Part shown: positions 1-64,000 of the stretch, piece by piece
How the letters are laid out: each line of letters starts with the position of its first letter
Numbering within the stretch: position 1 is the first letter of the stretch
Origin: Acholeplasmataceae bacterium
GTDB taxonomy: Bacteria > Bacillota_I > Bacilli_A > Acholeplasmatales > Acholeplasmataceae
Length of the DNA: 64,000 nt
Reading direction: 5' to 3'
Assembly: GCA_021108415.1 (NCBI GenBank)
Contig: JAIOQX010000002.1
Location: 597,519 to 661,518 of the forward strand
Notes under the pieces: generated by a model
What the model saw: the letters and a program-made list of their open reading frames with translations, nothing else
The model's database searches: none
Told to the model about the DNA's origin: nothing
Made by a program: the position numbers and the translations under genes

Positions 1-489
1 TTTATATTTTTCTTTGATACGAAAGATTGCATTATATATTTTCTTTGGTTCACAAGCCATTTGTTTAGATATTTTTTTAACAGCTTGTTTTTCTACAAAA
101 TAAAACTGATAGATATTTTTTTCAAAAAGCGAACAAGAATCCATCAAATCTTGATCATTTTGTTCTTCTTCATAACCAAAACAAGACATAAAATTTGAAT
201 CTTCATACAACAAATATTTAGGAAGTTTATAAATCAAATGATAAAAATGTCTTCTTAATATAAGTTCAAAGTATCTAGTAAATGTTTTATTCTTTGATTC
301 ATCAAATGTTTCTACTGCTTTATATAAAATTAAAATGCCTTCTTGAAAAAAATCATCTTGTTCTCTAAGCTCAATGTTCATTAAATGAATATATTTCCAT
401 ATAAATTTTTTATACTTTTGGAAGAGGAAATCAAAAGCGATTGAATCATTTTGTGCTCTTATTAAATACACAAGTTCATAATCGTTCAT
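1..489 (-). CDS. sigH: RNA polymerase sigma-70 family factor, SigH-like (3' end outside window)
   Basis: Manual translation from CAT at 487-489: MNDYELVYLIRAQNDSIAFDFLFQKYKKFIWKYIHLMNIELREQDDFFQEGILILYKAVETFD...; sigma region 2 'DDFFQEGILILYKAVETFD'. Sits beside rlmB as in Bacillus rlmB-yacP-sigH. Absent from ORF track because no stop lies in the window. Confidence 0.72.
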   Translation of the reverse strand, partial: MNDYELVYLIRAQNDSIAFDFLFQKYKKFIWKYIHLMNIELREQDDFFQEGILILYKAVETFDESKNKTFTRYFELILRRHFYHLIYKLPKYLLYEDSNFMSCFGYEEEQNDQDLMDSCSLFEKNIYQFYFVEKQAVKKISKQMACEPKKIYNAIFRIKEKYK

Positions 490-505
490 GATTTTATATA
501 TCATA

Positions 506-1198
506 TTAAATCATCTTATACATCATCAGTGCTGCAGCAACACTAACGTTTAGTGAATTTATTTTTCCATACATTGGGATTTTAACCAACATATCACAAT
601 GTTTTTTAACCAATGGTCTCATACCTTCTCCTTCATTGCCTAAGACAACTGCCAAAGATTTATCAAGTGGCATCTGATCATAGGTTAAATCAGTATTGCC
701 ATCGGTGCCAACCACATACACGCGGCTTTCTTGTAGCTTTAAAATGGCTTGATTAATATTTGAGACTAAGATTACAGGTACATGCTCAATAGCGCCAGAA
801 GAGACTTTCGCAACTGTTGCGTTTAATTGCACTTGTCCTTTTTTGCTCATAATAATACCAGTAAGTTTAACAGCTTCTGCACTTCTTAGGATTGCACCTA
901 AATTATGCGGATCTTCAATCCCGTCTAAAATAATAAATCTTTGCAATTCATCATTTTTTAATATATTCTCTAATGTATAAGTTTCATAATCTTTAACATT
1001 TGATACAATGCCTTGATGATTTGCGTTGCCTGTAAGTTCATTTAATCTTTCTTTACTGACTTGCTCAAATCTGATATCATGTTCTTTTAAGAAAGATAAA
1101 AACTTATAGTCACTAAATTTGTTATCAACATACATATTAAAAAAAGGTCTTTTTGCATAAATTGCTTCTCTAATTACATTTTTTCCATAAACAATCAT
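506..1198 (-). CDS. rlmB: 23S rRNA (guanosine-2'-O-)-methyltransferase RlmB, TrmH/SpoU family
   Basis: IDGIEDPHNLGAILRSAEA, VVLGNEGEGMRPLVKKHCD, INSLNVSVAAALMMY SPOUT motifs. Confidence 0.93.
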   Translation of the reverse strand: MIVYGKNVIREAIYAKRPFFNMYVDNKFSDYKFLSFLKEHDIRFEQVSKERLNELTGNANHQGIVSNVKDYETYTLENILKNDELQRFIILDGIEDPHNLGAILRSAEAVKLTGIIMSKKGQVQLNATVAKVSSGAIEHVPVILVSNINQAILKLQESRVYVVGTDGNTDLTYDQMPLDKSLAVVLGNEGEGMRPLVKKHCDMLVKIPMYGKINSLNVSVAAALMMYKMI

Positions 1199-1270
1199 CT
1201 TGATCCCTCCAGGGTCATTATAAAGATAAGTCTTTCATAAATCCAATAATTTTTTGATAAAATAAGATTC

Positions 1271-1292
1271 AAAAGGCGCTTATGCGCCTTTT
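1271..1292 (-). terminator. intrinsic terminator of P-type ATPase gene
   Basis: aaaaggcgc-ttat-gcgcctttt hairpin just after the stop codon. Confidence 0.6.
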
Positions 1293-1294
1293 TA

Positions 1295-3955
1295 TTATTG
1301 CATATCTGCTAATTTGTTTAAAGCTGTTTTAATAAATGTTTTAATCCATCCATACATATTGGTTAACACATACATCAGTGGGAACGTTGATTGTGCTAAG
1401 ACAATTAATAGTAAGATTTGTGAAACAGTTAATGGTTCTGCAATCATGATATCTTGTCTAAAGAATGGCGCAAAATCAAAGAATTGCGGTGTCATTAGAA
1501 CTAAGAATAAGAAGATTGCTACCATCAAGAAAAATAATGTTCTTCTCATTTTATTAAATGGAGTTGAGACTCTAAATAATACAGTAAGACAAGTCACTGT
1601 TGCGGATAAAACAATTAATGTGGAAACCACGATTGAATCCATTCCAAGTAATCCTTCAAATCCAAAGATAATCAAACTATTAATCATAACAACTAATGCG
1701 CCAGGTAGAGCTGCTTTAATAATATTAAGCAAAAACTTACCTACAACTTGTTTATTATTTGGCTCAAGGGCTAAGAAAAATGATGGAATACCAATCACTA
1801 AGTAATCAATAAGTACCAATTGTGATGGACTGATCGGATATGATCCAGATCGTATGATAGCTACAATTGCTAATAAGAAAGAAAACATAGTTTTTGTTAA
1901 AAAGAGTGTTGATACTCTTTGAACGTTATTAATAACTCTTCTACCTTCACTAACTACTTTAGGCATTGATGAGAAATTTGAATCTAATAGAACTAAATGC
2001 GATACGTTTCTAGCTGCTTCACTACCTGAGGCCATCGCAATTGACGTATCAGCCTCTTTTAAAGCTAAGATGTCATTAACACCGTCACCAGTCATAGCGA
2101 CCGTTCGTCCGTTGTTTTTTAATGATTCAATTAATAATTTCTTTTGATGAGGTGATACACGTCCAAAGACTGTATATCTTGAAGCTGAACGAACAACTTC
2201 TTTATCTTGCATACCCTCCAAAGAAATATATTTATCTGCATTTGCAATATTTGCTCTTTGTGAAATACGAGATACAGTTTGTGGACTATCTCCTGAGATA
2301 ACTTTTACATCTACGTTATGTGATTTAAAATACTCAATTGTTTCAATCGCATCAGGTCTAATCGTATCTTCAATCATGATTAATGCGACTGGTTTTACTT
2401 TACCTGATAATTTATTATCAATAATTTCACCATCTGAATGTGCAACTACTAAAACTCTATATCCCTCAAGTGATTGTTTTTCAACTTCAGATGCAATTTG
2501 ACTAAATCCATCTTTAATGACAAACTCTGGTGCACCTATTGCAAATGTACCATAGCGATCAAATTGAACAGCACTATATTTTCTAGAACTTGAAAACGGA
2601 ATGATTTCTTTAAATCTATATCGCTTAGCTGTTCCAAATCTCTCTTTTAATGCTTCAGATGTTAAATTAGTATCATTTTGTGCATTCAACATTGCTGATA
2701 CAACATTTTTCAATGCGACACCTGAATCATTTTTGTATTCAATAATTGATTTGACTGTCATGGTTCCATCAGTGATAGTACCAGTTTTGTCAAGACATAA
2801 TGTGTCGACTCTTGCAAGCATTTCTATACAATATAATTCTTGAACTAATGTATTGTTTTGTGCAAGTCTAATTACACCAACAGCTAAGGCCATTGAAGTT
2901 AATAAGAATAACCCAGAAGGAATCATCCCTATCATCGCACCTGCAGTTTTAATAACAATTTGTTGATATTCAGGCGAGCTTATTTGTTCTGCAAAAGTGA
3001 TGCCTGGTGCCCAATCAACTTGAGACCACATCAAATAAAATAATGTTGCAGCAAGTGGTAAAATAAGTGCCCCAACTGTACGAATGATAATTTTTAGAGA
3101 TCCTAATAAATCTGAATTTGGTTTTTTATATTTTTTAGCTTGATTAGTAAGTTTTTGAATGTAGATATCTTTACCTACAGCAGTTACTTGAGCATGACAT
3201 GATCCTGAAATGATAAATGATCCCGAATATAGTGTGTCACCTTTTCGTTTAATAATTGGATCAGATTCACCTGTTAATAATGATTCATTAACTTCTACGG
3301 TTCCATCTCTTACAACCGCATCTGCAGGAATTTGTTTTCCTGAACTTAAAAATAGGATATCATCAATAACAACATCAAATATTCCAATTTCAACTTCATC
3401 AGAATCACGTTTAACGATTGCTGTTGGAGCTGATAGGAGTGATAATTTATCTATTGTTTTTTTAGCTCTAATTTCTTGAATAATACCAATAGTTATATTG
3501 GCTGTAATAACACCCATAAATAACACGTTAGTTATACTTGCGCCAACAGAGATTAACCAAGCTGCAATCGCAAAGTTTAAAAAGTTAAAGAATGTAAAAA
3601 TATTTGAAGTAATAATACTAGGAATACTTTTTGAACTTCCTGTATCACTAACGTTTGCAAGTCCTGCCATTTGTCTAAGTTCAACTTCTTCAGTCGATAA
3701 ACCTAGATCTATTTCAGGATTGTAACGTTCAACAACAATTTCATCTTTACTTTTTATTTTTTGATCAACGTTAAGACTTTCACGTGGTTCATCATCAAGA
3801 GGTACATGTAGACCTAATGGATCGCCCTTCATTTTTATCAAATCACCTTTGATAATTGTTTTAGGACCTTTTTGTTTTTTTCCATCACCATCAATTAACT
3901 CTTTTAAGTCTTGAGATTGATTTTTATTTAGTTTTTTATTAACTGTTTTTTCCAT
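1295..3955 (-). CDS. cation-translocating P-type ATPase (CtpE-like)
   Basis: LCLDKTGTITDGTM phosphorylation motif, LLTGES, TGDGVNDILALKEAD, IEMLARVD; overlaps mrnC 3' end. Confidence 0.9.
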   Translation of the reverse strand: MEKTVNKKLNKNQSQDLKELIDGDGKKQKGPKTIIKGDLIKMKGDPLGLHVPLDDEPRESLNVDQKIKSKDEIVVERYNPEIDLGLSTEEVELRQMAGLANVSDTGSSKSIPSIITSNIFTFFNFLNFAIAAWLISVGASITNVLFMGVITANITIGIIQEIRAKKTIDKLSLLSAPTAIVKRDSDEVEIGIFDVVIDDILFLSSGKQIPADAVVRDGTVEVNESLLTGESDPIIKRKGDTLYSGSFIISGSCHAQVTAVGKDIYIQKLTNQAKKYKKPNSDLLGSLKIIIRTVGALILPLAATLFYLMWSQVDWAPGITFAEQISSPEYQQIVIKTAGAMIGMIPSGLFLLTSMALAVGVIRLAQNNTLVQELYCIEMLARVDTLCLDKTGTITDGTMTVKSIIEYKNDSGVALKNVVSAMLNAQNDTNLTSEALKERFGTAKRYRFKEIIPFSSSRKYSAVQFDRYGTFAIGAPEFVIKDGFSQIASEVEKQSLEGYRVLVVAHSDGEIIDNKLSGKVKPVALIMIEDTIRPDAIETIEYFKSHNVDVKVISGDSPQTVSRISQRANIANADKYISLEGMQDKEVVRSASRYTVFGRVSPHQKKLLIESLKNNGRTVAMTGDGVNDILALKEADTSIAMASGSEAARNVSHLVLLDSNFSSMPKVVSEGRRVINNVQRVSTLFLTKTMFSFLLAIVAIIRSGSYPISPSQLVLIDYLVIGIPSFFLALEPNNKQVVGKFLLNIIKAALPGALVVMINSLIIFGFEGLLGMDSIVVSTLIVLSATVTCLTVLFRVSTPFNKMRRTLFFLMVAIFLFLVLMTPQFFDFAPFFRQDIMIAEPLTVSQILLLIVLAQSTFPLMYVLTNMYGWIKTFIKTALNKLADMQ

Positions 3956-4325
3956 TCAAATCTCCACTTTCAATAAGTTTAATTGCTTTATCTATCAATT
4001 GATTACATCTTGTTTGATCTTCTAGGTATAAGCCACCAATTAATGATTCAAAGCCTGTTGCTTGATGATACGTTTTTGCGTCTGTATTTTTTCTACCTGG
4101 ACCACTTGCATTGCGGCCTCTTTTATATAACGAAACTTCATCCTCTGTTAATTCATTTGATTCTATAAAAGCCATCACAATTTTAGATTGTGATTCACCT
4201 TGAGTAAATTTGATTGCTGTTTTGTGCAATTGATTTACACTTGTTATTTTTTTATCTAACAAATATCGTCTGATGCATAATTCGTAATAAGCATCACCGA
4301 TATAAGCTAACGTTAATCCGTTCAA
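3939..4325 (-). CDS. mrnC: Mini-ribonuclease III
   Basis: LTLAYIGDAYYELCIRRYLL ... KRGRNA; next to cysS and rlmB block. Confidence 0.9.
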   Translation of the reverse strand: MNGLTLAYIGDAYYELCIRRYLLDKKITSVNQLHKTAIKFTQGESQSKIVMAFIESNELTEDEVSLYKRGRNASGPGRKNTDAKTYHQATGFESLIGGLYLEDQTRCNQLIDKAIKLIESGDLNGKNS

Positions 4326-5639
4326 TTACATCCATCCTCTTTTGCTTAATTGATCTCTAAGTTGATCAGCTAATTGGAAGTTTTTTTGATGTCTTGCTTC
4401 TTCCCATTTTCTATACATCACAAGTGTTTCATCTTCTAAGGTATAAAGTGGCATGATTCCTAAAATATCTAAAATTGTTTTTACACTTTGATAAAGTTTG
4501 GCTAATTGATGATTATCCTTTTCTTTATTCATTTGCTTTAAAACTTCATAAATTAATGTCATGACATTTGGAATGTTGAAATCTTGATTCATGATTTCAA
4601 TAAACGCATCAATCGTAGGCTGATCAGTATCTTTTATATCTATGTTCTCTAAAGAGAGTGTTAAAAAAGCTTTCTTTAGTGTTCTTTTTATTTTATCATA
4701 TTCTTTTGAAAATTGTATCATCAAATCATGTGTATAGTTGATGGGTTGACGATAATGATGATTAATCATCAATAAACGAAACGCATATGGTTCATAAGCT
4801 TCAAGCAAATCTTTTACTAAAGTAATATTGCCGATAGACTTGCTCATTTTAACTTCATCAACATTAAGTCTTCCAACATGCATCCAGTATTTAGCTAAAT
4901 GATGATGATCATGTGCCATCGTCTGAGCAATCTCATTTTCATGATGAGGAAACTTAAGATCACTTCCTCCGCCGTGTATGTCTATTTCAGTAGAAAATAT
5001 TTTATGATTCATAACAGCACATTCCGTATGCCAACCTGGTCTACCAGGTCCCCAAGGACTGTCATAATTTAGTCCTTCTGTTGTATTTTTCCAAATACTA
5101 AAATCACGAGGGTTTTCTTTTTCTTGATCTAAATCAACTCTAACTCCTTCGTTTAGTTCATCCATATTTTGTTTGCTTAAGATACCATAATCATTTACTG
5201 AATCAACTCTAAAATAAACACCACTAGATGTTTGATATGCAGAACCTTGTTTTATTAATTGGTCAATATATTCAATCATATAATCCACAAATTCAGTAGC
5301 TTTAGGAAGTTCATCTGGTAGATAACTACCTAAAGATAATGTCATATCTATGAATCTTTTAGTATAATCATCGGTAAGTTCTTTTTCGGATATTTTTAAC
5401 GCTTTAGCTTTTTCAATAATCTTATCATCGATATCGGTGATATTAGAAACAAAGCGAACATCATATCCTAAAAAACTGAGATAACGTTTAACCACATCAA
5501 AAAAAATGACTGGTCTTGCGTTTCCTAAGTGTATATCTCCATAAACAGTCGGTCCACAAACATACATGTTAACCTTGTTTTTATTGTGTGGCTTAAAGTT
5601 TTCAATGTTTTGAGACATTGTGTTATAAATTTTTAACAT
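4326..5639 (-). CDS. cysS: cysteinyl-tRNA synthetase
   Basis: MYVCGPTVYGDIHLGNARP, GGGSDLKFPHHENEIAQ, KMSKSIGN. Confidence 0.97.
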   Translation of the reverse strand: MLKIYNTMSQNIENFKPHNKNKVNMYVCGPTVYGDIHLGNARPVIFFDVVKRYLSFLGYDVRFVSNITDIDDKIIEKAKALKISEKELTDDYTKRFIDMTLSLGSYLPDELPKATEFVDYMIEYIDQLIKQGSAYQTSSGVYFRVDSVNDYGILSKQNMDELNEGVRVDLDQEKENPRDFSIWKNTTEGLNYDSPWGPGRPGWHTECAVMNHKIFSTEIDIHGGGSDLKFPHHENEIAQTMAHDHHHLAKYWMHVGRLNVDEVKMSKSIGNITLVKDLLEAYEPYAFRLLMINHHYRQPINYTHDLMIQFSKEYDKIKRTLKKAFLTLSLENIDIKDTDQPTIDAFIEIMNQDFNIPNVMTLIYEVLKQMNKEKDNHQLAKLYQSVKTILDILGIMPLYTLEDETLVMYRKWEEARHQKNFQLADQLRDQLSKRGWM

Positions 5640-5743
5640 ATATCATAGACCTCCTCTTTGTTTTATTATAATAAAAATCATAGAAAATAACAAGGAAACA
5701 ACCTATATTTACTTAATTTTATGATTTGGCTTTACAAAAGAAT

Positions 5744-5769
5744 ATACCACCCATTGCGATGGGTGGTAT
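5744..5769 (-). terminator. intrinsic terminator
   Basis: ataccacccat/atgggtggtat inverted repeat immediately 3' of the DUF2779 gene. Confidence 0.5.
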
Positions 5770-5772
5770 TTA

Positions 5773-7602
5773 TCACATAACTTGCTTTCTTAAAGCTTCT
5801 AGTATTTCTACCATTGCCCATGTGTCTTGTTTACAATATTCAAGTAAATCTTTATACGTTTTTTCAAACTCTTCTTTTTTCATAAAAGGAAAATTTGCAT
5901 AAGCTACAAGCGCATCTGTTCCATTACCAATAGGCATGCCATCATATTTTAAATGCGAAAAAACAGGTAAGACTTTCTTTATCGAAAATGAGCCATTTAA
6001 ATCATTGTTGTAATAACAAAATCCATCAGCTTGTTCATCATCAAATCCAAGTGCTTTAAAGAACTTCTTATTACCTTTTACGAAATCCATTAAATCTACT
6101 AAACGATCCACCATATCAAGTAATCTTGTCTCATGTTCTGGAAATAGTTTTGCCATTTCTTTTAATCTAGTTTGTTCAAAAGATTGATTATAAACCATAA
6201 TTGATCCGCCATCATCTTTAATAATATCCATCATCGTTTCTACAAGTTCTCTTCTTAAATCATCATGTGTTTTTGCGATAAACCCATAATTATCTTTATC
6301 TTTATCGCATACACCAGGTTTATGCTCTATATGAATTGAATATTGAAACAATGATTGCGTGTATGGTGTTTCTCCTTTAAATCTAGGTATTGGACAAGGA
6401 AAGGTTTCAAAATCTAGATGATAAATTGGATATCGTAGAGATTCAATCGCTGCTTTAATTTTATGTGGTTCCATAAAAGGAATCTTTGAGTCCATCACTT
6501 GACGTTGAATCTTATTTTTATCCCTGTTTAACCAATTATATGGGACATCAAAAGCTGTTAAGTAGCCTTGATTAATTAAATCGAATCGATCATGCTTGAT
6601 TCCTGTTTCATCTTTAAACCCGTGATGTCCATCAATATATGTGAAAATTGAGTTTTTAGCGGGAACATCTTTATAACATATTGGATAAAAAATACACTCT
6701 CTAGAATCTTTTCTTTGACAATGAGGCCCTAAATCTACAGGATTTGCGTTCATTTCATCAAGTCTATCCATCACAATTTTTTGATCATTTTTGATGATTG
6801 GCATCATTGTTTTAATAAATGATGTAACATCAATAAAGGTGATTAAATCATCCTCATAAATCGGTTTATTTTCTTCGTTTACTAATCCCTTATGGACGTA
6901 TGTTGAATTTAGAACACCAAGATAGTATTTAACATTTTTATCTGTTTTTAATGTGTGTTCTAAAACATATCTTTGATATGCGATATCATAGAAATATCTT
7001 CCTTCTTTAGATAGTCTATCTCTTAATTTTTTTAGTTTCTTATGATATGCTTCATTGACTTCTAAACCTAAATCTTCTCTTAACATTAGAATAGACTCTG
7101 GACTATACTCAAAGACACTTACTTTTTGATCATCAAGTTTAAAAGTCATATCTAAAAACTTCTTAGAAGTTGTTGATTTAACTTCAAAAATACGAATCGT
7201 ATCTTTATCTTCTTGATATCCATCTAAGAAACAATAGAATCGGTATCCATCTAATTCATATTCAAATCTTTTTTGATCAAATGTATCTAGTGCATAAATG
7301 GTATCCCCTTTGAACTTACGCTCAATAATACGACCAGAAATCATTTCTATTTCGTTATAGTATTTAAGCATCGTTTCCATTTGAGCATTTGATTTCACTA
7401 AGATATCTTCATTGTTTTCATCAATCATTGAATCTAGAAGAATACCTATCTTAGCATCATTTTCTTGACTCATCAGATCACTTAAATCATCTTGATCTGA
7501 AAATGAAACCACAGCTTTATCTTTTTCTCTATAGACTTCATCTAGTGCAGGATAACGATCACATCTTATATAATTAATAAATCTTGTTTTTGAAATTAAC
7601 AT
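5773..7602 (-). CDS. DUF2779-type protein: Cas4/RecB-like PD-(D/E)XK domain plus DEDDy exonuclease-like domain
   Basis: LISKTRFINYIRCDRYPAL; LDGYQEDKDTIRIFEVKST; CQRKDSRECIFYPIC cysteine cluster; YHLDFETF, VYNQSFEQ, YCKQD motifs. Start moved to the ATG at 7600-7602, preceded by ggaggg. Confidence 0.8.
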   Translation of the reverse strand: MLISKTRFINYIRCDRYPALDEVYREKDKAVVSFSDQDDLSDLMSQENDAKIGILLDSMIDENNEDILVKSNAQMETMLKYYNEIEMISGRIIERKFKGDTIYALDTFDQKRFEYELDGYRFYCFLDGYQEDKDTIRIFEVKSTTSKKFLDMTFKLDDQKVSVFEYSPESILMLREDLGLEVNEAYHKKLKKLRDRLSKEGRYFYDIAYQRYVLEHTLKTDKNVKYYLGVLNSTYVHKGLVNEENKPIYEDDLITFIDVTSFIKTMMPIIKNDQKIVMDRLDEMNANPVDLGPHCQRKDSRECIFYPICYKDVPAKNSIFTYIDGHHGFKDETGIKHDRFDLINQGYLTAFDVPYNWLNRDKNKIQRQVMDSKIPFMEPHKIKAAIESLRYPIYHLDFETFPCPIPRFKGETPYTQSLFQYSIHIEHKPGVCDKDKDNYGFIAKTHDDLRRELVETMMDIIKDDGGSIMVYNQSFEQTRLKEMAKLFPEHETRLLDMVDRLVDLMDFVKGNKKFFKALGFDDEQADGFCYYNNDLNGSFSIKKVLPVFSHLKYDGMPIGNGTDALVAYANFPFMKKEEFEKTYKDLLEYCKQDTWAMVEILEALRKQVM

Positions 7603-7649
7603 TTGTATACCCTCCAATGTATATATTATAACATGCCTATATAAAAAAA

Positions 7650-7671
7650 TTACGGCACCGAAGTGCCGTAA
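7650..7671 (-). terminator. intrinsic terminator of lipoprotein gene
   Basis: ttacggcac-cgaa-gtgccgtaa stem followed by a U-run on the minus strand. Confidence 0.65.
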
Positions 7672-7675
7672 GTAA

Positions 7676-9202
7676 TTATTCAGCTAATTGATCTAAAATC
7701 CATTGACTTGTGAAATATGCGTTTAAGTCATTAATAAGGTTAATGCTTACTTCTGGAGTTTGAGATATACCATTAATGGTTAAGTTTTCTGTTCCATTAA
7801 CACCTTTATCACTAGCTACACCAAAGCGATTAAATCCAAACACTTGTGATGCATCTAATGAAACATCATCTGCAACATTTAGTGTCATACTACCACCATC
7901 AAGTCTTACAATTTGATTAGAAGGTTTATTAGATTCATAAAATCCGATAAGTCCACCTATTCTAAATTGTTTTGTAACATCTGCTTCATATTCATTTTTT
8001 TGATGATTTATGGTAATTGATCCACTATAATATCCACTAGTTATTGAGTCGTTAGCTTTACCAATTAATCCACCAACAAATAAAGTATAAATTCCTTTAT
8101 CCGTATCTGGAAGTGTATTGTAATCTAGGTCTACATCAATATCACCTGTACTAATTACATCTGTAATTTTTGCGCCAGTTACATGTTGAGCAACAATACC
8201 ACCAATCATATGGCTTGTATCATCATCTCTAATGTTAGTTCCTAAAACGTTAAATGTAATATTTGTATCACTATTAACTTCACTAATAACTGAAGCAGCA
8301 CCTAATAATCCAATAGCTCCACCAATTTTAATGGTTCCAAAAGAAGTTGATAAGACATCAATATTTGTGTTGATGATATCTACACCTTCTACTGATCCTT
8401 TATATTCAGCTGCGATTGCACCTACATATGCTTGAATTGTAGATGATGTTGAAAATGAAATTGTAGAATCTTTAATCACTACATTTTCTATGCTAGCTGT
8501 TTGGGCTGTTACATAGCCTGCAACGATTCCAACTCTTGATGAAGTTGTTGTAGCTAAAGGTTCAGCAATCGTTCCTATGGTTACATTTTCAAATGTTGTA
8601 TTTTTAATTGTGCCTGATGATACATATCCAAATACACCCGTATAAGTTGATATTTTTTCAAAGTTGATATTTTTTAAAGCATAACCATCACCATCAAAGA
8701 CTCCACCAAATGAAAGGCTTGATGTATTAAATGCAGATACAAATTCTTCACCTGTAAAATCGATATCTTGTCCTAATTTAAAATTGCCATTTTTGTTGTT
8801 TTTCATATTATTGAAATCTTCTACTGTGTTGATAATGATTTCTTCAGCTGTAAGAGTTGTAAACTCATATACTGCAATTTCTATTGCATCTCTACCTACG
8901 GTTGCGATGACTTTGATACTAAATGTGGTTTCAGTTTCAAGGCCATAAAAATAGATGCCTAGTAAATCTTCTTCAGTTTCAATTGTTTTTTGATTTCTAA
9001 TGTTGCCATCAGTATTATATAAATATACAACTGTTGATCCTGTAATCTCATTATCTACATCTGTAATTTCAACATCAAATGAAATACTTGTTTGATCAAC
9101 ATCTATTTCTAGAAACTCAGCAGTTGCGGTTGTACTACTACCGCATGCTACTAAAGTTATTAAGAATGCAATCGCTATGATTATTATTTTTATTTTTTTC
9201 AT
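7676..9202 (-). CDS. surface lipoprotein with GLUG-like repeats
   Basis: Lipobox ITLVAC; repeats such as KNTTFENVTIG, VGGLIGKANDSITSGYYSGSI. Confidence 0.65.
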   Translation of the reverse strand: MKKIKIIIIAIAFLITLVACGSSTTATAEFLEIDVDQTSISFDVEITDVDNEITGSTVVYLYNTDGNIRNQKTIETEEDLLGIYFYGLETETTFSIKVIATVGRDAIEIAVYEFTTLTAEEIIINTVEDFNNMKNNKNGNFKLGQDIDFTGEEFVSAFNTSSLSFGGVFDGDGYALKNINFEKISTYTGVFGYVSSGTIKNTTFENVTIGTIAEPLATTTSSRVGIVAGYVTAQTASIENVVIKDSTISFSTSSTIQAYVGAIAAEYKGSVEGVDIINTNIDVLSTSFGTIKIGGAIGLLGAASVISEVNSDTNITFNVLGTNIRDDDTSHMIGGIVAQHVTGAKITDVISTGDIDVDLDYNTLPDTDKGIYTLFVGGLIGKANDSITSGYYSGSITINHQKNEYEADVTKQFRIGGLIGFYESNKPSNQIVRLDGGSMTLNVADDVSLDASQVFGFNRFGVASDKGVNGTENLTINGISQTPEVSINLINDLNAYFTSQWILDQLAE

Positions 9203-10542
9203 GATTCACCTCTAAGTTTATCGATTGTATGTGTTAATCTTTTCATAATTTCTTGTTTACCTAATAAAGCTAGGGATGCGGGAAGACTTGGACCATGCAT
9301 ATCACCTGTAGTCGCAATTCTAAGACCCATAAATAACGCTTTACCAGAAGTTTCTGTATCTAATCCAGATTGTTTGATTGCTTCTTCAATAGCGTTGACT
9401 TGGAAATCTGAATCATTTAGATGTTTTGAAAATGCTTCAAGTAAAGTTAAGCTCTTATTTTCTTTTATAAATTGATAGCTTTCATCGGTTAGTTTGAACG
9501 TTTGATGAAAAAATTCATGATAAAGCTCAGTTATTTCTCCAATATGATTCATTCTGTCTTGGAAAACAGTGACTAAAAGTTCTAACCAATTTTCTGATTT
9601 GATTTCTATACCATCAGTCTCTAAGAAAGCTCTAGATTTTTTAGCAAGTTCAGCAATTGATAATTTTTTAATATATCTACTATTAATGAAAGCTAATTTA
9701 TCTTTATCAAACATTGCAGGTGCTTTTGATAATCTCTTAGGGTCAAATTGTTTGATAATGTTTTCTTTAGATAATATTTCTTTATTTCCTTGAGGGGACC
9801 ATCCTAATAAAGCTATGAAATTAAACATTGCTTCTGGTAGATACCCAATCTTTTCATACTCAGAAATAAACTGAATAACATTTTTATCTCGTTTGGATAG
9901 TTTTTTCTTTTCTTCATTAACAATAATTGTCATATGCCCAAAAAGTGGAGCTTCCCAGTTAAATGCTTGATAAATCATTAATTGTTTTGGTGTATTGGTG
10001 ATATGTTCTTCGCCACGCAAAACATGTGAAATTTCCATAAAATGATCATCAATAACAACCGCAAAATTATATGTTGGAATACCATTATCTTTCATGATGA
10101 TCCAATCTTCTACATCTTTACTTTCAAATGATAAGTGACCACGAACGATATCATCAAATCCATAAGTGACATCAGCTGGCACTTTAAAACGGATAGCATA
10201 TGCATCGCTATCTTCTCTAAAGTCTTTATACGCAAGACCTTTTTCTAAAAGTTCTTCTGCATACTTTGTGTATAAATCTAATCGTTCAAGTTGACGATAT
10301 GGACCAAATGCTCCACCTTTATCAGGTGACTCATTCCATTCTAATCCTAACCAACTTAAATAGTTTAATTGTGAAGCTTCTCCACCTTCTACATTTCTTA
10401 AAACGTCAGTGTCTTCGATTCTTACAATAAAATCGCCGCCAAAATGACGTGCGTATAGATAATTAAATAGTGCACTTCTTGCGTTTCCGATATGTAGCAG
10501 TCCTGTTGGACTTGGTGCATATCTTACTCTTACTTTTTTCAT
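9199..10542 (-). CDS. gltX: glutamyl-tRNA synthetase
   Basis: VRYAPSPTGLLHIGNARSALFNYLYAR, KKLSKRD; start moved to ATG at 10540-10542. Confidence 0.97.
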   Translation of the reverse strand: MKKVRVRYAPSPTGLLHIGNARSALFNYLYARHFGGDFIVRIEDTDVLRNVEGGEASQLNYLSWLGLEWNESPDKGGAFGPYRQLERLDLYTKYAEELLEKGLAYKDFREDSDAYAIRFKVPADVTYGFDDIVRGHLSFESKDVEDWIIMKDNGIPTYNFAVVIDDHFMEISHVLRGEEHITNTPKQLMIYQAFNWEAPLFGHMTIIVNEEKKKLSKRDKNVIQFISEYEKIGYLPEAMFNFIALLGWSPQGNKEILSKENIIKQFDPKRLSKAPAMFDKDKLAFINSRYIKKLSIAELAKKSRAFLETDGIEIKSENWLELLVTVFQDRMNHIGEITELYHEFFHQTFKLTDESYQFIKENKSLTLLEAFSKHLNDSDFQVNAIEEAIKQSGLDTETSGKALFMGLRIATTGDMHGPSLPASLALLGKQEIMKRLTHTIDKLRGES

Positions 10543-10608
10543 TTTATCCCATCCTTTATGCAGGTATATTATACGATATATAATGCCAATTAACAACGGT
10601 TAAATTAT

Positions 10609-11136
10609 TTATTCGTATTTTAAAGATCCTTCGTAACCAATAGATTTTAGATAGTTATCGACTTGTCTTCTGTTTTTGAAGATAACTACCTTATGTTTAT
10701 ACTTCTCTTTATAGAGTTTCATTAAAGCTTTTGAGTCTTTTTTTCGACCCGTAAATAAGATCCACCAAATGAAACTTAAATTCAGTCTTTCTTTACATCC
10801 ATCAGCAATTGAATCTCTACTTTTATTGTGGTATTTAATGCGTCTTAAAATCGCTCCATAAAGACATTTAAACCGATTGAAATCAAACAAGAATAACTTA
10901 TCAGATGCTTCGTATCTGTGTGTAGCTATTTTACGATATTGACCATCTATAATCCATTGATCTTTCTTCATAAACTCTTGTATTTCTTGTTCTATAATTT
11001 GTTTATCTCTTTGGATCCAATTGGGACCAAAAAAGATCTTATCAATATGTAGAACATCTATATGATAATGTTTGGAAAGTCTTTTAGAAAATGTTGATTT
11101 TCCTGAACTTGAATATCCGACAACTTGTATTTTCAT
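10609..11136 (-). CDS. P-loop nucleoside kinase-like protein (DNA topology modulation/FlaR-like)
   Basis: VGYSSSGKSTFSKRLSKHY Walker A; IDKIFFGPNW. Confidence 0.65.
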   Translation of the reverse strand: MKIQVVGYSSSGKSTFSKRLSKHYHIDVLHIDKIFFGPNWIQRDKQIIEQEIQEFMKKDQWIIDGQYRKIATHRYEASDKLFLFDFNRFKCLYGAILRRIKYHNKSRDSIADGCKERLNLSFIWWILFTGRKKDSKALMKLYKEKYKHKVVIFKNRRQVDNYLKSIGYEGSLKYE

Positions 11137-11137
11137 A

Positions 11138-12730
11138 TTACACCTTCTTTTTAAAGAATTTCTTAAAGTCTATTTTTTGTGGATCACCATGTTTAACTAA
11201 TAGCATTGTAGCTAAAGCAAGTGCCATAAAGATTGTTGCGTAAGGGAATAAAATAATTCTTCCATATCTATCCATTAGAATACCTGATAAGATTGGTGTG
11301 AAAATTTGTGCACCCATTGATGCTGCATAATAATACCCTGTATACGTCCCAACATTTCTACCTCTAGACAATTCAACAACCATTGGATAAATGTTTACAC
11401 CAGTTAGTGTCCAACCAAATCCAGCAATCATAATGATTCCTGCAGTTAGAATAATTTGATTTTGTTCAATAAAGACGATGACACCCATTGATATCATTAA
11501 TAAAAATATACCTAAAAGCATTGATTTTTTTCTGCCCATTTTTAAACTTAAAATCCCTATAGGTAAGATCATTGCAATAACAACACCTTGTGCAATGATA
11601 AATGGTAGTTGGTAAAATTCCATATTTAAAACTTTAGGTAGGTAATCAGCAATTTTACTCATCACTGCATTATATCCAAAGAATAGTAAAAATACTGTTG
11701 TTAACAATAAATATAGTGAAAGTCTTTTCTCTTTATTTAATGCTTTTTTAGGATTCTCATATGGGTCAGTTTCTTTAATGTTATAAGCTGCTTCTCTTGC
11801 TTCTTTATCTTTTACCAACAAAGGTTCTTTAACTTTCCACAAGAAGATACCTAATGTAATAATCATAATCGATCCAATCACAATATAGACACTAACATGA
11901 TTGTGATAAGCATGCTTATTAAGCCCACTAAATAAAATAACAAAAACAGAGAAAACCCCTCCAATTGCCCCTAAGAAAGTAACAATTGCATTAGCTTTTG
12001 TTCGATTTGGCTTTATGGTAACATCAGGCATTAATGCGATGGCTGGTGTTCTATAAATAGCCATTGAGACGAGTGCTACAAATAAAATTGCTAAAAAAGT
12101 ATAAAATACTTCAGGATCATTTTTTGTAAGTTCCCAAGCTCTAAGAGATAGATACTGATAATATAAATCTCTTACCTTGGTTTGATCGCTAACCGAAAGT
12201 TCTTGACTTCCAGCAGCTAAGATATCTGATATGGGTTGATATATTGTTGATTCCCATTCATCAAACTCACTGGTACTAATAAGTCCTTGTGCATATGTTT
12301 GATCTCTTTCTGTTTCCATGATATCAATAACCATATACCAATGGGCTTTTAAAGTAATATCAACATCATCATCAAAGGCGATATCATAATGTGATTCAAT
12401 AATATCGGTTGCTTCTATCTTTTCAGTTTGTCTATAATCAGCAAATGCTAGCATCATAAATGCTACAGCAGCAACTAATGTGCCAATAATAATATAAGGT
12501 GTTCTTCTTCCAAGTTTATGAGTTGACTTATCAGATAGCGCGCCAAATAGAGGCAGTAGGATAACTGCCATAATATTATCAAATGCCATGACGATTCCAG
12601 ATTCAAACTGATTTAATCCAAATTTGTCAATAAGCGTTTTTGCGATTAACATGTCATAAGCTTGCCAAAACATTGAAATACTGAAAAATATCAAGCCTAC
12701 ATAAAAAGTTGTTTTATAATTCAGTTTCAT
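11138..12730 (-). CDS. MFS transporter, GPH/SLC45-like, with large extracytoplasmic insert
   Basis: Multiple TM segments; GALSDKSTHKLGRRTPYIIIG; LKMGRKKSMLLG. Confidence 0.75.
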   Translation of the reverse strand: MKLNYKTTFYVGLIFFSISMFWQAYDMLIAKTLIDKFGLNQFESGIVMAFDNIMAVILLPLFGALSDKSTHKLGRRTPYIIIGTLVAAVAFMMLAFADYRQTEKIEATDIIESHYDIAFDDDVDITLKAHWYMVIDIMETERDQTYAQGLISTSEFDEWESTIYQPISDILAAGSQELSVSDQTKVRDLYYQYLSLRAWELTKNDPEVFYTFLAILFVALVSMAIYRTPAIALMPDVTIKPNRTKANAIVTFLGAIGGVFSVFVILFSGLNKHAYHNHVSVYIVIGSIMIITLGIFLWKVKEPLLVKDKEAREAAYNIKETDPYENPKKALNKEKRLSLYLLLTTVFLLFFGYNAVMSKIADYLPKVLNMEFYQLPFIIAQGVVIAMILPIGILSLKMGRKKSMLLGIFLLMISMGVIVFIEQNQIILTAGIIMIAGFGWTLTGVNIYPMVVELSRGRNVGTYTGYYYAASMGAQIFTPILSGILMDRYGRIILFPYATIFMALALATMLLVKHGDPQKIDFKKFFKKKV

Positions 12731-12781
12731 TCATTAACCTCAATCATTGTGTATATATAAATTATAACACGAGAAAAAAGA

Positions 12782-12798
12782 AAAGGACCCATAGGGTC
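12782..12798 (-). terminator. intrinsic terminator after rpsI
   Basis: aggaccc-ata-gggtcct hairpin, U-rich on the minus strand. Confidence 0.6.
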
Positions 12799-12807
12799 CT
12801 CATAAAA

Positions 12808-13206
12808 TTAACGTTTCGAGAATTGAGAAGCTTTTCTTGCTTTTTTCAAACCGTATTTTTTACGTTCTTTACTACGAGAATCTCTTGTAACTAAACCTGC
12901 TGGTTTTAAGATTTTTCTTAAATCAGGATTGATTTCCATCAATGCGCGAGTGATTCCTAAACGGATCGCTCCTGCTTGACCTGTTAGTCCACCACCGTTA
13001 ACATTAACGCTGATATCATATTTACCTTCTGTTTCAGTTAAAACAAGTGGTTGAGTAACGTCTAAACGTGTTGCAGCTGAAGGAATATATTCTTCAAAAG
13101 GACGATCGTTAATTAAAAACTCACCTTTACCATTTGATAAAATTACTCTAGCTACAGAACTCTTACGACGTCCTGTACCGAAATATTGTACTTTAGTGTT
13201 TGCCAT
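12808..13206 (-). CDS. rpsI: 30S ribosomal protein S9
   Basis: [14 protein letters not shown] ... [25 protein letters not shown]. Confidence 0.97.
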
Positions 13207-13209
13207 GTG

Positions 13210-13644
13210 TTAAACCTCCAATTTTTCTGGTTGTTGTGCAGAATGTTTGTGTTCTGGACCAGCATATACAAAAAGCTTTCTAGCCATTGAGGCACCTAAC
13301 TTTGTATGTGGTAACATACCAACAATTGCTTTTTCAACCATACGTGTTGGGAATTTCGCCATAACGTCTTTAGCACTTGTAGACGTAAGACCTCCATTAT
13401 AGCCTGAGTGACTATAATACATCTTTTTGTCCCATTTCTTACCTGTTAATTTAATTTTTTCAGCATTTAAAACAATTACATAATCTCCAGAGTCCACGTG
13501 AGGCGTGTATGTAGGTTTATGTTTTCCTTTTAAAACTGAAGCTACTTCAGTCGCTAAGCGGCCTAAAGTCTTATTCTCTGCGTCGACTACAAACCATTTG
13601 CGTGTAATCGTACTTTCATTTGCCATGAATGTTTTCATTGTCAT
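13210..13644 (-). CDS. rplM: 50S ribosomal protein L13
   Basis: [40 protein letters not shown]. Confidence 0.97.
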
Positions 13645-13654
13645 TCTCCTTATA

Positions 13655-13722
13655 TTCTTACTTTCTTTTTAAAAAAATAAGGGCATTAGTGGATAAATAT
13701 TTAAAACGTACCTTTGTTATAT
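13655..13722 (-). promoter_or_regulatory. candidate L13 (rplM) leader autoregulatory RNA
   Basis: 5' leader of rplM contains AACGTTTTAAATATTTATCCACTAATGCCC, resembling the low-GC Gram-positive L13 leader (from memory). Confidence 0.45.
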
Positions 13723-13773
13723 TACTATATAAATGATAAATTGTCAACAGTTTCATACTTTATTTTAGTTTAT

Positions 13774-14271
13774 TTATTCATCAATTGTAACAACTAGCTT
13801 TTCTAGATCAACTACAACTTTTTCGTTAATTGATGTTGGGATGTTTTTACCTATAAAATCAGCTCTAATAGGAAGTTGTCTGTGCCCTCTATCAATTAGT
13901 ATTGCAAGTTCAATTTTCTCAGGTCTTCCGTGGTCATTAATCGCATCCATAGCTGCTCTAACTGATCTTCCGGTATATAAAACATCATCTACTATGATTA
14001 CTGTTTTATTACTTAAATCAAAGCCTTGATTCACTTTTTCTAATTGCTTGTTTATATCATCTCGATAAGCCTTAATATCTATTGGATATGTTAATACATT
14101 TACATCTGCAAAATCTTTTAAATTCTTTTGTAATAATTTTGCTAATGGATATCCTTTTTTTAAGATACCTAATAATACAATAGGTTCTAAACGATTGTTC
14201 TTTTCTATAATTTCATGTGTCATTCTTTTTAAAGTTCTAGATAATTGTTCTTTGTTCATAATTTCTTTCAT
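13774..14271 (-). CDS. pyrR: bifunctional pyrimidine regulatory protein / uracil phosphoribosyltransferase
   Basis: TVIIVDDVLYTGRSVRAAMDAI PRPP motif, ILIDRGHRQLPIRADFIGKNIPTS; start moved to ATG preceded by aaggtgatt. Confidence 0.93.
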   Translation of the reverse strand: MKEIMNKEQLSRTLKRMTHEIIEKNNRLEPIVLLGILKKGYPLAKLLQKNLKDFADVNVLTYPIDIKAYRDDINKQLEKVNQGFDLSNKTVIIVDDVLYTGRSVRAAMDAINDHGRPEKIELAILIDRGHRQLPIRADFIGKNIPTSINEKVVVDLEKLVVTIDE

Positions 14272-14353
14272 TATAATCACCTTCGTATCCATTATATCTT
14301 TTTTTATTAAAAAATCTATTGTAATCATAAAATTATATGATATACTTGTATCA

Positions 14354-14446
14354 GTAAAGGTCCTTTAAGTTATGCCTGTGAGCATAATAAGGTAGCATTT
14401 TTTTATGTAAATTACCCTTAAAGGACACCATTGGTGTCCTTTTTTA
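14354..14446 (+). promoter_or_regulatory. PyrR-binding attenuator (PyrR hairpin, antiterminator, terminator) of uracil permease gene
   Basis: tatgc-ctgtga-gcata (CNGNGA hexaloop) at ~14371-14385; gtcctttaag (14360-14369) complementary to cttaaaggac (14417-14426); terminator aaaggacacc-att-ggtgtccttttt. Confidence 0.85.
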
Positions 14447-14478
14447 TTAAGACCTTACAAAAAATAGGAGGTTTTAAA

Positions 14479-15771
14479 ATGAATGAAAATGGTTTAGTCG
14501 TAGGCATTAATGAAAAGCCAAAACCAATTGGCAGATGGATTGTATTAAGTTTACAACATGTTTTTGCAATGTTTGGTGCAACGGTTTTAGTGCCGATGTT
14601 AACTGGACTTGATGTTGGTGTCGCATTAGTTGCTAGTGGATTAGGTACATTAATCTATATTTTATGTACAAAAGGAAAGGTTCCTGTATATTTAGGCAGC
14701 AGTTTTGCATATATCACAACCATCTCAGCAGCAATTGCTTCTACTGGTGGTGTAGCTAGTGCTTATATGGGGTTGATGTTTGTAGGTATCATTTATACAA
14801 TCATTGCTGGTATCATTTATTTCACAGGTAGTGGATGGTTAAGAAAATTACTTCCACCAGTTGTGATAGGTCCTATGATTATTATAATTGGATTAACACT
14901 TGCACCTGTTGCAGTTCAAAATTTTGGATTACTTGGTATGCAACCTTTATATGATAATGGATTATATATTGGTTTAAATGGTGCCGGTTGGAAAGTTCCT
15001 TTGATTGCATTTATTACTTTCTTTACTGTTGTTTTACTATCTGTTAGAGCAAAAGGGTTTTTAAAGATTATTCCCTTTATCATTGCTATATTTGTTGGAT
15101 ATGTCTTTTCAGTTATATTTGGAGTTGTAGATCTAAAAGCAGCTTTTGCAAATGTGTCTTTTTTTCAACTTCCAAATTTTTCATTTATTGGAACTTATAA
15201 ATTAAACTTCTCACAAGTGTTTGTATTTCTACCTTTAGCTTTTGTTACCATATCTGAGCATATTGGAGATCATGTCGTTTTAGGCGAGATTACAGGAAAT
15301 GATTTTATCAAAGATCCTGGACTTCATCGCACCCTACTTGGTGATGGTGTAGCAACGTTTGTGTCAGCATCTTTAGGTGGACCTGCTAATACTACATATG
15401 GTGAAAACACTGGTGTGATCGCATTAACTAAAGTAGGCTCAGTTTATGTAGTGGGTCTTGCAGCTATATTTGCAATTCTTCTTGGATTCTTTGGATATAT
15501 CCAAGCCTTTATTATGAGTATTCCTTGGGCAGTTATTGGTGGAATGACAATCATATTATATGGATTGATTGCTGCAAATGGAGTTAAAGTTTTGATTAAG
15601 GATAAAACTGATTTATCAAATATGAAAAACTTAATTATCGTTTCTACGATGCTAGTGATTGGATTAGGTGGAGCATTTATATCATTTAATACTCAAATGA
15701 CACTTTCAGGTATGAGTCTAGCTGCACTAGTTGGTATTGTGTTAAATCAAGTTTTATCGTTCCTAGAATAA
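14479..15771 (+). CDS. uracil permease, NCS2 family
   Basis: VLSLQHVFAMFGATVLVPMLTGLD, FVTISEHIGDHVVLGEITGNDFIKDPGLHRTLLGDG; ATG at 14479 after aggaggt; ORF-track start lies inside the attenuator. Confidence 0.92.
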   Translation: MNENGLVVGINEKPKPIGRWIVLSLQHVFAMFGATVLVPMLTGLDVGVALVASGLGTLIYILCTKGKVPVYLGSSFAYITTISAAIASTGGVASAYMGLMFVGIIYTIIAGIIYFTGSGWLRKLLPPVVIGPMIIIIGLTLAPVAVQNFGLLGMQPLYDNGLYIGLNGAGWKVPLIAFITFFTVVLLSVRAKGFLKIIPFIIAIFVGYVFSVIFGVVDLKAAFANVSFFQLPNFSFIGTYKLNFSQVFVFLPLAFVTISEHIGDHVVLGEITGNDFIKDPGLHRTLLGDGVATFVSASLGGPANTTYGENTGVIALTKVGSVYVVGLAAIFAILLGFFGYIQAFIMSIPWAVIGGMTIILYGLIAANGVKVLIKDKTDLSNMKNLIIVSTMLVIGLGGAFISFNTQMTLSGMSLAALVGIVLNQVLSFLE

Positions 15772-15955
15772 CAAAAATGATTGAATAAGTTAAATGGATT
15801 TAGGTAATATATTAAGTACTCATAAAGCATGATTATATATGTCATACAGTTAAATCAAACTAGCATAATTGTAGAAAACATAGGGATATTTTGATTTTAT
15901 AATTAGATTTTATTTATTTGCACATACTAGAATTCCAATATGTTATTTATACTTG

Positions 15956-15999
15956 AAAGAGGTCTTTTATGCTTCTATAACGGCATAAAAGACCTCTTT
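15956..15999. terminator. strong hairpin terminator (17 bp stem)
   Basis: aaagaggtcttttatgc ... gcataaaagacctcttt perfect inverted repeat. Confidence 0.65.
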
Positions 16000-16335
16000 G
16001 TTTATTTTGATTTTTTCTATATGTTTCCTATTACAAGTTGCGTTGAGTGAACCAAATTGCTCGAAAATGGGGTCTTGTGTGTACTCAAGTAACATCAAAT
16101 TGACTGTTTTATGTTTATACATACAAGCAATAGAAAAAGTAAAGAAACATGTTTTGATGATAATTTAATGTTCTATGATTAGTTTTAGTCTGTGTCGAGT
16201 TAATGCATTGCTTGTTTTTTATATGCTGTCTGTATTGAAGTAACATAAACATAGCTTTTTATATTCACATAAACAATGTTGAGTGTTGTTAAGAAATATA
16301 ATTGCATACATATATCTCTGAAGCTTACAAATTAA

Positions 16336-16836
16336 TTATATTGTATTATTTTGATTTTCATTTAGGTTTTCTATCTTCACACTTGAATACTTTCTGATAG
16401 CTTTTAGAATGTTAGGAGTGAAACTTATTTGTATGATATCCTTGTTTTTAATCAGTTGATAATATGACATGCCTTCTGTGGATAGTTTACTAATAAAAAG
16501 CCACTGATCTACTCTATTAAAAATCCTTAACTCTTTTATGTCTTCCCATAAAAAATCTTTTTTAAAGAAACGGTTAAATAGTGATCTGTGAACACCTTCT
16601 TCATCAAAAGAAATCATTGAAAAGCACTTATTTAAAGTGAACATTAATGTTAGTGTTGGAAAACCACCTAGTATGATAGCGAATGCTATTAAAGTACCCT
16701 TTGAAGCGTTTTCTAAATTTGATTTCGGTAAAATATAAAAAATTAGTATGAATTGAAAATAACTTAGAATACAAATAAATAAGACTCCAAACAAGATGAG
16801 GGGTGAGGCAAGAAACTTTGTTTTTGTGTTATCCAT
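16336..16836 (-). CDS. small membrane protein with C-terminal PH-like segment; candidate Rhs immunity protein
   Basis: Two hydrophobic segments (SPLILFGVLFICILSYFQFILIFYIL; LIAFAIILGGFPTLTLMFTL); ATG preceded by aaaggag; start next to the 3' end of the Rhs fragment. Confidence 0.5.
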   Translation of the reverse strand: MDNTKTKFLASPLILFGVLFICILSYFQFILIFYILPKSNLENASKGTLIAFAIILGGFPTLTLMFTLNKCFSMISFDEEGVHRSLFNRFFKKDFLWEDIKELRIFNRVDQWLFISKLSTEGMSYYQLIKNKDIIQISFTPNILKAIRKYSSVKIENLNENQNNTI

Positions 16837-16849
16837 GTTAATTTCTCCT

Positions 16850-18022
16850 TTAATCGCATACAGCAATTATATCTATTATATTTTCTTCATTCTCTTCTTT
16901 TTCTTCTACTAATAAATTAGCCAACGAGTTTAGTAGAGATCCTGTAGCACCATATGTAAAAGCCAAAAAAGCAGTTGTTGCGGTTAATGAAAGTGAATTA
17001 CTTATTCTTGTCATTATGGGTATAGTTCTATTAACCATGTTGCCAAATAAGCTTGGAGTTGAACTAGCTATATAGCTCATTGTACAAAAACTTCCTAGAG
17101 TTATAGCTGCTGAAATACCTCCTACAATGAGACTGTGTCCTAATTCGATTTTATTCCATCCTTTATTCATACCTTGAGATACAACATCCCCTAAACCACC
17201 ACCAAGAAAGCCTGTGCCTGCTGCAAATGGCATCCCTAAAGCTGGACCTAAAGCTACTGCCGTAGCAATACCCACACTAATGATAGCACCCGCTACCGCA
17301 CCGCTACAGAATCCTGCACCAATATCATCACCGTTAATTGCAGCGGTTATAGCTCCTACATAGCCTCCAATAGCAGCACCTAACACAACTGTTCCAAGTA
17401 TTGCCAAAAATGATTTCCCACTTGGGTCTACATGCATGATTGGATTGTTTCCACAATAAGCATACATATTGGTCGCAATAATATTACCTTGTTCACCTAG
17501 CAACCCATCACTATTAATAAATCTACCTATTAATGGATTATAATATCTACTATTTAGGTAATAAAGGTTTGTTTCTGAATCATATCTATACCCACGATAT
17601 GTATATGAATTAATATTTGCAATGTAACCATAACCTGAAGTAACTTCTGTTTTAGTAATATTTCCATATGCATCATAGACATAATGAACTACTGTTAATC
17701 CACTAGCATTTAAAATATGGGTTATATCTCCTTGTTGATTTCTTAAATAGAAATAATCTTCCTCATTATTGCTTATATTAACATTAGGATCATATGAAAA
17801 CCCTATTAAAGTTCCATCATAATCATATGTGTACAGTATAGCATAGGTCCCGTTAGTTTCAAAGATAACTTGATCATTAATTAAGGTATATTCAATAGTT
17901 TCTATGACTGTAGTAGTTGTTGCTATTTCTTTACTTGTTCTATATCCATGGTCGTTATATTTATATGAGATGATATATAAAGGTGTAGGATTATACGCTT
18001 CATATATTTGGACTTCTTTATT
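16850..18022 (-). pseudogene. start-less Rhs/YD-repeat core plus C-terminal variable domain (orphan Rhs-CT)
   Basis: Frame open from TAA at 18023-18025 to 16850 without ATG/GTG/TTG near its 5' end: YIISYKYNDHGYRTSKE..YFYLRNQQGDITHILNASGLTVVHYVYDAYGNITKTE..YTYRGYRYDSETNLYYLNSRYYNPLIGRFINSDG..YAYCGNNPIMHVDPSGK then Gly/Ala-rich CT. ORF track shows only the part from TTG at 17503. Confidence 0.85.
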
Positions 18023-18216
18023 TTAATTATATACTTCCAAATTAGATATGAACAGGGCGTAAATGGCCGATTCAATCTTTTTATTATAAATATAATATTA
18101 TTTTTTATATTTTTGAATTATTTGTATGTTTTATAAATGATTATGTTAGACTATACATATCAAACATTTAACAAAAAAATTAACTAATTTATATTATCAG
18201 ATAGGAGTCTAGCTAA

Positions 18217-18987
18217 ATGAAGCTAAAATTTTTAACTCAAAACCTACATTGCTTAGTAGAAAAAGATCTGATTACAAAACAACATATACTTGCAAACAAA
18301 ATTGCAGAGCTTGATATAGATATAGTTTTCCTACAGGAAGTTGCACAAACTAAAACACTACATGATCCATCAAAAACGACTATCGAAGATGATAATTATG
18401 GTTTGGTTTTACAAAAAGTTCTTAAAGATAAGGGATTACACTATCACTTCTATTTTGAACCGATCAAAGAGAGTTTTTCGATTTATGATGAAGGTGTTGC
18501 AATATTATCAAAATATCCCCTAGACTATGTAGACGCAAAAACTATATCAAAGACCAATGATTATTCTAATTGGAAAACTAGAAAAGCTTTAGTATATAAA
18601 CTTTCAATACATCAGAAAACTATAACTTTAGCTACAACACACTTTGGTTGGACTGATGATGTTGAAAGATTTGAAGATCAATTTGATTTAATCAGTCAAA
18701 CACTTATGAAAGAAGATTTATCTATCTTAGCCGGTGATTACAATATCTATCCCACATCTAATGAATATAAACACATCATCAACCGTGGTTGGCTAGATAT
18801 ATTTAAAGATGATCAAGTCTATCTTCAAAAACCTACCTTTAGTGGTGAAGATCATACACATTCTAGGCAAATTAGAATAGATTATATCATGACCAATAAG
18901 CCTGTTACTTTGGTTGATAAAGAAATATTATTTACTAAAGATCGAATAAGTGATCATTATGGCGTTTTTGTAGAAATTAGCATTTAG
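18217..18987 (+). CDS. endonuclease/exonuclease/phosphatase family protein
   Basis: LKFLTQNLHCL, DIVFLQEV, LAGDYNIYP, RIDYIMTNK, SDHYGVFVEI. Confidence 0.85.
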   Translation: MKLKFLTQNLHCLVEKDLITKQHILANKIAELDIDIVFLQEVAQTKTLHDPSKTTIEDDNYGLVLQKVLKDKGLHYHFYFEPIKESFSIYDEGVAILSKYPLDYVDAKTISKTNDYSNWKTRKALVYKLSIHQKTITLATTHFGWTDDVERFEDQFDLISQTLMKEDLSILAGDYNIYPTSNEYKHIINRGWLDIFKDDQVYLQKPTFSGEDHTHSRQIRIDYIMTNKPVTLVDKEILFTKDRISDHYGVFVEISI

Positions 18988-19045
18988 TCATCAAAAAAGC
19001 CCTTCTGGGCTTTTTTGCTATGCTTACTTATACAGTTCTATTTAA

Positions 19046-20374
19046 CTATGAATTTCTATTTGATCTTTTCTCAATTACAAATGTATAAAAAACAAATGCT
19101 AAACCAAGAACACCTAATCCAATCAAAGACGGTATAAAATCTTCAATGATTGTTGCAACAAACAATCCAATCATCCCAACAATCGCAAGGATTGGTACAT
19201 ATGGATATCCCCAAGTTTTATAAGGTCTATTTAAATCAGGCTCTTTTTTTCTAAATATAAAGACAGAGATAAAAATCAATGTATTAAAAATCAATCCAGT
19301 TAAGACAACAAATGTTAAGAGTTGCTCAACATTAAATAACAATAGAATTAAAGACATTACCATTGATCCAAATATAGCGACACTTGGTGTTTGTCTTTTT
19401 TTATCAATTGTTTTAAACGATTTAAAAAATGTTTGATCTAGAGCCATCGCATAATAAACTCTTGGAAAAACCATAATACTTCCATTTAATGCTCCAAACA
19501 CAGATACCATGACTGCAATAAATACTAAAGTCATTCCAGTATTTCCAAATATGCTCATCATCGCAGGTATTGGAAGGACTGCACCATCTTGTGATAGATT
19601 AATTAAATCATTTAATGGAATCAATCTATAGATTGCAAATGTAAACAAGACATAAATAATAGTCACACCAGTAATTGCAAAAATGATTGCTTTAGGTAAA
19701 TCTTTTTTAACATTTTTCATCTCACCAGAGATACTATTAAGGTTTGTCCATCCTTCATATGCCCATAGTGTTCCAACAATACCAAACCCAATGGTTGTAA
19801 ATATTTTAATCCCTGACAATCCAGATTGCGGTATGAAGTTTAGCGTAACCGTTTCAGTCCCTAAAAATAATCCAATAAAAATAATAGAGATTAAAGGAAT
19901 AAGTTTTGCAATTAGAAATATCTTTTGGACTAAAGATCCAAATTTAACACCTAAATAATTAATACCCGATAAAATAATAATTAATCCAGCAGCAATCCAT
20001 TTAACATAAGCTGATATAGGTAATACATAAGATAGAATATCACTAAAAACAAGCGCTAATAAAGCAATGGATCCGCTACTAGCAAGCACAAAATTCATTG
20101 TACCACTTAAAAATGCAGTCTTTTTGCCATAAGCTTTTCTTAAATAAACATAATATCCACCAGTTTCTGGAAACATGGTCCCTAATTCTGCATATGTTAA
20201 TCCAGAAAACAATGTAATCAACCCACCCACTAGCCATACGACTAATGATAAACCAAGTGCAAATCCAACTCTAGTTAAAATTAATGATCCAAATACAAAG
20301 ATACCTGAGCCGATCATGATCCCTGCAATGACGGCGATACCTCCGAATAGCCCTATTTCTTTTTTTAATTGCAT
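19046..20374 (-). CDS. APC-family amino acid permease (LAT/SteT-like)
   Basis: GGIAVIAGIMIGSGIFVF; TMFPETGGYYVYLRKAYG; LWAYEGWTNLNSISGEMKN. Confidence 0.87.
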   Translation of the reverse strand: MQLKKEIGLFGGIAVIAGIMIGSGIFVFGSLILTRVGFALGLSLVVWLVGGLITLFSGLTYAELGTMFPETGGYYVYLRKAYGKKTAFLSGTMNFVLASSGSIALLALVFSDILSYVLPISAYVKWIAAGLIIILSGINYLGVKFGSLVQKIFLIAKLIPLISIIFIGLFLGTETVTLNFIPQSGLSGIKIFTTIGFGIVGTLWAYEGWTNLNSISGEMKNVKKDLPKAIIFAITGVTIIYVLFTFAIYRLIPLNDLINLSQDGAVLPIPAMMSIFGNTGMTLVFIAVMVSVFGALNGSIMVFPRVYYAMALDQTFFKSFKTIDKKRQTPSVAIFGSMVMSLILLLFNVEQLLTFVVLTGLIFNTLIFISVFIFRKKEPDLNRPYKTWGYPYVPILAIVGMIGLFVATIIEDFIPSLIGLGVLGLAFVFYTFVIEKRSNRNS

Positions 20375-20511
20375 AAATATATTCTCCTTATGAAATGTAT
20401 AAGCATAATAAACATAACATAGTTATGGATTGAACTTCAAACAATATGCAAAAAAAAGGAGCTTAGCTAAAAACTAAACTCCTAAACATTTATAAAAACT
20501 AATTTTAATGC

Positions 20512-21897
20512 TTATGCAACATATGTAATCACAAAATATATAACAAATAAAATAGCTAATGCATACATCACAGGATTAACTTCTTTTGCTTTCTTTTGAG
20601 ATATCATAATAATTGGATAGAATATAAATCCTACTGCAATACCATTTGCAATTGAATATGAAAGAATCATCATAATTACAGTGAAAAATCCAGTAATCAC
20701 AATTGCTTTGTCATCCCAATCAATGTCTTTTAATTGTGCAAACATTAATGTACCTACCATAATTAACGCCATTGCAGTAACCGGACTATACACAATAGCG
20801 TCACCTAAGGCATTCGTATCTACTACAACACCATTAAAGATTGATAAAACAGGATACAAGAATATAGATAATAAGAACAATACAGCTACAGTAACGCTTG
20901 TTAATCCAGTACGTCCACCTTGTTCAATACCAGTTGATGATTCAATATAACTAGTTACGTTAGATGTACCTAACATTGCGCCAGCAATTGTACCAATTGA
21001 ATCAGCGATTAATGCATTATCTCCACCTTCAATAACGCCTTCATCATTGATTAGACCTGCTTGATTACCAACAGCCATTAAAGTACCTGCAGTATCAAAG
21101 AAATCAACAAACAATAAAGAAAATATAACAACAACTGCATTCCAACTAGAAAATAACTCAGAAAAACCTCCAAATGCAGCTCCGACTGTATCTCTTGTAC
21201 CACTCCATACACCAGACATGCCAGCTGAATCGTATACAGGCATCATATCAACGCCAAGCGTGTTTAAAATCAATCCGACAACTGCAGTTCCAACTATTGC
21301 TGTAATAAGCGCAAACTTGAATTTTAAGGCATATAAAACAACAACTAAGATTAATCCAAATAAAGCTAGTAAAACAGTTGGATGTGCAAGATTGCCTAAT
21401 TTAACAAATGTTGCAGCATCTCCTACGATAATACCCGCATTTTTAAATCCGATGAATGCAATAAAAAACCCAATCCCTGCACCTACTGCAAGTTTTAACC
21501 CTTTAGGAATCGCATTAATTACAACTTTTCTTAATCCTGTTAAAGAAATGATTAAGAATAAAACTCCAGATACCAATACAGCAGCTAATGCAGCTTCAGG
21601 GCTATATCCTAGTCCAAAATTAACAAGTGTATAGGTAAAAAATGCATTTAATCCCATACCAGGTGCTAATGCAACAGGCAGATTTGCAAGTAGACCCATA
21701 ATCAGTGTAGCAATTGCCGCTGATACAGCAGTTGCAAAGAAAACTCCACCTACAGGTAGTCCAGTTGCAGCAAGCATGAAACTATTAACAGGTAAGATAT
21801 AAGCCATTGCTAGAAAAATTGTTACCCCTGCTAATACTTCTTTTAAAACAGATGATCCGCGTTCTTCAATTTTGAAGAACTTTTTTACTTTTTCCAT
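20512..21897 (-). CDS. NCS2 guanine/hypoxanthine permease (PbuG/AzgA-like)
   Basis: EVLAGVTIFLAMAYILPVNSFML, GMGLNAFFTYTLV, DFFDTAGTLMAVGNQAG, GTSNVTSYIESSTGIEQGGRTGLTSV. Confidence 0.93.
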   Translation of the reverse strand: MEKVKKFFKIEERGSSVLKEVLAGVTIFLAMAYILPVNSFMLAATGLPVGGVFFATAVSAAIATLIMGLLANLPVALAPGMGLNAFFTYTLVNFGLGYSPEAALAAVLVSGVLFLIISLTGLRKVVINAIPKGLKLAVGAGIGFFIAFIGFKNAGIIVGDAATFVKLGNLAHPTVLLALFGLILVVVLYALKFKFALITAIVGTAVVGLILNTLGVDMMPVYDSAGMSGVWSGTRDTVGAAFGGFSELFSSWNAVVVIFSLLFVDFFDTAGTLMAVGNQAGLINDEGVIEGGDNALIADSIGTIAGAMLGTSNVTSYIESSTGIEQGGRTGLTSVTVAVLFLLSIFLYPVLSIFNGVVVDTNALGDAIVYSPVTAMALIMVGTLMFAQLKDIDWDDKAIVITGFFTVIMMILSYSIANGIAVGFIFYPIIMISQKKAKEVNPVMYALAILFVIYFVITYVA

Positions 21898-21941
21898 TCT
21901 CTTTCTCCTTTTTTTATTTTATATTCAATATGCATTTTTCA

Positions 21942-21972
21942 AACAAAAAAACCACAAAAATGTGGTTTCTAC
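21942..21972 (-). terminator. expression-platform terminator of guanine riboswitch
   Basis: minus strand AAACCACA-TTTT-TGTGGTTT followed by TTTTG. Confidence 0.8.
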
Positions 21973-22001
21973 ATATGAAAACAATAAAAAAAGATGTTTT
22001 C

Positions 22002-22072
22002 ATATCGTAGTCGTGAATTTTACGGCTTCACGGTAGAAACTTGACCACCACATTTGGTCGATTATACGATAT
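22002..22072 (-). ncRNA. purine (guanine-class) riboswitch aptamer
   Basis: minus strand ATATCGTATAATCGACCAAATGTGGTGGTCAAGTTTCTACCGTGAAGCCGTAAAATTCACGACTACGATAT; P1 8 bp, J2/3 GTTTCTACC, L3 CCGTAAA, specificity C in GACTACG. Confidence 0.93.
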
Positions 22073-22149
22073 ATTGAATACTTTTTTAGTATAACAAAGA
22101 TTTATTTATATGTAAAGATGAGAATGAAAGAAAATGAAAGAAATTACAT

Positions 22150-23124
22150 TCATGCTGTTTTTTTAGGTAGCAATATTCCTAAAACAAATCCATAAATCAG
22201 TGTGACTCCTAATAAGATAAAAATGAACATAAATGAATTTTTTATAAAGAACACTGAAAGTATACCACCATGTGCCACTAACGAAGTAACCTCATAATGA
22301 ACTGAAAGCATGCCCGCAGTCATACTTGCTAATATTAAAACATATTTAATTTTTTTATCTTTATGCACAAATGAAAGTGCACCCTCAGTAATAAAAGATA
22401 ATCCAAACAGCCAATTCTTTTTAGCCAGGCTATACTCATCAGAGTTATATTTATGTTTAAAGAGTAATGCTGAACTGGCTATAACTAATGGTGGTATCAT
22501 TCCAGCGATCATTACTGCTGGCATGATATAAGAATCATTTCCACCCAAAATAGTTAATATCCCAATAATATATGCGCACTTGTTAATGGGACCACCTAGA
22601 TCATAAGCCATCATATAACTTAATAGTCCTACAATGATGATCATATATATTTTATCAATATTTTGATATGAACTTGCGACCCACAATTCAGTAGGAAAAA
22701 TAACAATTTCTAATCCTTGTATAACAAAGAACATAAGGATTGCACCTAAAACAGGATAAATAAAAACTGGATTTAAACCTTTAATTCCGTAAGGTAGTTT
22801 ATTGAATATATACTTAAATCCCACCACAATATAACCCGATATAAACCCTGCTAATGAAGCACTTAAAAATCCACCACCCATAAATGCAATCATACCACCT
22901 GATATTAAACCAAGCATTAAGCCCGGTCTATCAGAGATTGCAAATGCAATGAAACCCGCTAAAATCGGATAGATTAAAAAGATTGCGGTGGTTCCAAAAT
23001 TAAACAAAAGAGTGTTATCAAATTGTTGACTTAAAGTTAAAAACACTCCACCAACTACTGCTAGTGGAATGATGTAAGTAAAACCATTCATAAATGTTTT
23101 ATAAACTTTTTTTAATATCTTCAC
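22150..23124 (-). CDS. PTS fructose-type EIIC
   Basis: FAISDRPGLMLGLISGG, MAYDLGGPINKCAYIIG, FGLSFITEGALSF. Confidence 0.87.
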   Translation of the reverse strand: MKILKKVYKTFMNGFTYIIPLAVVGGVFLTLSQQFDNTLLFNFGTTAIFLIYPILAGFIAFAISDRPGLMLGLISGGMIAFMGGGFLSASLAGFISGYIVVGFKYIFNKLPYGIKGLNPVFIYPVLGAILMFFVIQGLEIVIFPTELWVASSYQNIDKIYMIIIVGLLSYMMAYDLGGPINKCAYIIGILTILGGNDSYIMPAVMIAGMIPPLVIASSALLFKHKYNSDEYSLAKKNWLFGLSFITEGALSFVHKDKKIKYVLILASMTAGMLSVHYEVTSLVAHGGILSVFFIKNSFMFIFILLGVTLIYGFVLGILLPKKTA

Positions 23125-23134
23125 TTTTCTTCCC

Positions 23135-23440
23135 TTATGTTAAATTTATCAAATGGTTGATCCATTGCATAGCTTGACCAATTGCTTGGCTAGTTGATAT
23201 TTCAACTATCTTTTTATCTTTAAATCTATCTAAATCTAAAAGAAGATCTGATGCGATGATAACTCCAATTGATTCTTTGATATCTTCACTTTTAAGCTTA
23301 TTTTCTACACCAATTGCTCCATGTGTTTCAATAAGCATTTCGTAACCTAAAGATTTACCTGCTACTTTTAGCATTTCAGCTGCAATATAGGTGTGCGCAA
23401 TACCTGTAGGACAGGCAGTTACACAAACAATTTTAGGCAT
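23135..23440 (-). CDS. PTS fructose-type EIIB
   Basis: MPKIVCVTACPTGIAHTYIAAEML with catalytic Cys. Confidence 0.92.
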   Translation of the reverse strand: MPKIVCVTACPTGIAHTYIAAEMLKVAGKSLGYEMLIETHGAIGVENKLKSEDIKESIGVIIASDLLLDLDRFKDKKIVEISTSQAIGQAMQWINHLINLT

Positions 23441-23903
23441 ATTGGTCTTCTTTATCGATATCTTTTAAAACTTCTAAAACTTCTTTTTCTGTTTTCGCTT
23501 CTTCTAATGCAATTCTAAAACTTTCATGAATTAGATTTCTTGATAGTTTTGCTAACGCTTTTAAATGAAGATTGCCACCAGTTTCAGGCATACAAATCAA
23601 AAAGAATAAATGAGCATTATCTCCATCCATAGAATCATATTCTATTCCTGCTTTTGATTTCCCAAACGCAATTGCAGGTTCACTTATAAATTTACTCTTT
23701 GCATGCGGAATCGCAATTTTAAATCCAATACCAGTAGATGATAAAGACTCTCTTATTTTAATATCGCTAATGAGTAAATCTAGATCTGATACAATACCTG
23801 CATCATCTAATTTTTTAGCCAATTCTTCAATAACTTGAGATTTAGATTTCGCTTTTAAATCAAGATTCATGTATGATGCTTTAATCATATTTAATATATC
23901 CAT
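23433..23903 (-). CDS. PTS fructose/mannitol-type EIIA
   Basis: ESLSSTGIGFKIAIPHAKS with catalytic His. Confidence 0.9.
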   Translation of the reverse strand: MDILNMIKASYMNLDLKAKSKSQVIEELAKKLDDAGIVSDLDLLISDIKIRESLSSTGIGFKIAIPHAKSKFISEPAIAFGKSKAGIEYDSMDGDNAHLFFLICMPETGGNLHLKALAKLSRNLIHESFRIALEEAKTEKEVLEVLKDIDKEDQYA

Positions 23904-24003
23904 TTTTAATGTGTCCTTTCGTAGGTAACTTCCTATTTTTCATTATACCAACTAAATTCAATTTTGTTAAATATTTCATAAAAAAGACCTCAAAAAGGTC
24001 TTT

Positions 24004-24963
24004 TTATGCTATTGTTTTTCTTGCAAAATTACCAAACACATGTTTTGTAGGTCTTGTAACCATAAATGCATTTGGATCTATCTTTTTAACCAATGATGTT
24101 AATGCATGAAGTTCATAAGAAGAAATAACAACGTAAATTAATGTTTTTTCATGATGCGAATAAGCTCCTTCAACCTTCATTAATGTAACTCCACGATATA
24201 CTTTATGAAGTATTTCATCAACTAATGCCTGTGGATTTTGAGTAATAATATCAACTGATAAGAATTGATATGCTGTATGCATTCTATCAGTTAGAATTGT
24301 TGATACAATCACACGAATGACTGTATATGAAATTATAACGCCACCCATGACAACTTCTCCACCAGGTCCGACATTACCACCAACAATTAATCCACCTAAG
24401 ATTGCGATGAATAAATTCATAGCCATAGATAACACACCAACAGATTGTCCTTTTTTAAACGAAAAATATTGTGCAATAATATCAAGTCCACCTGTAGAAG
24501 TTCCATATCTTAATGCACCACCAGCACCAATACCAATCAACAGACCACCAAGTACTGCAGAGGTAAATGCATGTTCAACTGAGCCTAGTCCCATATCAAT
24601 ATGAGGCATCCAACTTAGAATGAATGCTTGAATTAAAATAGAGATTAAGGAGTAGATCGTAAATCTGTGAGATACACCAAACCATCCTAGAATAAGGATT
24701 GGTATGTTTGCAATAATCACAAATAACCCAAGGAAATTCCCGCCGACATCAACATTAAAAATAACAAATAATATATCTCTTACAAGTTGTCCAATCCCAG
24801 GAATACCACCACTATATAATGGCACGACTGAAGCTTCTAAGAACCAAGCAACCCCAATACCATAAATGAATGTAAACAAAATAACTACACCCACTCTTTT
24901 GATTTCAGGATATACTTTATTGTTAAAAGATTCACTTTTTAAAAACGTTGTTAATTTATTCAT
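24004..24963 (-). CDS. YitT family membrane protein
   Basis: FLEASVVPLYSGGIPGIGQL, GALRYGTSTGGLDIIAQYFSFKKG. Confidence 0.87.
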   Translation of the reverse strand: MNKLTTFLKSESFNNKVYPEIKRVGVVILFTFIYGIGVAWFLEASVVPLYSGGIPGIGQLVRDILFVIFNVDVGGNFLGLFVIIANIPILILGWFGVSHRFTIYSLISILIQAFILSWMPHIDMGLGSVEHAFTSAVLGGLLIGIGAGGALRYGTSTGGLDIIAQYFSFKKGQSVGVLSMAMNLFIAILGGLIVGGNVGPGGEVVMGGVIISYTVIRVIVSTILTDRMHTAYQFLSVDIITQNPQALVDEILHKVYRGVTLMKVEGAYSHHEKTLIYVVISSYELHALTSLVKKIDPNAFMVTRPTKHVFGNFARKTIA

Positions 24964-26521
24964 TTTTATCCTTTAATATTTCTTCAATTTTTTTATCCAT
25001 ATCAAATCTTTCAAATAAAACATATGGTTTGTTTAAAGTTTGTGCTTCGTATTGTCCAAATGTTTCTAAAGATTCAAAGCTAGATTCTTTTACACCAATT
25101 TGTTCTAAAATCTTATCAGATGTATCTGGTAAAAATGGTTTTAACAGCACTCCAACAAAACGAATAGTTTCTAATAGGTGATACAACACATGAGACAATA
25201 CATCTTTTTGATTTTCATCTTTATTTAAAACCCATGGTTCAGAGACATCAATATATTTATTTGCGTAACGAGCAAGTTTAACAACTTCTTCTAATGCATC
25301 ACTTACTCTTAAATTATCCATATATTTTGTCATCTCTGGTAGAGTTTCTAAAGCTTTTTCTGCTAGACTTAACTCAAATGGTTCGTCTAATATTTTCTTT
25401 TCAACAACACCACCACGATATTTATGAACCATACCTATGGTTCTATTAACTAAATTGCCTATCGTGTTTGCTAGATCTGTATTGTTTCTTTCAATTAACA
25501 GTTCATATGTGATATTGCCATCTTGAGCATAAGGAATTTCATGTAAGACATAATATCTTAAAGTATCTACGCCAAAATATCTAACTAAGTCATCTGTATA
25601 CATCACATTTCCTGTTGACTTACTCATTTTATTTTTATTAAACAATACCCATGGGTGACCAAAGATTTGTTTAGGAAGTTCTACGCCTATAGCCATTAAG
25701 ATGATTGGCCAATAAATTGTATGAAATCTTAAGATATCTTTACCAATTAAATGAACATCAGCTGGCCAAAATTTTTTAAACGCTTCACTATTTTTATGAT
25801 TAGGATTGTAATCTAGCCCAGTAATATAATTTGATAATGCATCAATCCAAACATAAATCACATGTTCATCATCAAAATCAACTGGTATTCCCCATTTAAA
25901 AGAAGTTCTGGAAACTGATAAGTCTGGAAGTTCTTCTTTTAAAAAGTTTTGAATCATTTCATTTCTTCTAGATTCTGGTTCGATAAATTCTGGGTGTGCT
26001 TCAATATGTGCTAATAATCTATCTTGATATTTAGATAATTTTAAAAAGTACGCATCTTCGCTTGTCCAAACAGGAATATCACCACTTGGTGCTTTTCCAT
26101 CTACGATATCCTTTTCTAAAATAAATGATTCATCGCTGATAGAATACCATCCTTCGTATTTACCTAAATAGATATCGCCTTGGTCATATAGCTTTTTAAA
26201 AATAGCTTGAACAGCTTCTACATGTCTTTCATCAGTTGTGCGTACAAATTGGTCATAGCTAATATTCACTTTATCATATATTCTTTTAATCTCTGTTGAG
26301 ATAAAATCTACATATGCTTTTGGAGATAATTCATTATCTTGAGCTTTATTCTCTATTTTTTGTCCATGCTCATCTGTGCCAGTTTGAAAAAATACGTCAT
26401 ATCCTTTCAAACGTTTAAATCTTGCAATTGAATCGGCTAAAATAGCCTCATAAACATTTCCCACATGTGGAACTGCTGAACTGTATGCAATTGCTGTTGT
26501 AATATAGTATTTTTCTTTCAT
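24956..26521 (-). CDS. metG: methionyl-tRNA synthetase
   Basis: YYITTAIAYSSAVPHVGNVYEAILADSIARFKRL, KNKMSKSTGNVMY. Confidence 0.97.
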   Translation of the reverse strand: MKEKYYITTAIAYSSAVPHVGNVYEAILADSIARFKRLKGYDVFFQTGTDEHGQKIENKAQDNELSPKAYVDFISTEIKRIYDKVNISYDQFVRTTDERHVEAVQAIFKKLYDQGDIYLGKYEGWYSISDESFILEKDIVDGKAPSGDIPVWTSEDAYFLKLSKYQDRLLAHIEAHPEFIEPESRRNEMIQNFLKEELPDLSVSRTSFKWGIPVDFDDEHVIYVWIDALSNYITGLDYNPNHKNSEAFKKFWPADVHLIGKDILRFHTIYWPIILMAIGVELPKQIFGHPWVLFNKNKMSKSTGNVMYTDDLVRYFGVDTLRYYVLHEIPYAQDGNITYELLIERNNTDLANTIGNLVNRTIGMVHKYRGGVVEKKILDEPFELSLAEKALETLPEMTKYMDNLRVSDALEEVVKLARYANKYIDVSEPWVLNKDENQKDVLSHVLYHLLETIRFVGVLLKPFLPDTSDKILEQIGVKESSFESLETFGQYEAQTLNKPYVLFERFDMDKKIEEILKDKNE

Positions 26522-26540
26522 TTTATGTCCTCCTAAAAAT

Positions 26541-26765
26541 ATAAAAATCGTCCTTAAAAAAATCTCTAAGGACGAATCATCGCGGTACCACCTTAGTTCT
26601 AGGGATTCCTAGCACTTAAATCCTTTAACGCAGGACTACGTTTAATCTACTTATCGACTAAAAGACTCAAAAACCATTTTCATCACTTTGTTGGTTCGTT
26701 TGCACCACACACGAACTCTCTTTTTTCAACTTAAAGTGATTACTCTTTTTATCATTGTCTATTCT
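26541..26765 (-). promoter_or_regulatory. T-box leader of metG (Met AUG specifier), with terminator
   Basis: T-box TAAGGTGGTACCGCG at 26581-26595 (minus); terminator TCGTCCTTA...TAAGGACGATTTTT at 26548-26575; Stem I AGAGAGTTCGTGTGTGGTGC and AGTGATGAAA containing ATG. Confidence 0.9.
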
Positions 26766-26803
26766 CTATTATTATATTATAAAACTTTAAAAATGCAAGT
26801 GAA

Positions 26804-27643
26804 TTATTTGTTTATTTTGTATGCTTTATATACTTCACTTTTTGTAATCCCTCTAAGCTTAGCTACAGCCTTCATAGCTGCTTTTTCATCATGACCTTCA
26901 TCAATGAAATGTTTAACATGTTCAATGATTGTCATCGATAAATCAATAGGCTCATGACTACCTTCAACAATTAAGACATATTCACCTCTAGTGTCATGCT
27001 CAATTGCGATTGCTTGTTTAAGTGTAGTTCTTGTTATGGTTTCAAACATTTTTGTTAATTCTCTAGCTAAAGTAATCTTACGATCTCCAAAGCAATCATA
27101 TAAAGCTTCTACTGTTTTTTTTACTCTAAGTGGTGACTCATAAATCACTATCGTTTCTTTTCGATTTAAATAGGTTTCAAGTAAAGCTTTTTGATCTCCT
27201 TTTTTTCTCGGAAGAAATCCAATAAAAGTAAAGGGTTGTATCAAGAGTCCAGATGAGATAATTGCAGCAATTGCTGCACTTGCTCCTGGAATGGATACAA
27301 CAAAATAGTCGTTATCTATAACATCAAGGATAAGTTCATATCCAGGATCATTAATACCTGGAGTTCCTGCGTCACTGATTAGTGCAATATCTTTTCCACT
27401 TTTTAATATATCAATAGCGCTTTGCTGTTTTGCTTCTTTATTAAAATCATGAAAACTCATTAATGGTTTAGAAATGTCATAATAGTTTAACAATTTGGAA
27501 GACGTTCTTGTGTCTTCACATAAAATAACATCCACTTCATTTAAAACCTCTACTGCTCGATAACTCATATCTTTTAAGTTACCTATTGGGGTAGAGACGA
27601 CATAAAGTGTAGGTTTTTTATCTTTAAAACTCTTTTGAATCAA
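26804..27643 (-). CDS. rsmI: 16S rRNA (cytidine1402-2'-O)-methyltransferase
   Basis: LYVVSTPIGNLKDMSYRAVEVLNEVDVILCEDTRTSSKLL. Confidence 0.95.
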   Translation of the reverse strand: MIQKSFKDKKPTLYVVSTPIGNLKDMSYRAVEVLNEVDVILCEDTRTSSKLLNYYDISKPLMSFHDFNKEAKQQSAIDILKSGKDIALISDAGTPGINDPGYELILDVIDNDYFVVSIPGASAAIAAIISSGLLIQPFTFIGFLPRKKGDQKALLETYLNRKETIVIYESPLRVKKTVEALYDCFGDRKITLARELTKMFETITRTTLKQAIAIEHDTRGEYVLIVEGSHEPIDLSMTIIEHVKHFIDEGHDEKAAMKAVAKLRGITKSEVYKAYKINK

Positions 27644-28050
27644 TTTGAAACAACTCTTTTCGCACGTTCTCTCAAATCACGTTCATTATAGACTAGACGC
27701 ATTAATTGTTTTTTCTTTAAATCAGATATAGAAAATTCTATACGCATATCTTCTAAAAATATATGTTCTGTTGTATTATAAAAATCATCCATCATGGTAA
27801 CTTTTAATAAATTTAGATACACAATATTTTTAACTGATGGATTTGCTTGTTTAAAATAGTCAACAGTTTCCACTAGATCCTTACTTAACGTATAGGTATA
27901 TTCTTTGATGATGCCATCTCCTACTTCAGCTAACATGATATTTAATAATCGTTGCTCTATTTCTGTAGGCTCGCCATCAACAGCAACCATATGCATGACT
28001 AAATCTAAAAATTTGAGTTTTTCTTTCCTTGTTAACAAACTAAGTAACAT
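27640..28050 (-). CDS. hypothetical protein, possible TerB-like helical domain
   Basis: LDLVMHMVAVDGEPTEIEQRLLNIMLAEV; overlaps both neighbours in the rsmI operon. Confidence 0.5.
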   Translation of the reverse strand: MLLSLLTRKEKLKFLDLVMHMVAVDGEPTEIEQRLLNIMLAEVGDGIIKEYTYTLSKDLVETVDYFKQANPSVKNIVYLNLLKVTMMDDFYNTTEHIFLEDMRIEFSISDLKKKQLMRLVYNERDLRERAKRVVSN

Positions 28051-28753
28051 TTAAACTACCTCCCATAATATTTTTTGCTTGTTCTGTGAATTGATGTTTC
28101 TTTTCATATAAAATAAGTGCTGGTTCAATAATCATTTGATCTTTACCATATTTAGAACATTCTATTAAGACATGATTTGCTTGTTTATCTTGATATGGAT
28201 GAACTAGTTTTATCCGCTTAATAGTTAAATGATTTTGATCGCATAATCTAATGATTTCAGCTAGACGATCAGGTCTGTGAATCATAAAGAATTTGCCTTG
28301 ATACTTTAATTGTTCACTGACTTTATTTAATAAAGATTCAAGATTTAATGCAACTTCATGTCGTGCAATTGTAATGGAATCATCTTTGTTTAAATTAGAA
28401 GATTCATCAACTTTAAAAAAAGGTGGGTTACAAACAATAACATCTATATCTTTATATTGAGTGTTTAGATAATCCTCATTAATGATATCAATTTGTGATT
28501 TTAACTCATTTAATTCTACATTTTCTAAAGCTTGAAGATATCTAGATTCTTGTATTTCAATACCTATAATCTTTGCATTTGTTTTTTCACTTAAATAAAG
28601 GGCAAGACCACCATTGCCTGTACCTACATCTAAGACAGTTTTTATTTTATAATTAAGTTTTATAAAATGTGCTAAAAGTACAGTATCTAAATTAAAGGCG
28701 TGTCCTCTTGTTTGTTTAATCCACAAGTTAGAATTTATAAGTTGTCGTTTCAA
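28040..28753 (-). CDS. tRNA1(Val) adenine N6-methyltransferase family (TrmN6/YabB-like)
   Basis: VLDVGTGNGGLALYLSEK SAM motif, VIVCNPPFFK motif. Confidence 0.85.
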   Translation of the reverse strand: MKRQLINSNLWIKQTRGHAFNLDTVLLAHFIKLNYKIKTVLDVGTGNGGLALYLSEKTNAKIIGIEIQESRYLQALENVELNELKSQIDIINEDYLNTQYKDIDVIVCNPPFFKVDESSNLNKDDSITIARHEVALNLESLLNKVSEQLKYQGKFFMIHRPDRLAEIIRLCDQNHLTIKRIKLVHPYQDKQANHVLIECSKYGKDQMIIEPALILYEKKHQFTEQAKNIMGGSLNVT

Positions 28754-29550
28754 GCTTTTATTCTTTTAACAACATCAAGTTTAACCCATTCAGAAAAATC
28801 TTCTTCTTGATGTTTTATTTTAACTTTTTGTCCTAATATATTTACATCGACTACTAAGACTTGTTCGCCTTCAACTTCAACGATTTCATGAAAATCAGGA
28901 AGGTTTTTCTTTAGTTCAGTATATGCATCATCTTCATATTTTATACAGCACAACAATTTCCCACATACACCTGAAATCTTTTGTGGGTTTAAAGCTAGAT
29001 TTTGATTTTTTGCCATTTTAATAGAAACCGTATCAAATTCTCCAATAAAAGTCGTACAACATAAGATGAGTCCGCATGGACCAATACCACCAATCATTTT
29101 AGCTGCATCTCTTGGACCTATTTGTCGTAATTCAATACGTGTATGATAGATCTCACTTAAATCTCTAACAAGATTTCTAAAATCTACTCGGCTTTCTGCT
29201 TCAAAATAAATAAGTAATCTTTTTCGATCAAGTGTATATTCAGCCCCAAGAATTTTCATTTCAAGTTCATTTTTTATCGCTAATTTTTTAGCAGTTTCAA
29301 CAACACCTTTTTCAAGTGTTAGATTGTATTGTTCTTCTTTCATATCTTCATCTTGGGCAACTCGGATAATCGGTTTTAATTCACTTGTAAGTTCATTTGC
29401 TTCAATTTCTTTTAGCATATAAACTCTACCTATTTCGATACCTCTTGAAGTTTCAACAACCACAAGATCATCTTGTTTAACCTCTATATTTTGATATGAA
29501 AAGAAATATTTCTTTCCAGCTTCTTTAAATTGTACTAAAGCAACGTCCAT
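28750..29550 (-). CDS. ricT: RicT/YaaT family (PSP1 C-terminal domain)
   Basis: RQIGPRDAAKMIGGIGPCGLILCCTTFI, KISGVCGKLLCCIKYE. Confidence 0.93.
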   Translation of the reverse strand: MDVALVQFKEAGKKYFFSYQNIEVKQDDLVVVETSRGIEIGRVYMLKEIEANELTSELKPIIRVAQDEDMKEEQYNLTLEKGVVETAKKLAIKNELEMKILGAEYTLDRKRLLIYFEAESRVDFRNLVRDLSEIYHTRIELRQIGPRDAAKMIGGIGPCGLILCCTTFIGEFDTVSIKMAKNQNLALNPQKISGVCGKLLCCIKYEDDAYTELKKNLPDFHEIVEVEGEQVLVVDVNILGQKVKIKHQEEDFSEWVKLDVVKRIKA

Positions 29551-29554
29551 GATG

Positions 29555-30499
29555 CTACCTCTTTTTCTCTAATATATAACTCAGTTCATCTAAAGCTAAG
29601 TCTGCATTAATATAATAAGTTTGTTTTTGTATTGTGTCTTGAATGGCTTCGATGAGCTCATTGATTTGATTAACTTTCATTTGATCACTTTGGATCTGAA
29701 TAAATTCTTTTAAATATCCATAAATGATGGGTTGATTAGCTCTATAATGTATTAAATCTACATGATAAAGTAATAATAATTCTAAAAAGTTTTTAAATAC
29801 ATCTCTATCTTGTAAAACAATTCCTGCTTGTTTACTAAAAAATATAGGAAATGAAATATTTCTATTTCCCCAGTTTTTAGCAATTTGTTCAATAAAATCA
29901 AGCATACCTATAAAATTGGGGTCTTTAGATAATTCAATTGCTTGATCTATATCTTTGGTTAGATAAGGTGCAAGTGTTGCAGCATTTTCATCAATACCTA
30001 ATTCCATTAACTCTTCTTTTAAAACTTCTTCATTGATCTCAGTCAAATGAATGACTTGAGATCTTGAAATAATTGTAGGAATCATGCTTTCTATATTGTC
30101 AGTTAATAAAAATCCATAAACTTCTTTACTGCTAGGATCTTCCATAAATTTTAGTAATGAATTAGCTGCACTTTGACTCATTTTTTCCACGTGAGTAATC
30201 ACATATATTCTTGGGCCTTTAACTAATGCAGTTTTAGAAAACTCTGATTGCAGATTAAGGATTTGTTCTTTTTTCAAACTTAATCCATCTGGTTCAATGA
30301 CCATCAAATTAGAAATTGTTCTTTGCTTGATTTGAATTTTTAGATGATTATTTTCAGGCTTGTTTTGATTTAATATCAAATAACTGACATAATCAACCAA
30401 CTGTTCTTTACCGCTACCTTTAGGTCCGCTAATCAAATAAAGATGAGATAGTCTATTCTTTTTTATGGTTTGTTCAAAAAAATGTAAGGCTCTTTTCAT
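29555..30499 (-). CDS. holB: DNA polymerase III subunit delta'
   Basis: HLYLISGPKGSGKEQL, MSQSAANSLLKFMEDPSS. Confidence 0.85.
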   Translation of the reverse strand: MKRALHFFEQTIKKNRLSHLYLISGPKGSGKEQLVDYVSYLILNQNKPENNHLKIQIKQRTISNLMVIEPDGLSLKKEQILNLQSEFSKTALVKGPRIYVITHVEKMSQSAANSLLKFMEDPSSKEVYGFLLTDNIESMIPTIISRSQVIHLTEINEEVLKEELMELGIDENAATLAPYLTKDIDQAIELSKDPNFIGMLDFIEQIAKNWGNRNISFPIFFSKQAGIVLQDRDVFKNFLELLLLYHVDLIHYRANQPIIYGYLKEFIQIQSDQMKVNQINELIEAIQDTIQKQTYYINADLALDELSYILEKKR

Positions 30500-31098
30500 A
30501 TCTTTTCCTTTATGGTTTTTATGATTAGATTTGTAATATGTTCAATGGTATCATTTCCATCTATTTTTACGATTCTATTTGGATATAATTCTAAAAGTTC
30601 TAAATATCCTGATCTAACTTTATCATGAAAAACGTTAGTCTCTTGATCTAGTCGATCATATTTAGTGCGCCCCTTTATTCTTTTGATCCCGATATTTGGA
30701 TCTAGATCAATATAAAATGTTAAGTCTGGCATATGTTGTGTTGCATATTTGTTGATACTTAACACAAAATCTATACCTAAATTTCTAGCATATCCTTGAT
30801 ATGCTAGAGAGCTATCTAAATAGCGATCACATAGAACTATGTCATAATCTTTTAATGAAGGCAAGATGACTTCATCTAAATGTTGTGCTCTTGAGGCAGC
30901 TAAAAGAAGTGCTTCAGTATATGGTGTAACGCCTTCATACTTAGGATTTAAGATGATATCTCTAATCGCTTCAGCTATCATGGATCCACCTGGTTCTCTA
31001 GTTGTTTTAATTTTATATGTAGCTTTTAGGTTGTCAAAGACATGCTTGATTAAGGTTGTTTTACCTGTACCTTCTCCACCTTCAAATGTGATAAACAT
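30496..31098 (-). CDS. tmk: thymidylate kinase
   Basis: MFITFEGGEGTGKTTLIKHV, TREPGG, DRYLDSSLAYQGYAR. Confidence 0.96.
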   Translation of the reverse strand: MFITFEGGEGTGKTTLIKHVFDNLKATYKIKTTREPGGSMIAEAIRDIILNPKYEGVTPYTEALLLAASRAQHLDEVILPSLKDYDIVLCDRYLDSSLAYQGYARNLGIDFVLSINKYATQHMPDLTFYIDLDPNIGIKRIKGRTKYDRLDQETNVFHDKVRSGYLELLELYPNRIVKIDGNDTIEHITNLIIKTIKEKI

Positions 31099-31110
31099 GA
31101 TTTTCTCCTT

Positions 31111-31830
31111 TTAATAATATATCTTTTGTAAATATAGACCTCTAGATTCTGCAGTTTTACCTGCAAGTTGTCGATCTTGAGTTTCTAAAATGGTTTTAAT
31201 CATCATTGGTTCCATACGTCCAAGTCCAATTTCTATTAGCGTACCAACCATGGAGCGAACCATATATTTTAAGAAACTATTTCCATGAAATGTGAGTATA
31301 TAATGCTTTTTAGTTTCTTTTAAATCAATTGCATAAATAGTTTTAATAGTCGATTTACCCTTGACCAATTGACAAAACCCTCTAAAGTTATGCGTACCTA
31401 TAAAATAAGGTAGTGCTTCTTTAATTGGATTGATATCTAGTCCTCGAACATACACTTCATAATTCGCATCAAATGCGCTACTTGGATTTTTAGCAATCAC
31501 ATATCTATACTTCTTTGATTTTGAATCGTGTCTAGAATGAAAATCCGGTTTTGTTTTTTTAATTGATAAAACTCTAATATCAAGTGGCAAGCGATCATTG
31601 ACTCTCATCCAATTCTCTAGTGTTAAGTCTAGATCACTATCGAAATGAAAAACTTGTCCTTTAGCGTGAACACCTTTATCAGTTCTACCTGCTGCGTGTA
31701 TTCTAATCACACTTTGAGTCATCAATCTAAATGCTCTTTCAACTACACCTTGAATCCCTAATGCATTTTTTTGTATTTGGAATCCATGATATCTTGTTCC
31801 ATCATAACTTAAAACTGCTTTATATCTCAT
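31111..31830 (-). CDS. truA: tRNA pseudouridine synthase A
   Basis: YDGTRYHGFQIQ, AAGRTDKGVHAKGQV. Confidence 0.95.
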   Translation of the reverse strand: MRYKAVLSYDGTRYHGFQIQKNALGIQGVVERAFRLMTQSVIRIHAAGRTDKGVHAKGQVFHFDSDLDLTLENWMRVNDRLPLDIRVLSIKKTKPDFHSRHDSKSKKYRYVIAKNPSSAFDANYEVYVRGLDINPIKEALPYFIGTHNFRGFCQLVKGKSTIKTIYAIDLKETKKHYILTFHGNSFLKYMVRSMVGTLIEIGLGRMEPMMIKTILETQDRQLAGKTAESRGLYLQKIYY

Positions 31831-31831
31831 G

Positions 31832-32812
31832 CTATATCACTCTAGTATAAATCATAACACCTAAAATTAAGCATGCGATGATTAAAGTTGCGATATCTTT
31901 AAAAGATAATATATATTGATCAATTCTAGTTCTTTTTTGACCAATCACATAGCCTCTGACTTCCATAGCATTTCCTAAATCTTCAGATCTTTTAAATGAA
32001 ATTACAAAAACTGGAATCAAAAGAGAAATAATTTGGCTTATTTTTTCTTTAAATGTTGATTCTTTGAAATCAACACCTCTTGATGCTTGAGCTTTCATGA
32101 TTTTTTCTGTTTCAATTAAAAGTGTTGGTATATATCTTAGGGTTAAAGATAACATCATCGCAATCATATCTACTGGCACTTTAACTATTTTTAAAGGTTT
32201 TAATAAAGACTCAATGCCGTAATTAAGATCTGTTGTCATGGTTGTAAATGTCAAAAGTGAAGTAAGAATAATTACATTTGCTATTCTTAAAAAGATAAAT
32301 CCTGCTCTTAAGAGTCCTTGATCATAAACTTCTAGGGTATAGGATGTTAAAGCAATATATGGGAGTACTGCCTGAAGGGCAAATATAGCAAAAACAGCAA
32401 TAAAGAAATATAGTATTCTAAATTTAATGTATTTCTTTGTTAGATTATAAAATACTATCAATAAAATGATGGCAGCTATACTTGAAAGCGAAATATACAT
32501 CTTAATAGGTCCTAAAACTAAATTACCTGTATTCACATAAAATAGTTGAATAATAAAGGTGAATGTTAGTAAAAAGACGATTGGCTTTAAGCCGTTTAAA
32601 ACTTTTCCTAATGGAATCTTTGTAGAAATCGTTAGTAAAATGATAATCGCCAACATGGATATCATTGATAACAATGGAATGAGATCTGCTGATACTGGGA
32701 CTAGGAAAGTTGCAACCAACATAATGACTAAACTAAATAGTTTTATTCTTGGATCTAATTTATGTAGCCAAGAATCACCAGGAATATATTGACCAATTGT
32801 AATATTATTCAT
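31832..32812 (-). CDS. ecfT: ECF transporter transmembrane protein EcfT
   Basis: GDSWLHKLDPRIKLFSLV, ASRGVDF, EVRGY. Confidence 0.93.
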   Translation of the reverse strand: MNNITIGQYIPGDSWLHKLDPRIKLFSLVIMLVATFLVPVSADLIPLLSMISMLAIIILLTISTKIPLGKVLNGLKPIVFLLTFTFIIQLFYVNTGNLVLGPIKMYISLSSIAAIILLIVFYNLTKKYIKFRILYFFIAVFAIFALQAVLPYIALTSYTLEVYDQGLLRAGFIFLRIANVIILTSLLTFTTMTTDLNYGIESLLKPLKIVKVPVDMIAMMLSLTLRYIPTLLIETEKIMKAQASRGVDFKESTFKEKISQIISLLIPVFVISFKRSEDLGNAMEVRGYVIGQKRTRIDQYILSFKDIATLIIACLILGVMIYTRVI

Positions 32813-33653
32813 GAGCTGCCTCCTTTAGATAGCGAAGTAAGCTTTCAAAATCATATTTTGGTTGATAAGGTAGATTGATTTCTTTTTCAAGATGTTTTAA
32901 TATTCTTAAAGGAGTAGGTAGATCAAGATGAAATGAATCAAAGTCTGGATGTTCAAAAAGATCTTCTTTTTTACCATCAAAGATGATTTCTCCTTGTTCT
33001 AGAACAATAACTCTTTTTGCATATTCAGATACGATATCCATATCATGAGAAATTAAAACAATTGATTTATGGTCAATTTCATGAAGATCTTTAAAGATTT
33101 TCATTAAATCTTTTCTCCCTTTAGGATCAAGACCACGTGTAGGTTCATCTAGCACTAAGATTTTTGGTTCCATAGCTAAAATTCCCGCTACAGCTACTCT
33201 TCTCATTTGTCCACCACTGATTCTAAATGGTGATTGTTCATAAAGATCTGGGTCTATACCAACTATAGTTGCAGCTTTTTTTGCTTTAATTAATGCTTCT
33301 TCTTCAGTTGATTTAAAGTTTTTAGGTCCAAACATAATATCTTTTAAAATGGTTTCTTCAAATAATTGGTATTCTGGAAACTGAAAAACAAGACCAACTT
33401 TTTGTCTTAAATGATTAATCTTTTGATTTTTTTGTGGAGGAAGTGTTTGTCCTAAAACATTAACAGTTCCACTTGTTGGTAGTAAAAGTGCATTCATATG
33501 TTGTACTAAAGTAGATTTCCCACTGCCTGTATGTCCAATAATCGCAATAAATTCATCTTTTTCATCTATGGATAAATTCACTTTATCAAGTGCATCATAA
33601 TTTACTTTTATACCTTTATATTTATAACCTACATCTTTGAATTGAATGTCCAT
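32805..33653 (-). CDS. ecfA2: ECF transporter ATP-binding protein EcfA2
   Basis: GHTGSGKSTLVQHM, LVFQFPEYQLFEET, SGGQMRRVAVAGILAMEPKILVLDEPTRGLDP. Confidence 0.93.
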   Translation of the reverse strand: MDIQFKDVGYKYKGIKVNYDALDKVNLSIDEKDEFIAIIGHTGSGKSTLVQHMNALLLPTSGTVNVLGQTLPPQKNQKINHLRQKVGLVFQFPEYQLFEETILKDIMFGPKNFKSTEEEALIKAKKAATIVGIDPDLYEQSPFRISGGQMRRVAVAGILAMEPKILVLDEPTRGLDPKGRKDLMKIFKDLHEIDHKSIVLISHDMDIVSEYAKRVIVLEQGEIIFDGKKEDLFEHPDFDSFHLDLPTPLRILKHLEKEINLPYQPKYDFESLLRYLKEAAHE

Positions 33654-34432
33654 AATGCGTCCACAACCCTTTTACTAATCTTTTTGTCTTTAGAAACCTC
33701 ATTATATACACTTAATTCAAAAGGCAGTTCTAAATGAGAAGATTTTAGAATTTCTTCTTCTGCAAATACTTCTTTTGGTGTACCTTTTAAAATCAATTCT
33801 CCATTTTTTAATACAATGAGTTCATCACTTTGCGTCGCAAATGATAAATCATGTGTAATGGTAATAATGGTTTTATGATATTCTTTATTAAGTTTTCTAA
33901 TTAATTCGATAATATCTCTTGTGCCTTCAGGATCTAACATAGAAGTTGCTTCATCTAAGATTAAAATATCTTGCTCCATGGCAAGTGCTCCAGCTATTGC
34001 AACTCTTTGTTTTTGACCACCTGATAATTGATGTGGTTCCTTATTTAAAAAATCCTGCATGCCAACAAGATGTGCATAATAATCTATTTTCTCCACCATT
34101 TCATTGTGTGGAATTCTTTGATTTTCTAACCCAAACGCAATGTCATGCTTAACAGTAACCCCTACAAATTGATTGTCTGGGTTTTGAAAAACAATACCTA
34201 TTTTTTTTCTAATACTGCCTAAGTTTTCATCTGTTAAAGCTAGGTCATCTATTTCTATTGTTCCTTTTGAAGGAGTAATCAAGCCTACTAGAAGTTTTGA
34301 TAATGTTGATTTACCTGAACCATTATGGCCTAAAATAGAGACCCAAGCACCTTTTTTTATGTTAAATGTAACATCTTTTAGTGCTTCGTCATGACCATTA
34401 TATGAAAAACTTAGATCGCTTACTTTGATCAT
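33629..34432 (-). CDS. ecfA1: ECF transporter ATP-binding protein EcfA1
   Basis: GHNGSGKSTLSKLLVG, VFQNPDNQFVGVTV, LSGGQKQRVAIAGALAMEQDILILDEATSMLDP. Confidence 0.93.
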   Translation of the reverse strand: MIKVSDLSFSYNGHDEALKDVTFNIKKGAWVSILGHNGSGKSTLSKLLVGLITPSKGTIEIDDLALTDENLGSIRKKIGIVFQNPDNQFVGVTVKHDIAFGLENQRIPHNEMVEKIDYYAHLVGMQDFLNKEPHQLSGGQKQRVAIAGALAMEQDILILDEATSMLDPEGTRDIIELIRKLNKEYHKTIITITHDLSFATQSDELIVLKNGELILKGTPKEVFAEEEILKSSHLELPFELSVYNEVSKDKKISKRVVDALWTFNSKM

Positions 34433-34560
34433 AAATTCACCTACATTTCATTCTATAACATTATACCATGCAAAGGTGAGTTTATAAAGACATTCAGATG
34501 ATAAGATTTACTTTTTATTTCTCATTCTTTTTAAAGATATATGCCTATAATTTAAGTTTG

Positions 34561-34580
34561 ATTTACTTTTTAAAGTAAAT
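34561..34580. promoter_or_regulatory. palindrome upstream of trxA-trxB; candidate operator
   Basis: atttacttt-tt-aaagtaaat; a TATAAT lies downstream at 34607-34612. Confidence 0.35.
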
Positions 34581-34678
34581 GTCTTTAGTTTTCTGGTGTT
34601 TTTCTTTATAATAGTTATGAAACATAAGCTCTACAATCAACTGATCTTAGAGACTTATAACATAAATGAGGTGTAATC

Positions 34679-34990
34679 GTGGTAAAGCATTTAAAAACAA
34701 GCGAATTTAAAAAAGAAGTTTTAGAAAGTGACGTTCCAGTATTAGTTGATTTTTGGGCTAAGTGGTGCAGTCCATGTTTAAGAGTTGCTCCAATCTTAGA
34801 TGAGTTAAGCGATGATGTAAAAGGTGTCGCTAAGATTTGTAAATTAGAAGTTGATGAAGAATATGAAATCGCTGATTTATACGATATTATGAGTATTCCA
34901 ACTATAGCTGTCTTTGTAAATGGTGAAATTAAAGACCAAATGATTGGTGTCCAATCTAAAAAAACTTTAATGAAGCTTTTAGGTTTATGA
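34679..34990 (+). CDS. trxA: thioredoxin with CSPC active site
   Basis: VLVDFWAKWCSPCLRVAPILDEL ... IMSIPTIAVFVNGE. Confidence 0.93.
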   Translation: MVKHLKTSEFKKEVLESDVPVLVDFWAKWCSPCLRVAPILDELSDDVKGVAKICKLEVDEEYEIADLYDIMSIPTIAVFVNGEIKDQMIGVQSKKTLMKLLGL

Positions 34991-35847
34991 AAGACGTCGT
35001 TATTGTCGGAGTAGGTCCAGCTGGTATTTCAGCAGCAATCTACTTAAAAAGAGCTGGTATGAATCCACTTGTCATTGGACAGGATTTTGGAACTTTAAAG
35101 AGTTATACAGGAAAGATTGAAAACTATTATGGTTTTGAAAATCCTATATCAGGTGACACTTTAATTGAAAATGGAATCAAACAAGCAAAGAACTTAGATG
35201 TTGAAATATTATTAGATTCTGTTATTTCACTCGATCAAGAAGATGGTCACTTTATTATAAAAACAATTCAACATCAATTTACTTCCAAGTCTGTTATTTT
35301 AGCAACTGGTAAAAAACGTTTATCTTTATCTATTCCTGGATTTAATCAATTTAAGGCAAAAGGTATTAGTTTTTGTGCAACTTGTGATGGCTACTTCTTC
35401 AGAAGAAAAAAGATAGCGATTGTTGGATGTGGACATTATATGATTAATGAGTTAGAAGTATTATCACAAATCAATAAAGATATTACTATTTTTACTAATG
35501 GGCATGAGTTAATAGATGATGTTGATTTTCCTGTAGTTAAATCAAAAATTGTTAAGTTTGTAGGAGAGCAAAAACTATCTCATATAGAAACTGAAGATGG
35601 TGAAAGCTATGAAGTCCAAGGTGCATTTATTGCAATTGGAACACCGAGTTCTATAGATTTTGCTACAAAATTAGGAGTGATTATAGATAAAAATAATATC
35701 TCAGTTGATCAAAATTATCAAACAAATATTGATGGTTTATTTGCAATTGGTGATGTCATTGGTGGCAAATTACAGATTGCCAAAGCTGTATATGATGGCA
35801 TGATGGTTGCTGATCAAATTAATAATTATATAAAACATAAAATATAA
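34987..35847 (+). CDS. thioredoxin reductase-like FAD/NAD(P) oxidoreductase
   Basis: DVVIVGVGPAGISAAIYLKRAG, SFCATCDGYFFRRKKIAIVGCG, GLFAIGDVIGG; 4-nt overlap with trxA. Confidence 0.9.
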   Translation: MKDVVIVGVGPAGISAAIYLKRAGMNPLVIGQDFGTLKSYTGKIENYYGFENPISGDTLIENGIKQAKNLDVEILLDSVISLDQEDGHFIIKTIQHQFTSKSVILATGKKRLSLSIPGFNQFKAKGISFCATCDGYFFRRKKIAIVGCGHYMINELEVLSQINKDITIFTNGHELIDDVDFPVVKSKIVKFVGEQKLSHIETEDGESYEVQGAFIAIGTPSSIDFATKLGVIIDKNNISVDQNYQTNIDGLFAIGDVIGGKLQIAKAVYDGMMVADQINNYIKHKI

Positions 35848-35873
35848 AAAGAGGCCCAGCCTCTTTTTTTTAG

Positions 35874-37088
35874 TTAAATTTTTTTACCTGCATATTTTCC
35901 TGCAATATATCCGCTAGACCAAGCCCATTGCAAATTATATCCACCACATAGTGCATCAATATCTAATACTTCTCCTGCAAAAAATAAGCCTTTATGAACT
36001 TTAGATTCTAAAGTCATTTGATCTACTTTAGCTAAATCAATACCACCAGCTGTCACTTGAGCATCATCAAAGCCTTTAGAGTTAACAATTAAAAATCTCC
36101 AATCATAAAGAATATCTAATACTTTTTTTAAATCTTTCCCTGAAAGATTTGCTGTCTTTTGATTAAAGTTAAATATATCAGCTTCTTTTAACAATGGGTG
36201 AATAAGCTTATTCGGAATAAGTCCTACTAAAGCCATTTCAATGGATTTATCATTTAAGTTTTTAAACCTATTCACAAGTTCAAAAACTTTCAAATCATTG
36301 ATAAGGATCACTTTAATATATATTGTTTTATTCTCTAACAATAACTGATTTGCAAATCTTGATATTTGTAATATAGTTGGACCTGATATACCAAACTTAG
36401 TAAACAACACATCTCCACTTTCCTCGTGGACTACCTGTTCATTAAAAATGAGTTGAGCTTTTGCTTTCACTTTAACTCCATCCATTTGTTTTAAATATGG
36501 ATAATCTAGATTCAATTTCACTAACGATGGAAAAACTTCTGTAATTTCATGTCCTAGTTTTTTAGCGATTATATATCCATTGCCATCACTTCCACTTTTT
36601 GGAAGTGCCTTACCTCCGGTAGTTAATATAACTTTATCAGCTTTAAATTCTTTATGCTGAGTTTTGATTATATACTTATTGTTTTGAATTTTAATCTCTT
36701 GGACATAGATCTCAAATATAATTTCAATACCCAATTTTTTAAGTTCATGAAGCAAGACTTCTACAATACTTGCTGCTTGTTCTGAATAAGGATATGCTTT
36801 TCCTAAATCTTCAATTTTTGGAATAATTCCTAAATTCTCAAAAAACTTAACTGTATGGTCTGGTCCAAATTGTTCAAATATAGATTTGACAAATTCTGGA
36901 TGATTATAATTATATTCGGTTGCATCAACATTTGTGAAATTACATCTACCATTTCCAGTAGCAAGTATCTTTTTACCTATTTTTGTGTTTCTCTCTAACA
37001 TAAAAACATCTGCACCTTGTTCTTTTGCAGATATTGCAGCTAAGATTCCACTTGCACCAGCTCCGATGACACATACCTTATTTGACAT
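35874..37088 (-). CDS. HI0933/YhiN-family flavoprotein
   Basis: KVCVIGAGASGILAAISAKEQGADVFMLERNTKIGKKILATGNGRCNFTN; GGYNLQWAWSSGYIAG. Confidence 0.88.
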   Translation of the reverse strand: MSNKVCVIGAGASGILAAISAKEQGADVFMLERNTKIGKKILATGNGRCNFTNVDATEYNYNHPEFVKSIFEQFGPDHTVKFFENLGIIPKIEDLGKAYPYSEQAASIVEVLLHELKKLGIEIIFEIYVQEIKIQNNKYIIKTQHKEFKADKVILTTGGKALPKSGSDGNGYIIAKKLGHEITEVFPSLVKLNLDYPYLKQMDGVKVKAKAQLIFNEQVVHEESGDVLFTKFGISGPTILQISRFANQLLLENKTIYIKVILINDLKVFELVNRFKNLNDKSIEMALVGLIPNKLIHPLLKEADIFNFNQKTANLSGKDLKKVLDILYDWRFLIVNSKGFDDAQVTAGGIDLAKVDQMTLESKVHKGLFFAGEVLDIDALCGGYNLQWAWSSGYIAGKYAGKKI

Positions 37089-37178
37089 AATTTGTCCTCC
37101 ATATTTCAAGAATATTATAACATACATTTTATTCTAAAAAAAACAGCTTATCATAATTGACAAGCTGTTTATCGTTAC

Positions 37179-37553
37179 CTATAAGAACTTATATCTAACA
37201 TATGCAGAACCTATCATCAAAATGACACATAATACTGAAATAATATTTGTATACCATCCCAAGAACGTGATCATTAATAATCCTGCAATTAAAGAAAGGT
37301 TGACGACTATATTCGTAATAGTTTCTAGTCCTTCTTTATTTTTAAAACCAACAATATCTAAAACTAACAAAACCAAATGTCCAATAGTTGTAACAAATAC
37401 AACAACTATAATAATGTTACCAAATAATAAAATATCACTAGATGTCATAGCTTGAATACCCGTTAACTTGATATCTTCAACATTAAACATTGGAAGAAAA
37501 AAACAAGTTAGAATACCTAGGATGACAATAAATTGAATCGTTTTAAATTTCAT
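37179..37553 (-). CDS. hypothetical membrane protein
   Basis: Hydrophobic ORF within operon-like context. Confidence 0.5.
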   Translation of the reverse strand: MKFKTIQFIVILGILTCFFLPMFNVEDIKLTGIQAMTSSDILLFGNIIIVVVFVTTIGHLVLLVLDIVGFKNKEGLETITNIVVNLSLIAGLLMITFLGWYTNIISVLCVILMIGSAYVRYKFL

Positions 37554-37556
37554 TGC

Positions 37557-39248
37557 TTAAAGCTTCATATCATCGACTTGATTTAGATAAGCTTTGATTG
37601 GTTCTACTATTTTTTTAACATTGCCTTTAATGAATGGGTTTTGCAGTTTAGCTGTTTCAACAAGATCTACGAAACTCTTTGATCCACCAAGTTTACATAA
37701 AGCTAAATAACTTGTTAAGGCTTTTTGTCGATCTTCTTGACTCATAATCCAATATTGGAAAGCACAAACTTGTGCTAAAGTATAATCTATGTAATAAAAT
37801 GGTGCGCCAAAGATATGACCTTGTCTAAACCAGTATGTACCTTTGTCCATAAACTTATCATCACCGTAATCTTTGAAAGGCATATATTTCTTCTCTAAGT
37901 CTCTCCATAAAGATTTTCTTTGATCTGGTGTCATTTTAGGATTAGCATAGATTCCGTGTTGGAATTCATCTACTAAAACCCCATAAGGAAGAAATGAAAC
38001 TGCACCAGCCAAGTGGTTGAATTTATATTTATCAGTATCTTCTAAGAAAAATTGATCAATCCATGGCCATGCAAGAAATTCCATACTCATTGAATGAATT
38101 TCAGCTGCTTCCATAGTTGGCCATCTATATTCTGGTAATAAATCTCTACTAGAATACACTTGAAATGCATGTCCTGCTTCATGTGTAAGAACGTCTACGT
38201 CATGTGATGTTCCATTAAAATTAGCAAATATAAATGGAGATTTATAATCTGGAATATACGTACAATAGCCTCCACCTTGTTTACCAGGTTTGCTATCTAG
38301 ATCTAGTAAATCGTGTTCAATCATGAAATTAAAGAATTCTCCAGTTTCACTACTCATTTCATCATACATCTTTTTAGCTCTTTCTACCATCCAATCTCTA
38401 TCGCCTTTAGGTGTAGGATTACCTGATAAAAATGAAAGTGCAAGATCATAAGATTTAGGAGAATCAATACCTAATCTTTTAGCTTTTCTTTCAGTTAACT
38501 CTGATACTAAAGGTACAATATCTTCAAATATTTGATCTCTATATTTTTTAACATCATTAAAATCGTAATCTGTTCTACTAAAACGATCATATCCAAGTTG
38601 AATAAAGTTTTCATATCCAAGTGATTTTGCGATCTTATCTCTCACTTGAACCATTTCATCATATATACGATCAAATTCTGATTCATTTTCTTCAAAGAAC
38701 TTTGAAACGACTAATTGTGCTTGATGTCTAGTTTCTCTATCTTTATCTTGAATAAAAGGAGCCATTTGACTTAAGTTATAAATGCCATCTTTAAACTTTA
38801 TTTCTGCAGACGCAATCAACTTCCCATATTCTGTAGATAGTTTGTTTTCTTTTTGCATATCAGGAATAATTTCTGGTTTAAAAGTCTTTTGAGCAAGTTC
38901 AGCACGTTTAAAGATTAAGGATCCCAGATATGATTCTAGTTCTTCTCTATTTTTTGATGCTAAAAGTTTAAGAATTAATTGATGTTCGTATTGTTGTAAA
39001 ACAGGTCCATTTTCATCAAAAAATGCTTGTTCTGCTTCATAAAATTCATCCTTTGTGTTCAAACTGTTTCTTACTGAAACAATAGTTGCAAGAGATCCTA
39101 CATGATCATTAATTTCAAAGATATCATCTACAGCCTTCTTTTCAACTTCAAAAGTGTTTTCTCCACCAATTAGCGCTATGTTTTTTTCTAATTCTTTTAC
39201 AATTTTATCTAAATCTGGTCTTTCATACTTATAATCATTAAATTTCAT
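37557..39248 (-). CDS. M3 family oligoendopeptidase
   Basis: DVDVLTHEAGHAFQVYSS (HExxH), EAAEIHSMSMEFLAWP. Confidence 0.93.
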   Translation of the reverse strand: MKFNDYKYERPDLDKIVKELEKNIALIGGENTFEVEKKAVDDIFEINDHVGSLATIVSVRNSLNTKDEFYEAEQAFFDENGPVLQQYEHQLILKLLASKNREELESYLGSLIFKRAELAQKTFKPEIIPDMQKENKLSTEYGKLIASAEIKFKDGIYNLSQMAPFIQDKDRETRHQAQLVVSKFFEENESEFDRIYDEMVQVRDKIAKSLGYENFIQLGYDRFSRTDYDFNDVKKYRDQIFEDIVPLVSELTERKAKRLGIDSPKSYDLALSFLSGNPTPKGDRDWMVERAKKMYDEMSSETGEFFNFMIEHDLLDLDSKPGKQGGGYCTYIPDYKSPFIFANFNGTSHDVDVLTHEAGHAFQVYSSRDLLPEYRWPTMEAAEIHSMSMEFLAWPWIDQFFLEDTDKYKFNHLAGAVSFLPYGVLVDEFQHGIYANPKMTPDQRKSLWRDLEKKYMPFKDYGDDKFMDKGTYWFRQGHIFGAPFYYIDYTLAQVCAFQYWIMSQEDRQKALTSYLALCKLGGSKSFVDLVETAKLQNPFIKGNVKKIVEPIKAYLNQVDDMKL

Positions 39249-39299
39249 ATGTTTTCCTCTTTCTATAAGATCTTATCTATTATTATAACATGTTATGAA

Positions 39300-40904
39300 T
39301 TATGAATTGAAATTAAGAAATATTTTTTCTGATTTAGTTTTAATAATTATATTAAATGGAATCGTAATGCCTATGCTAAATCCAGTCAGGATCATTAAGA
39401 TGACTTCTATCGGAATTACATCATTCATAAAATAGATGCCAAAACCATAAATAATCATCATGACAAATACACTTAATATCGCCATCAGTGCAGCAGCACT
39501 TTGTTTAACAACTTCTGCATCATTGTTATAGTCAAATTTAGGTAAGTATAAATTAATGACAGAATGTATAAATGCCATCATAACTGCAAATGAGCTCATC
39601 AAAATCATTAATAACAAAATATTAATCAAAGAAAAACTTAATGAAATGCCAAGCATCATTATACTAATTAGTGCAATTGGTATAACTAATATTAAATTAA
39701 AAACTATTTTTGAATACATAACAGTAGAAGCTTTTATAGGTAAGCTTTTTAAAATCCAAAGATTTTCTCCTTCTAATGAAAGACTCACTGCTGGTGTATA
39801 AGTCAATCCAATCATAAAAGCAAATAAAGCTAGTACAATATATTCTAGGCTTAATACAACACCAAACTCGGCTGTAAAATATGATTGAATATCAGCTTTA
39901 AAGAATAAACTAGCAACCGATAAAACAATCATGAATACTAATCCAATTCCAGAATTAAGTGCATACAAAGTAGAATTGATAAACTTCTTAAACTCTTTTT
40001 CCACTAAGCTTCTTACAACAGTTTTTTCTTGATAAGTTATGTTTTTTTGTTTATATTTTATATTGCTTCTTATACCTCGTTTATTTGTAAATGCTGCAAG
40101 CTTTTCAATAAAGTATATATAGACTATAAACAAGATTGAATGTGATCCAATGATGTATAACATATCTAAATATGAATTGCTGTATACCGCATTATTAAAC
40201 CATTTAAAAGGTAAGTAATACTTCGTGATATTTGCAAACAAATCAATTTGTCCAGTCAATGGATTTACGGTTGCATCATTCATTGAAAAGGATAATACCA
40301 TAATTCCAAGAACAACGATGATTAATAATATAAGAGTCATAATTTTACTATGTCTCATCTTAGATGTAAGTAAAGATATGCCAAGGGATGCCATTGACAT
40401 TAACATAAAAGGAATAAGTGGAATACATATTAATCCAATAATATAAAATAGAAGACCTAAAATACTAAATCCGTTCCAATAAAAATATGAAAACATTATA
40501 GGTAGTGTAATCACAAAATTAATTGTATAAAGCATAATGAGTAATACAACAATTTTTGATATAAATATTTTTCTTGAATGAATAGGTAATGGCGTTAATA
40601 TTTCATAATCTTTATAGTAAAACAAATATCCACTAGCTCTTAATAATACTGTGATTATAGTAAATCCAATAGCATATACAGCTGAAAAACTAAGTAAAAT
40701 ATGGACTTGATTGATTTCATTTAATACTTTACCTAAATCAAAAAACAGATATCCAAATGTAGCGGCTAATGCAACTACACCGTAAATGATTGCTCCTATG
40801 ATTAAGTAACCTTTTACTTTATTTTTCTTTAAATCAAATCCAAAAAATCGCTTAAACGAAAAATTGTTTTGTAACTGAAGTCTTATTAATCTTGTTAGTT
40901 TCAT
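39300..40904 (-). CDS. ABC exporter permease
   Basis: Multi-TM protein coupled to adjacent ABC ATPase; 4-nt overlap. Confidence 0.7.
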   Translation of the reverse strand: MKLTRLIRLQLQNNFSFKRFFGFDLKKNKVKGYLIIGAIIYGVVALAATFGYLFFDLGKVLNEINQVHILLSFSAVYAIGFTIITVLLRASGYLFYYKDYEILTPLPIHSRKIFISKIVVLLIMLYTINFVITLPIMFSYFYWNGFSILGLLFYIIGLICIPLIPFMLMSMASLGISLLTSKMRHSKIMTLILLIIVVLGIMVLSFSMNDATVNPLTGQIDLFANITKYYLPFKWFNNAVYSNSYLDMLYIIGSHSILFIVYIYFIEKLAAFTNKRGIRSNIKYKQKNITYQEKTVVRSLVEKEFKKFINSTLYALNSGIGLVFMIVLSVASLFFKADIQSYFTAEFGVVLSLEYIVLALFAFMIGLTYTPAVSLSLEGENLWILKSLPIKASTVMYSKIVFNLILVIPIALISIMMLGISLSFSLINILLLMILMSSFAVMMAFIHSVINLYLPKFDYNNDAEVVKQSAAALMAILSVFVMMIIYGFGIYFMNDVIPIEVILMILTGFSIGITIPFNIIIKTKSEKIFLNFNS

Positions 40905-41614
40905 GATTCTTTCGCTAATTCCATAAAGATTTGTTCTAGTGATTCATTTGATATGATATCTATAGTATTTCCGAGTGCAACAATTTTTCCTTGTTTAATG
41001 ATAGCGACTTTATTACATAGTTTTTCTACTACTTCTAAAACATGTGTTGAAAAGAATATTGCTGATCCTTGATCAACCATTTCTTTAAAAACTTCTTTTA
41101 ATAAAAAACTAGCTTTTGGATCTAATCCAACAAAGGGTTCATCTAAAATCATGAGTTTAGGTTCATGAATAAGTGCACTGATAACAACAATTTTTTGTTT
41201 CATCCCATGAGAATAAGTTGAAATAGGATTATGTAGGACTTCTGTCATTTCAAACATTGTCGTATATTTTTCAACCAATTGTTTTCTTTTATCCTGTGCA
41301 ACTTCAAATACATCCGCAATAAACTCTAAATACTGAATCCCTGTAAGTGATTCATAGACGTCAGGATTATCTGGAATATATGCAATTAGTTTTTTTACTT
41401 CAATTGGTGATTCCTTTATAGATATCCCATTAACTTTTATATCACCTTCATTAAAATCAATGATACCTGCAATCGATTTTAGTAATGTTGTTTTTCCTGC
41501 TCCATTATGACCAACAAAACCAAAAATATCACCAGCCTGTATATCTAGATCAATTTTGTCACAAGCGTTTTTTACACCATCATAGCTTTTTGTCATTTGT
41601 TTTATATTTAACAT
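40901..41614 (-). CDS. ABC transporter ATP-binding protein
   Basis: GFVGHNGAGKTTLLKSIAG, YSHGMKQKIVVISALIHEPKLMILDEPFVGLDP. Confidence 0.93.
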   Translation of the reverse strand: MLNIKQMTKSYDGVKNACDKIDLDIQAGDIFGFVGHNGAGKTTLLKSIAGIIDFNEGDIKVNGISIKESPIEVKKLIAYIPDNPDVYESLTGIQYLEFIADVFEVAQDKRKQLVEKYTTMFEMTEVLHNPISTYSHGMKQKIVVISALIHEPKLMILDEPFVGLDPKASFLLKEVFKEMVDQGSAIFFSTHVLEVVEKLCNKVAIIKQGKIVALGNTIDIISNESLEQIFMELAKES

Positions 41615-41821
41615 CTAATCGCCTCCGTTTTATTTCTATAAATACATTTTACCATTAAATCCTATATTTGTATATAATTAATAATAATTTTTTATAATTA
41701 TTTTTATATTTTTATAATTTTCTAGCTTTTAAAAACACATTAAAAAGTGCACTTTACATGAAAGTGCACTCTTAGTATACGAAATTTTATTATAAATTAT
41801 ACTCAATATCTATCTAGTTGC

Positions 41822-43318
41822 TCAAGCACCTATCATTGAACCAAAGATAGCATATGTATGATCAAATGATAACTCATTTGCTCCACTTAAATATATCTTA
41901 TCAACAAATTCTGGATGATCGATAAATGGATTTCTGTTGCCTTGATAACCTTCAATTAAATCATTTCTGTTCATCTCAAAATTATCAACTGGATCTAATT
42001 CATGCCAAGCGAGTAAAACTTCTAGATTTCCCATTTCATAAACTCCACCATCATTAGCGTAAATTAATGAAAGATCACTATACATAACATCCATATAGAA
42101 TAAAATTCTTGCAATATCTCCTTTTACTTCATCTCTTGGAGCGTATGTATCTGATGTCGTTGTATTTCCATAATATTTATTGCCTCGACTACTGTTTTCG
42201 CTAGGATCGCTTGGTTTTAAGTTTTGAAGATCTGATGCTTTATTGACAGTATCATTATCTGCACCAACTCCAAGTTTTGATTGTGGCCAAACGTGTTCTC
42301 TATTCCAAGTTGCTCCAAAATCCCATGTACCAGATATGCTTGTTCCCAAATATACTAATATAAGATTATTAGAATTATTAGGATCTTTGTCTGTATCATC
42401 TAACATATATCTTGCATCTCCGTATGTCACACCACTAAATGATGCATTTGATATTTGATGCAAGAATGAAACAAGTTCATCTTCATAAAGACCTGCGGCA
42501 CCTTGGTAATATCCTGTATATACATAATCTTCACTTGTTGATTGAAAGATTGCTTTTAGGTTAAAAGCTTCAGTAACTGGAAGTTCTTCATTAAAAGCAT
42601 TTACTGAAGACCCTATTCTCCACTCAACAAAATTAAAATCTTCTTTCATCGGTTCATCTAAAGTAATAGTTTGTCCGTGTTTAACAGATAATGTATCTAA
42701 TAGTGTTGTACCATCATATAAATTGATTTCATATATGTTTCTATCATAATAGACGTCTAAAGAAATCACTTCATCTAATGATGTTCTCCCCATCAAGATA
42801 CTTATTGATGTGTTTAAAGTGTATCCTTCTTCGTTTACTGGGTTAACAAATACACTACCCAAAGGTGCATTTTGAACTGCGAAAACTTCAACTAAAGTAT
42901 ATAAATCATCTTCTAAATTTTGAAAATAATAATTAATTTCATACTGTGTTTCTACAACCTCTAAATCGCCAATAACTTTAAATGTTATAGTTGATGAAAA
43001 AACTGTGTCTAAATAATTTACAGTATAAACAACATCAACTAACACATCTTGATTAGATCTTACTACATTTCCTGTGTTATCAATAATATCTAAATTACTA
43101 CTTACCCAAGATATCTTAATGTTTGCATCTAGTGCAACTCCTAATGGAAGACCTATATCTTCTGTTACATGATTTTGATCATCACCTTCAGCATAATCAA
43201 TGGAAATTGCATCAACTATTTCAGCGATGCTATATTGTGTAGCAGTTACTGTTTTTGCACAACTTGATACAAAAAATAAAACAAATGTAAGACTTAATAA
43301 ACCTATAATTCTTTTCAT
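41822..43318 (-). CDS. secreted lipoprotein with endonuclease I-family (His-Me finger) domain
   Basis: Lipobox FFVSSC; TWNREHVWPQSKLG; ASDLQNLKPSDPSENSSRGNKYYG; RGDIARILFYMDVMY-like segment. Confidence 0.85.
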   Translation of the reverse strand: MKRIIGLLSLTFVLFFVSSCAKTVTATQYSIAEIVDAISIDYAEGDDQNHVTEDIGLPLGVALDANIKISWVSSNLDIIDNTGNVVRSNQDVLVDVVYTVNYLDTVFSSTITFKVIGDLEVVETQYEINYYFQNLEDDLYTLVEVFAVQNAPLGSVFVNPVNEEGYTLNTSISILMGRTSLDEVISLDVYYDRNIYEINLYDGTTLLDTLSVKHGQTITLDEPMKEDFNFVEWRIGSSVNAFNEELPVTEAFNLKAIFQSTSEDYVYTGYYQGAAGLYEDELVSFLHQISNASFSGVTYGDARYMLDDTDKDPNNSNNLILVYLGTSISGTWDFGATWNREHVWPQSKLGVGADNDTVNKASDLQNLKPSDPSENSSRGNKYYGNTTTSDTYAPRDEVKGDIARILFYMDVMYSDLSLIYANDGGVYEMGNLEVLLAWHELDPVDNFEMNRNDLIEGYQGNRNPFIDHPEFVDKIYLSGANELSFDHTYAIFGSMIGA

Positions 43319-43440
43319 AAAATGCCTCTACTTTCAAATAAGTAATCGTGTACATCTATTGTAATATGATTTAGGTTAAATAACAAGTAAAAACCATGTT
43401 CTTTTCATAAAAAAAACAAGCCGAAGCTTGTTTAATTTTA

Positions 43441-43797
43441 TTATACGAATTCTATAATTGCCATAGGCGCAGCATCGCCACGTCTTGGAACTGTTTTAAT
43501 GATTCTAGTATAGCCACCTGTTCTATCTTGGTATCTTGGTCCAAGTTCTGCAAATAATTTTTGAACGGCGTCTTGACCTTCTTTAACTGGTTCATGACGA
43601 ACAGTTTCTGCTGCTTGTCTTCTTGCACTTAATGAACCATCTTTAGCTAAAGTAATCATCTTATCAGCAAGTTTTTTTAACTCTTTTGCTTTTGATTCAG
43701 TAGTAGTAATTCTTTCATAAATGATAATATCTGTTACTAAATCACGTAACAAAGCTTTTCTTTGGTCGCTTCTGCGTCCTAGTCTACTATAAGCCAT
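43441..43797 (-). CDS. rplQ: 50S ribosomal protein L17
   Basis: [50 protein letters not shown]. Confidence 0.97.
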
Positions 43798-43800
43798 GAT

Positions 43801-44790
43801 TTACTCCTTCTCTTCATCGTCTAAATGAAATTTCGATTCTTTATTTGAAGAATTCTTAAATTCTAGACCATGCTCTAATAGTTTTTCTTTTAATTCTTTA
43901 AATGATTTTCTACCTAATGATCTAAATCTCATTACATCTTCTTCTGATTGACTTACGATTTGTGCAACTGTTGAGATACCTGAACGTTTTAGACTGTTAT
44001 AAAGTCTGACAGATAAATCAAGTTTGTCAATTGTAAGTTCTAGTTTTTTATTAACTGGTTCTTCTTCTTGTTCATAGATGAAATCAGACTCTTGAGCCTG
44101 TTCACTAATTTCTACGATCACATTAAAGTAGTCAATAAGCATTTTTGAAGCTAGCGCTAATGCATCTTTAGCTTCAATTGCACCATTTGTTTCAATATCT
44201 AATGCCAATTCATCATGATCTCTTAATGTTTTTTCAACATGATAAGAAACTCTAACGACTGGTGTATAAATCGAATCAATTGGGATAACACTTTTTTCAT
44301 TGTTAACATGAACTTTATTCTTCTCAGCGCTCACATAACCAACGCCTCTTCTTACAGTGACTTCCATAGAAAGTCTGCCTGAATCAGCGAGATTTGCAAT
44401 CTCTTGATCTGGATTTACAATTTCAATACCATCAACATGGTTAAAATCAGCTGCGGTAACTTTACCTGCACCTACCATATATAATTCAAGTTTTTGTTCA
44501 AATTCCGGATCAGTTGATTCTACTTTAAAAATGACTTTTTTCAAGTTTAATACAATACCCATAACATCTTCATAAACACCTTCGATAGTAGAGAACTCAT
44601 GTTCTACACCATCTATTTTGATGCTCACGATAGCTGCGCCTGGTAGTGATGATAATAAAACTCTACGAAGTGCATTACCTAAAGTAATACCATATCCACG
44701 ATCTAATGGTTTAATGACAAAACGTCCTTTATGACCATCTTTCGAAATTTCTTCAACTGCTGTTGGTTTTTCAAACTTTAAATCTTTCAC
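43801..44790 (-). CDS. rpoA: RNA polymerase alpha subunit
   Basis: FVIKPLDRGYGITLGNALRRVLLSSLPGAA. Confidence 0.98.
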   Translation of the reverse strand: MKDLKFEKPTAVEEISKDGHKGRFVIKPLDRGYGITLGNALRRVLLSSLPGAAIVSIKIDGVEHEFSTIEGVYEDVMGIVLNLKKVIFKVESTDPEFEQKLELYMVGAGKVTAADFNHVDGIEIVNPDQEIANLADSGRLSMEVTVRRGVGYVSAEKNKVHVNNEKSVIPIDSIYTPVVRVSYHVEKTLRDHDELALDIETNGAIEAKDALALASKMLIDYFNVIVEISEQAQESDFIYEQEEEPVNKKLELTIDKLDLSVRLYNSLKRSGISTVAQIVSQSEEDVMRFRSLGRKSFKELKEKLLEHGLEFKNSSNKESKFHLDDEEKE

Positions 44791-44809
44791 TAGTTACCCC
44801 TCCTTAAGA

Positions 44810-45196
44810 TTATCCACGTGGACGTTTTGGTGGTCTACATCCATTGTGTGGTACTGGTGTTACGTCTCTAATTGCTGTGATTTCTAATCCAGCTCCTTGT
44901 AACGATCTAATAGCAGCTTCGCGTCCTGGACCAGGTCCTTTAACTGAAACTTCTACTCTTAGCATACCATTATCCATAGCTGACTTAGCTGCAGCTTCTG
45001 CAGACATTTGTGCAGCGAAAGGTGTTGATTTCTTGCTACCTTTAAAGCCAAGTGCACCAGCACTGCTCCAAGCGATTGCATTTCCATCAATATCTGTGAT
45101 TGTTACGATTGTATTGTTAAAAGTTGTATGAATATGTGCTACACCAAGGGGAATATTTTTTCTAACTTTACGTTTCGTTGTTTTTTTACGTGCCAT
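44810..45196 (-). CDS. rpsK: 30S ribosomal protein S11
   Basis: [29 protein letters not shown]. Confidence 0.98.
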
Positions 45197-45209
45197 GATT
45201 TATTCCTCC

Positions 45210-45575
45210 TTATTTTTTCTTACCGGCGATTGCCTTTGGTTTACCTTTTCTAGTACGTGCATTATTTCTAGTGTTTTGTCCACGAACTGGTAACCCTCTA
45301 CGATGGCGTATGCCCCTGTAAGAACCAATTTCCATTAAACGTTTGATGTTTAATGTAGTTTCTCTACGTAAATCACCTTCGACTACAAAATTCCCGATTT
45401 CAGTACGAATGCGATTTAATTCATCTTCTGTTAGTGCTTTAACACGAGTTTCTTCACTAACGTTAGCATTTTTTAGGATTTCTTTGGATGTTGATAATCC
45501 AATACCGTATATATAGGTCAACGAAATCACGACTCGTTTATCGCGTGGAACGTCTATACCTGCTATTCTTGCCAT
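45210..45575 (-). CDS. rpsM: 30S ribosomal protein S13
   Basis: [26 protein letters not shown]. Confidence 0.98.
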
Positions 45576-45587
45576 AGTTCCTCCTTA

Positions 45588-45704
45588 TTAACCTTGTCTT
45601 TGGTTATGTCTTTTGATTTTTTTGTTGATAACGTAAACTTTACCTTTACGTCTGACGATGATATCGTCTTCACTTCTTTTCTTTACTGATGCTTTCACTT
45701 TCAT
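45588..45704 (-). CDS. rpmJ: 50S ribosomal protein L36, cysteine-free form
   Basis: Manual translation [38 protein letters not shown]; between infA and rpsM as expected; missing from ORF track. Confidence 0.93.
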
Positions 45705-45716
45705 AAGTGATCCTCC

Positions 45717-45938
45717 TTACTTACGGCGATATGTTATTCGGCCGCGTGATAAATCGTATGGTGACAATTCTACTGTTACTTTATCACCAGGTAAAATGCG
45801 TATGTTGTGCATGCGGATTTTACCAGATACGTGAGCCAATACAATATGGCCATTTTGAATAAGTTCAACTTTGAACTTCGTGTTTGGTAATACTTCAATT
45901 ACTTTTGCTTCTACTTCAATTAGATCTTCTCTTGCCAT
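45717..45938 (-). CDS. infA: translation initiation factor IF-1
   Basis: [26 protein letters not shown]. Confidence 0.98.
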
Positions 45939-45942
45939 AGCT

Positions 45943-46701
45943 TCACTCCTTTTTTAATGATGTTAAAATGTCATATCCAGTTTCTGTAATCACAATCATG
46001 TGTTCAAAATGAGCACTTGGTTTGCGATCTGTAGTGATCGTTGTCCAGTTATCTGTTAAGACTTTTACACGTTTAGTGCCTAAGTTAATCATAGGCTCTA
46101 CACAAAATGTCATACCTGGTTTTAATATTGCACCTTGGTGAGGTTGTCCAAAATTTGGGACATACGGTTCTTCATGTAATTCTCTACCAATGCCATGACC
46201 AGTAAACTCTTCAACAATGCCATATCCATATGGTTTTACAAATGCTTCAATCGCATGTGATATATCTGATACATGATTGCCTGGCTTAGCTTCTGCTAGG
46301 CCAACATATAATGATTGTTCTGTAACTTCAAGTAGTTTTTGTATTTTTTCATCAATATGACCTACCGGATAGGTAGTTGCTGAATCTGCATGATATCCCT
46401 TATAGTTGACACCAAAATCTAATGTTATGATATCGCCTTCTTTTAAAACTTTACGTTTTGAAGGAATACCATGAACAACAACTTCATTCACTGAAGCACA
46501 AATGGATCCTGGAAAGCCATGATAACCCTTAAATGATGGGATTGCTCCAAGACTCTTAATAAAATTTTCGGCGAGCTGATCGAGATGATGTGTCGAAATA
46601 CCAGGTTTAACATGTTCTTTTAACATGTTTCTTGTCATATCTAAGATGCGACCTGCTTCCCTCATCAACTCGATTTCGCGTTTTGATTTGATTTGAATCA
46701 A
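45943..46701 (-). CDS. map: methionine aminopeptidase type I
   Basis: [39 protein letters not shown]. Confidence 0.97.
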
Positions 46702-47357
46702 TTCATTTCACCTAAAGCTTTCATAATATCAGAGTGATTCTTTGAGATAGCGTTTGAGCCATCTGCATGAATCATGATCCCTGAATGTTTGTAATATCCG
46801 ATAACAGGTTCTGTTTGATCATAATAGATTCTTAATCTTCTTAGAACAGTTTCCTTGCTATCATCATCTCTTTGAATCAATTTTCCACCACATTTATCGC
46901 AAATACCTTTAACTTTTGTAGGTTTGTTGTCGATATGATAGATTGATCCACAATCTGCACATACTCTCCGTCCACTAATTCGATCGATAATCAGTTTATC
47001 TGATGTTTGTATATTGATAACAGCGTTTAACTTCCATCCTTTTTCTTCTAGAATCCGGTCGAATGCTTCTGCTTGTTCAATATTTCTAGGATACCCATCA
47101 AATAGAAATCCTTTTTCAACATCAGGTTGTGATAATCTGTTACGAACAATTTCATTGGTAATATCATCAGGAACTAACTCGCCTCTATCTATATAAGAAT
47201 TAGCGATCTTGCCTACTGTTGTGTTATCTTTATATAACTCTCTAAAGATATTACCTGTTGAGATATGTGGAATTTTAAATTCTTTAATCAATAATTCTGC
47301 TTCTGTACCCTTACCTACACCAGGTGGGCCCATGATAATGATTCGCATAGTAATCAT
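46698..47357 (-). CDS. adk: adenylate kinase with Zn-type lid
   Basis: MGPPGVGKGTEAELLI, FDGYPRNIEQAEAFD, CADCGSIYHIDN..CDKCGG. Confidence 0.97.
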   Translation of the reverse strand: MITMRIIIMGPPGVGKGTEAELLIKEFKIPHISTGNIFRELYKDNTTVGKIANSYIDRGELVPDDITNEIVRNRLSQPDVEKGFLFDGYPRNIEQAEAFDRILEEKGWKLNAVINIQTSDKLIIDRISGRRVCADCGSIYHIDNKPTKVKGICDKCGGKLIQRDDDSKETVLRRLRIYYDQTEPVIGYYKHSGIMIHADGSNAISKNHSDIMKALGEMN

Positions 47358-47363
47358 ACCATC

Positions 47364-48674
47364 CTAATTAAATATGCCGCTATAATCTGTTTGACTTGCG
47401 TCCGTTTCGATTTGTTGTGTAGTTTCTATAGCAACACCGACAATAATTAATAAGCTTGTTCCACCTAAAGTAATTGCTTGAGCATCATTACCTGTAAATC
47501 CGAATACAACAGATGTTAAGATAGGTAATACTGCAAGAATAACTAAATAAGTAGTCCCGATAACAGTAATCTTGAATAATAGTTTTGCAACATAATCTTG
47601 AGTGTCTTGTCCCGGTCTAACCCCTGGAACATAAGCATTTGAATTTGATAAGTTATTTGCAATCTTCTCTGGGTTGATTGTCATAAATGAATAGAAGAAT
47701 GTAAAGATTACGATTAGAATAACATACAATATAAATCCAATTGGTTTGCCTGTACTAAAGATGTTACTAATCCACCCTCCAGATCCTGATGCGCCAGCAA
47801 ATCCTGCAACAGTTAGAGGAATACTCATAATTGTTTGTGCAAAGATTACTGGAATAACACCAGCACTATTGAGTTTCATTGGAATATTTGAATCTGATTT
47901 ACCTTGGCGGTTTGCATATTGTACTGGAATTTTTCTAGTTGCAATTTGCATATATACAACACCAAGTAAGATACCTACATATAATAATAAGATAACGATA
48001 AACCAAACGATTGACCAACCTGATGTTCCACCTACGATGTATTTAGTCCATAGAGTTGTCCACATAGTTGGTAAGCTTGTTACAATACCTGCAACAATTA
48101 GTAATGATGTACCATTACCTACACCTTTTTTAGTGATCAGTCCTGCAAGCCATATCATCAGTGCTGTACCACCAGCCATAACTAATGCCATATAGATATA
48201 GAAGAAATATCTCATACCACCAGAAGTGATTGATGCGTCAAGACTTGGAATAAGTGCTGTACCTGGACCTACTGATACACCAATAATTAGTGCGTATCCT
48301 TGTAAGAAAGCTAATGCAATTGCTAAATAACGAGTTGCTTGGTTAATCTTTTGTTTGCCAGATTCACCTTGATCACTCCACTCTTTTAATTGAGGAATAA
48401 CCATTTGTAATAACTGGATAGCAATTGATGCTGTAATATAAGGTGAAATACCTAATGATAATATTGAAAATCTTTCTAGTGATTGACCACTAAAGTTGTT
48501 TAAAATCGCAACGAAACTACCACTTTGATTCATAAAATCAACGATTGCAGTAGTGTCGAATAGTGGAACCGTAATATGACTACCAATTCTAACGACTAAT
48601 AATATAGCTAATGTGAATGCTAATCTTAACATCACAGTTTTATTACTTAGAATTCTTTTAATACGTAACCACAC
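47364..48674 (-). CDS. secY: preprotein translocase SecY
   Basis: LGISPYITASIAIQLLQMVIPQ. Confidence 0.98.
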   Translation of the reverse strand: MWLRIKRILSNKTVMLRLAFTLAILLVVRIGSHITVPLFDTTAIVDFMNQSGSFVAILNNFSGQSLERFSILSLGISPYITASIAIQLLQMVIPQLKEWSDQGESGKQKINQATRYLAIALAFLQGYALIIGVSVGPGTALIPSLDASITSGGMRYFFYIYMALVMAGGTALMIWLAGLITKKGVGNGTSLLIVAGIVTSLPTMWTTLWTKYIVGGTSGWSIVWFIVILLLYVGILLGVVYMQIATRKIPVQYANRQGKSDSNIPMKLNSAGVIPVIFAQTIMSIPLTVAGFAGASGSGGWISNIFSTGKPIGFILYVILIVIFTFFYSFMTINPEKIANNLSNSNAYVPGVRPGQDTQDYVAKLLFKITVIGTTYLVILAVLPILTSVVFGFTGNDAQAITLGGTSLLIIVGVAIETTQQIETDASQTDYSGIFN

Positions 48675-48675
48675 T

Positions 48676-49113
48676 TTAAATCACCTCTACTGTTCCACCG
48701 GCTTTGACGATTGCTGCTTCAGCAGCTTTTGAGAATGAGTGAGCTTTAACAGTTAACTTCTTCTCTAAGTTACCATTCGCCAATACTTTAACGCCTGATT
48801 GTAATTTCTTTAAAACATTTTTAGCGATTAATACTTCTGGAGTTACAACATCGCCATCATTAAATAAATTTAAATCTGACATGTTAATAACAGCGAATTC
48901 TTTACGGTTAACATTTTTAAAACCTCTTTTAGGAAGTCTTTGGAAAAATGGAAGTTGTCCACCTTCAAAACCTGGACGAGGTCCACCACCTGAGCGAGCA
49001 AGTTGACCTTTGTCCCCTTTACCAGAGGTTCCGCCGGTACCACTGCCTGGCCCTCTACCTAAACGTTTACGTTTTTTTCGAGCACCTGCTACTGGTTTTA
49101 ATTCATTTAACAT
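48676..49113 (-). CDS. rplO: 50S ribosomal protein L15
   Basis: [24 protein letters not shown]. Confidence 0.98.
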
Positions 49114-49125
49114 GATTTTACCTCC

Positions 49126-49305
49126 TTACTCTACTTCGTTAATTGAAACTAAGTGTGATATAGTTTTGATCATACCATCGATAGCTTCATTAGACTCTTT
49201 AATTACAACTTGATTAATTTTACGTAATCCTAATGCATGTGCTGTTTTAACTTGATTAGGTTTTCTACCAATTAAGCTTCTTGTTAATCTGATTTCTAGT
49301 TTCAT
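49126..49305 (-). CDS. rpmD: 50S ribosomal protein L30
   Basis: [34 protein letters not shown]; start moved to the internal Met. Confidence 0.95.
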
Positions 49306-49306
49306 A

Positions 49307-49816
49307 TTATCCAAGCTCCGATACATCAATACCACGAAGTTTGGCAACAGTTTCAGCAGTTCTTAATTCTTTAAGACCAGCAAATGTTGCACGAACCATA
49401 TTGATTGGTGTTGAAGTTCCTATAGATTTTGATAAAATGTCGTTAATACCAGCAAGTTCGCATACAGCACGAACGGCCCCACCAGCAATAACACCAGTAC
49501 CTTCTGAAGCTGGTTTTAAGAAAATTCTACCTGCTCCATATACGCCTGTAACTTCATGTGGAATGGTAGTTCCCACTGTTGGTACAGTCATTAAATTTGT
49601 TTTTGCATTTTCGATTGCTTTTTTAATTGCATCAGGTACTTCTGAAGCTTTACCAGTACCAAATCCAACTTGACCTTTTTGATCACCGATTACAACTAAG
49701 GCAGCAAAACGGAAACGACGTCCACCTTTAACAACTTTGGTTACACGGTTGATTGAAACAACACGTTCTTCGAATTGTTTTTCTTGTTCTTGTTTTCTAT
49801 ATCTATCTCTAGCCAT
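49307..49816 (-). CDS. rpsE: 30S ribosomal protein S5
   Basis: [29 protein letters not shown]; start at CAT 49814-49816. Confidence 0.97.
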
Positions 49817-49829
49817 GTACGTCTCCTCC

Positions 49830-50183
49830 TTAGAATAGTAGTCCTGCTTCACGTGCTGCTTCAGCAAGTGCTTTGATACGTCCATGGTATAAATAACCAC
49901 TTCTATCAAATACTACTTGTTTAACACCACCAGCAAGCGCCTTTTCGGCAATTAATTTTCCAACTGTCTTAGCTGATTCAATATTTGAATTTGTAAGACC
50001 TGCTTCTTGACTGCGAGCACTAAATAAAGTCGTTTGATTGACATCATCTATCAGTTGAGCATAGATTGCTAAATTTGAACGATAAACACTTAATCTTGGT
50101 CTATCAGCTGTTCCTTTAACAATTTTTCTAATACGTAAATGACGTTTTGATCTCGATACATTTTTTGATATTTTCTTAATCAT
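49830..50183 (-). CDS. rplR: 50S ribosomal protein L18
   Basis: [34 protein letters not shown]. Confidence 0.97.
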
Positions 50184-50197
50184 ATTGATGTCCTCCC

Positions 50198-50737
50198 TTA
50201 CTTAGCAGTCTTTCCAGCTTTACGAGGTACATATTCCCCAACATAACGAATACCTTTTCCTAGATATGGTTCAGGTTTTCTGACACTTCTTATCTTAGCT
50301 GCAAATTCGCCTACGGCTTGTTTGTCACTACCTTCGATAATAACGTCTGTGTTTTTTGGAATTGTAACTGTAACGCCTTCTGGTATCTCTAATTCAACTG
50401 GGTGAGAAAAGCCCATTGATAATACTACCGTGTTGCCTTGTAATAGTGCTCTATACCCTACACCACGGATTTCTAATTGTTTTTTAAATCCATCAACAAC
50501 ACCCGTGATCATATTTTGAATAAGTGCACGAGTTGTTCCATGAATTTTTCTTGAAAAAATTTCATCATTTGGACGTGTAACTGATAATTCGCTACCTTCC
50601 AACTTAATTGTTAATTTTTGATTGTATTGATATTCAAGTTGCCCTTTTGGACCTTTAACTACAACGTAGTTTTCAGGACTAATCGTTACAGTAACGTTAG
50701 CAGGAACTTGAATCACTTTATTGCCTATACGTGACAT
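50198..50737 (-). CDS. rplF: 50S ribosomal protein L6
   Basis: [17 protein letters not shown] ... [14 protein letters not shown]. Confidence 0.98.
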
Positions 50738-50752
50738 AATTTCCTCCTTATT

Positions 50753-51151
50753 TTACCAAACGTAAGCGAGCACTTCGCCGCCAACTTGAGCTAAACGTGC
50801 TTCACGATCTGTCATGATACCCTTTGATGTTGAGATTAATGCAATCCCTAAACCATTTAAAACTTTTGGTAATTCGTCTACAGATGTATATACACGAAGA
50901 CCTGGTTTCGATATCCTTTTTAAACCTTTAATTACACGTTCTTTAAGATCAGTGTATTTTAAGGTAACAACTATTTTGCCTTGTACGCCATCTTTTGCTA
51001 CATTGTAACCTACGATGAACCCCTCTTTTTTAAGAACTGCTAAAATATCAGCTTTTAAACGAGAAGCAGGCATTTCTACTTTTTCATGACGCATTCTATT
51101 TGCGTTACGAACACGCGTTAGCATATCCGCAATCGGATCAGTCATAACCAT
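50753..51151 (-). CDS. rpsH: 30S ribosomal protein S8
   Basis: [20 protein letters not shown] ... [13 protein letters not shown]. Confidence 0.98.
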
Positions 51152-51167
51152 GTTTTTTCCTCCTTAA

Positions 51168-51437
51168 TTACCAGCTTGCTTTTTTAACACCAGGGAGTTC
51201 TCCCTTATGTGCTAATTCACGAAATGTTAGACGTGACAAGCCAAACTTGCGCATATAGCCGCGTGGACGACCATCTATTGAATCGCGATTTCTTACACGT
51301 GTTGCTGATGCATTTCTAGGTAGTTGTTGTAAAGCTAGGTAATCACCATTAGCTTTTAACTCTGCAACTTTTTCGCGATAGCGTTCTACTATTACTTTAC
51401 GCTTTTCATTTTTAACAATTTTTGATTTCTTTGCCAT
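51168..51437 (-). CDS. rpsN: 30S ribosomal protein S14, non-zinc form
   Basis: [51 protein letters not shown]; no CxxC. Confidence 0.97.
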
Positions 51438-51448
51438 AATACGCCTCC

Positions 51449-51988
51449 TTACTTCTTAAACGGCATACCAAGTTGACTTAATAATGCTCGTCCTTCTTGA
51501 TCTGTTTTTGCCGTTGTTACAATAACTATGTCCATTCCACGAACTTTTTTTACTTTATCTAAACTAATTTCTGGGAAAATAATTTGTTCTCTTACACCAA
51601 CAGTGTAGTTACCGCGACCATCAAAAGAATTTCCTGAAATCCCTCTAAAGTCACGTACACGAGGTAGTACGATTGAAACCAATTTGTCTAAAAAGTAATA
51701 CATTCTTTCGCCACGAAGGGTAACTTTTGCCCCAATTGGCATACCTTCTCTTAATTTGAAGTTAGAAATTGATTTTTTGGCTTTAGTAATGATTGGTTTT
51801 TGTCCAGTTAATAACTGTAACTCTTCCACAGCATCATCTAAAACTTTTGGATTGAATACTGCATCACCGATACCCATATTCACTACAATTTTTTCAATTT
51901 TTGGAACTTCCATAACAGATGTATAATTGAATGCCTTAATAAGTTCAGGTTTGACAACATTCTCGTATTTTTCTTTAATTACGCTCAT
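51449..51988 (-). CDS. rplE: 50S ribosomal protein L5
   Basis: [23 protein letters not shown]. Confidence 0.98.
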
Positions 51989-52000
51989 TGTTCAAACTCC

Positions 52001-52381
52001 TTAATTATCTAGGCTTTCGCCTGATTTTTTAGCATAGCGGACTTTAATAGGCTTATTATTTGAGCCTAAAACTAATTCGCCATTTTTATCTGTCTTAAAA
52101 CGGTAACCTACACGAACTGGTTTTCCTGTTTTAGGATCCATAATTGCTACATTAGAAACATGAATTGGTGCTTCTTTTTCTATGATGCCGCCTTTATCAT
52201 TTGCTTGTGTTGGACGTTGGTGTTTTTTAACTAAGTTAATACCTTCTACCAATACGCGATCTGTTGTTGGATATACACGTAACACACGGCCTGTTTTGCG
52301 TGTTTTAACTCCTTTTTTGTCAGTTACAAATTGATCGCGTCCAGCAATCACTGCAACTGTATCTCCAGCTTTAATATACAT
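52001..52381 (-). CDS. rplX: 50S ribosomal protein L24
   Basis: [17 protein letters not shown]...GKVLRV-like, [13 protein letters not shown]; internal Met start. Confidence 0.96.
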
Positions 52382-52394
52382 AGACTCGACCTCC

Positions 52395-52763
52395 TTATAG
52401 TACTTCTGGAGCAAGAGAAACGATCTTCATAAAGTTCTTATCTCTTAACTCTCTTGCCACTGGCCCGAAAATACGGGTTCCACGTGGATTCATATCATCT
52501 TTAATAATAACTGCTGCATTTTCATCAAATTTGATGTATGAGCCATCTGCGCGACGAAGACCTTTTACTGTACGTACGATAACTGCTCTTAAAACTTCAC
52601 CTTTTTTAACCATACCAGCTGGTGTAGCTTTTTTAACTGTTACGACGACAACATCACCGATATTAGCATAACGACGACGGGTTCCCCCTAAAACTTTAAT
52701 CACAAGTACTTCTTTAGCGCCACTGTTATCAGCAACAACTAATCTACTTTCTTGTTGAATCAT
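52395..52763 (-). CDS. rplN: 50S ribosomal protein L14
   Basis: [27 protein letters not shown]. Confidence 0.98.
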
Positions 52764-52777
52764 GTTTTATATCCTCC

Positions 52778-53038
52778 TTATACTAAGTCGGCTTTAACAA
52801 GAACTTCTAAGAGACGGAATCTCTTAGTTTTAGATAGTGGACGAGTTTCCATAATAGTAACTTTATCCCCAATTCCTGCTAAACCTTCTTCATCATGCAC
52901 ATGAAATTTCTTTGAAACCTTTACACTTTTACTGTATAAAGGTGCTTTTTTGTATGTATCGACAACCACGGTAATCGTCTTATCCATTTTGTCAGATACA
53001 ACAATTCCCGTATATACTTTTCTTTGTTTACGTTCCAT
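52778..53038 (-). CDS. rpsQ: 30S ribosomal protein S17
   Basis: [19 protein letters not shown]. Confidence 0.97.
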
Positions 53039-53048
53039 GGTATCCTCC

Positions 53049-53237
53049 TTATTCAGTACGTTCACTGATGATTGTTTTCATTTGTGCAATCGTCTTTTTA
53101 ACTATACTAATTCGAGCCGTATTTTCTAGTTGACCTACTGCAAGTTGAAAGCGTAAGTTAAATAACTCTGCTTTAAGCTCGACTATGCGTTTTTCTAAAT
53201 CAGGTGTACTGATTTTTCTAATTTCTGTCGCTTTCAC
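53049..53237 (-). CDS. rpmC: 50S ribosomal protein L29
   Basis: [23 protein letters not shown]. Confidence 0.97.
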
Positions 53238-53650
53238 GCTTGCTCACCTCTTTTAACAATTTTCGTTTTAATAGGTAATTTGTGTGATGCTAAACGTAGC
53301 GCTTCTACTGCAATTGCTTCAGAAACTCCATTTAATTCAAACATGATTTTACCTTGTTTAACAACCGCTACCCAGTGATCAGGAGCCCCTTTACCGGAAC
53401 CCATACGCACTTCAAGTGGTTTTTTTGTTTTTGCTAAATGTGGGAATATATTAATCCACACTTTACCAAGTCTTTTCATATGTCTTGTCATCGCGATACG
53501 TGCCGCTTCGATTTGACGGTTTGTAATCCATGCACCTTCTAAAGCGATTAATGCATAATCACCATTTAAGATTTCATTTCTACCTTTAACTTTACCTTCA
53601 TAACTCACTCTGTGAGGGCGACGGAATTTTGTTCTTTTAGGCATTAACAT
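53234..53650 (-). CDS. rplP: 50S ribosomal protein L16
   Basis: [21 protein letters not shown]. Confidence 0.98.
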
Positions 53651-53652
53651 AA

Positions 53653-54396
53653 TTAGTTGCCTCCTCTGTTGTTACGATTATTACGACCGCCTCGTCTTGC
53701 TGGACGTGGAGCTCTTTCATCAAGTTTTCTTAGGTTTCCTTCTCTTGTTTGACCTGGTAATACTTCACCATTATAAATCCAAACCTTGATTCCTAAAATA
53801 CCATAAGTTGTGTTTGCTTCTGCGGTTGCATAATCAATATCTGCACGAAGTGTATGTAGAGGAACTTGTCCTTCTGAATACCCTTCGCTTCTTGCCATTT
53901 CTGCGCCACCTAAACGACCTGAAACTAATGTTTTACAACCTTTAGCTCCGGCTTTTAGTGCACGTTGCATTGCGATTTTTTGAGCACGTCTAAATGATGC
54001 ACGATTTTCTAGTTGTTCTGCAATAGATTGTGCTACAAGAGTTGCTACTCTTTCTGGACGTTTAACTTCAACTACATTGAATACAATTTCCTTGTTGCTA
54101 ATTTTTTCTAGTTGAGCAACTGCTTTCTTCTTAGTTTCAGCATCACGACCAATAACGATACCAGGTTTTGCTGTGTGTAATGTAATTTTTACACGATCTT
54201 TGCCGCCTCTACCTTTAACGCGTTCTATTTCAATGTGAGAAACAGCGGCTTTTTTATAAAAATCATTAAGATATGAACGAATGCTTGCATCTTCCTTAAC
54301 TAGCGCTGGAACGCTGTTTTTATCAGCATACCATCTTGAATCCCAGTTACGGATGATACCAACACGCATACCAATCGGATTAACTTTTTGACCCAT
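53653..54396 (-). CDS. rpsC: 30S ribosomal protein S3
   Basis: [25 protein letters not shown]. Confidence 0.98.
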
Positions 54397-54408
54397 GTCT
54401 CTTCACCC

Positions 54409-54759
54409 CTATTCCTTTTCTGCCACAACAATTGTTATGTGGCTAGTTCTTTTCTTGATAATGTCGCCTTGACCTTTAGCTCTTGGTAAAAGTCTTTTTA
54501 AGCGAACACCCTCATTTACATATGCTTCCTTAACAAATAAATCTTCAACGTTTGCATTGTTATTGTGCTCTGCATTGGCAACAGCACTATTTAACACCTT
54601 TAAAAGTATTGGTGAGGCACCACGTGGTGTAAACATTAGAATTGCTTGCGCTTCTTTAATGTTTTTGCCGCGAATTAAATCGATTACCAATCTAACTTTA
54701 CGTGGAGCAATGCGAACGGTTTTAGCTATAGCTTTAGTTTCCATCATTTTCTCCTCCAA
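54409..54759 (-). CDS. rplV: 50S ribosomal protein L22
   Basis: [26 protein letters not shown]. Confidence 0.98.
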
Positions 54760-55041
54760 TTACTTCTTCTTAGCTTTCTTGTCTTCTTTACCATGTCCAT
54801 GATAAGTACGAGTTGGTGCAAATTCACCAAGCTTGTGTCCAACCATATCTTCAGTTATATAAACTGGAACATGAGATTTACCATTATAAACTGCAATCGT
54901 GTGTCCAACAAAGTCTGGGAAAACTGTTGAACGACGTGACCAAGTTTGGATCACTTTCTTTTTGTTAGTGTCATTTTGAGCTTGAACTTTAGTTAATAAG
55001 TGCAAATCGCAAAATGGTCCTTTTTTGACTGAACGTGCCAT
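54760..55041 (-). CDS. rpsS: 30S ribosomal protein S19
   Basis: [31 protein letters not shown]. Confidence 0.98.
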
Positions 55042-55051
55042 GTTTTTCCTC

Positions 55052-55882
55052 CTACTTCGTACGACGACGAACGATTAAGTCGTTTGACGCTTTTTTATTG
55101 TCGCGAGTTTTAACTCCACGAGCCTTCTTACCCCAAGGGGTCATTGGTGATTTTCTACCAATTGGTGTTCTACCTTCACCACCACCATGAGGGTGATCGT
55201 TAGGGTTCATTGCTGAACCACGAACTGTTGGTCTTACGCCCATGTGTCTAGTTCTACCAGCTTTACCGATATTTACTAATTCCCATGATTCATTTCCAAC
55301 GGTACCAATTGTAGCACGGCAAGTTCCTAATATTTTACGAACTTCACCAGATTGTAATCGTACCAATACATATTTTTCTTCACGCCCTAAGATTTGTGCA
55401 GAAGCGCCAGCACTTCTAGCGATCTGTCCACCTCTACCAGGACTTAACTCGATGTTATGAACTACAGTACCAACTGGAATACTCATAATTGGACATGCAT
55501 TTCCTGTTTTGATATCAACTGTTGCGCCTGAAAGGATTTCCATTCCTACTTCTAATCCTTTAGGAGCTAGTATATATCTTTTTTCTCCATCTACATAATG
55601 AATTAAAGCAATATTTGCAGAACGGTTTGGATCGTATTCGATCGTTGCAACTTTTCCTATAATATTGTCTTTGTTTCTTTTAAAATCAATTACACGATAT
55701 TTTCTTCTCGCTCCGCCACCGATATGTCTAACGGTAATCTTACCTTGGTTATTACGTCCACCAGTGCGAGAGATTGGCTCAAGTAGTGATTTTTCAGGAG
55801 TAGATGTTGTAATTTCGTCATAAGTTAAAACACTCATGTTACGACGACCATTTGAGGTCGCTTTGTACTTTTTAACCGCCAT
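55052..55882 (-). CDS. rplB: 50S ribosomal protein L2
   Basis: [46 protein letters not shown]. Confidence 0.98.
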
Positions 55883-55911
55883 TTGGTTAAACCTCCTCTA
55901 ATATTTTCACT

Positions 55912-56199
55912 TTATACTGTAAAGGCATCTATTTTTTGGCCTTCAGCAATCTTAACTACTGCTTTCTTATAAGCAGCTTTATATCCTTCGTATTTACCCA
56001 TTCTCTTGAACTTAGGTAATACATTTACTGTATTAACTGAAAGTACTTTTACATTAAAGATTGCTTCAATTGCTTTTTTAATTTCAACTTTATTAGCTTT
56101 TTTATCTACTTTAAATGTGTATCTGTTTTGACTTTCGATTAATTGAGTACTTTGTTCAGTGATAATTGGGGATTTGATAATTTCATAAAATTTAACCAT
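55912..56199 (-). CDS. rplW: 50S ribosomal protein L23
   Basis: FYEIIKSPIITEQST; YTFKVDKKANKVEIKKAIE. Confidence 0.97.
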   Translation of the reverse strand: MVKFYEIIKSPIITEQSTQLIESQNRYTFKVDKKANKVEIKKAIEAIFNVKVLSVNTVNVLPKFKRMGKYEGYKAAYKKAVVKIAEGQKIDAFTV

Positions 56200-56821
56200 T
56201 ACCTAATACCTCCTCTAATGTTTCAACTGCATCTTTTGTAAGAATTAGATTTTTACAGTTTAAAACATCATAAACACTCACGTGATTAGCTAGCGCAAAT
56301 GCAACTCTTGGTAGGTTTCTTGATGCAAGTACTTCATTATCAGTAAATGTTTTACCTACAACCAATGTTTTACCTTCTACACTTAAGTTTGCTAATACTT
56401 CACGGAATAGTTTTGTTTTTGGTGCTTCTAATTCTATAATATCAACTACTTTTAATTGTCCTTGAGCTTGTTGATATGATAATGCTGATCTTAAAGCTAG
56501 TTGACGTACCTTTTGATTAAGCTTAATTGCATAACTTCTTGGTGTTGGTCCAAATACGATACCACCGTGACGCCATTGTGGTGAACGAGTTGAACCTTGA
56601 CGTGCTCTACCTGTTCCCTTTTGTCTCCATGGTTTTCTACCACCACCAGATACTTCGCTACGATTTTTTACATCGTGAGTACCTTGTCTCATTGCTGCTC
56701 TTTGTGCATTGACTACATCAAATAATGCTTGTTGATGTGGTTCAATACCAAATACGTATTCTGATAAGGTTAGGTCAGCAACTTTTTTTCCTGTTTGATT
56801 GAAAATGTCTACTTTTGGCAT
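56192..56821 (-). CDS. rplD: 50S ribosomal protein L4
   Basis: RSEVSGGGRKPWRQKGTGRARQGSTRSPQWRHGG. Confidence 0.98.
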   Translation of the reverse strand: MPKVDIFNQTGKKVADLTLSEYVFGIEPHQQALFDVVNAQRAAMRQGTHDVKNRSEVSGGGRKPWRQKGTGRARQGSTRSPQWRHGGIVFGPTPRSYAIKLNQKVRQLALRSALSYQQAQGQLKVVDIIELEAPKTKLFREVLANLSVEGKTLVVGKTFTDNEVLASRNLPRVAFALANHVSVYDVLNCKNLILTKDAVETLEEVLGNG

Positions 56822-56832
56822 ATTAACCCTCC

Positions 56833-57474
56833 TTATTTACCACTTTTAACAGCAGATCTTACGATGACAAGTCCTTTTTTAGGACCTGGAACGCTTCCGC
56901 TTACAAGTAATAATTGATTTTCTACATCAACACCAACAATTTCTAGATTTTGAATGGTTACTTTTTCATGTCCCATATGTCCAGGTAAGTTTTTACCCTT
57001 CATGTTACCTTTAACAGCTCCCATTGAACCTGGTCTACGATGATATCTTGAACCATGTGTCATCGGACCACGAGATTGATTGTGTCTCTTGATACTTCCT
57101 TCGAAGCCTTTACCTTTAGATGTGCCAGTTACGTCTACGATTTCACCAACTACAAATAAGTCTAATTTAACAGAGTCACCTACGGCTATATCCACCATTT
57201 CATTATTAAGCTCTTCCTTAAAGCGGATTTCTTTAACGAAGCGCTTAGGTGCTGTGTTAGCTTTTTTCACGTGCCCTTGTTCAGGCTTGTTACTTAATTT
57301 TTCACGTTTAGTTTCGAAACCAACTTGTGTAGCTACATAACCATCTGTTTCAACAGTTTTTTGTTGTAGGACTACATTGTCAGCTACGTCTATAACGCTA
57401 ACTGGAATTAACACGCCATTTTCATCGAAAATTTGTGTCATCCCAAGTTTTCTACCTAAGATTCCTTTGGCCAT
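56833..57474 (-). CDS. rplC: 50S ribosomal protein L3
   Basis: [37 protein letters not shown]. Confidence 0.98.
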
Positions 57475-57500
57475 ACTTTTACCTCTTTCTAATTTTTAAA

Positions 57501-57809
57501 TTATTTTTTTAATACGATATCAATACCTGATGGTAAATCAATGTCCATCAATGCACTAATTGTTTTTGGATTAGGATCAATGATTTGGATCAATCTCTTG
57601 TGAGTTCTGCGTTCGAATTGTTCACGTGAGTCTTTATTGACGTGTGGTGAACGTAGAATTGTGAATATTTCCTTTTCAGTTGGAAGAGGAATAGGACCTT
57701 GAACAGTAGCCCCAGTTCTTAATGCACTTTCTACAATCTTCTTAGCAGCTTGATCTAATAATCTGTGATCGTAAGCCTTTAAACGAATTTTAATTACATC
57801 TTTTGCCAT
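57501..57809 (-). CDS. rpsJ: 30S ribosomal protein S10
   Basis: [42 protein letters not shown]. Confidence 0.98.
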
Positions 57810-57834
57810 TTTAATAGCTCCTTTCGCCTATAAT

Positions 57835-57942
57835 CTTGTATAGACTTGCTCCATGGAAAAACCCAACTACTTAGACAACGGGTATCCGTGTGTCGGCAAC
57901 CTCCCATTTCACAGCCTGCTCATGTAATCACACGAGCGTTAT
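57835..57942 (-). promoter_or_regulatory. structured 5' leader of rpsJ (candidate S10 ribosomal-protein leader)
   Basis: GC-richer segment in AT-rich intergene directly upstream of the S10 operon: CGCTCGTGTGATTACATGAGCAGGCTGTGAAATGGGAGGTTGCCGACACACGGATACCCGTTGTCTAAGTAGTTGGGTTTTTCCATGG. Confidence 0.5.
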
Positions 57943-57953
57943 TATTATATATT

Positions 57954-57990
57954 AAAAAGGAAATAAAAGCAACCTTTTATCTCCTTTTTT
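57954..57990 (-). terminator. terminator of Enzyme I-like gene
   Basis: aaaaaggaaataaaag-caac-cttttatctccttttt imperfect hairpin. Confidence 0.5.
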
Positions 57991-57995
57991 CGTGT

Positions 57996-59612
57996 TTATT
58001 CATCATTTTCCTTTTTCTTCTTTCGCTTTGCGTAAACACCTTTGTATTTGCCTCTTGTTGATTCTTGTTTAAACAAAACAGCTGCTGCTTCTTTTATATG
58101 TGCTAGAGGAATAACAAAATGCTTAAATCCCTTATCAATTAGTTTTCTAAAAATCTTCGGGTCTCTTAACACATTCCCTTCTACAAAATGGAATACTTTG
58201 ACTCCAGTTCTTCTAAAGTATTGGTGAGACCATTCTAAGTCCGGGAAAGCCTGAAGCATAAACTCTTCAAAATCAATCTTTTCATGCTTCGTTTTATCCA
58301 TACACTCTTCAATATAATTATCAAGTCCATAAACAACAGTGTCCACATCTCGATAGTCCTCGTAATACAAAAGTGCCGATTCTGTCTCCATCATGATTGA
58401 AAAAAATGGCTTATTTTCTTCAGTATCTTCAGATTTATAATAGCTTTCAATTAATTCTTTCCATCTCTCTATTTCAGTTCCAAGTCTCATCATGGGAATT
58501 ACAATTGCTACTTTCTTTTGAAAAAGTTCCGCAGCTGCTTGTATTGCTTGAAGATTTGTTAAAAATATCCTATCATAAACTCGAATATTTTCTAAATCTG
58601 TGTATATTTCCCCCTCATAATCTAATGACTTAATATCATCAAATGATGGAATTCTAATCTGAACTGTTTTTTCTCCAAATGCACTAATGACTTTGCTATA
58701 TACTTCTATTTGTTCTTCGAGCGTTGGTATACACCCTTTGGTGATATACATATATTCGGTTTTAAATAAAGCTAGCCCTGAATACCATGTTGATGAGCAG
58801 GCTCTATCAAGATTTCTTGTGTCTACAAGAGTTGCGTAGAATTTAATATCTTTAGCAGTATATATAGGTTTTTCACCTAACTCAAAAGTATGTAAACTGC
58901 TTAATTCTTTTAATTTTTCAATTCTTTTTTCATTCGGATTTAAATATGTTCTTTCATGAATTCCATCGATAATCACAAATGAATTATCTGGATAACTTCT
59001 TGAAGTCAATAGAATTGGTATTTCATACGCAAAGCTTAATTCTAAGATTAATTCTGGTCTTTCTAATTTTCTACATATGAACCCTTTAATATTCTTAGGC
59101 AATTCATATAAAAATTCTTTTTTAAACTGTAAAACATCAATAATGATTTCCTCAGGATTTGAAGCTGCTAAATCCTGGATAAGAAATCTATCAATTTGTG
59201 AAACAATTCGATCCTTTAATTCAATAATCTTTTCATCATAATTACTGAATTTCCTTTTGTCAGCTACTGTTAAAAATGAATTATTCGAAGGATTTTCTAT
59301 GTACTCATCTATAGCTTTTTCGAATACATAACTAAACCCTAATTTGCTATTATAAAATCCATCTTTCATATACTCTACTAAAAATTTCGACTTGAAAGGT
59401 GATGTTGTGACTGACTCATCAAATGCACCTTCCATATACTCTTCTTGCTGAATTTTAACCCTTAAACTTTCTAAATTGCTTTTTATGATACTTTGAATTT
59501 CTATAAATACTAACTTTAATTCTGTCTTTGAATAATTTTTATTGCGTTTTTTTCTATTAAACCTAATAGTTTTTCCAAAAGAGATTATTTCTCCAAAATA
59601 TGTATTGATCAA
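57996..59612 (-). CDS. PTS Enzyme I-like paralogue, predicted catalytically degenerate
   Basis: SGLALFKTEYMYITKGCIPTLEEQIEVYSKVISAFGEKTVQIRIPSF; FFSIMMETESALLYYEDYRDVDTVVYGLDNYIEECMDKTK; IKGFICRKLERPELILELSFAYEIPILL where EI has [26 protein letters not shown]. Confidence 0.75.
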   Translation of the reverse strand: MINTYFGEIISFGKTIRFNRKKRNKNYSKTELKLVFIEIQSIIKSNLESLRVKIQQEEYMEGAFDESVTTSPFKSKFLVEYMKDGFYNSKLGFSYVFEKAIDEYIENPSNNSFLTVADKRKFSNYDEKIIELKDRIVSQIDRFLIQDLAASNPEEIIIDVLQFKKEFLYELPKNIKGFICRKLERPELILELSFAYEIPILLTSRSYPDNSFVIIDGIHERTYLNPNEKRIEKLKELSSLHTFELGEKPIYTAKDIKFYATLVDTRNLDRACSSTWYSGLALFKTEYMYITKGCIPTLEEQIEVYSKVISAFGEKTVQIRIPSFDDIKSLDYEGEIYTDLENIRVYDRIFLTNLQAIQAAAELFQKKVAIVIPMMRLGTEIERWKELIESYYKSEDTEENKPFFSIMMETESALLYYEDYRDVDTVVYGLDNYIEECMDKTKHEKIDFEEFMLQAFPDLEWSHQYFRRTGVKVFHFVEGNVLRDPKIFRKLIDKGFKHFVIPLAHIKEAAAVLFKQESTRGKYKGVYAKRKKKKENDE

Positions 59613-59641
59613 CTGTCTGTTCTCCTTTTATTATATGATTC

Positions 59642-60592
59642 TTATTTGTTTTCAATAACACTTCTTACTAACATGGCTGAGCCAATTATGCCCGCTTGAT
59701 TACCTGTAACAGCTAATTTAAACGGTATTTCACCAGTAGTGAATCTTGCATTTTCTTTATAATACTTTTGAATCAAATCAAGTAAAAAATCTCCTGACTT
59801 AGATACTCCCCCTCCAATAATAAACACATCGGGTTCATTAATAATTGACAACATACTTGCAGCAATCCCGATATACTTAGCCACTCTATGCACTGTTTTC
59901 AATGCTACATCATCACCAAGTTTAGCTGCATCAAATATAGCTTTAACTGACAAATGGTCTTTGTTCAAAATAGAAATATTGTCTAACAAAAGAGTTTTAG
60001 TATAATTCAATATCCCAGCTGTACCACAAATTTGTTCTAAACACCCTTTTGATCCACAACCACATATTTTCTCCTCTTCATCATAAACTTTAATATGTCC
60101 TATTTCTCCTCCTAAACCAGTTGCCCCCTCTACAATAACGCCATCTAGTATAACTCCTCCTCCTACTCCTGTACCCAATGTAATCAACACAGCATTATCA
60201 TATGGTTTATTTAGTGATGCATTTTCCCCAAATGCTGCTATTGTTGCATCATTAGCAGCTACAAGTTCGATATGATTTGGCAAATATTTTTTCATGCTAC
60301 TGATTAAATCTGTGTCATTTAGATCTAGATTTACACATTTAATAACAAATCCTTTTTTGACAGGACATGGTACATCTATACCTATACCTAATACATCATC
60401 TAATGATATATTAAGTTCCATGTTATTATTAGTTATGCTTTGATAAATAGTTTCAAAAATTGTTTCTTTATGATTGTATTTTGGAGTTTCAACCTCAAAA
60501 TCATTTATCATTTCCATTGATTTCATGTCAAAAAGTCCTATTTTTATACTAGTGCCTCCAACATCTATTCCATACACATATTTGCTCATCAT
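59642..60592 (-). CDS. ROK family sugar kinase (glucokinase-like)
   Basis: YGIDVGGTSIKIGLFD, VLITLGTGVGGGVILDG, CGCGSKGCLEQICG. Confidence 0.9.
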   Translation of the reverse strand: MMSKYVYGIDVGGTSIKIGLFDMKSMEMINDFEVETPKYNHKETIFETIYQSITNNNMELNISLDDVLGIGIDVPCPVKKGFVIKCVNLDLNDTDLISSMKKYLPNHIELVAANDATIAAFGENASLNKPYDNAVLITLGTGVGGGVILDGVIVEGATGLGGEIGHIKVYDEEEKICGCGSKGCLEQICGTAGILNYTKTLLLDNISILNKDHLSVKAIFDAAKLGDDVALKTVHRVAKYIGIAASMLSIINEPDVFIIGGGVSKSGDFLLDLIQKYYKENARFTTGEIPFKLAVTGNQAGIIGSAMLVRSVIENK

Positions 60593-60654
60593 ATTACCTC
60601 CATTTCGTACTTTATTCATTATATCATTTATCTAAAAAAATAGTGAATTTTTTT

Positions 60655-60680
60655 CAAAAAAAAACACCTTTAGGTGTTTT
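60655..60680 (-). terminator. terminator of degV-marR transcript
   Basis: minus strand AAAACACCTAAAGGTGTTTTTTTT. Confidence 0.6.
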
Positions 60681-61125
60681 AATATCTTTGTTTAAAATAG
60701 TTGCTGATATTTTCTAACGATTTTAACAATATCTTGTCTTTTTCTAAATTAAGATCTTTCAATAATGAACTCACCATTTCTTCATGAAACTCATCATGAA
60801 TATTCAAAACATTTATAGCATGATCATTTAATTTAAGATATACTTTTCTTCTATCGTTTTCATCTCTATATCTAGAAACATATTCTTTCTTGACTAAAAC
60901 ATTCACGGATGTTGTAAGTGTACCCATGGTAATTCTAAGTTTGCTGGCTACGTTTCCCATAGTAGGGTCATCTGTATTTTTAATTGCCTCTAGAACATGA
61001 ACTTCAGTCATAGAGAGCTTTACACCACGCTTCTTTAGAACTTCTGATTCAATAGATAAAATGTGATTGAACACATCAACAATTAACTCATTTATAACCT
61101 CTTTTGCAGAAACCATACTTGCCAC
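60679..61125 (-). CDS. MarR-family regulator, FabT-like
   Basis: MTEVHVLEAIKNTDDPTMGNVASKLRITMGTLTTSVNVLVKKEYVSRYRDENDRRKVYLKLN. Confidence 0.85.
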   Translation of the reverse strand: MASMVSAKEVINELIVDVFNHILSIESEVLKKRGVKLSMTEVHVLEAIKNTDDPTMGNVASKLRITMGTLTTSVNVLVKKEYVSRYRDENDRRKVYLKLNDHAINVLNIHDEFHEEMVSSLLKDLNLEKDKILLKSLENISNYFKQRY

Positions 61126-61130
61126 ATCCT

Positions 61131-61985
61131 TTATTTTATTTCAATATACCCAACACCTAAAGTCCCTGGACCCGCGTGTGCACCAACAACTGGTGTCAAA
61201 GGAACTAATTCAATAGAAATATCTTTTCTTTTTTGTAAAAGAATGTCTTTTATTTCTTGGGCTTTATCTTTATTATTTGTATAAGATATAAATATTATAA
61301 CATTTTTTTCTCGAATATTCTCTTCAAGAATTTCAATTAATCTACTTTGCGCTTTATTAGTGGTTCTAATTTTTTCAAGTGGAACTAAACTTCCATCTTT
61401 TTGTATGTGTAGTAAAGGTTTAATTTTTAATAAAGTCCCTAAAAATCCACTCGTTGCAGATAGTCTACCGTTTTTAACTAAAAATTTTAATGTATCAACT
61501 AAGACATAAATATAAATATGATCTCTTATTTTTTCTAAATAATCTATAATTTCAATCGTCTTTTTGCCTTCTTTAATCAGTCTAATAGCTTCCATAATCA
61601 AATAGGCTTCACCATATGATACAGTTCTTGAGTCTAACACATAAACATTTAAGTCTTTCACCAATTGTTTAGCTAGAATTGCTCCTTGAAAAGTACCACT
61701 TAATTTTGATGAAATTACTACTACAATAACATCTGTATAGCCTTCTTCTTTTAATTCTTCGTAGACACTTGCGATTTTACCAGTTGAAGTTTGTGATGTA
61801 GATACATCTATATTGGGGTTTTCTTCAATCATTTTATAAAACTCACTAGCTTGAATGTCTATATAATCTTCATATTCCTTACCATCTAAATTTAATGTTG
61901 ATCTAATCAACTTCACAGGATAATTAAGTGTCATGTAATCTACACCTGAATTTCCACAAACTACTAAACCTATTTTTTCAGCCAT
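61131..61985 (-). CDS. DegV family fatty acid-binding protein (FakB-like)
   Basis: VSTSQTSTGKIASVYEEL, VVVISSKLSGTFQGA, VLDSRTVSYGEAYLI; start moved to MAEKIG after gaaggag. Confidence 0.9.
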   Translation of the reverse strand: MAEKIGLVVCGNSGVDYMTLNYPVKLIRSTLNLDGKEYEDYIDIQASEFYKMIEENPNIDVSTSQTSTGKIASVYEELKEEGYTDVIVVVISSKLSGTFQGAILAKQLVKDLNVYVLDSRTVSYGEAYLIMEAIRLIKEGKKTIEIIDYLEKIRDHIYIYVLVDTLKFLVKNGRLSATSGFLGTLLKIKPLLHIQKDGSLVPLEKIRTTNKAQSRLIEILEENIREKNVIIFISYTNNKDKAQEIKDILLQKRKDISIELVPLTPVVGAHAGPGTLGVGYIEIK

Positions 61986-61999
61986 TTTATTTTCTCCTT

Positions 62000-62062
62000 C
62001 AAATATTTTGATATTCAAATATTATTTAATACTATAATAACACATTATGTTTAAATATCAAA
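62000..62062. promoter_or_regulatory. two FabT-box-like palindromes upstream of degV-marR
   Basis: tttga-tat-tcaaa at 62007-62019; tttaa-ata-tcaaa at 62050-62062. Confidence 0.45.
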
Positions 62063-62070
62063 TACTATTG

Positions 62071-62748
62071 CTATTTAATACTATTTAAGTATGATAATTG
62101 ATGCATTGGTTGAGAAATATCTTGCAATTTTACAAGATGATTTATATAATCTACAAGTTTATTTAATTCACCATCATTATATTTAATATTATCATTTAAT
62201 ATTTTATCCATTTTTCTTGAGTATTCAGGTCTATATATCATAACATAATTAACGACTTGAACATTTGAGCTGATAAGATTTGCAAGTAATTGTCTATAAC
62301 TATTAGATTCTTGTAACTTTTTTGTGTATCTTTCTTCACTTCTTCTTTCATCTTGATTAAACATACCAAATTCAAGGACAATAATCAAATGATCATAAAT
62401 CAAAAGGTAATCAGCTCTCATATGATTTCCAAAAACTAAAGGGTACTCCATGATTATAGATGTTTTATCTGTATCAATTCCTTTCTTAAAAAGCATTAGT
62501 AATACCTTTCTTAGGAGTGTTAATGTATCTAACCATGTAATAACTTCCTCATCTTTTAATGTAAATATAGATATCTTTTTATCAATAAACGTCATTTTTA
62601 GTTGTTTAAAAATGTCAAGTTTTGAATAATACATTGCTCTATCTTTTAAATATTCTTTCTCTATTTTCCAATTAATTCTTTCTAATTCATGCGAAAACAT
62701 TGTCAGTTCTGTCATTTTGTTAAAAATAAACATCGATTTTATTTGCAT
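62071..62748 (-). CDS. hypothetical protein, possible variant PD-(D/E)XK-like fold
   Basis: GNHMRADYLLIYDHLIIVLEFGMFNQDERRSEERYTKKLQESNSYRQLLANLI; ATG after taggagg. Confidence 0.4.
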   Translation of the reverse strand: MQIKSMFIFNKMTELTMFSHELERINWKIEKEYLKDRAMYYSKLDIFKQLKMTFIDKKISIFTLKDEEVITWLDTLTLLRKVLLMLFKKGIDTDKTSIIMEYPLVFGNHMRADYLLIYDHLIIVLEFGMFNQDERRSEERYTKKLQESNSYRQLLANLISSNVQVVNYVMIYRPEYSRKMDKILNDNIKYNDGELNKLVDYINHLVKLQDISQPMHQLSYLNSIK

Positions 62749-62846
62749 ATAATTTCCTCCTAGTTCTACTTTTATAATAAGCACAAATAGAATAAATTAC
62801 TTTATATAAATAAAAAAAGCCACTTAATGGCTTTGCTACGTGTTAG

Positions 62847-62922
62847 TGGTGGCTCCAGGGAGAATTGAACTCCCGACACAAGGATTTTCAGTCCTTTGCT
62901 CTACCGACTGAGCTACAGAGCC
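62847..62922 (-). tRNA. tRNA-Phe(GAA)
   Basis: GGCTCTGTAGCTCAGTCGGTAGAGCAAAGGACTGAAAATCC...GGTTCAA-type T arm, CCA encoded. Confidence 0.96.
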
Positions 62923-62927
62923 AAAAA

Positions 62928-63005
<78 letters not shown>

Positions 63006-63008
63006 ATT

Positions 63009-63085
<77 letters not shown>

Positions 63086-63116
63086 ATATAAAAATATTTA
63101 ATTAATAAACTACTAA

Positions 63117-63207
63117 TGGCGGAGGAAGAGGGATTCGAACCCCCGCGCCTTTTACAGCCTGTCGGTTTTCAAGACCGATCCCTTCAGCCAAGCTTGGGTA
63201 TTCCTCC
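63117..63207 (-). tRNA. tRNA-Ser(TGA)
   Basis: anticodon loop CTTGAAA; long variable arm. Confidence 0.95.
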
Positions 63208-63242
63208 ATTATTATAACACAAATAGTTTGAAAAAATACAGT

Positions 63243-63319
63243 TGGTGGACCCGGTAGGACTCGAACCTACGGCCGACCGGTTATGAGCCGGTAGCTCTAA
63301 CCAACTGAGCTACGGGTCC
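63243..63319 (-). tRNA. tRNA-Ile(CAT, presumed lysidine-modified)
   Basis: GGACCCGTAGCTCAGTTGGTTAGAGC...GGCTCATAACC; resembles Bacillus tRNA-Ile2. Confidence 0.8.
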
Positions 63320-63323
63320 AAAC

Positions 63324-63400
63324 TGGTAGCGGCGGGGGGAATCGAACCCACGACCTCACGGGTATGAACCGTGCACTCTAACCAGCTGAGCTACGCCGCC
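63324..63400 (-). tRNA. tRNA-Met(CAT), elongator
   Basis: GGCGGCGTAGCTCAGCTGG...ACGGTTCATACCCGT. Confidence 0.88.
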
Positions 63401-63501
63401 AGACAACATGTTTCTATAAATAGAAATATGCTAGTTACGAACCTATAAATTACCAAAAGTGTTATAGTAATTAGCTTGGAGGGCATAATTACTATAATAT
63501 T

Positions 63502-63577
63502 TGGTGGAGCCTAGGGGGCTCGAACCCCTGACCTCCTGCGTGCAAGGCAGGCGCTCTCCCAGCTGAGCTAAGGCCCC
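63502..63577 (-). tRNA. tRNA-Ala(TGC)
   Basis: GGGGCCTTAGCTCAGCTGGGAGAGCGCCTGCCTTGCACGCAGG. Confidence 0.96.
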
Positions 63578-63592
63578 ATCAATAAAATGGTA

Positions 63593-63680
63593 TGGTACCC
63601 GGAGTCGGACTTGAACCGACACGGACTCATCGTCCATGGGATTTTAAGTCCCACGTGTCTACCTATTTCACCATCCGGGC
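63593..63680 (-). tRNA. tRNA-Leu(TAA)
   Basis: GCCCGGATGGTGAAATAGGTAGACACG...GACTTAAAATCC; long variable arm. Confidence 0.95.
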
Positions 63681-63689
63681 ATGTATAAA

Positions 63690-63765
63690 TGGTGACCCGT
63701 GAAGGAATCGAACCTTCGACACCTTGATTAAAAGTCAAGTGCTCTACCGACTGAGCTAACGGGTC
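63690..63765 (-). tRNA. tRNA-Lys(TTT)
   Basis: GACCCGTTAGCTCAGTCGGTAGAGCACTTGACTTTTAATCAAG. Confidence 0.96.
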
Positions 63766-63771
63766 AAATAC

Positions 63772-63848
<77 letters not shown>

Positions 63849-63855
63849 ATATTAA

Positions 63856-63931
63856 TGGTGGGAGTTAACGGGCTCGAACCGCTGACCCTCTGCTTGTAAG
63901 GCAGATGCTCTCCCAACTGAGCTAAACTCCC
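63856..63931 (-). tRNA. tRNA-Val(TAC)
   Basis: GGGAGTTTAGCTCAGTTGGGAGAGCATCTGCCTTACAAGCAG. Confidence 0.96.
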
Positions 63932-63944
63932 ATTAATAGAGATA

Positions 63945-64000
63945 CTGCCTGGCAACGTCCTATCTTCGCTCCTTAGAACTATTTTCGGCGCTGAAGTGCT
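63945..64000 (-). rRNA. rrf: 5S rRNA, 3' portion (5' end outside window)
   Basis: minus strand AGCACTTCAGCGCCGAAAATAGTTCTAAGGAGCGAAGATAGGACGTTGCCAGGCAG. Confidence 0.85.

Follow-up and report, generated by a model that had tools for sequence, protein, structure and literature searches.

The window analysed here, a stretch of 64,000 nucleotides from an Acholeplasmataceae bacterium, carries on its minus strand the C-terminal fragment of an Rhs protein (16853–18022), directly followed by a gene for a small protein with two transmembrane (TM) segments (16336–16836). Judging from comparison across related genomes, the two genes very probably form a cognate toxin/immunity cassette. A fuller reading, which sequence and analogy make reasonably likely, is that this is a silent, recombination-dependent orphan Rhs/WapA cassette, in which a membrane-depolarising toxin would be paired with an integral-membrane immunity protein, similar to Tse5-Tsi5.

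The fragment occupies 390 open codons (18022–16853), with a TAA before them (18025–18023) and another after them (16852–16850), in agreement with the 391-codon minus-strand frame (18022–16850) of the initial annotation. Residues 116–202 match the Rhs repeat-associated core of NCBIfam (TIGR03696 Rhs_assc_core; 17417–17677, minus strand) with an E-value of 5.2e-21 and 74.9 bits (cut-off 32.5), and thus far beyond chance. The core is terminated by DPSG (17428–17417), giving the DPxG end that marks the boundary to the C-terminal (CT) region in Rhs/WapA proteins. While the Rhs core first described is clearly present, the YD repeats described with it are weak and fall below the cut-off (PF05593, E 0.0076; TIGR01643, E 0.03).

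The frame had also been said to lack a usable start at its 5' end, and its first 173 codons indeed contain no ATG, GTG or TTG. The first in-frame start-type codon is a TTG at 17503 (codon 174), and the first ATG is found at 17467 (codon 186). The delivery part of an Rhs/WapA protein, consisting of signal peptide, DNRLRE domain and YD repeats, is absent from the fragment protein, which is thus an orphan CT cassette rather than a complete Rhs/WapA. Decay of the missing upstream part in place was considered and rejected, since the 190 bases before 18022 contain no readable Rhs sequence in any of the minus frames. Startless, with an intact frame, displaced, and with a putative immunity gene alongside, the fragment has the features of an orphan Rhs cassette.

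The neighbour encodes 166 amino acids, with TM segments predicted at about residues 5–39 and 47–68 and a soluble C-terminal part of about 95 residues. As initially annotated, it has two predicted TM segments and a ribosome-binding site of its own: AAAGGAG, read directly in the sequence at 16851–16845, overlaps the toxin stop codon and lies 8 nt before the ATG at 16836. The two genes had been described as overlapping; this arises only if the TTG at 16866 is taken as the start, and the ribosome-binding site with ATG 16836 leaves a gap of 13 nt from the toxin stop. The residues conserved in the family are P60, G81, W97, W112, S116 and I135. The term PH-like, given to the protein from its sequence pattern, is a reasonable reading; searches of curated families (Pfam, NCBIfam, PADLOC) and of PDB sequence profiles gave no match for it, a PH-domain family included. 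Among 15 relatives, there are weak matches to NF041635 (STM3941 family) in five (best E 1e-5) and to PF17353 (DUF5381) in one (best E 1e-4). Both are likewise families of small membrane proteins, although neither matches the window protein itself.

The pairing of the two genes recurs in related bacteria. A search with the CT region in 160 genomes of the order found matches in 13. Identity is 80% in G022, the nearest relative and a member of the same genus, in which both cassette genes are 80% identical; it is 65% in G037, 38% in G077, and lower in the others. Nine members from eight genomes were aligned (the window, G022, G037, G077, G033, G045, G031 and two from G159). In all nine, the gene directly downstream belongs to the neighbour family, and several of these pairs lie within Rhs toxin/immunity arrays; distant pairs are also found in G097, G101 and G117. 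Such a co-inherited downstream gene is expected of an Rhs/WapA system, as is a variable CT, and many different CTs are found behind similar cores in this lineage. Comparative genomics thus points to one toxin/immunity module, in line with the initial proposal that the neighbour is the cognate partner of the CT.

When the neighbour was used as the query in a separate search, 23 genomes gave matches, most of them weak, and the better ones fall largely in the same Rhs loci as those of the CT search. The exceptions include an orphan immunity gene within the G159 Rhs array and a copy in G010 next to a fragment of an Rhs core. The pairing had been said to be open to refutation by genomes in which the two genes occur independently. 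Such independence is not seen for the toxin, since every close CT is paired, but distant members of the neighbour family occur without Rhs in G023 and G024. The two-TM immunity-like proteins of these genomes (L045 and L047) are similar to each other, have different gene neighbourhoods, and come from genomes without Rhs cores; they may be orphan immunity proteins or have some other function.

The arrangement in G022 is an array, which begins with a gene for a 2278-aa WapA-like protein with DNRLRE domain, Rhs core and CT1. This is followed by imm1, an orphan CT of the window type, the window-type immunity gene, a third CT with its core, and imm3. DNA identity between the window and G022 is 82–84% over the CT, the immunity gene and part of the core. 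In G037 (JAHISX010000043.1), the cassette is flanked by other orphan CTs. A narrower search with the CT profile returned only this G037 record and no viral contig, and a plasmid search for the cassette gave no matches. In a class-wide sample, the CT family was found in five of 395 genomes and the immunity family also in five of 395; one of the class-wide matches, in G294, is a distant CT whose downstream gene encodes a similarly built two-TM protein.

The cassette sits on an insertion of about 3.2 kb between uraA and an APC permease gene (15772–19045, the outer borders being approximate). In four genomes of the same genus (G022, G023, G024 and G025), these two genes are convergent and about 40–60 bp apart. 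Besides the cassette, the insertion contains an attachment-site-like repeat (16039–16200, minus strand) and an endonuclease/exonuclease/phosphatase family gene (PF03372; 18217–18987, plus strand), divergent from the cassette, for which a search of 87 further genomes of the family gave no match at E<=1e-20. The GC content of the insertion shows no marked difference. An 18-bp stem-loop at 15956–15999 is a likely terminator, one such structure being found against 1.0 expected in shuffles. Elsewhere in the window, a purine riboswitch (21988–22089) upstream of the permease gene at 20512–21897 and a T-box leader (26565–26764) are both ordinary.

Copies of the attachment-like repeat are present in 29 of 88 family genomes. 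They have about 100 bp in common, next to which comes the core CACTCAACGCA, at the end of the repeat, and then a continuation of one of a few kinds. One kind, which runs into a gene end, codes THVESIVLLSLK, which resembles the C-terminal end of 23S rRNA (uracil) methyltransferases. Several copies lie 0.3–0.6 kb from a gene for a 572-aa large serine recombinase (PF00239, PF07508, PF13408). The repeat adjoins Rhs loci in the window, in G022, where two tandem copies end the homologous array, and in G027, where it follows an Rhs gene; most copies are not near Rhs. These positions hint that large-serine-recombinase elements may mobilise Rhs cassettes.

Both genes of the pair are under purifying selection. 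Comparison of the window with G022 gives the same dN/dS, 0.28, for the CT and for the immunity gene, and comparison with G037 gives 0.30 and 0.16, respectively. For the soluble, predicted cytosolic part of the immunity protein, the values are 0.07–0.13. Neutral simulations with dS as observed would leave the CT with about 41% identity, compared with the 80% seen, and it stayed free of stops in 0.6% of the runs. Selection and the open frame argue that the fragment is not junk, even though it is untranslatable from a start of its own. It had been called a remnant, but the intact frame, dN/dS of about 0.3 and the position on an inserted island contradict this, and the reading as a decayed remnant was dropped. 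Since related bacteria also carry this pair, it looks rather like a stored weapon part.

After DPSG, the fragment continues for 188 hydrophobic residues, of which the first half is rich in Gly and Ala. The initial annotation had proposed that the CT may be membrane-active. The core-proximal half, CT residues 1–95 (17144–17428, minus strand), appears to be a shared Gly-zipper linker. Nine GxxxG motifs occur in the first 100 CT residues against 4.9 in shuffles (P 0.02), and in three genomes (G008, G027 and G042) a similar Gly-zipper stretch precedes an unrelated C-terminal domain with the motif HVFWSGG, whose neighbour is soluble. The first 90 residues are mostly hydrophobic in 48 CTs of the lineage regardless of what follows, which, with the stretch before the unrelated domain, suggests a linker or entry segment. 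All invariant columns of the nine-member alignment (D1, G4 and seven other glycines) belong to the core motif or the linker.

The last ~95 residues (CT residues 96–192; 16853–17143, minus strand) are likely the toxin proper, a putative membrane-active domain. They are hydrophobic and without a family match, and in G022 and G037 they are conserved as far as the stop codon. Among 48 CT/next-gene pairs of the lineage, the number of TM segments in the next protein rises with the hydropathy of the last 90 residues (rho 0.66, P 3e-7; with the window family left out, rho 0.46, P 0.004), these P values being too small because the pairs are partly related by descent and so non-independent. For the hydropathy of the linker, rho is −0.04. 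The window pair is a member of the hydrophobic-tip/two-TM group, which, with this correlation, supports a toxin that acts on membranes. The correlation suggests that, in this lineage, membrane-type toxins may be marked by membrane-type immunity, and the window pair is most economically read as a toxin that acts at the membrane, together with an immunity protein located there.

Database searches with the CT itself (Pfam, NCBIfam and PADLOC, and a CT profile against PDB sequences) gave nothing, and comparison with pore-formers in Pfam, NCBIfam and PDB sequences gave no match. Three other CTs of the lineage likewise had no Pfam hits. AlphaFold models of the CT and of the neighbour, built on a two-sequence alignment, reached a mean pLDDT of 42 and 52, respectively, with no fold. 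Of the 48 genes that immediately follow an Rhs CT, four code for predicted lipoproteins (L006 14015–14692, L041, L098 and L103), which suggests that immunity proteins might be surface-anchored in this wall-less lineage. The CT that precedes L006 14015 contains the pattern GFIHSHT...SSAD, reminiscent of a JAB-type metal site, with no Pfam match.

The host genome (1.78 Mb in six contigs, 99.85% complete) contains no penicillin-binding transpeptidase domain and no MraY in searches that match walled bacteria, and many of its long frames end in TGA. It follows that the host is wall-less and reads TGA as stop. The initial annotation considered such a cassette unusual in a Mollicute-like genome; this is ruled out for the lineage, as Rhs core domains are present in 18 of 28 genera of the order and in 60 of the 160 genomes, and the host itself has a WapA-like gene and two other orphans. 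The WapA-like gene, of the full-length type, lies on contig C3 (L006 7819–14166), with an inverted orphan core and CT beside it (L006 7641–6421); another orphan CT is found at L007 7392–7934. A full-length gene sharing the core of the fragment had been suggested as a thing to look for elsewhere in the genome: the WapA was found, but the fragment is only about 50% identical in protein to the other Rhs cores of the host, and the WapA core about 70% in DNA over 134 bp.

The resident WapA-like frame is broken by an in-frame TGA (L006 9958–9960) after 713 codons, with a long open frame beyond it; this may be a nonsense mutation, an assembly error, or a site of readthrough. Given the diverged core and the interrupted frame, recombination of the cassette within the host genome would be inefficient. 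A separate feature of this locus is an inverted repeat of 781 bp with 96.9% identity (L006 6958–7737 and 12877–13657, or C3:284957–285736 and 290876–291656), which pairs the resident WapA core with the oppositely oriented orphan core and CT. The WapA start region lies between the two copies, so an inversion would swap the toxin tip.

How might the cassette work? In its present place, without a translation start or an export signal on the fragment, likely only the immunity gene is translated, and its product would protect the cell against siblings that deploy the window toxin. The core before DPSG would serve as a handle for recombination with the core of a full-length WapA-like gene whose product is Sec-exported, by analogy with the Salmonella Rhs orphans, after which the cell would display and deliver the window toxin. 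Export would proceed by the Sec route through the WapA part, as for WapA of S. suis, a Sec-exported Rhs protein (PMC12704120). After delivery to a neighbouring cell, the Gly-zipper linker may help the toxin to enter the membrane, where helices from the last ~95 residues would insert and dissipate the potential. In the producer, the immunity protein, held by its two TM anchors with the C-terminal domain in the cytosol, would bind and block the inserted toxin.

Several other explanations have to be weighed against this one. The toxin may still belong to an Rhs cassette and be no pore-former, acting on the membrane in another way (by binding an enzyme or transporter, or by attacking lipid) that the two-TM neighbour blocks. 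The CT has no similarity to known pore-formers and the C-terminal tip of some family members is less hydrophobic (gravy 0.14–0.36), as this would predict, but the lack of catalytic-looking conserved polar residues in the CT and the hydrophobic tip make such an action unlikely. It is rather improbable that only the immunity gene matters and that the fragment is what remains of an earlier cassette, at a locus kept as an orphan immunity island against neighbours. Although a startless fragment beside a gene with its own ribosome-binding site, a soluble immunity part that evolves more slowly than the toxin tip, and the related genes without Rhs in G023 and G024 all fit this explanation, it does not account for a CT frame that is open, with dN/dS of about 0.3 against G022, and an orphan in both genomes.

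The CT could also be made in the cytoplasm from an internal start at ATG 17467 or 17437, in which case the pair would be an intracellular toxin-antitoxin module. These ATG codons just upstream of DPSG are retained, and one report describes Salmonella RHS elements as type II toxin-antitoxin modules (PMC7043789). Yet both codons are part of the conserved core motif, no convincing ribosome-binding site precedes 17467, and promoter-like sites are fewer than the random expectation (10 against 17.6), so we regard this as highly unlikely. Least credible of all is a tail that consists of the pre-toxin linker only, with the toxin proper lost and an unrelated membrane protein next to it. In G008, G027 and G042, the linker half does precede an unrelated toxin type whose neighbour is soluble; however, conservation of the last ~95 residues to the stop in G022 and G037, and the constant presence of the same neighbour family, speak strongly against it. 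On balance, the orphan cassette with a membrane-depolarising toxin and a membrane immunity protein is the reading that we prefer.

Rhs/WapA systems are common in this order, yet they are apparently unreported for wall-less bacteria: a full-text literature search for Rhs in Acholeplasma found nothing relevant, and one for Mollicutes with "polymorphic toxin" found only Spiroplasma papers. The toxin tip and the two-TM immunity family are absent from curated libraries and are unnamed, while the orphan Rhs/WapA cassette itself is of a known type. The window pair is thus a clear and testable toxin/immunity candidate from wall-less bacteria. If it works, it would offer a route to study WapA-like toxin delivery between cells without walls. 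A wider and rather doubtful idea is that the Rhs tips and immunity genes of Acholeplasmatales are mobile cassettes, shuttled by large serine recombinases, switched by inversion between duplicated cores, and with a sizeable share aimed at membranes.

Several known systems resemble parts of this arrangement. In Salmonella, an orphan Rhs toxin without start or export signals is activated by recombination (PMC3967940). Like the window cassette, the orphan rhs of Salmonella Typhimurium LT2 is a startless core and CT with an immunity gene of its own; its use requires recombination into the full-length rhs, as would that of the window cassette. However, the LT2 orphan directly follows the main rhs, whereas the window orphan stands alone on an insertion, far from a WapA with a diverged core, and the toxins differ. 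With WapA of Bacillus and Streptococcus, the full-length genes of relatives in the lineage share an N-terminal signal-like segment, DNRLRE, an Rhs core and a variable CT. In contrast, the host has no wall for anchoring and the window carries only a fragment.

For the putative toxin itself, a parallel is the pore-forming Rhs toxin pair Tse5-Tsi5 of P. aeruginosa, which also combines an Rhs core, a hydrophobic toxin without an enzymatic motif, and a two-TM immunity neighbour; two TM regions are predicted for Tsi5, which reverses the depolarisation caused by Tse5-CT (PMC9637101). It differs in being delivered by a T6SS, and the PDB sequence of Tse5 (8cp6) aligns only to the core of the window fragment. 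EsxX, like TelE, is a glycine-zipper depolarising toxin of the Firmicute T7SS (PMC12744356). These LXG toxins, with the ExiCD proteins, share with the window pair a hydrophobic glycine-zipper segment and a membrane protein as the immunity partner, which is putative in the window. Their delivery is by T7SS/LXG, their immunity proteins have six TM segments, and in the window family the zipper half is a linker common to other toxins. The CDI ionophores have an entry domain and a variable ionophore domain, with polymorphic cognate immunity and modular swapping (PMC11630599). Although CdiA belongs to two-partner secretion in Gram-negatives, this entry-domain/ionophore-domain modularity is like that of the linker and tip described here.
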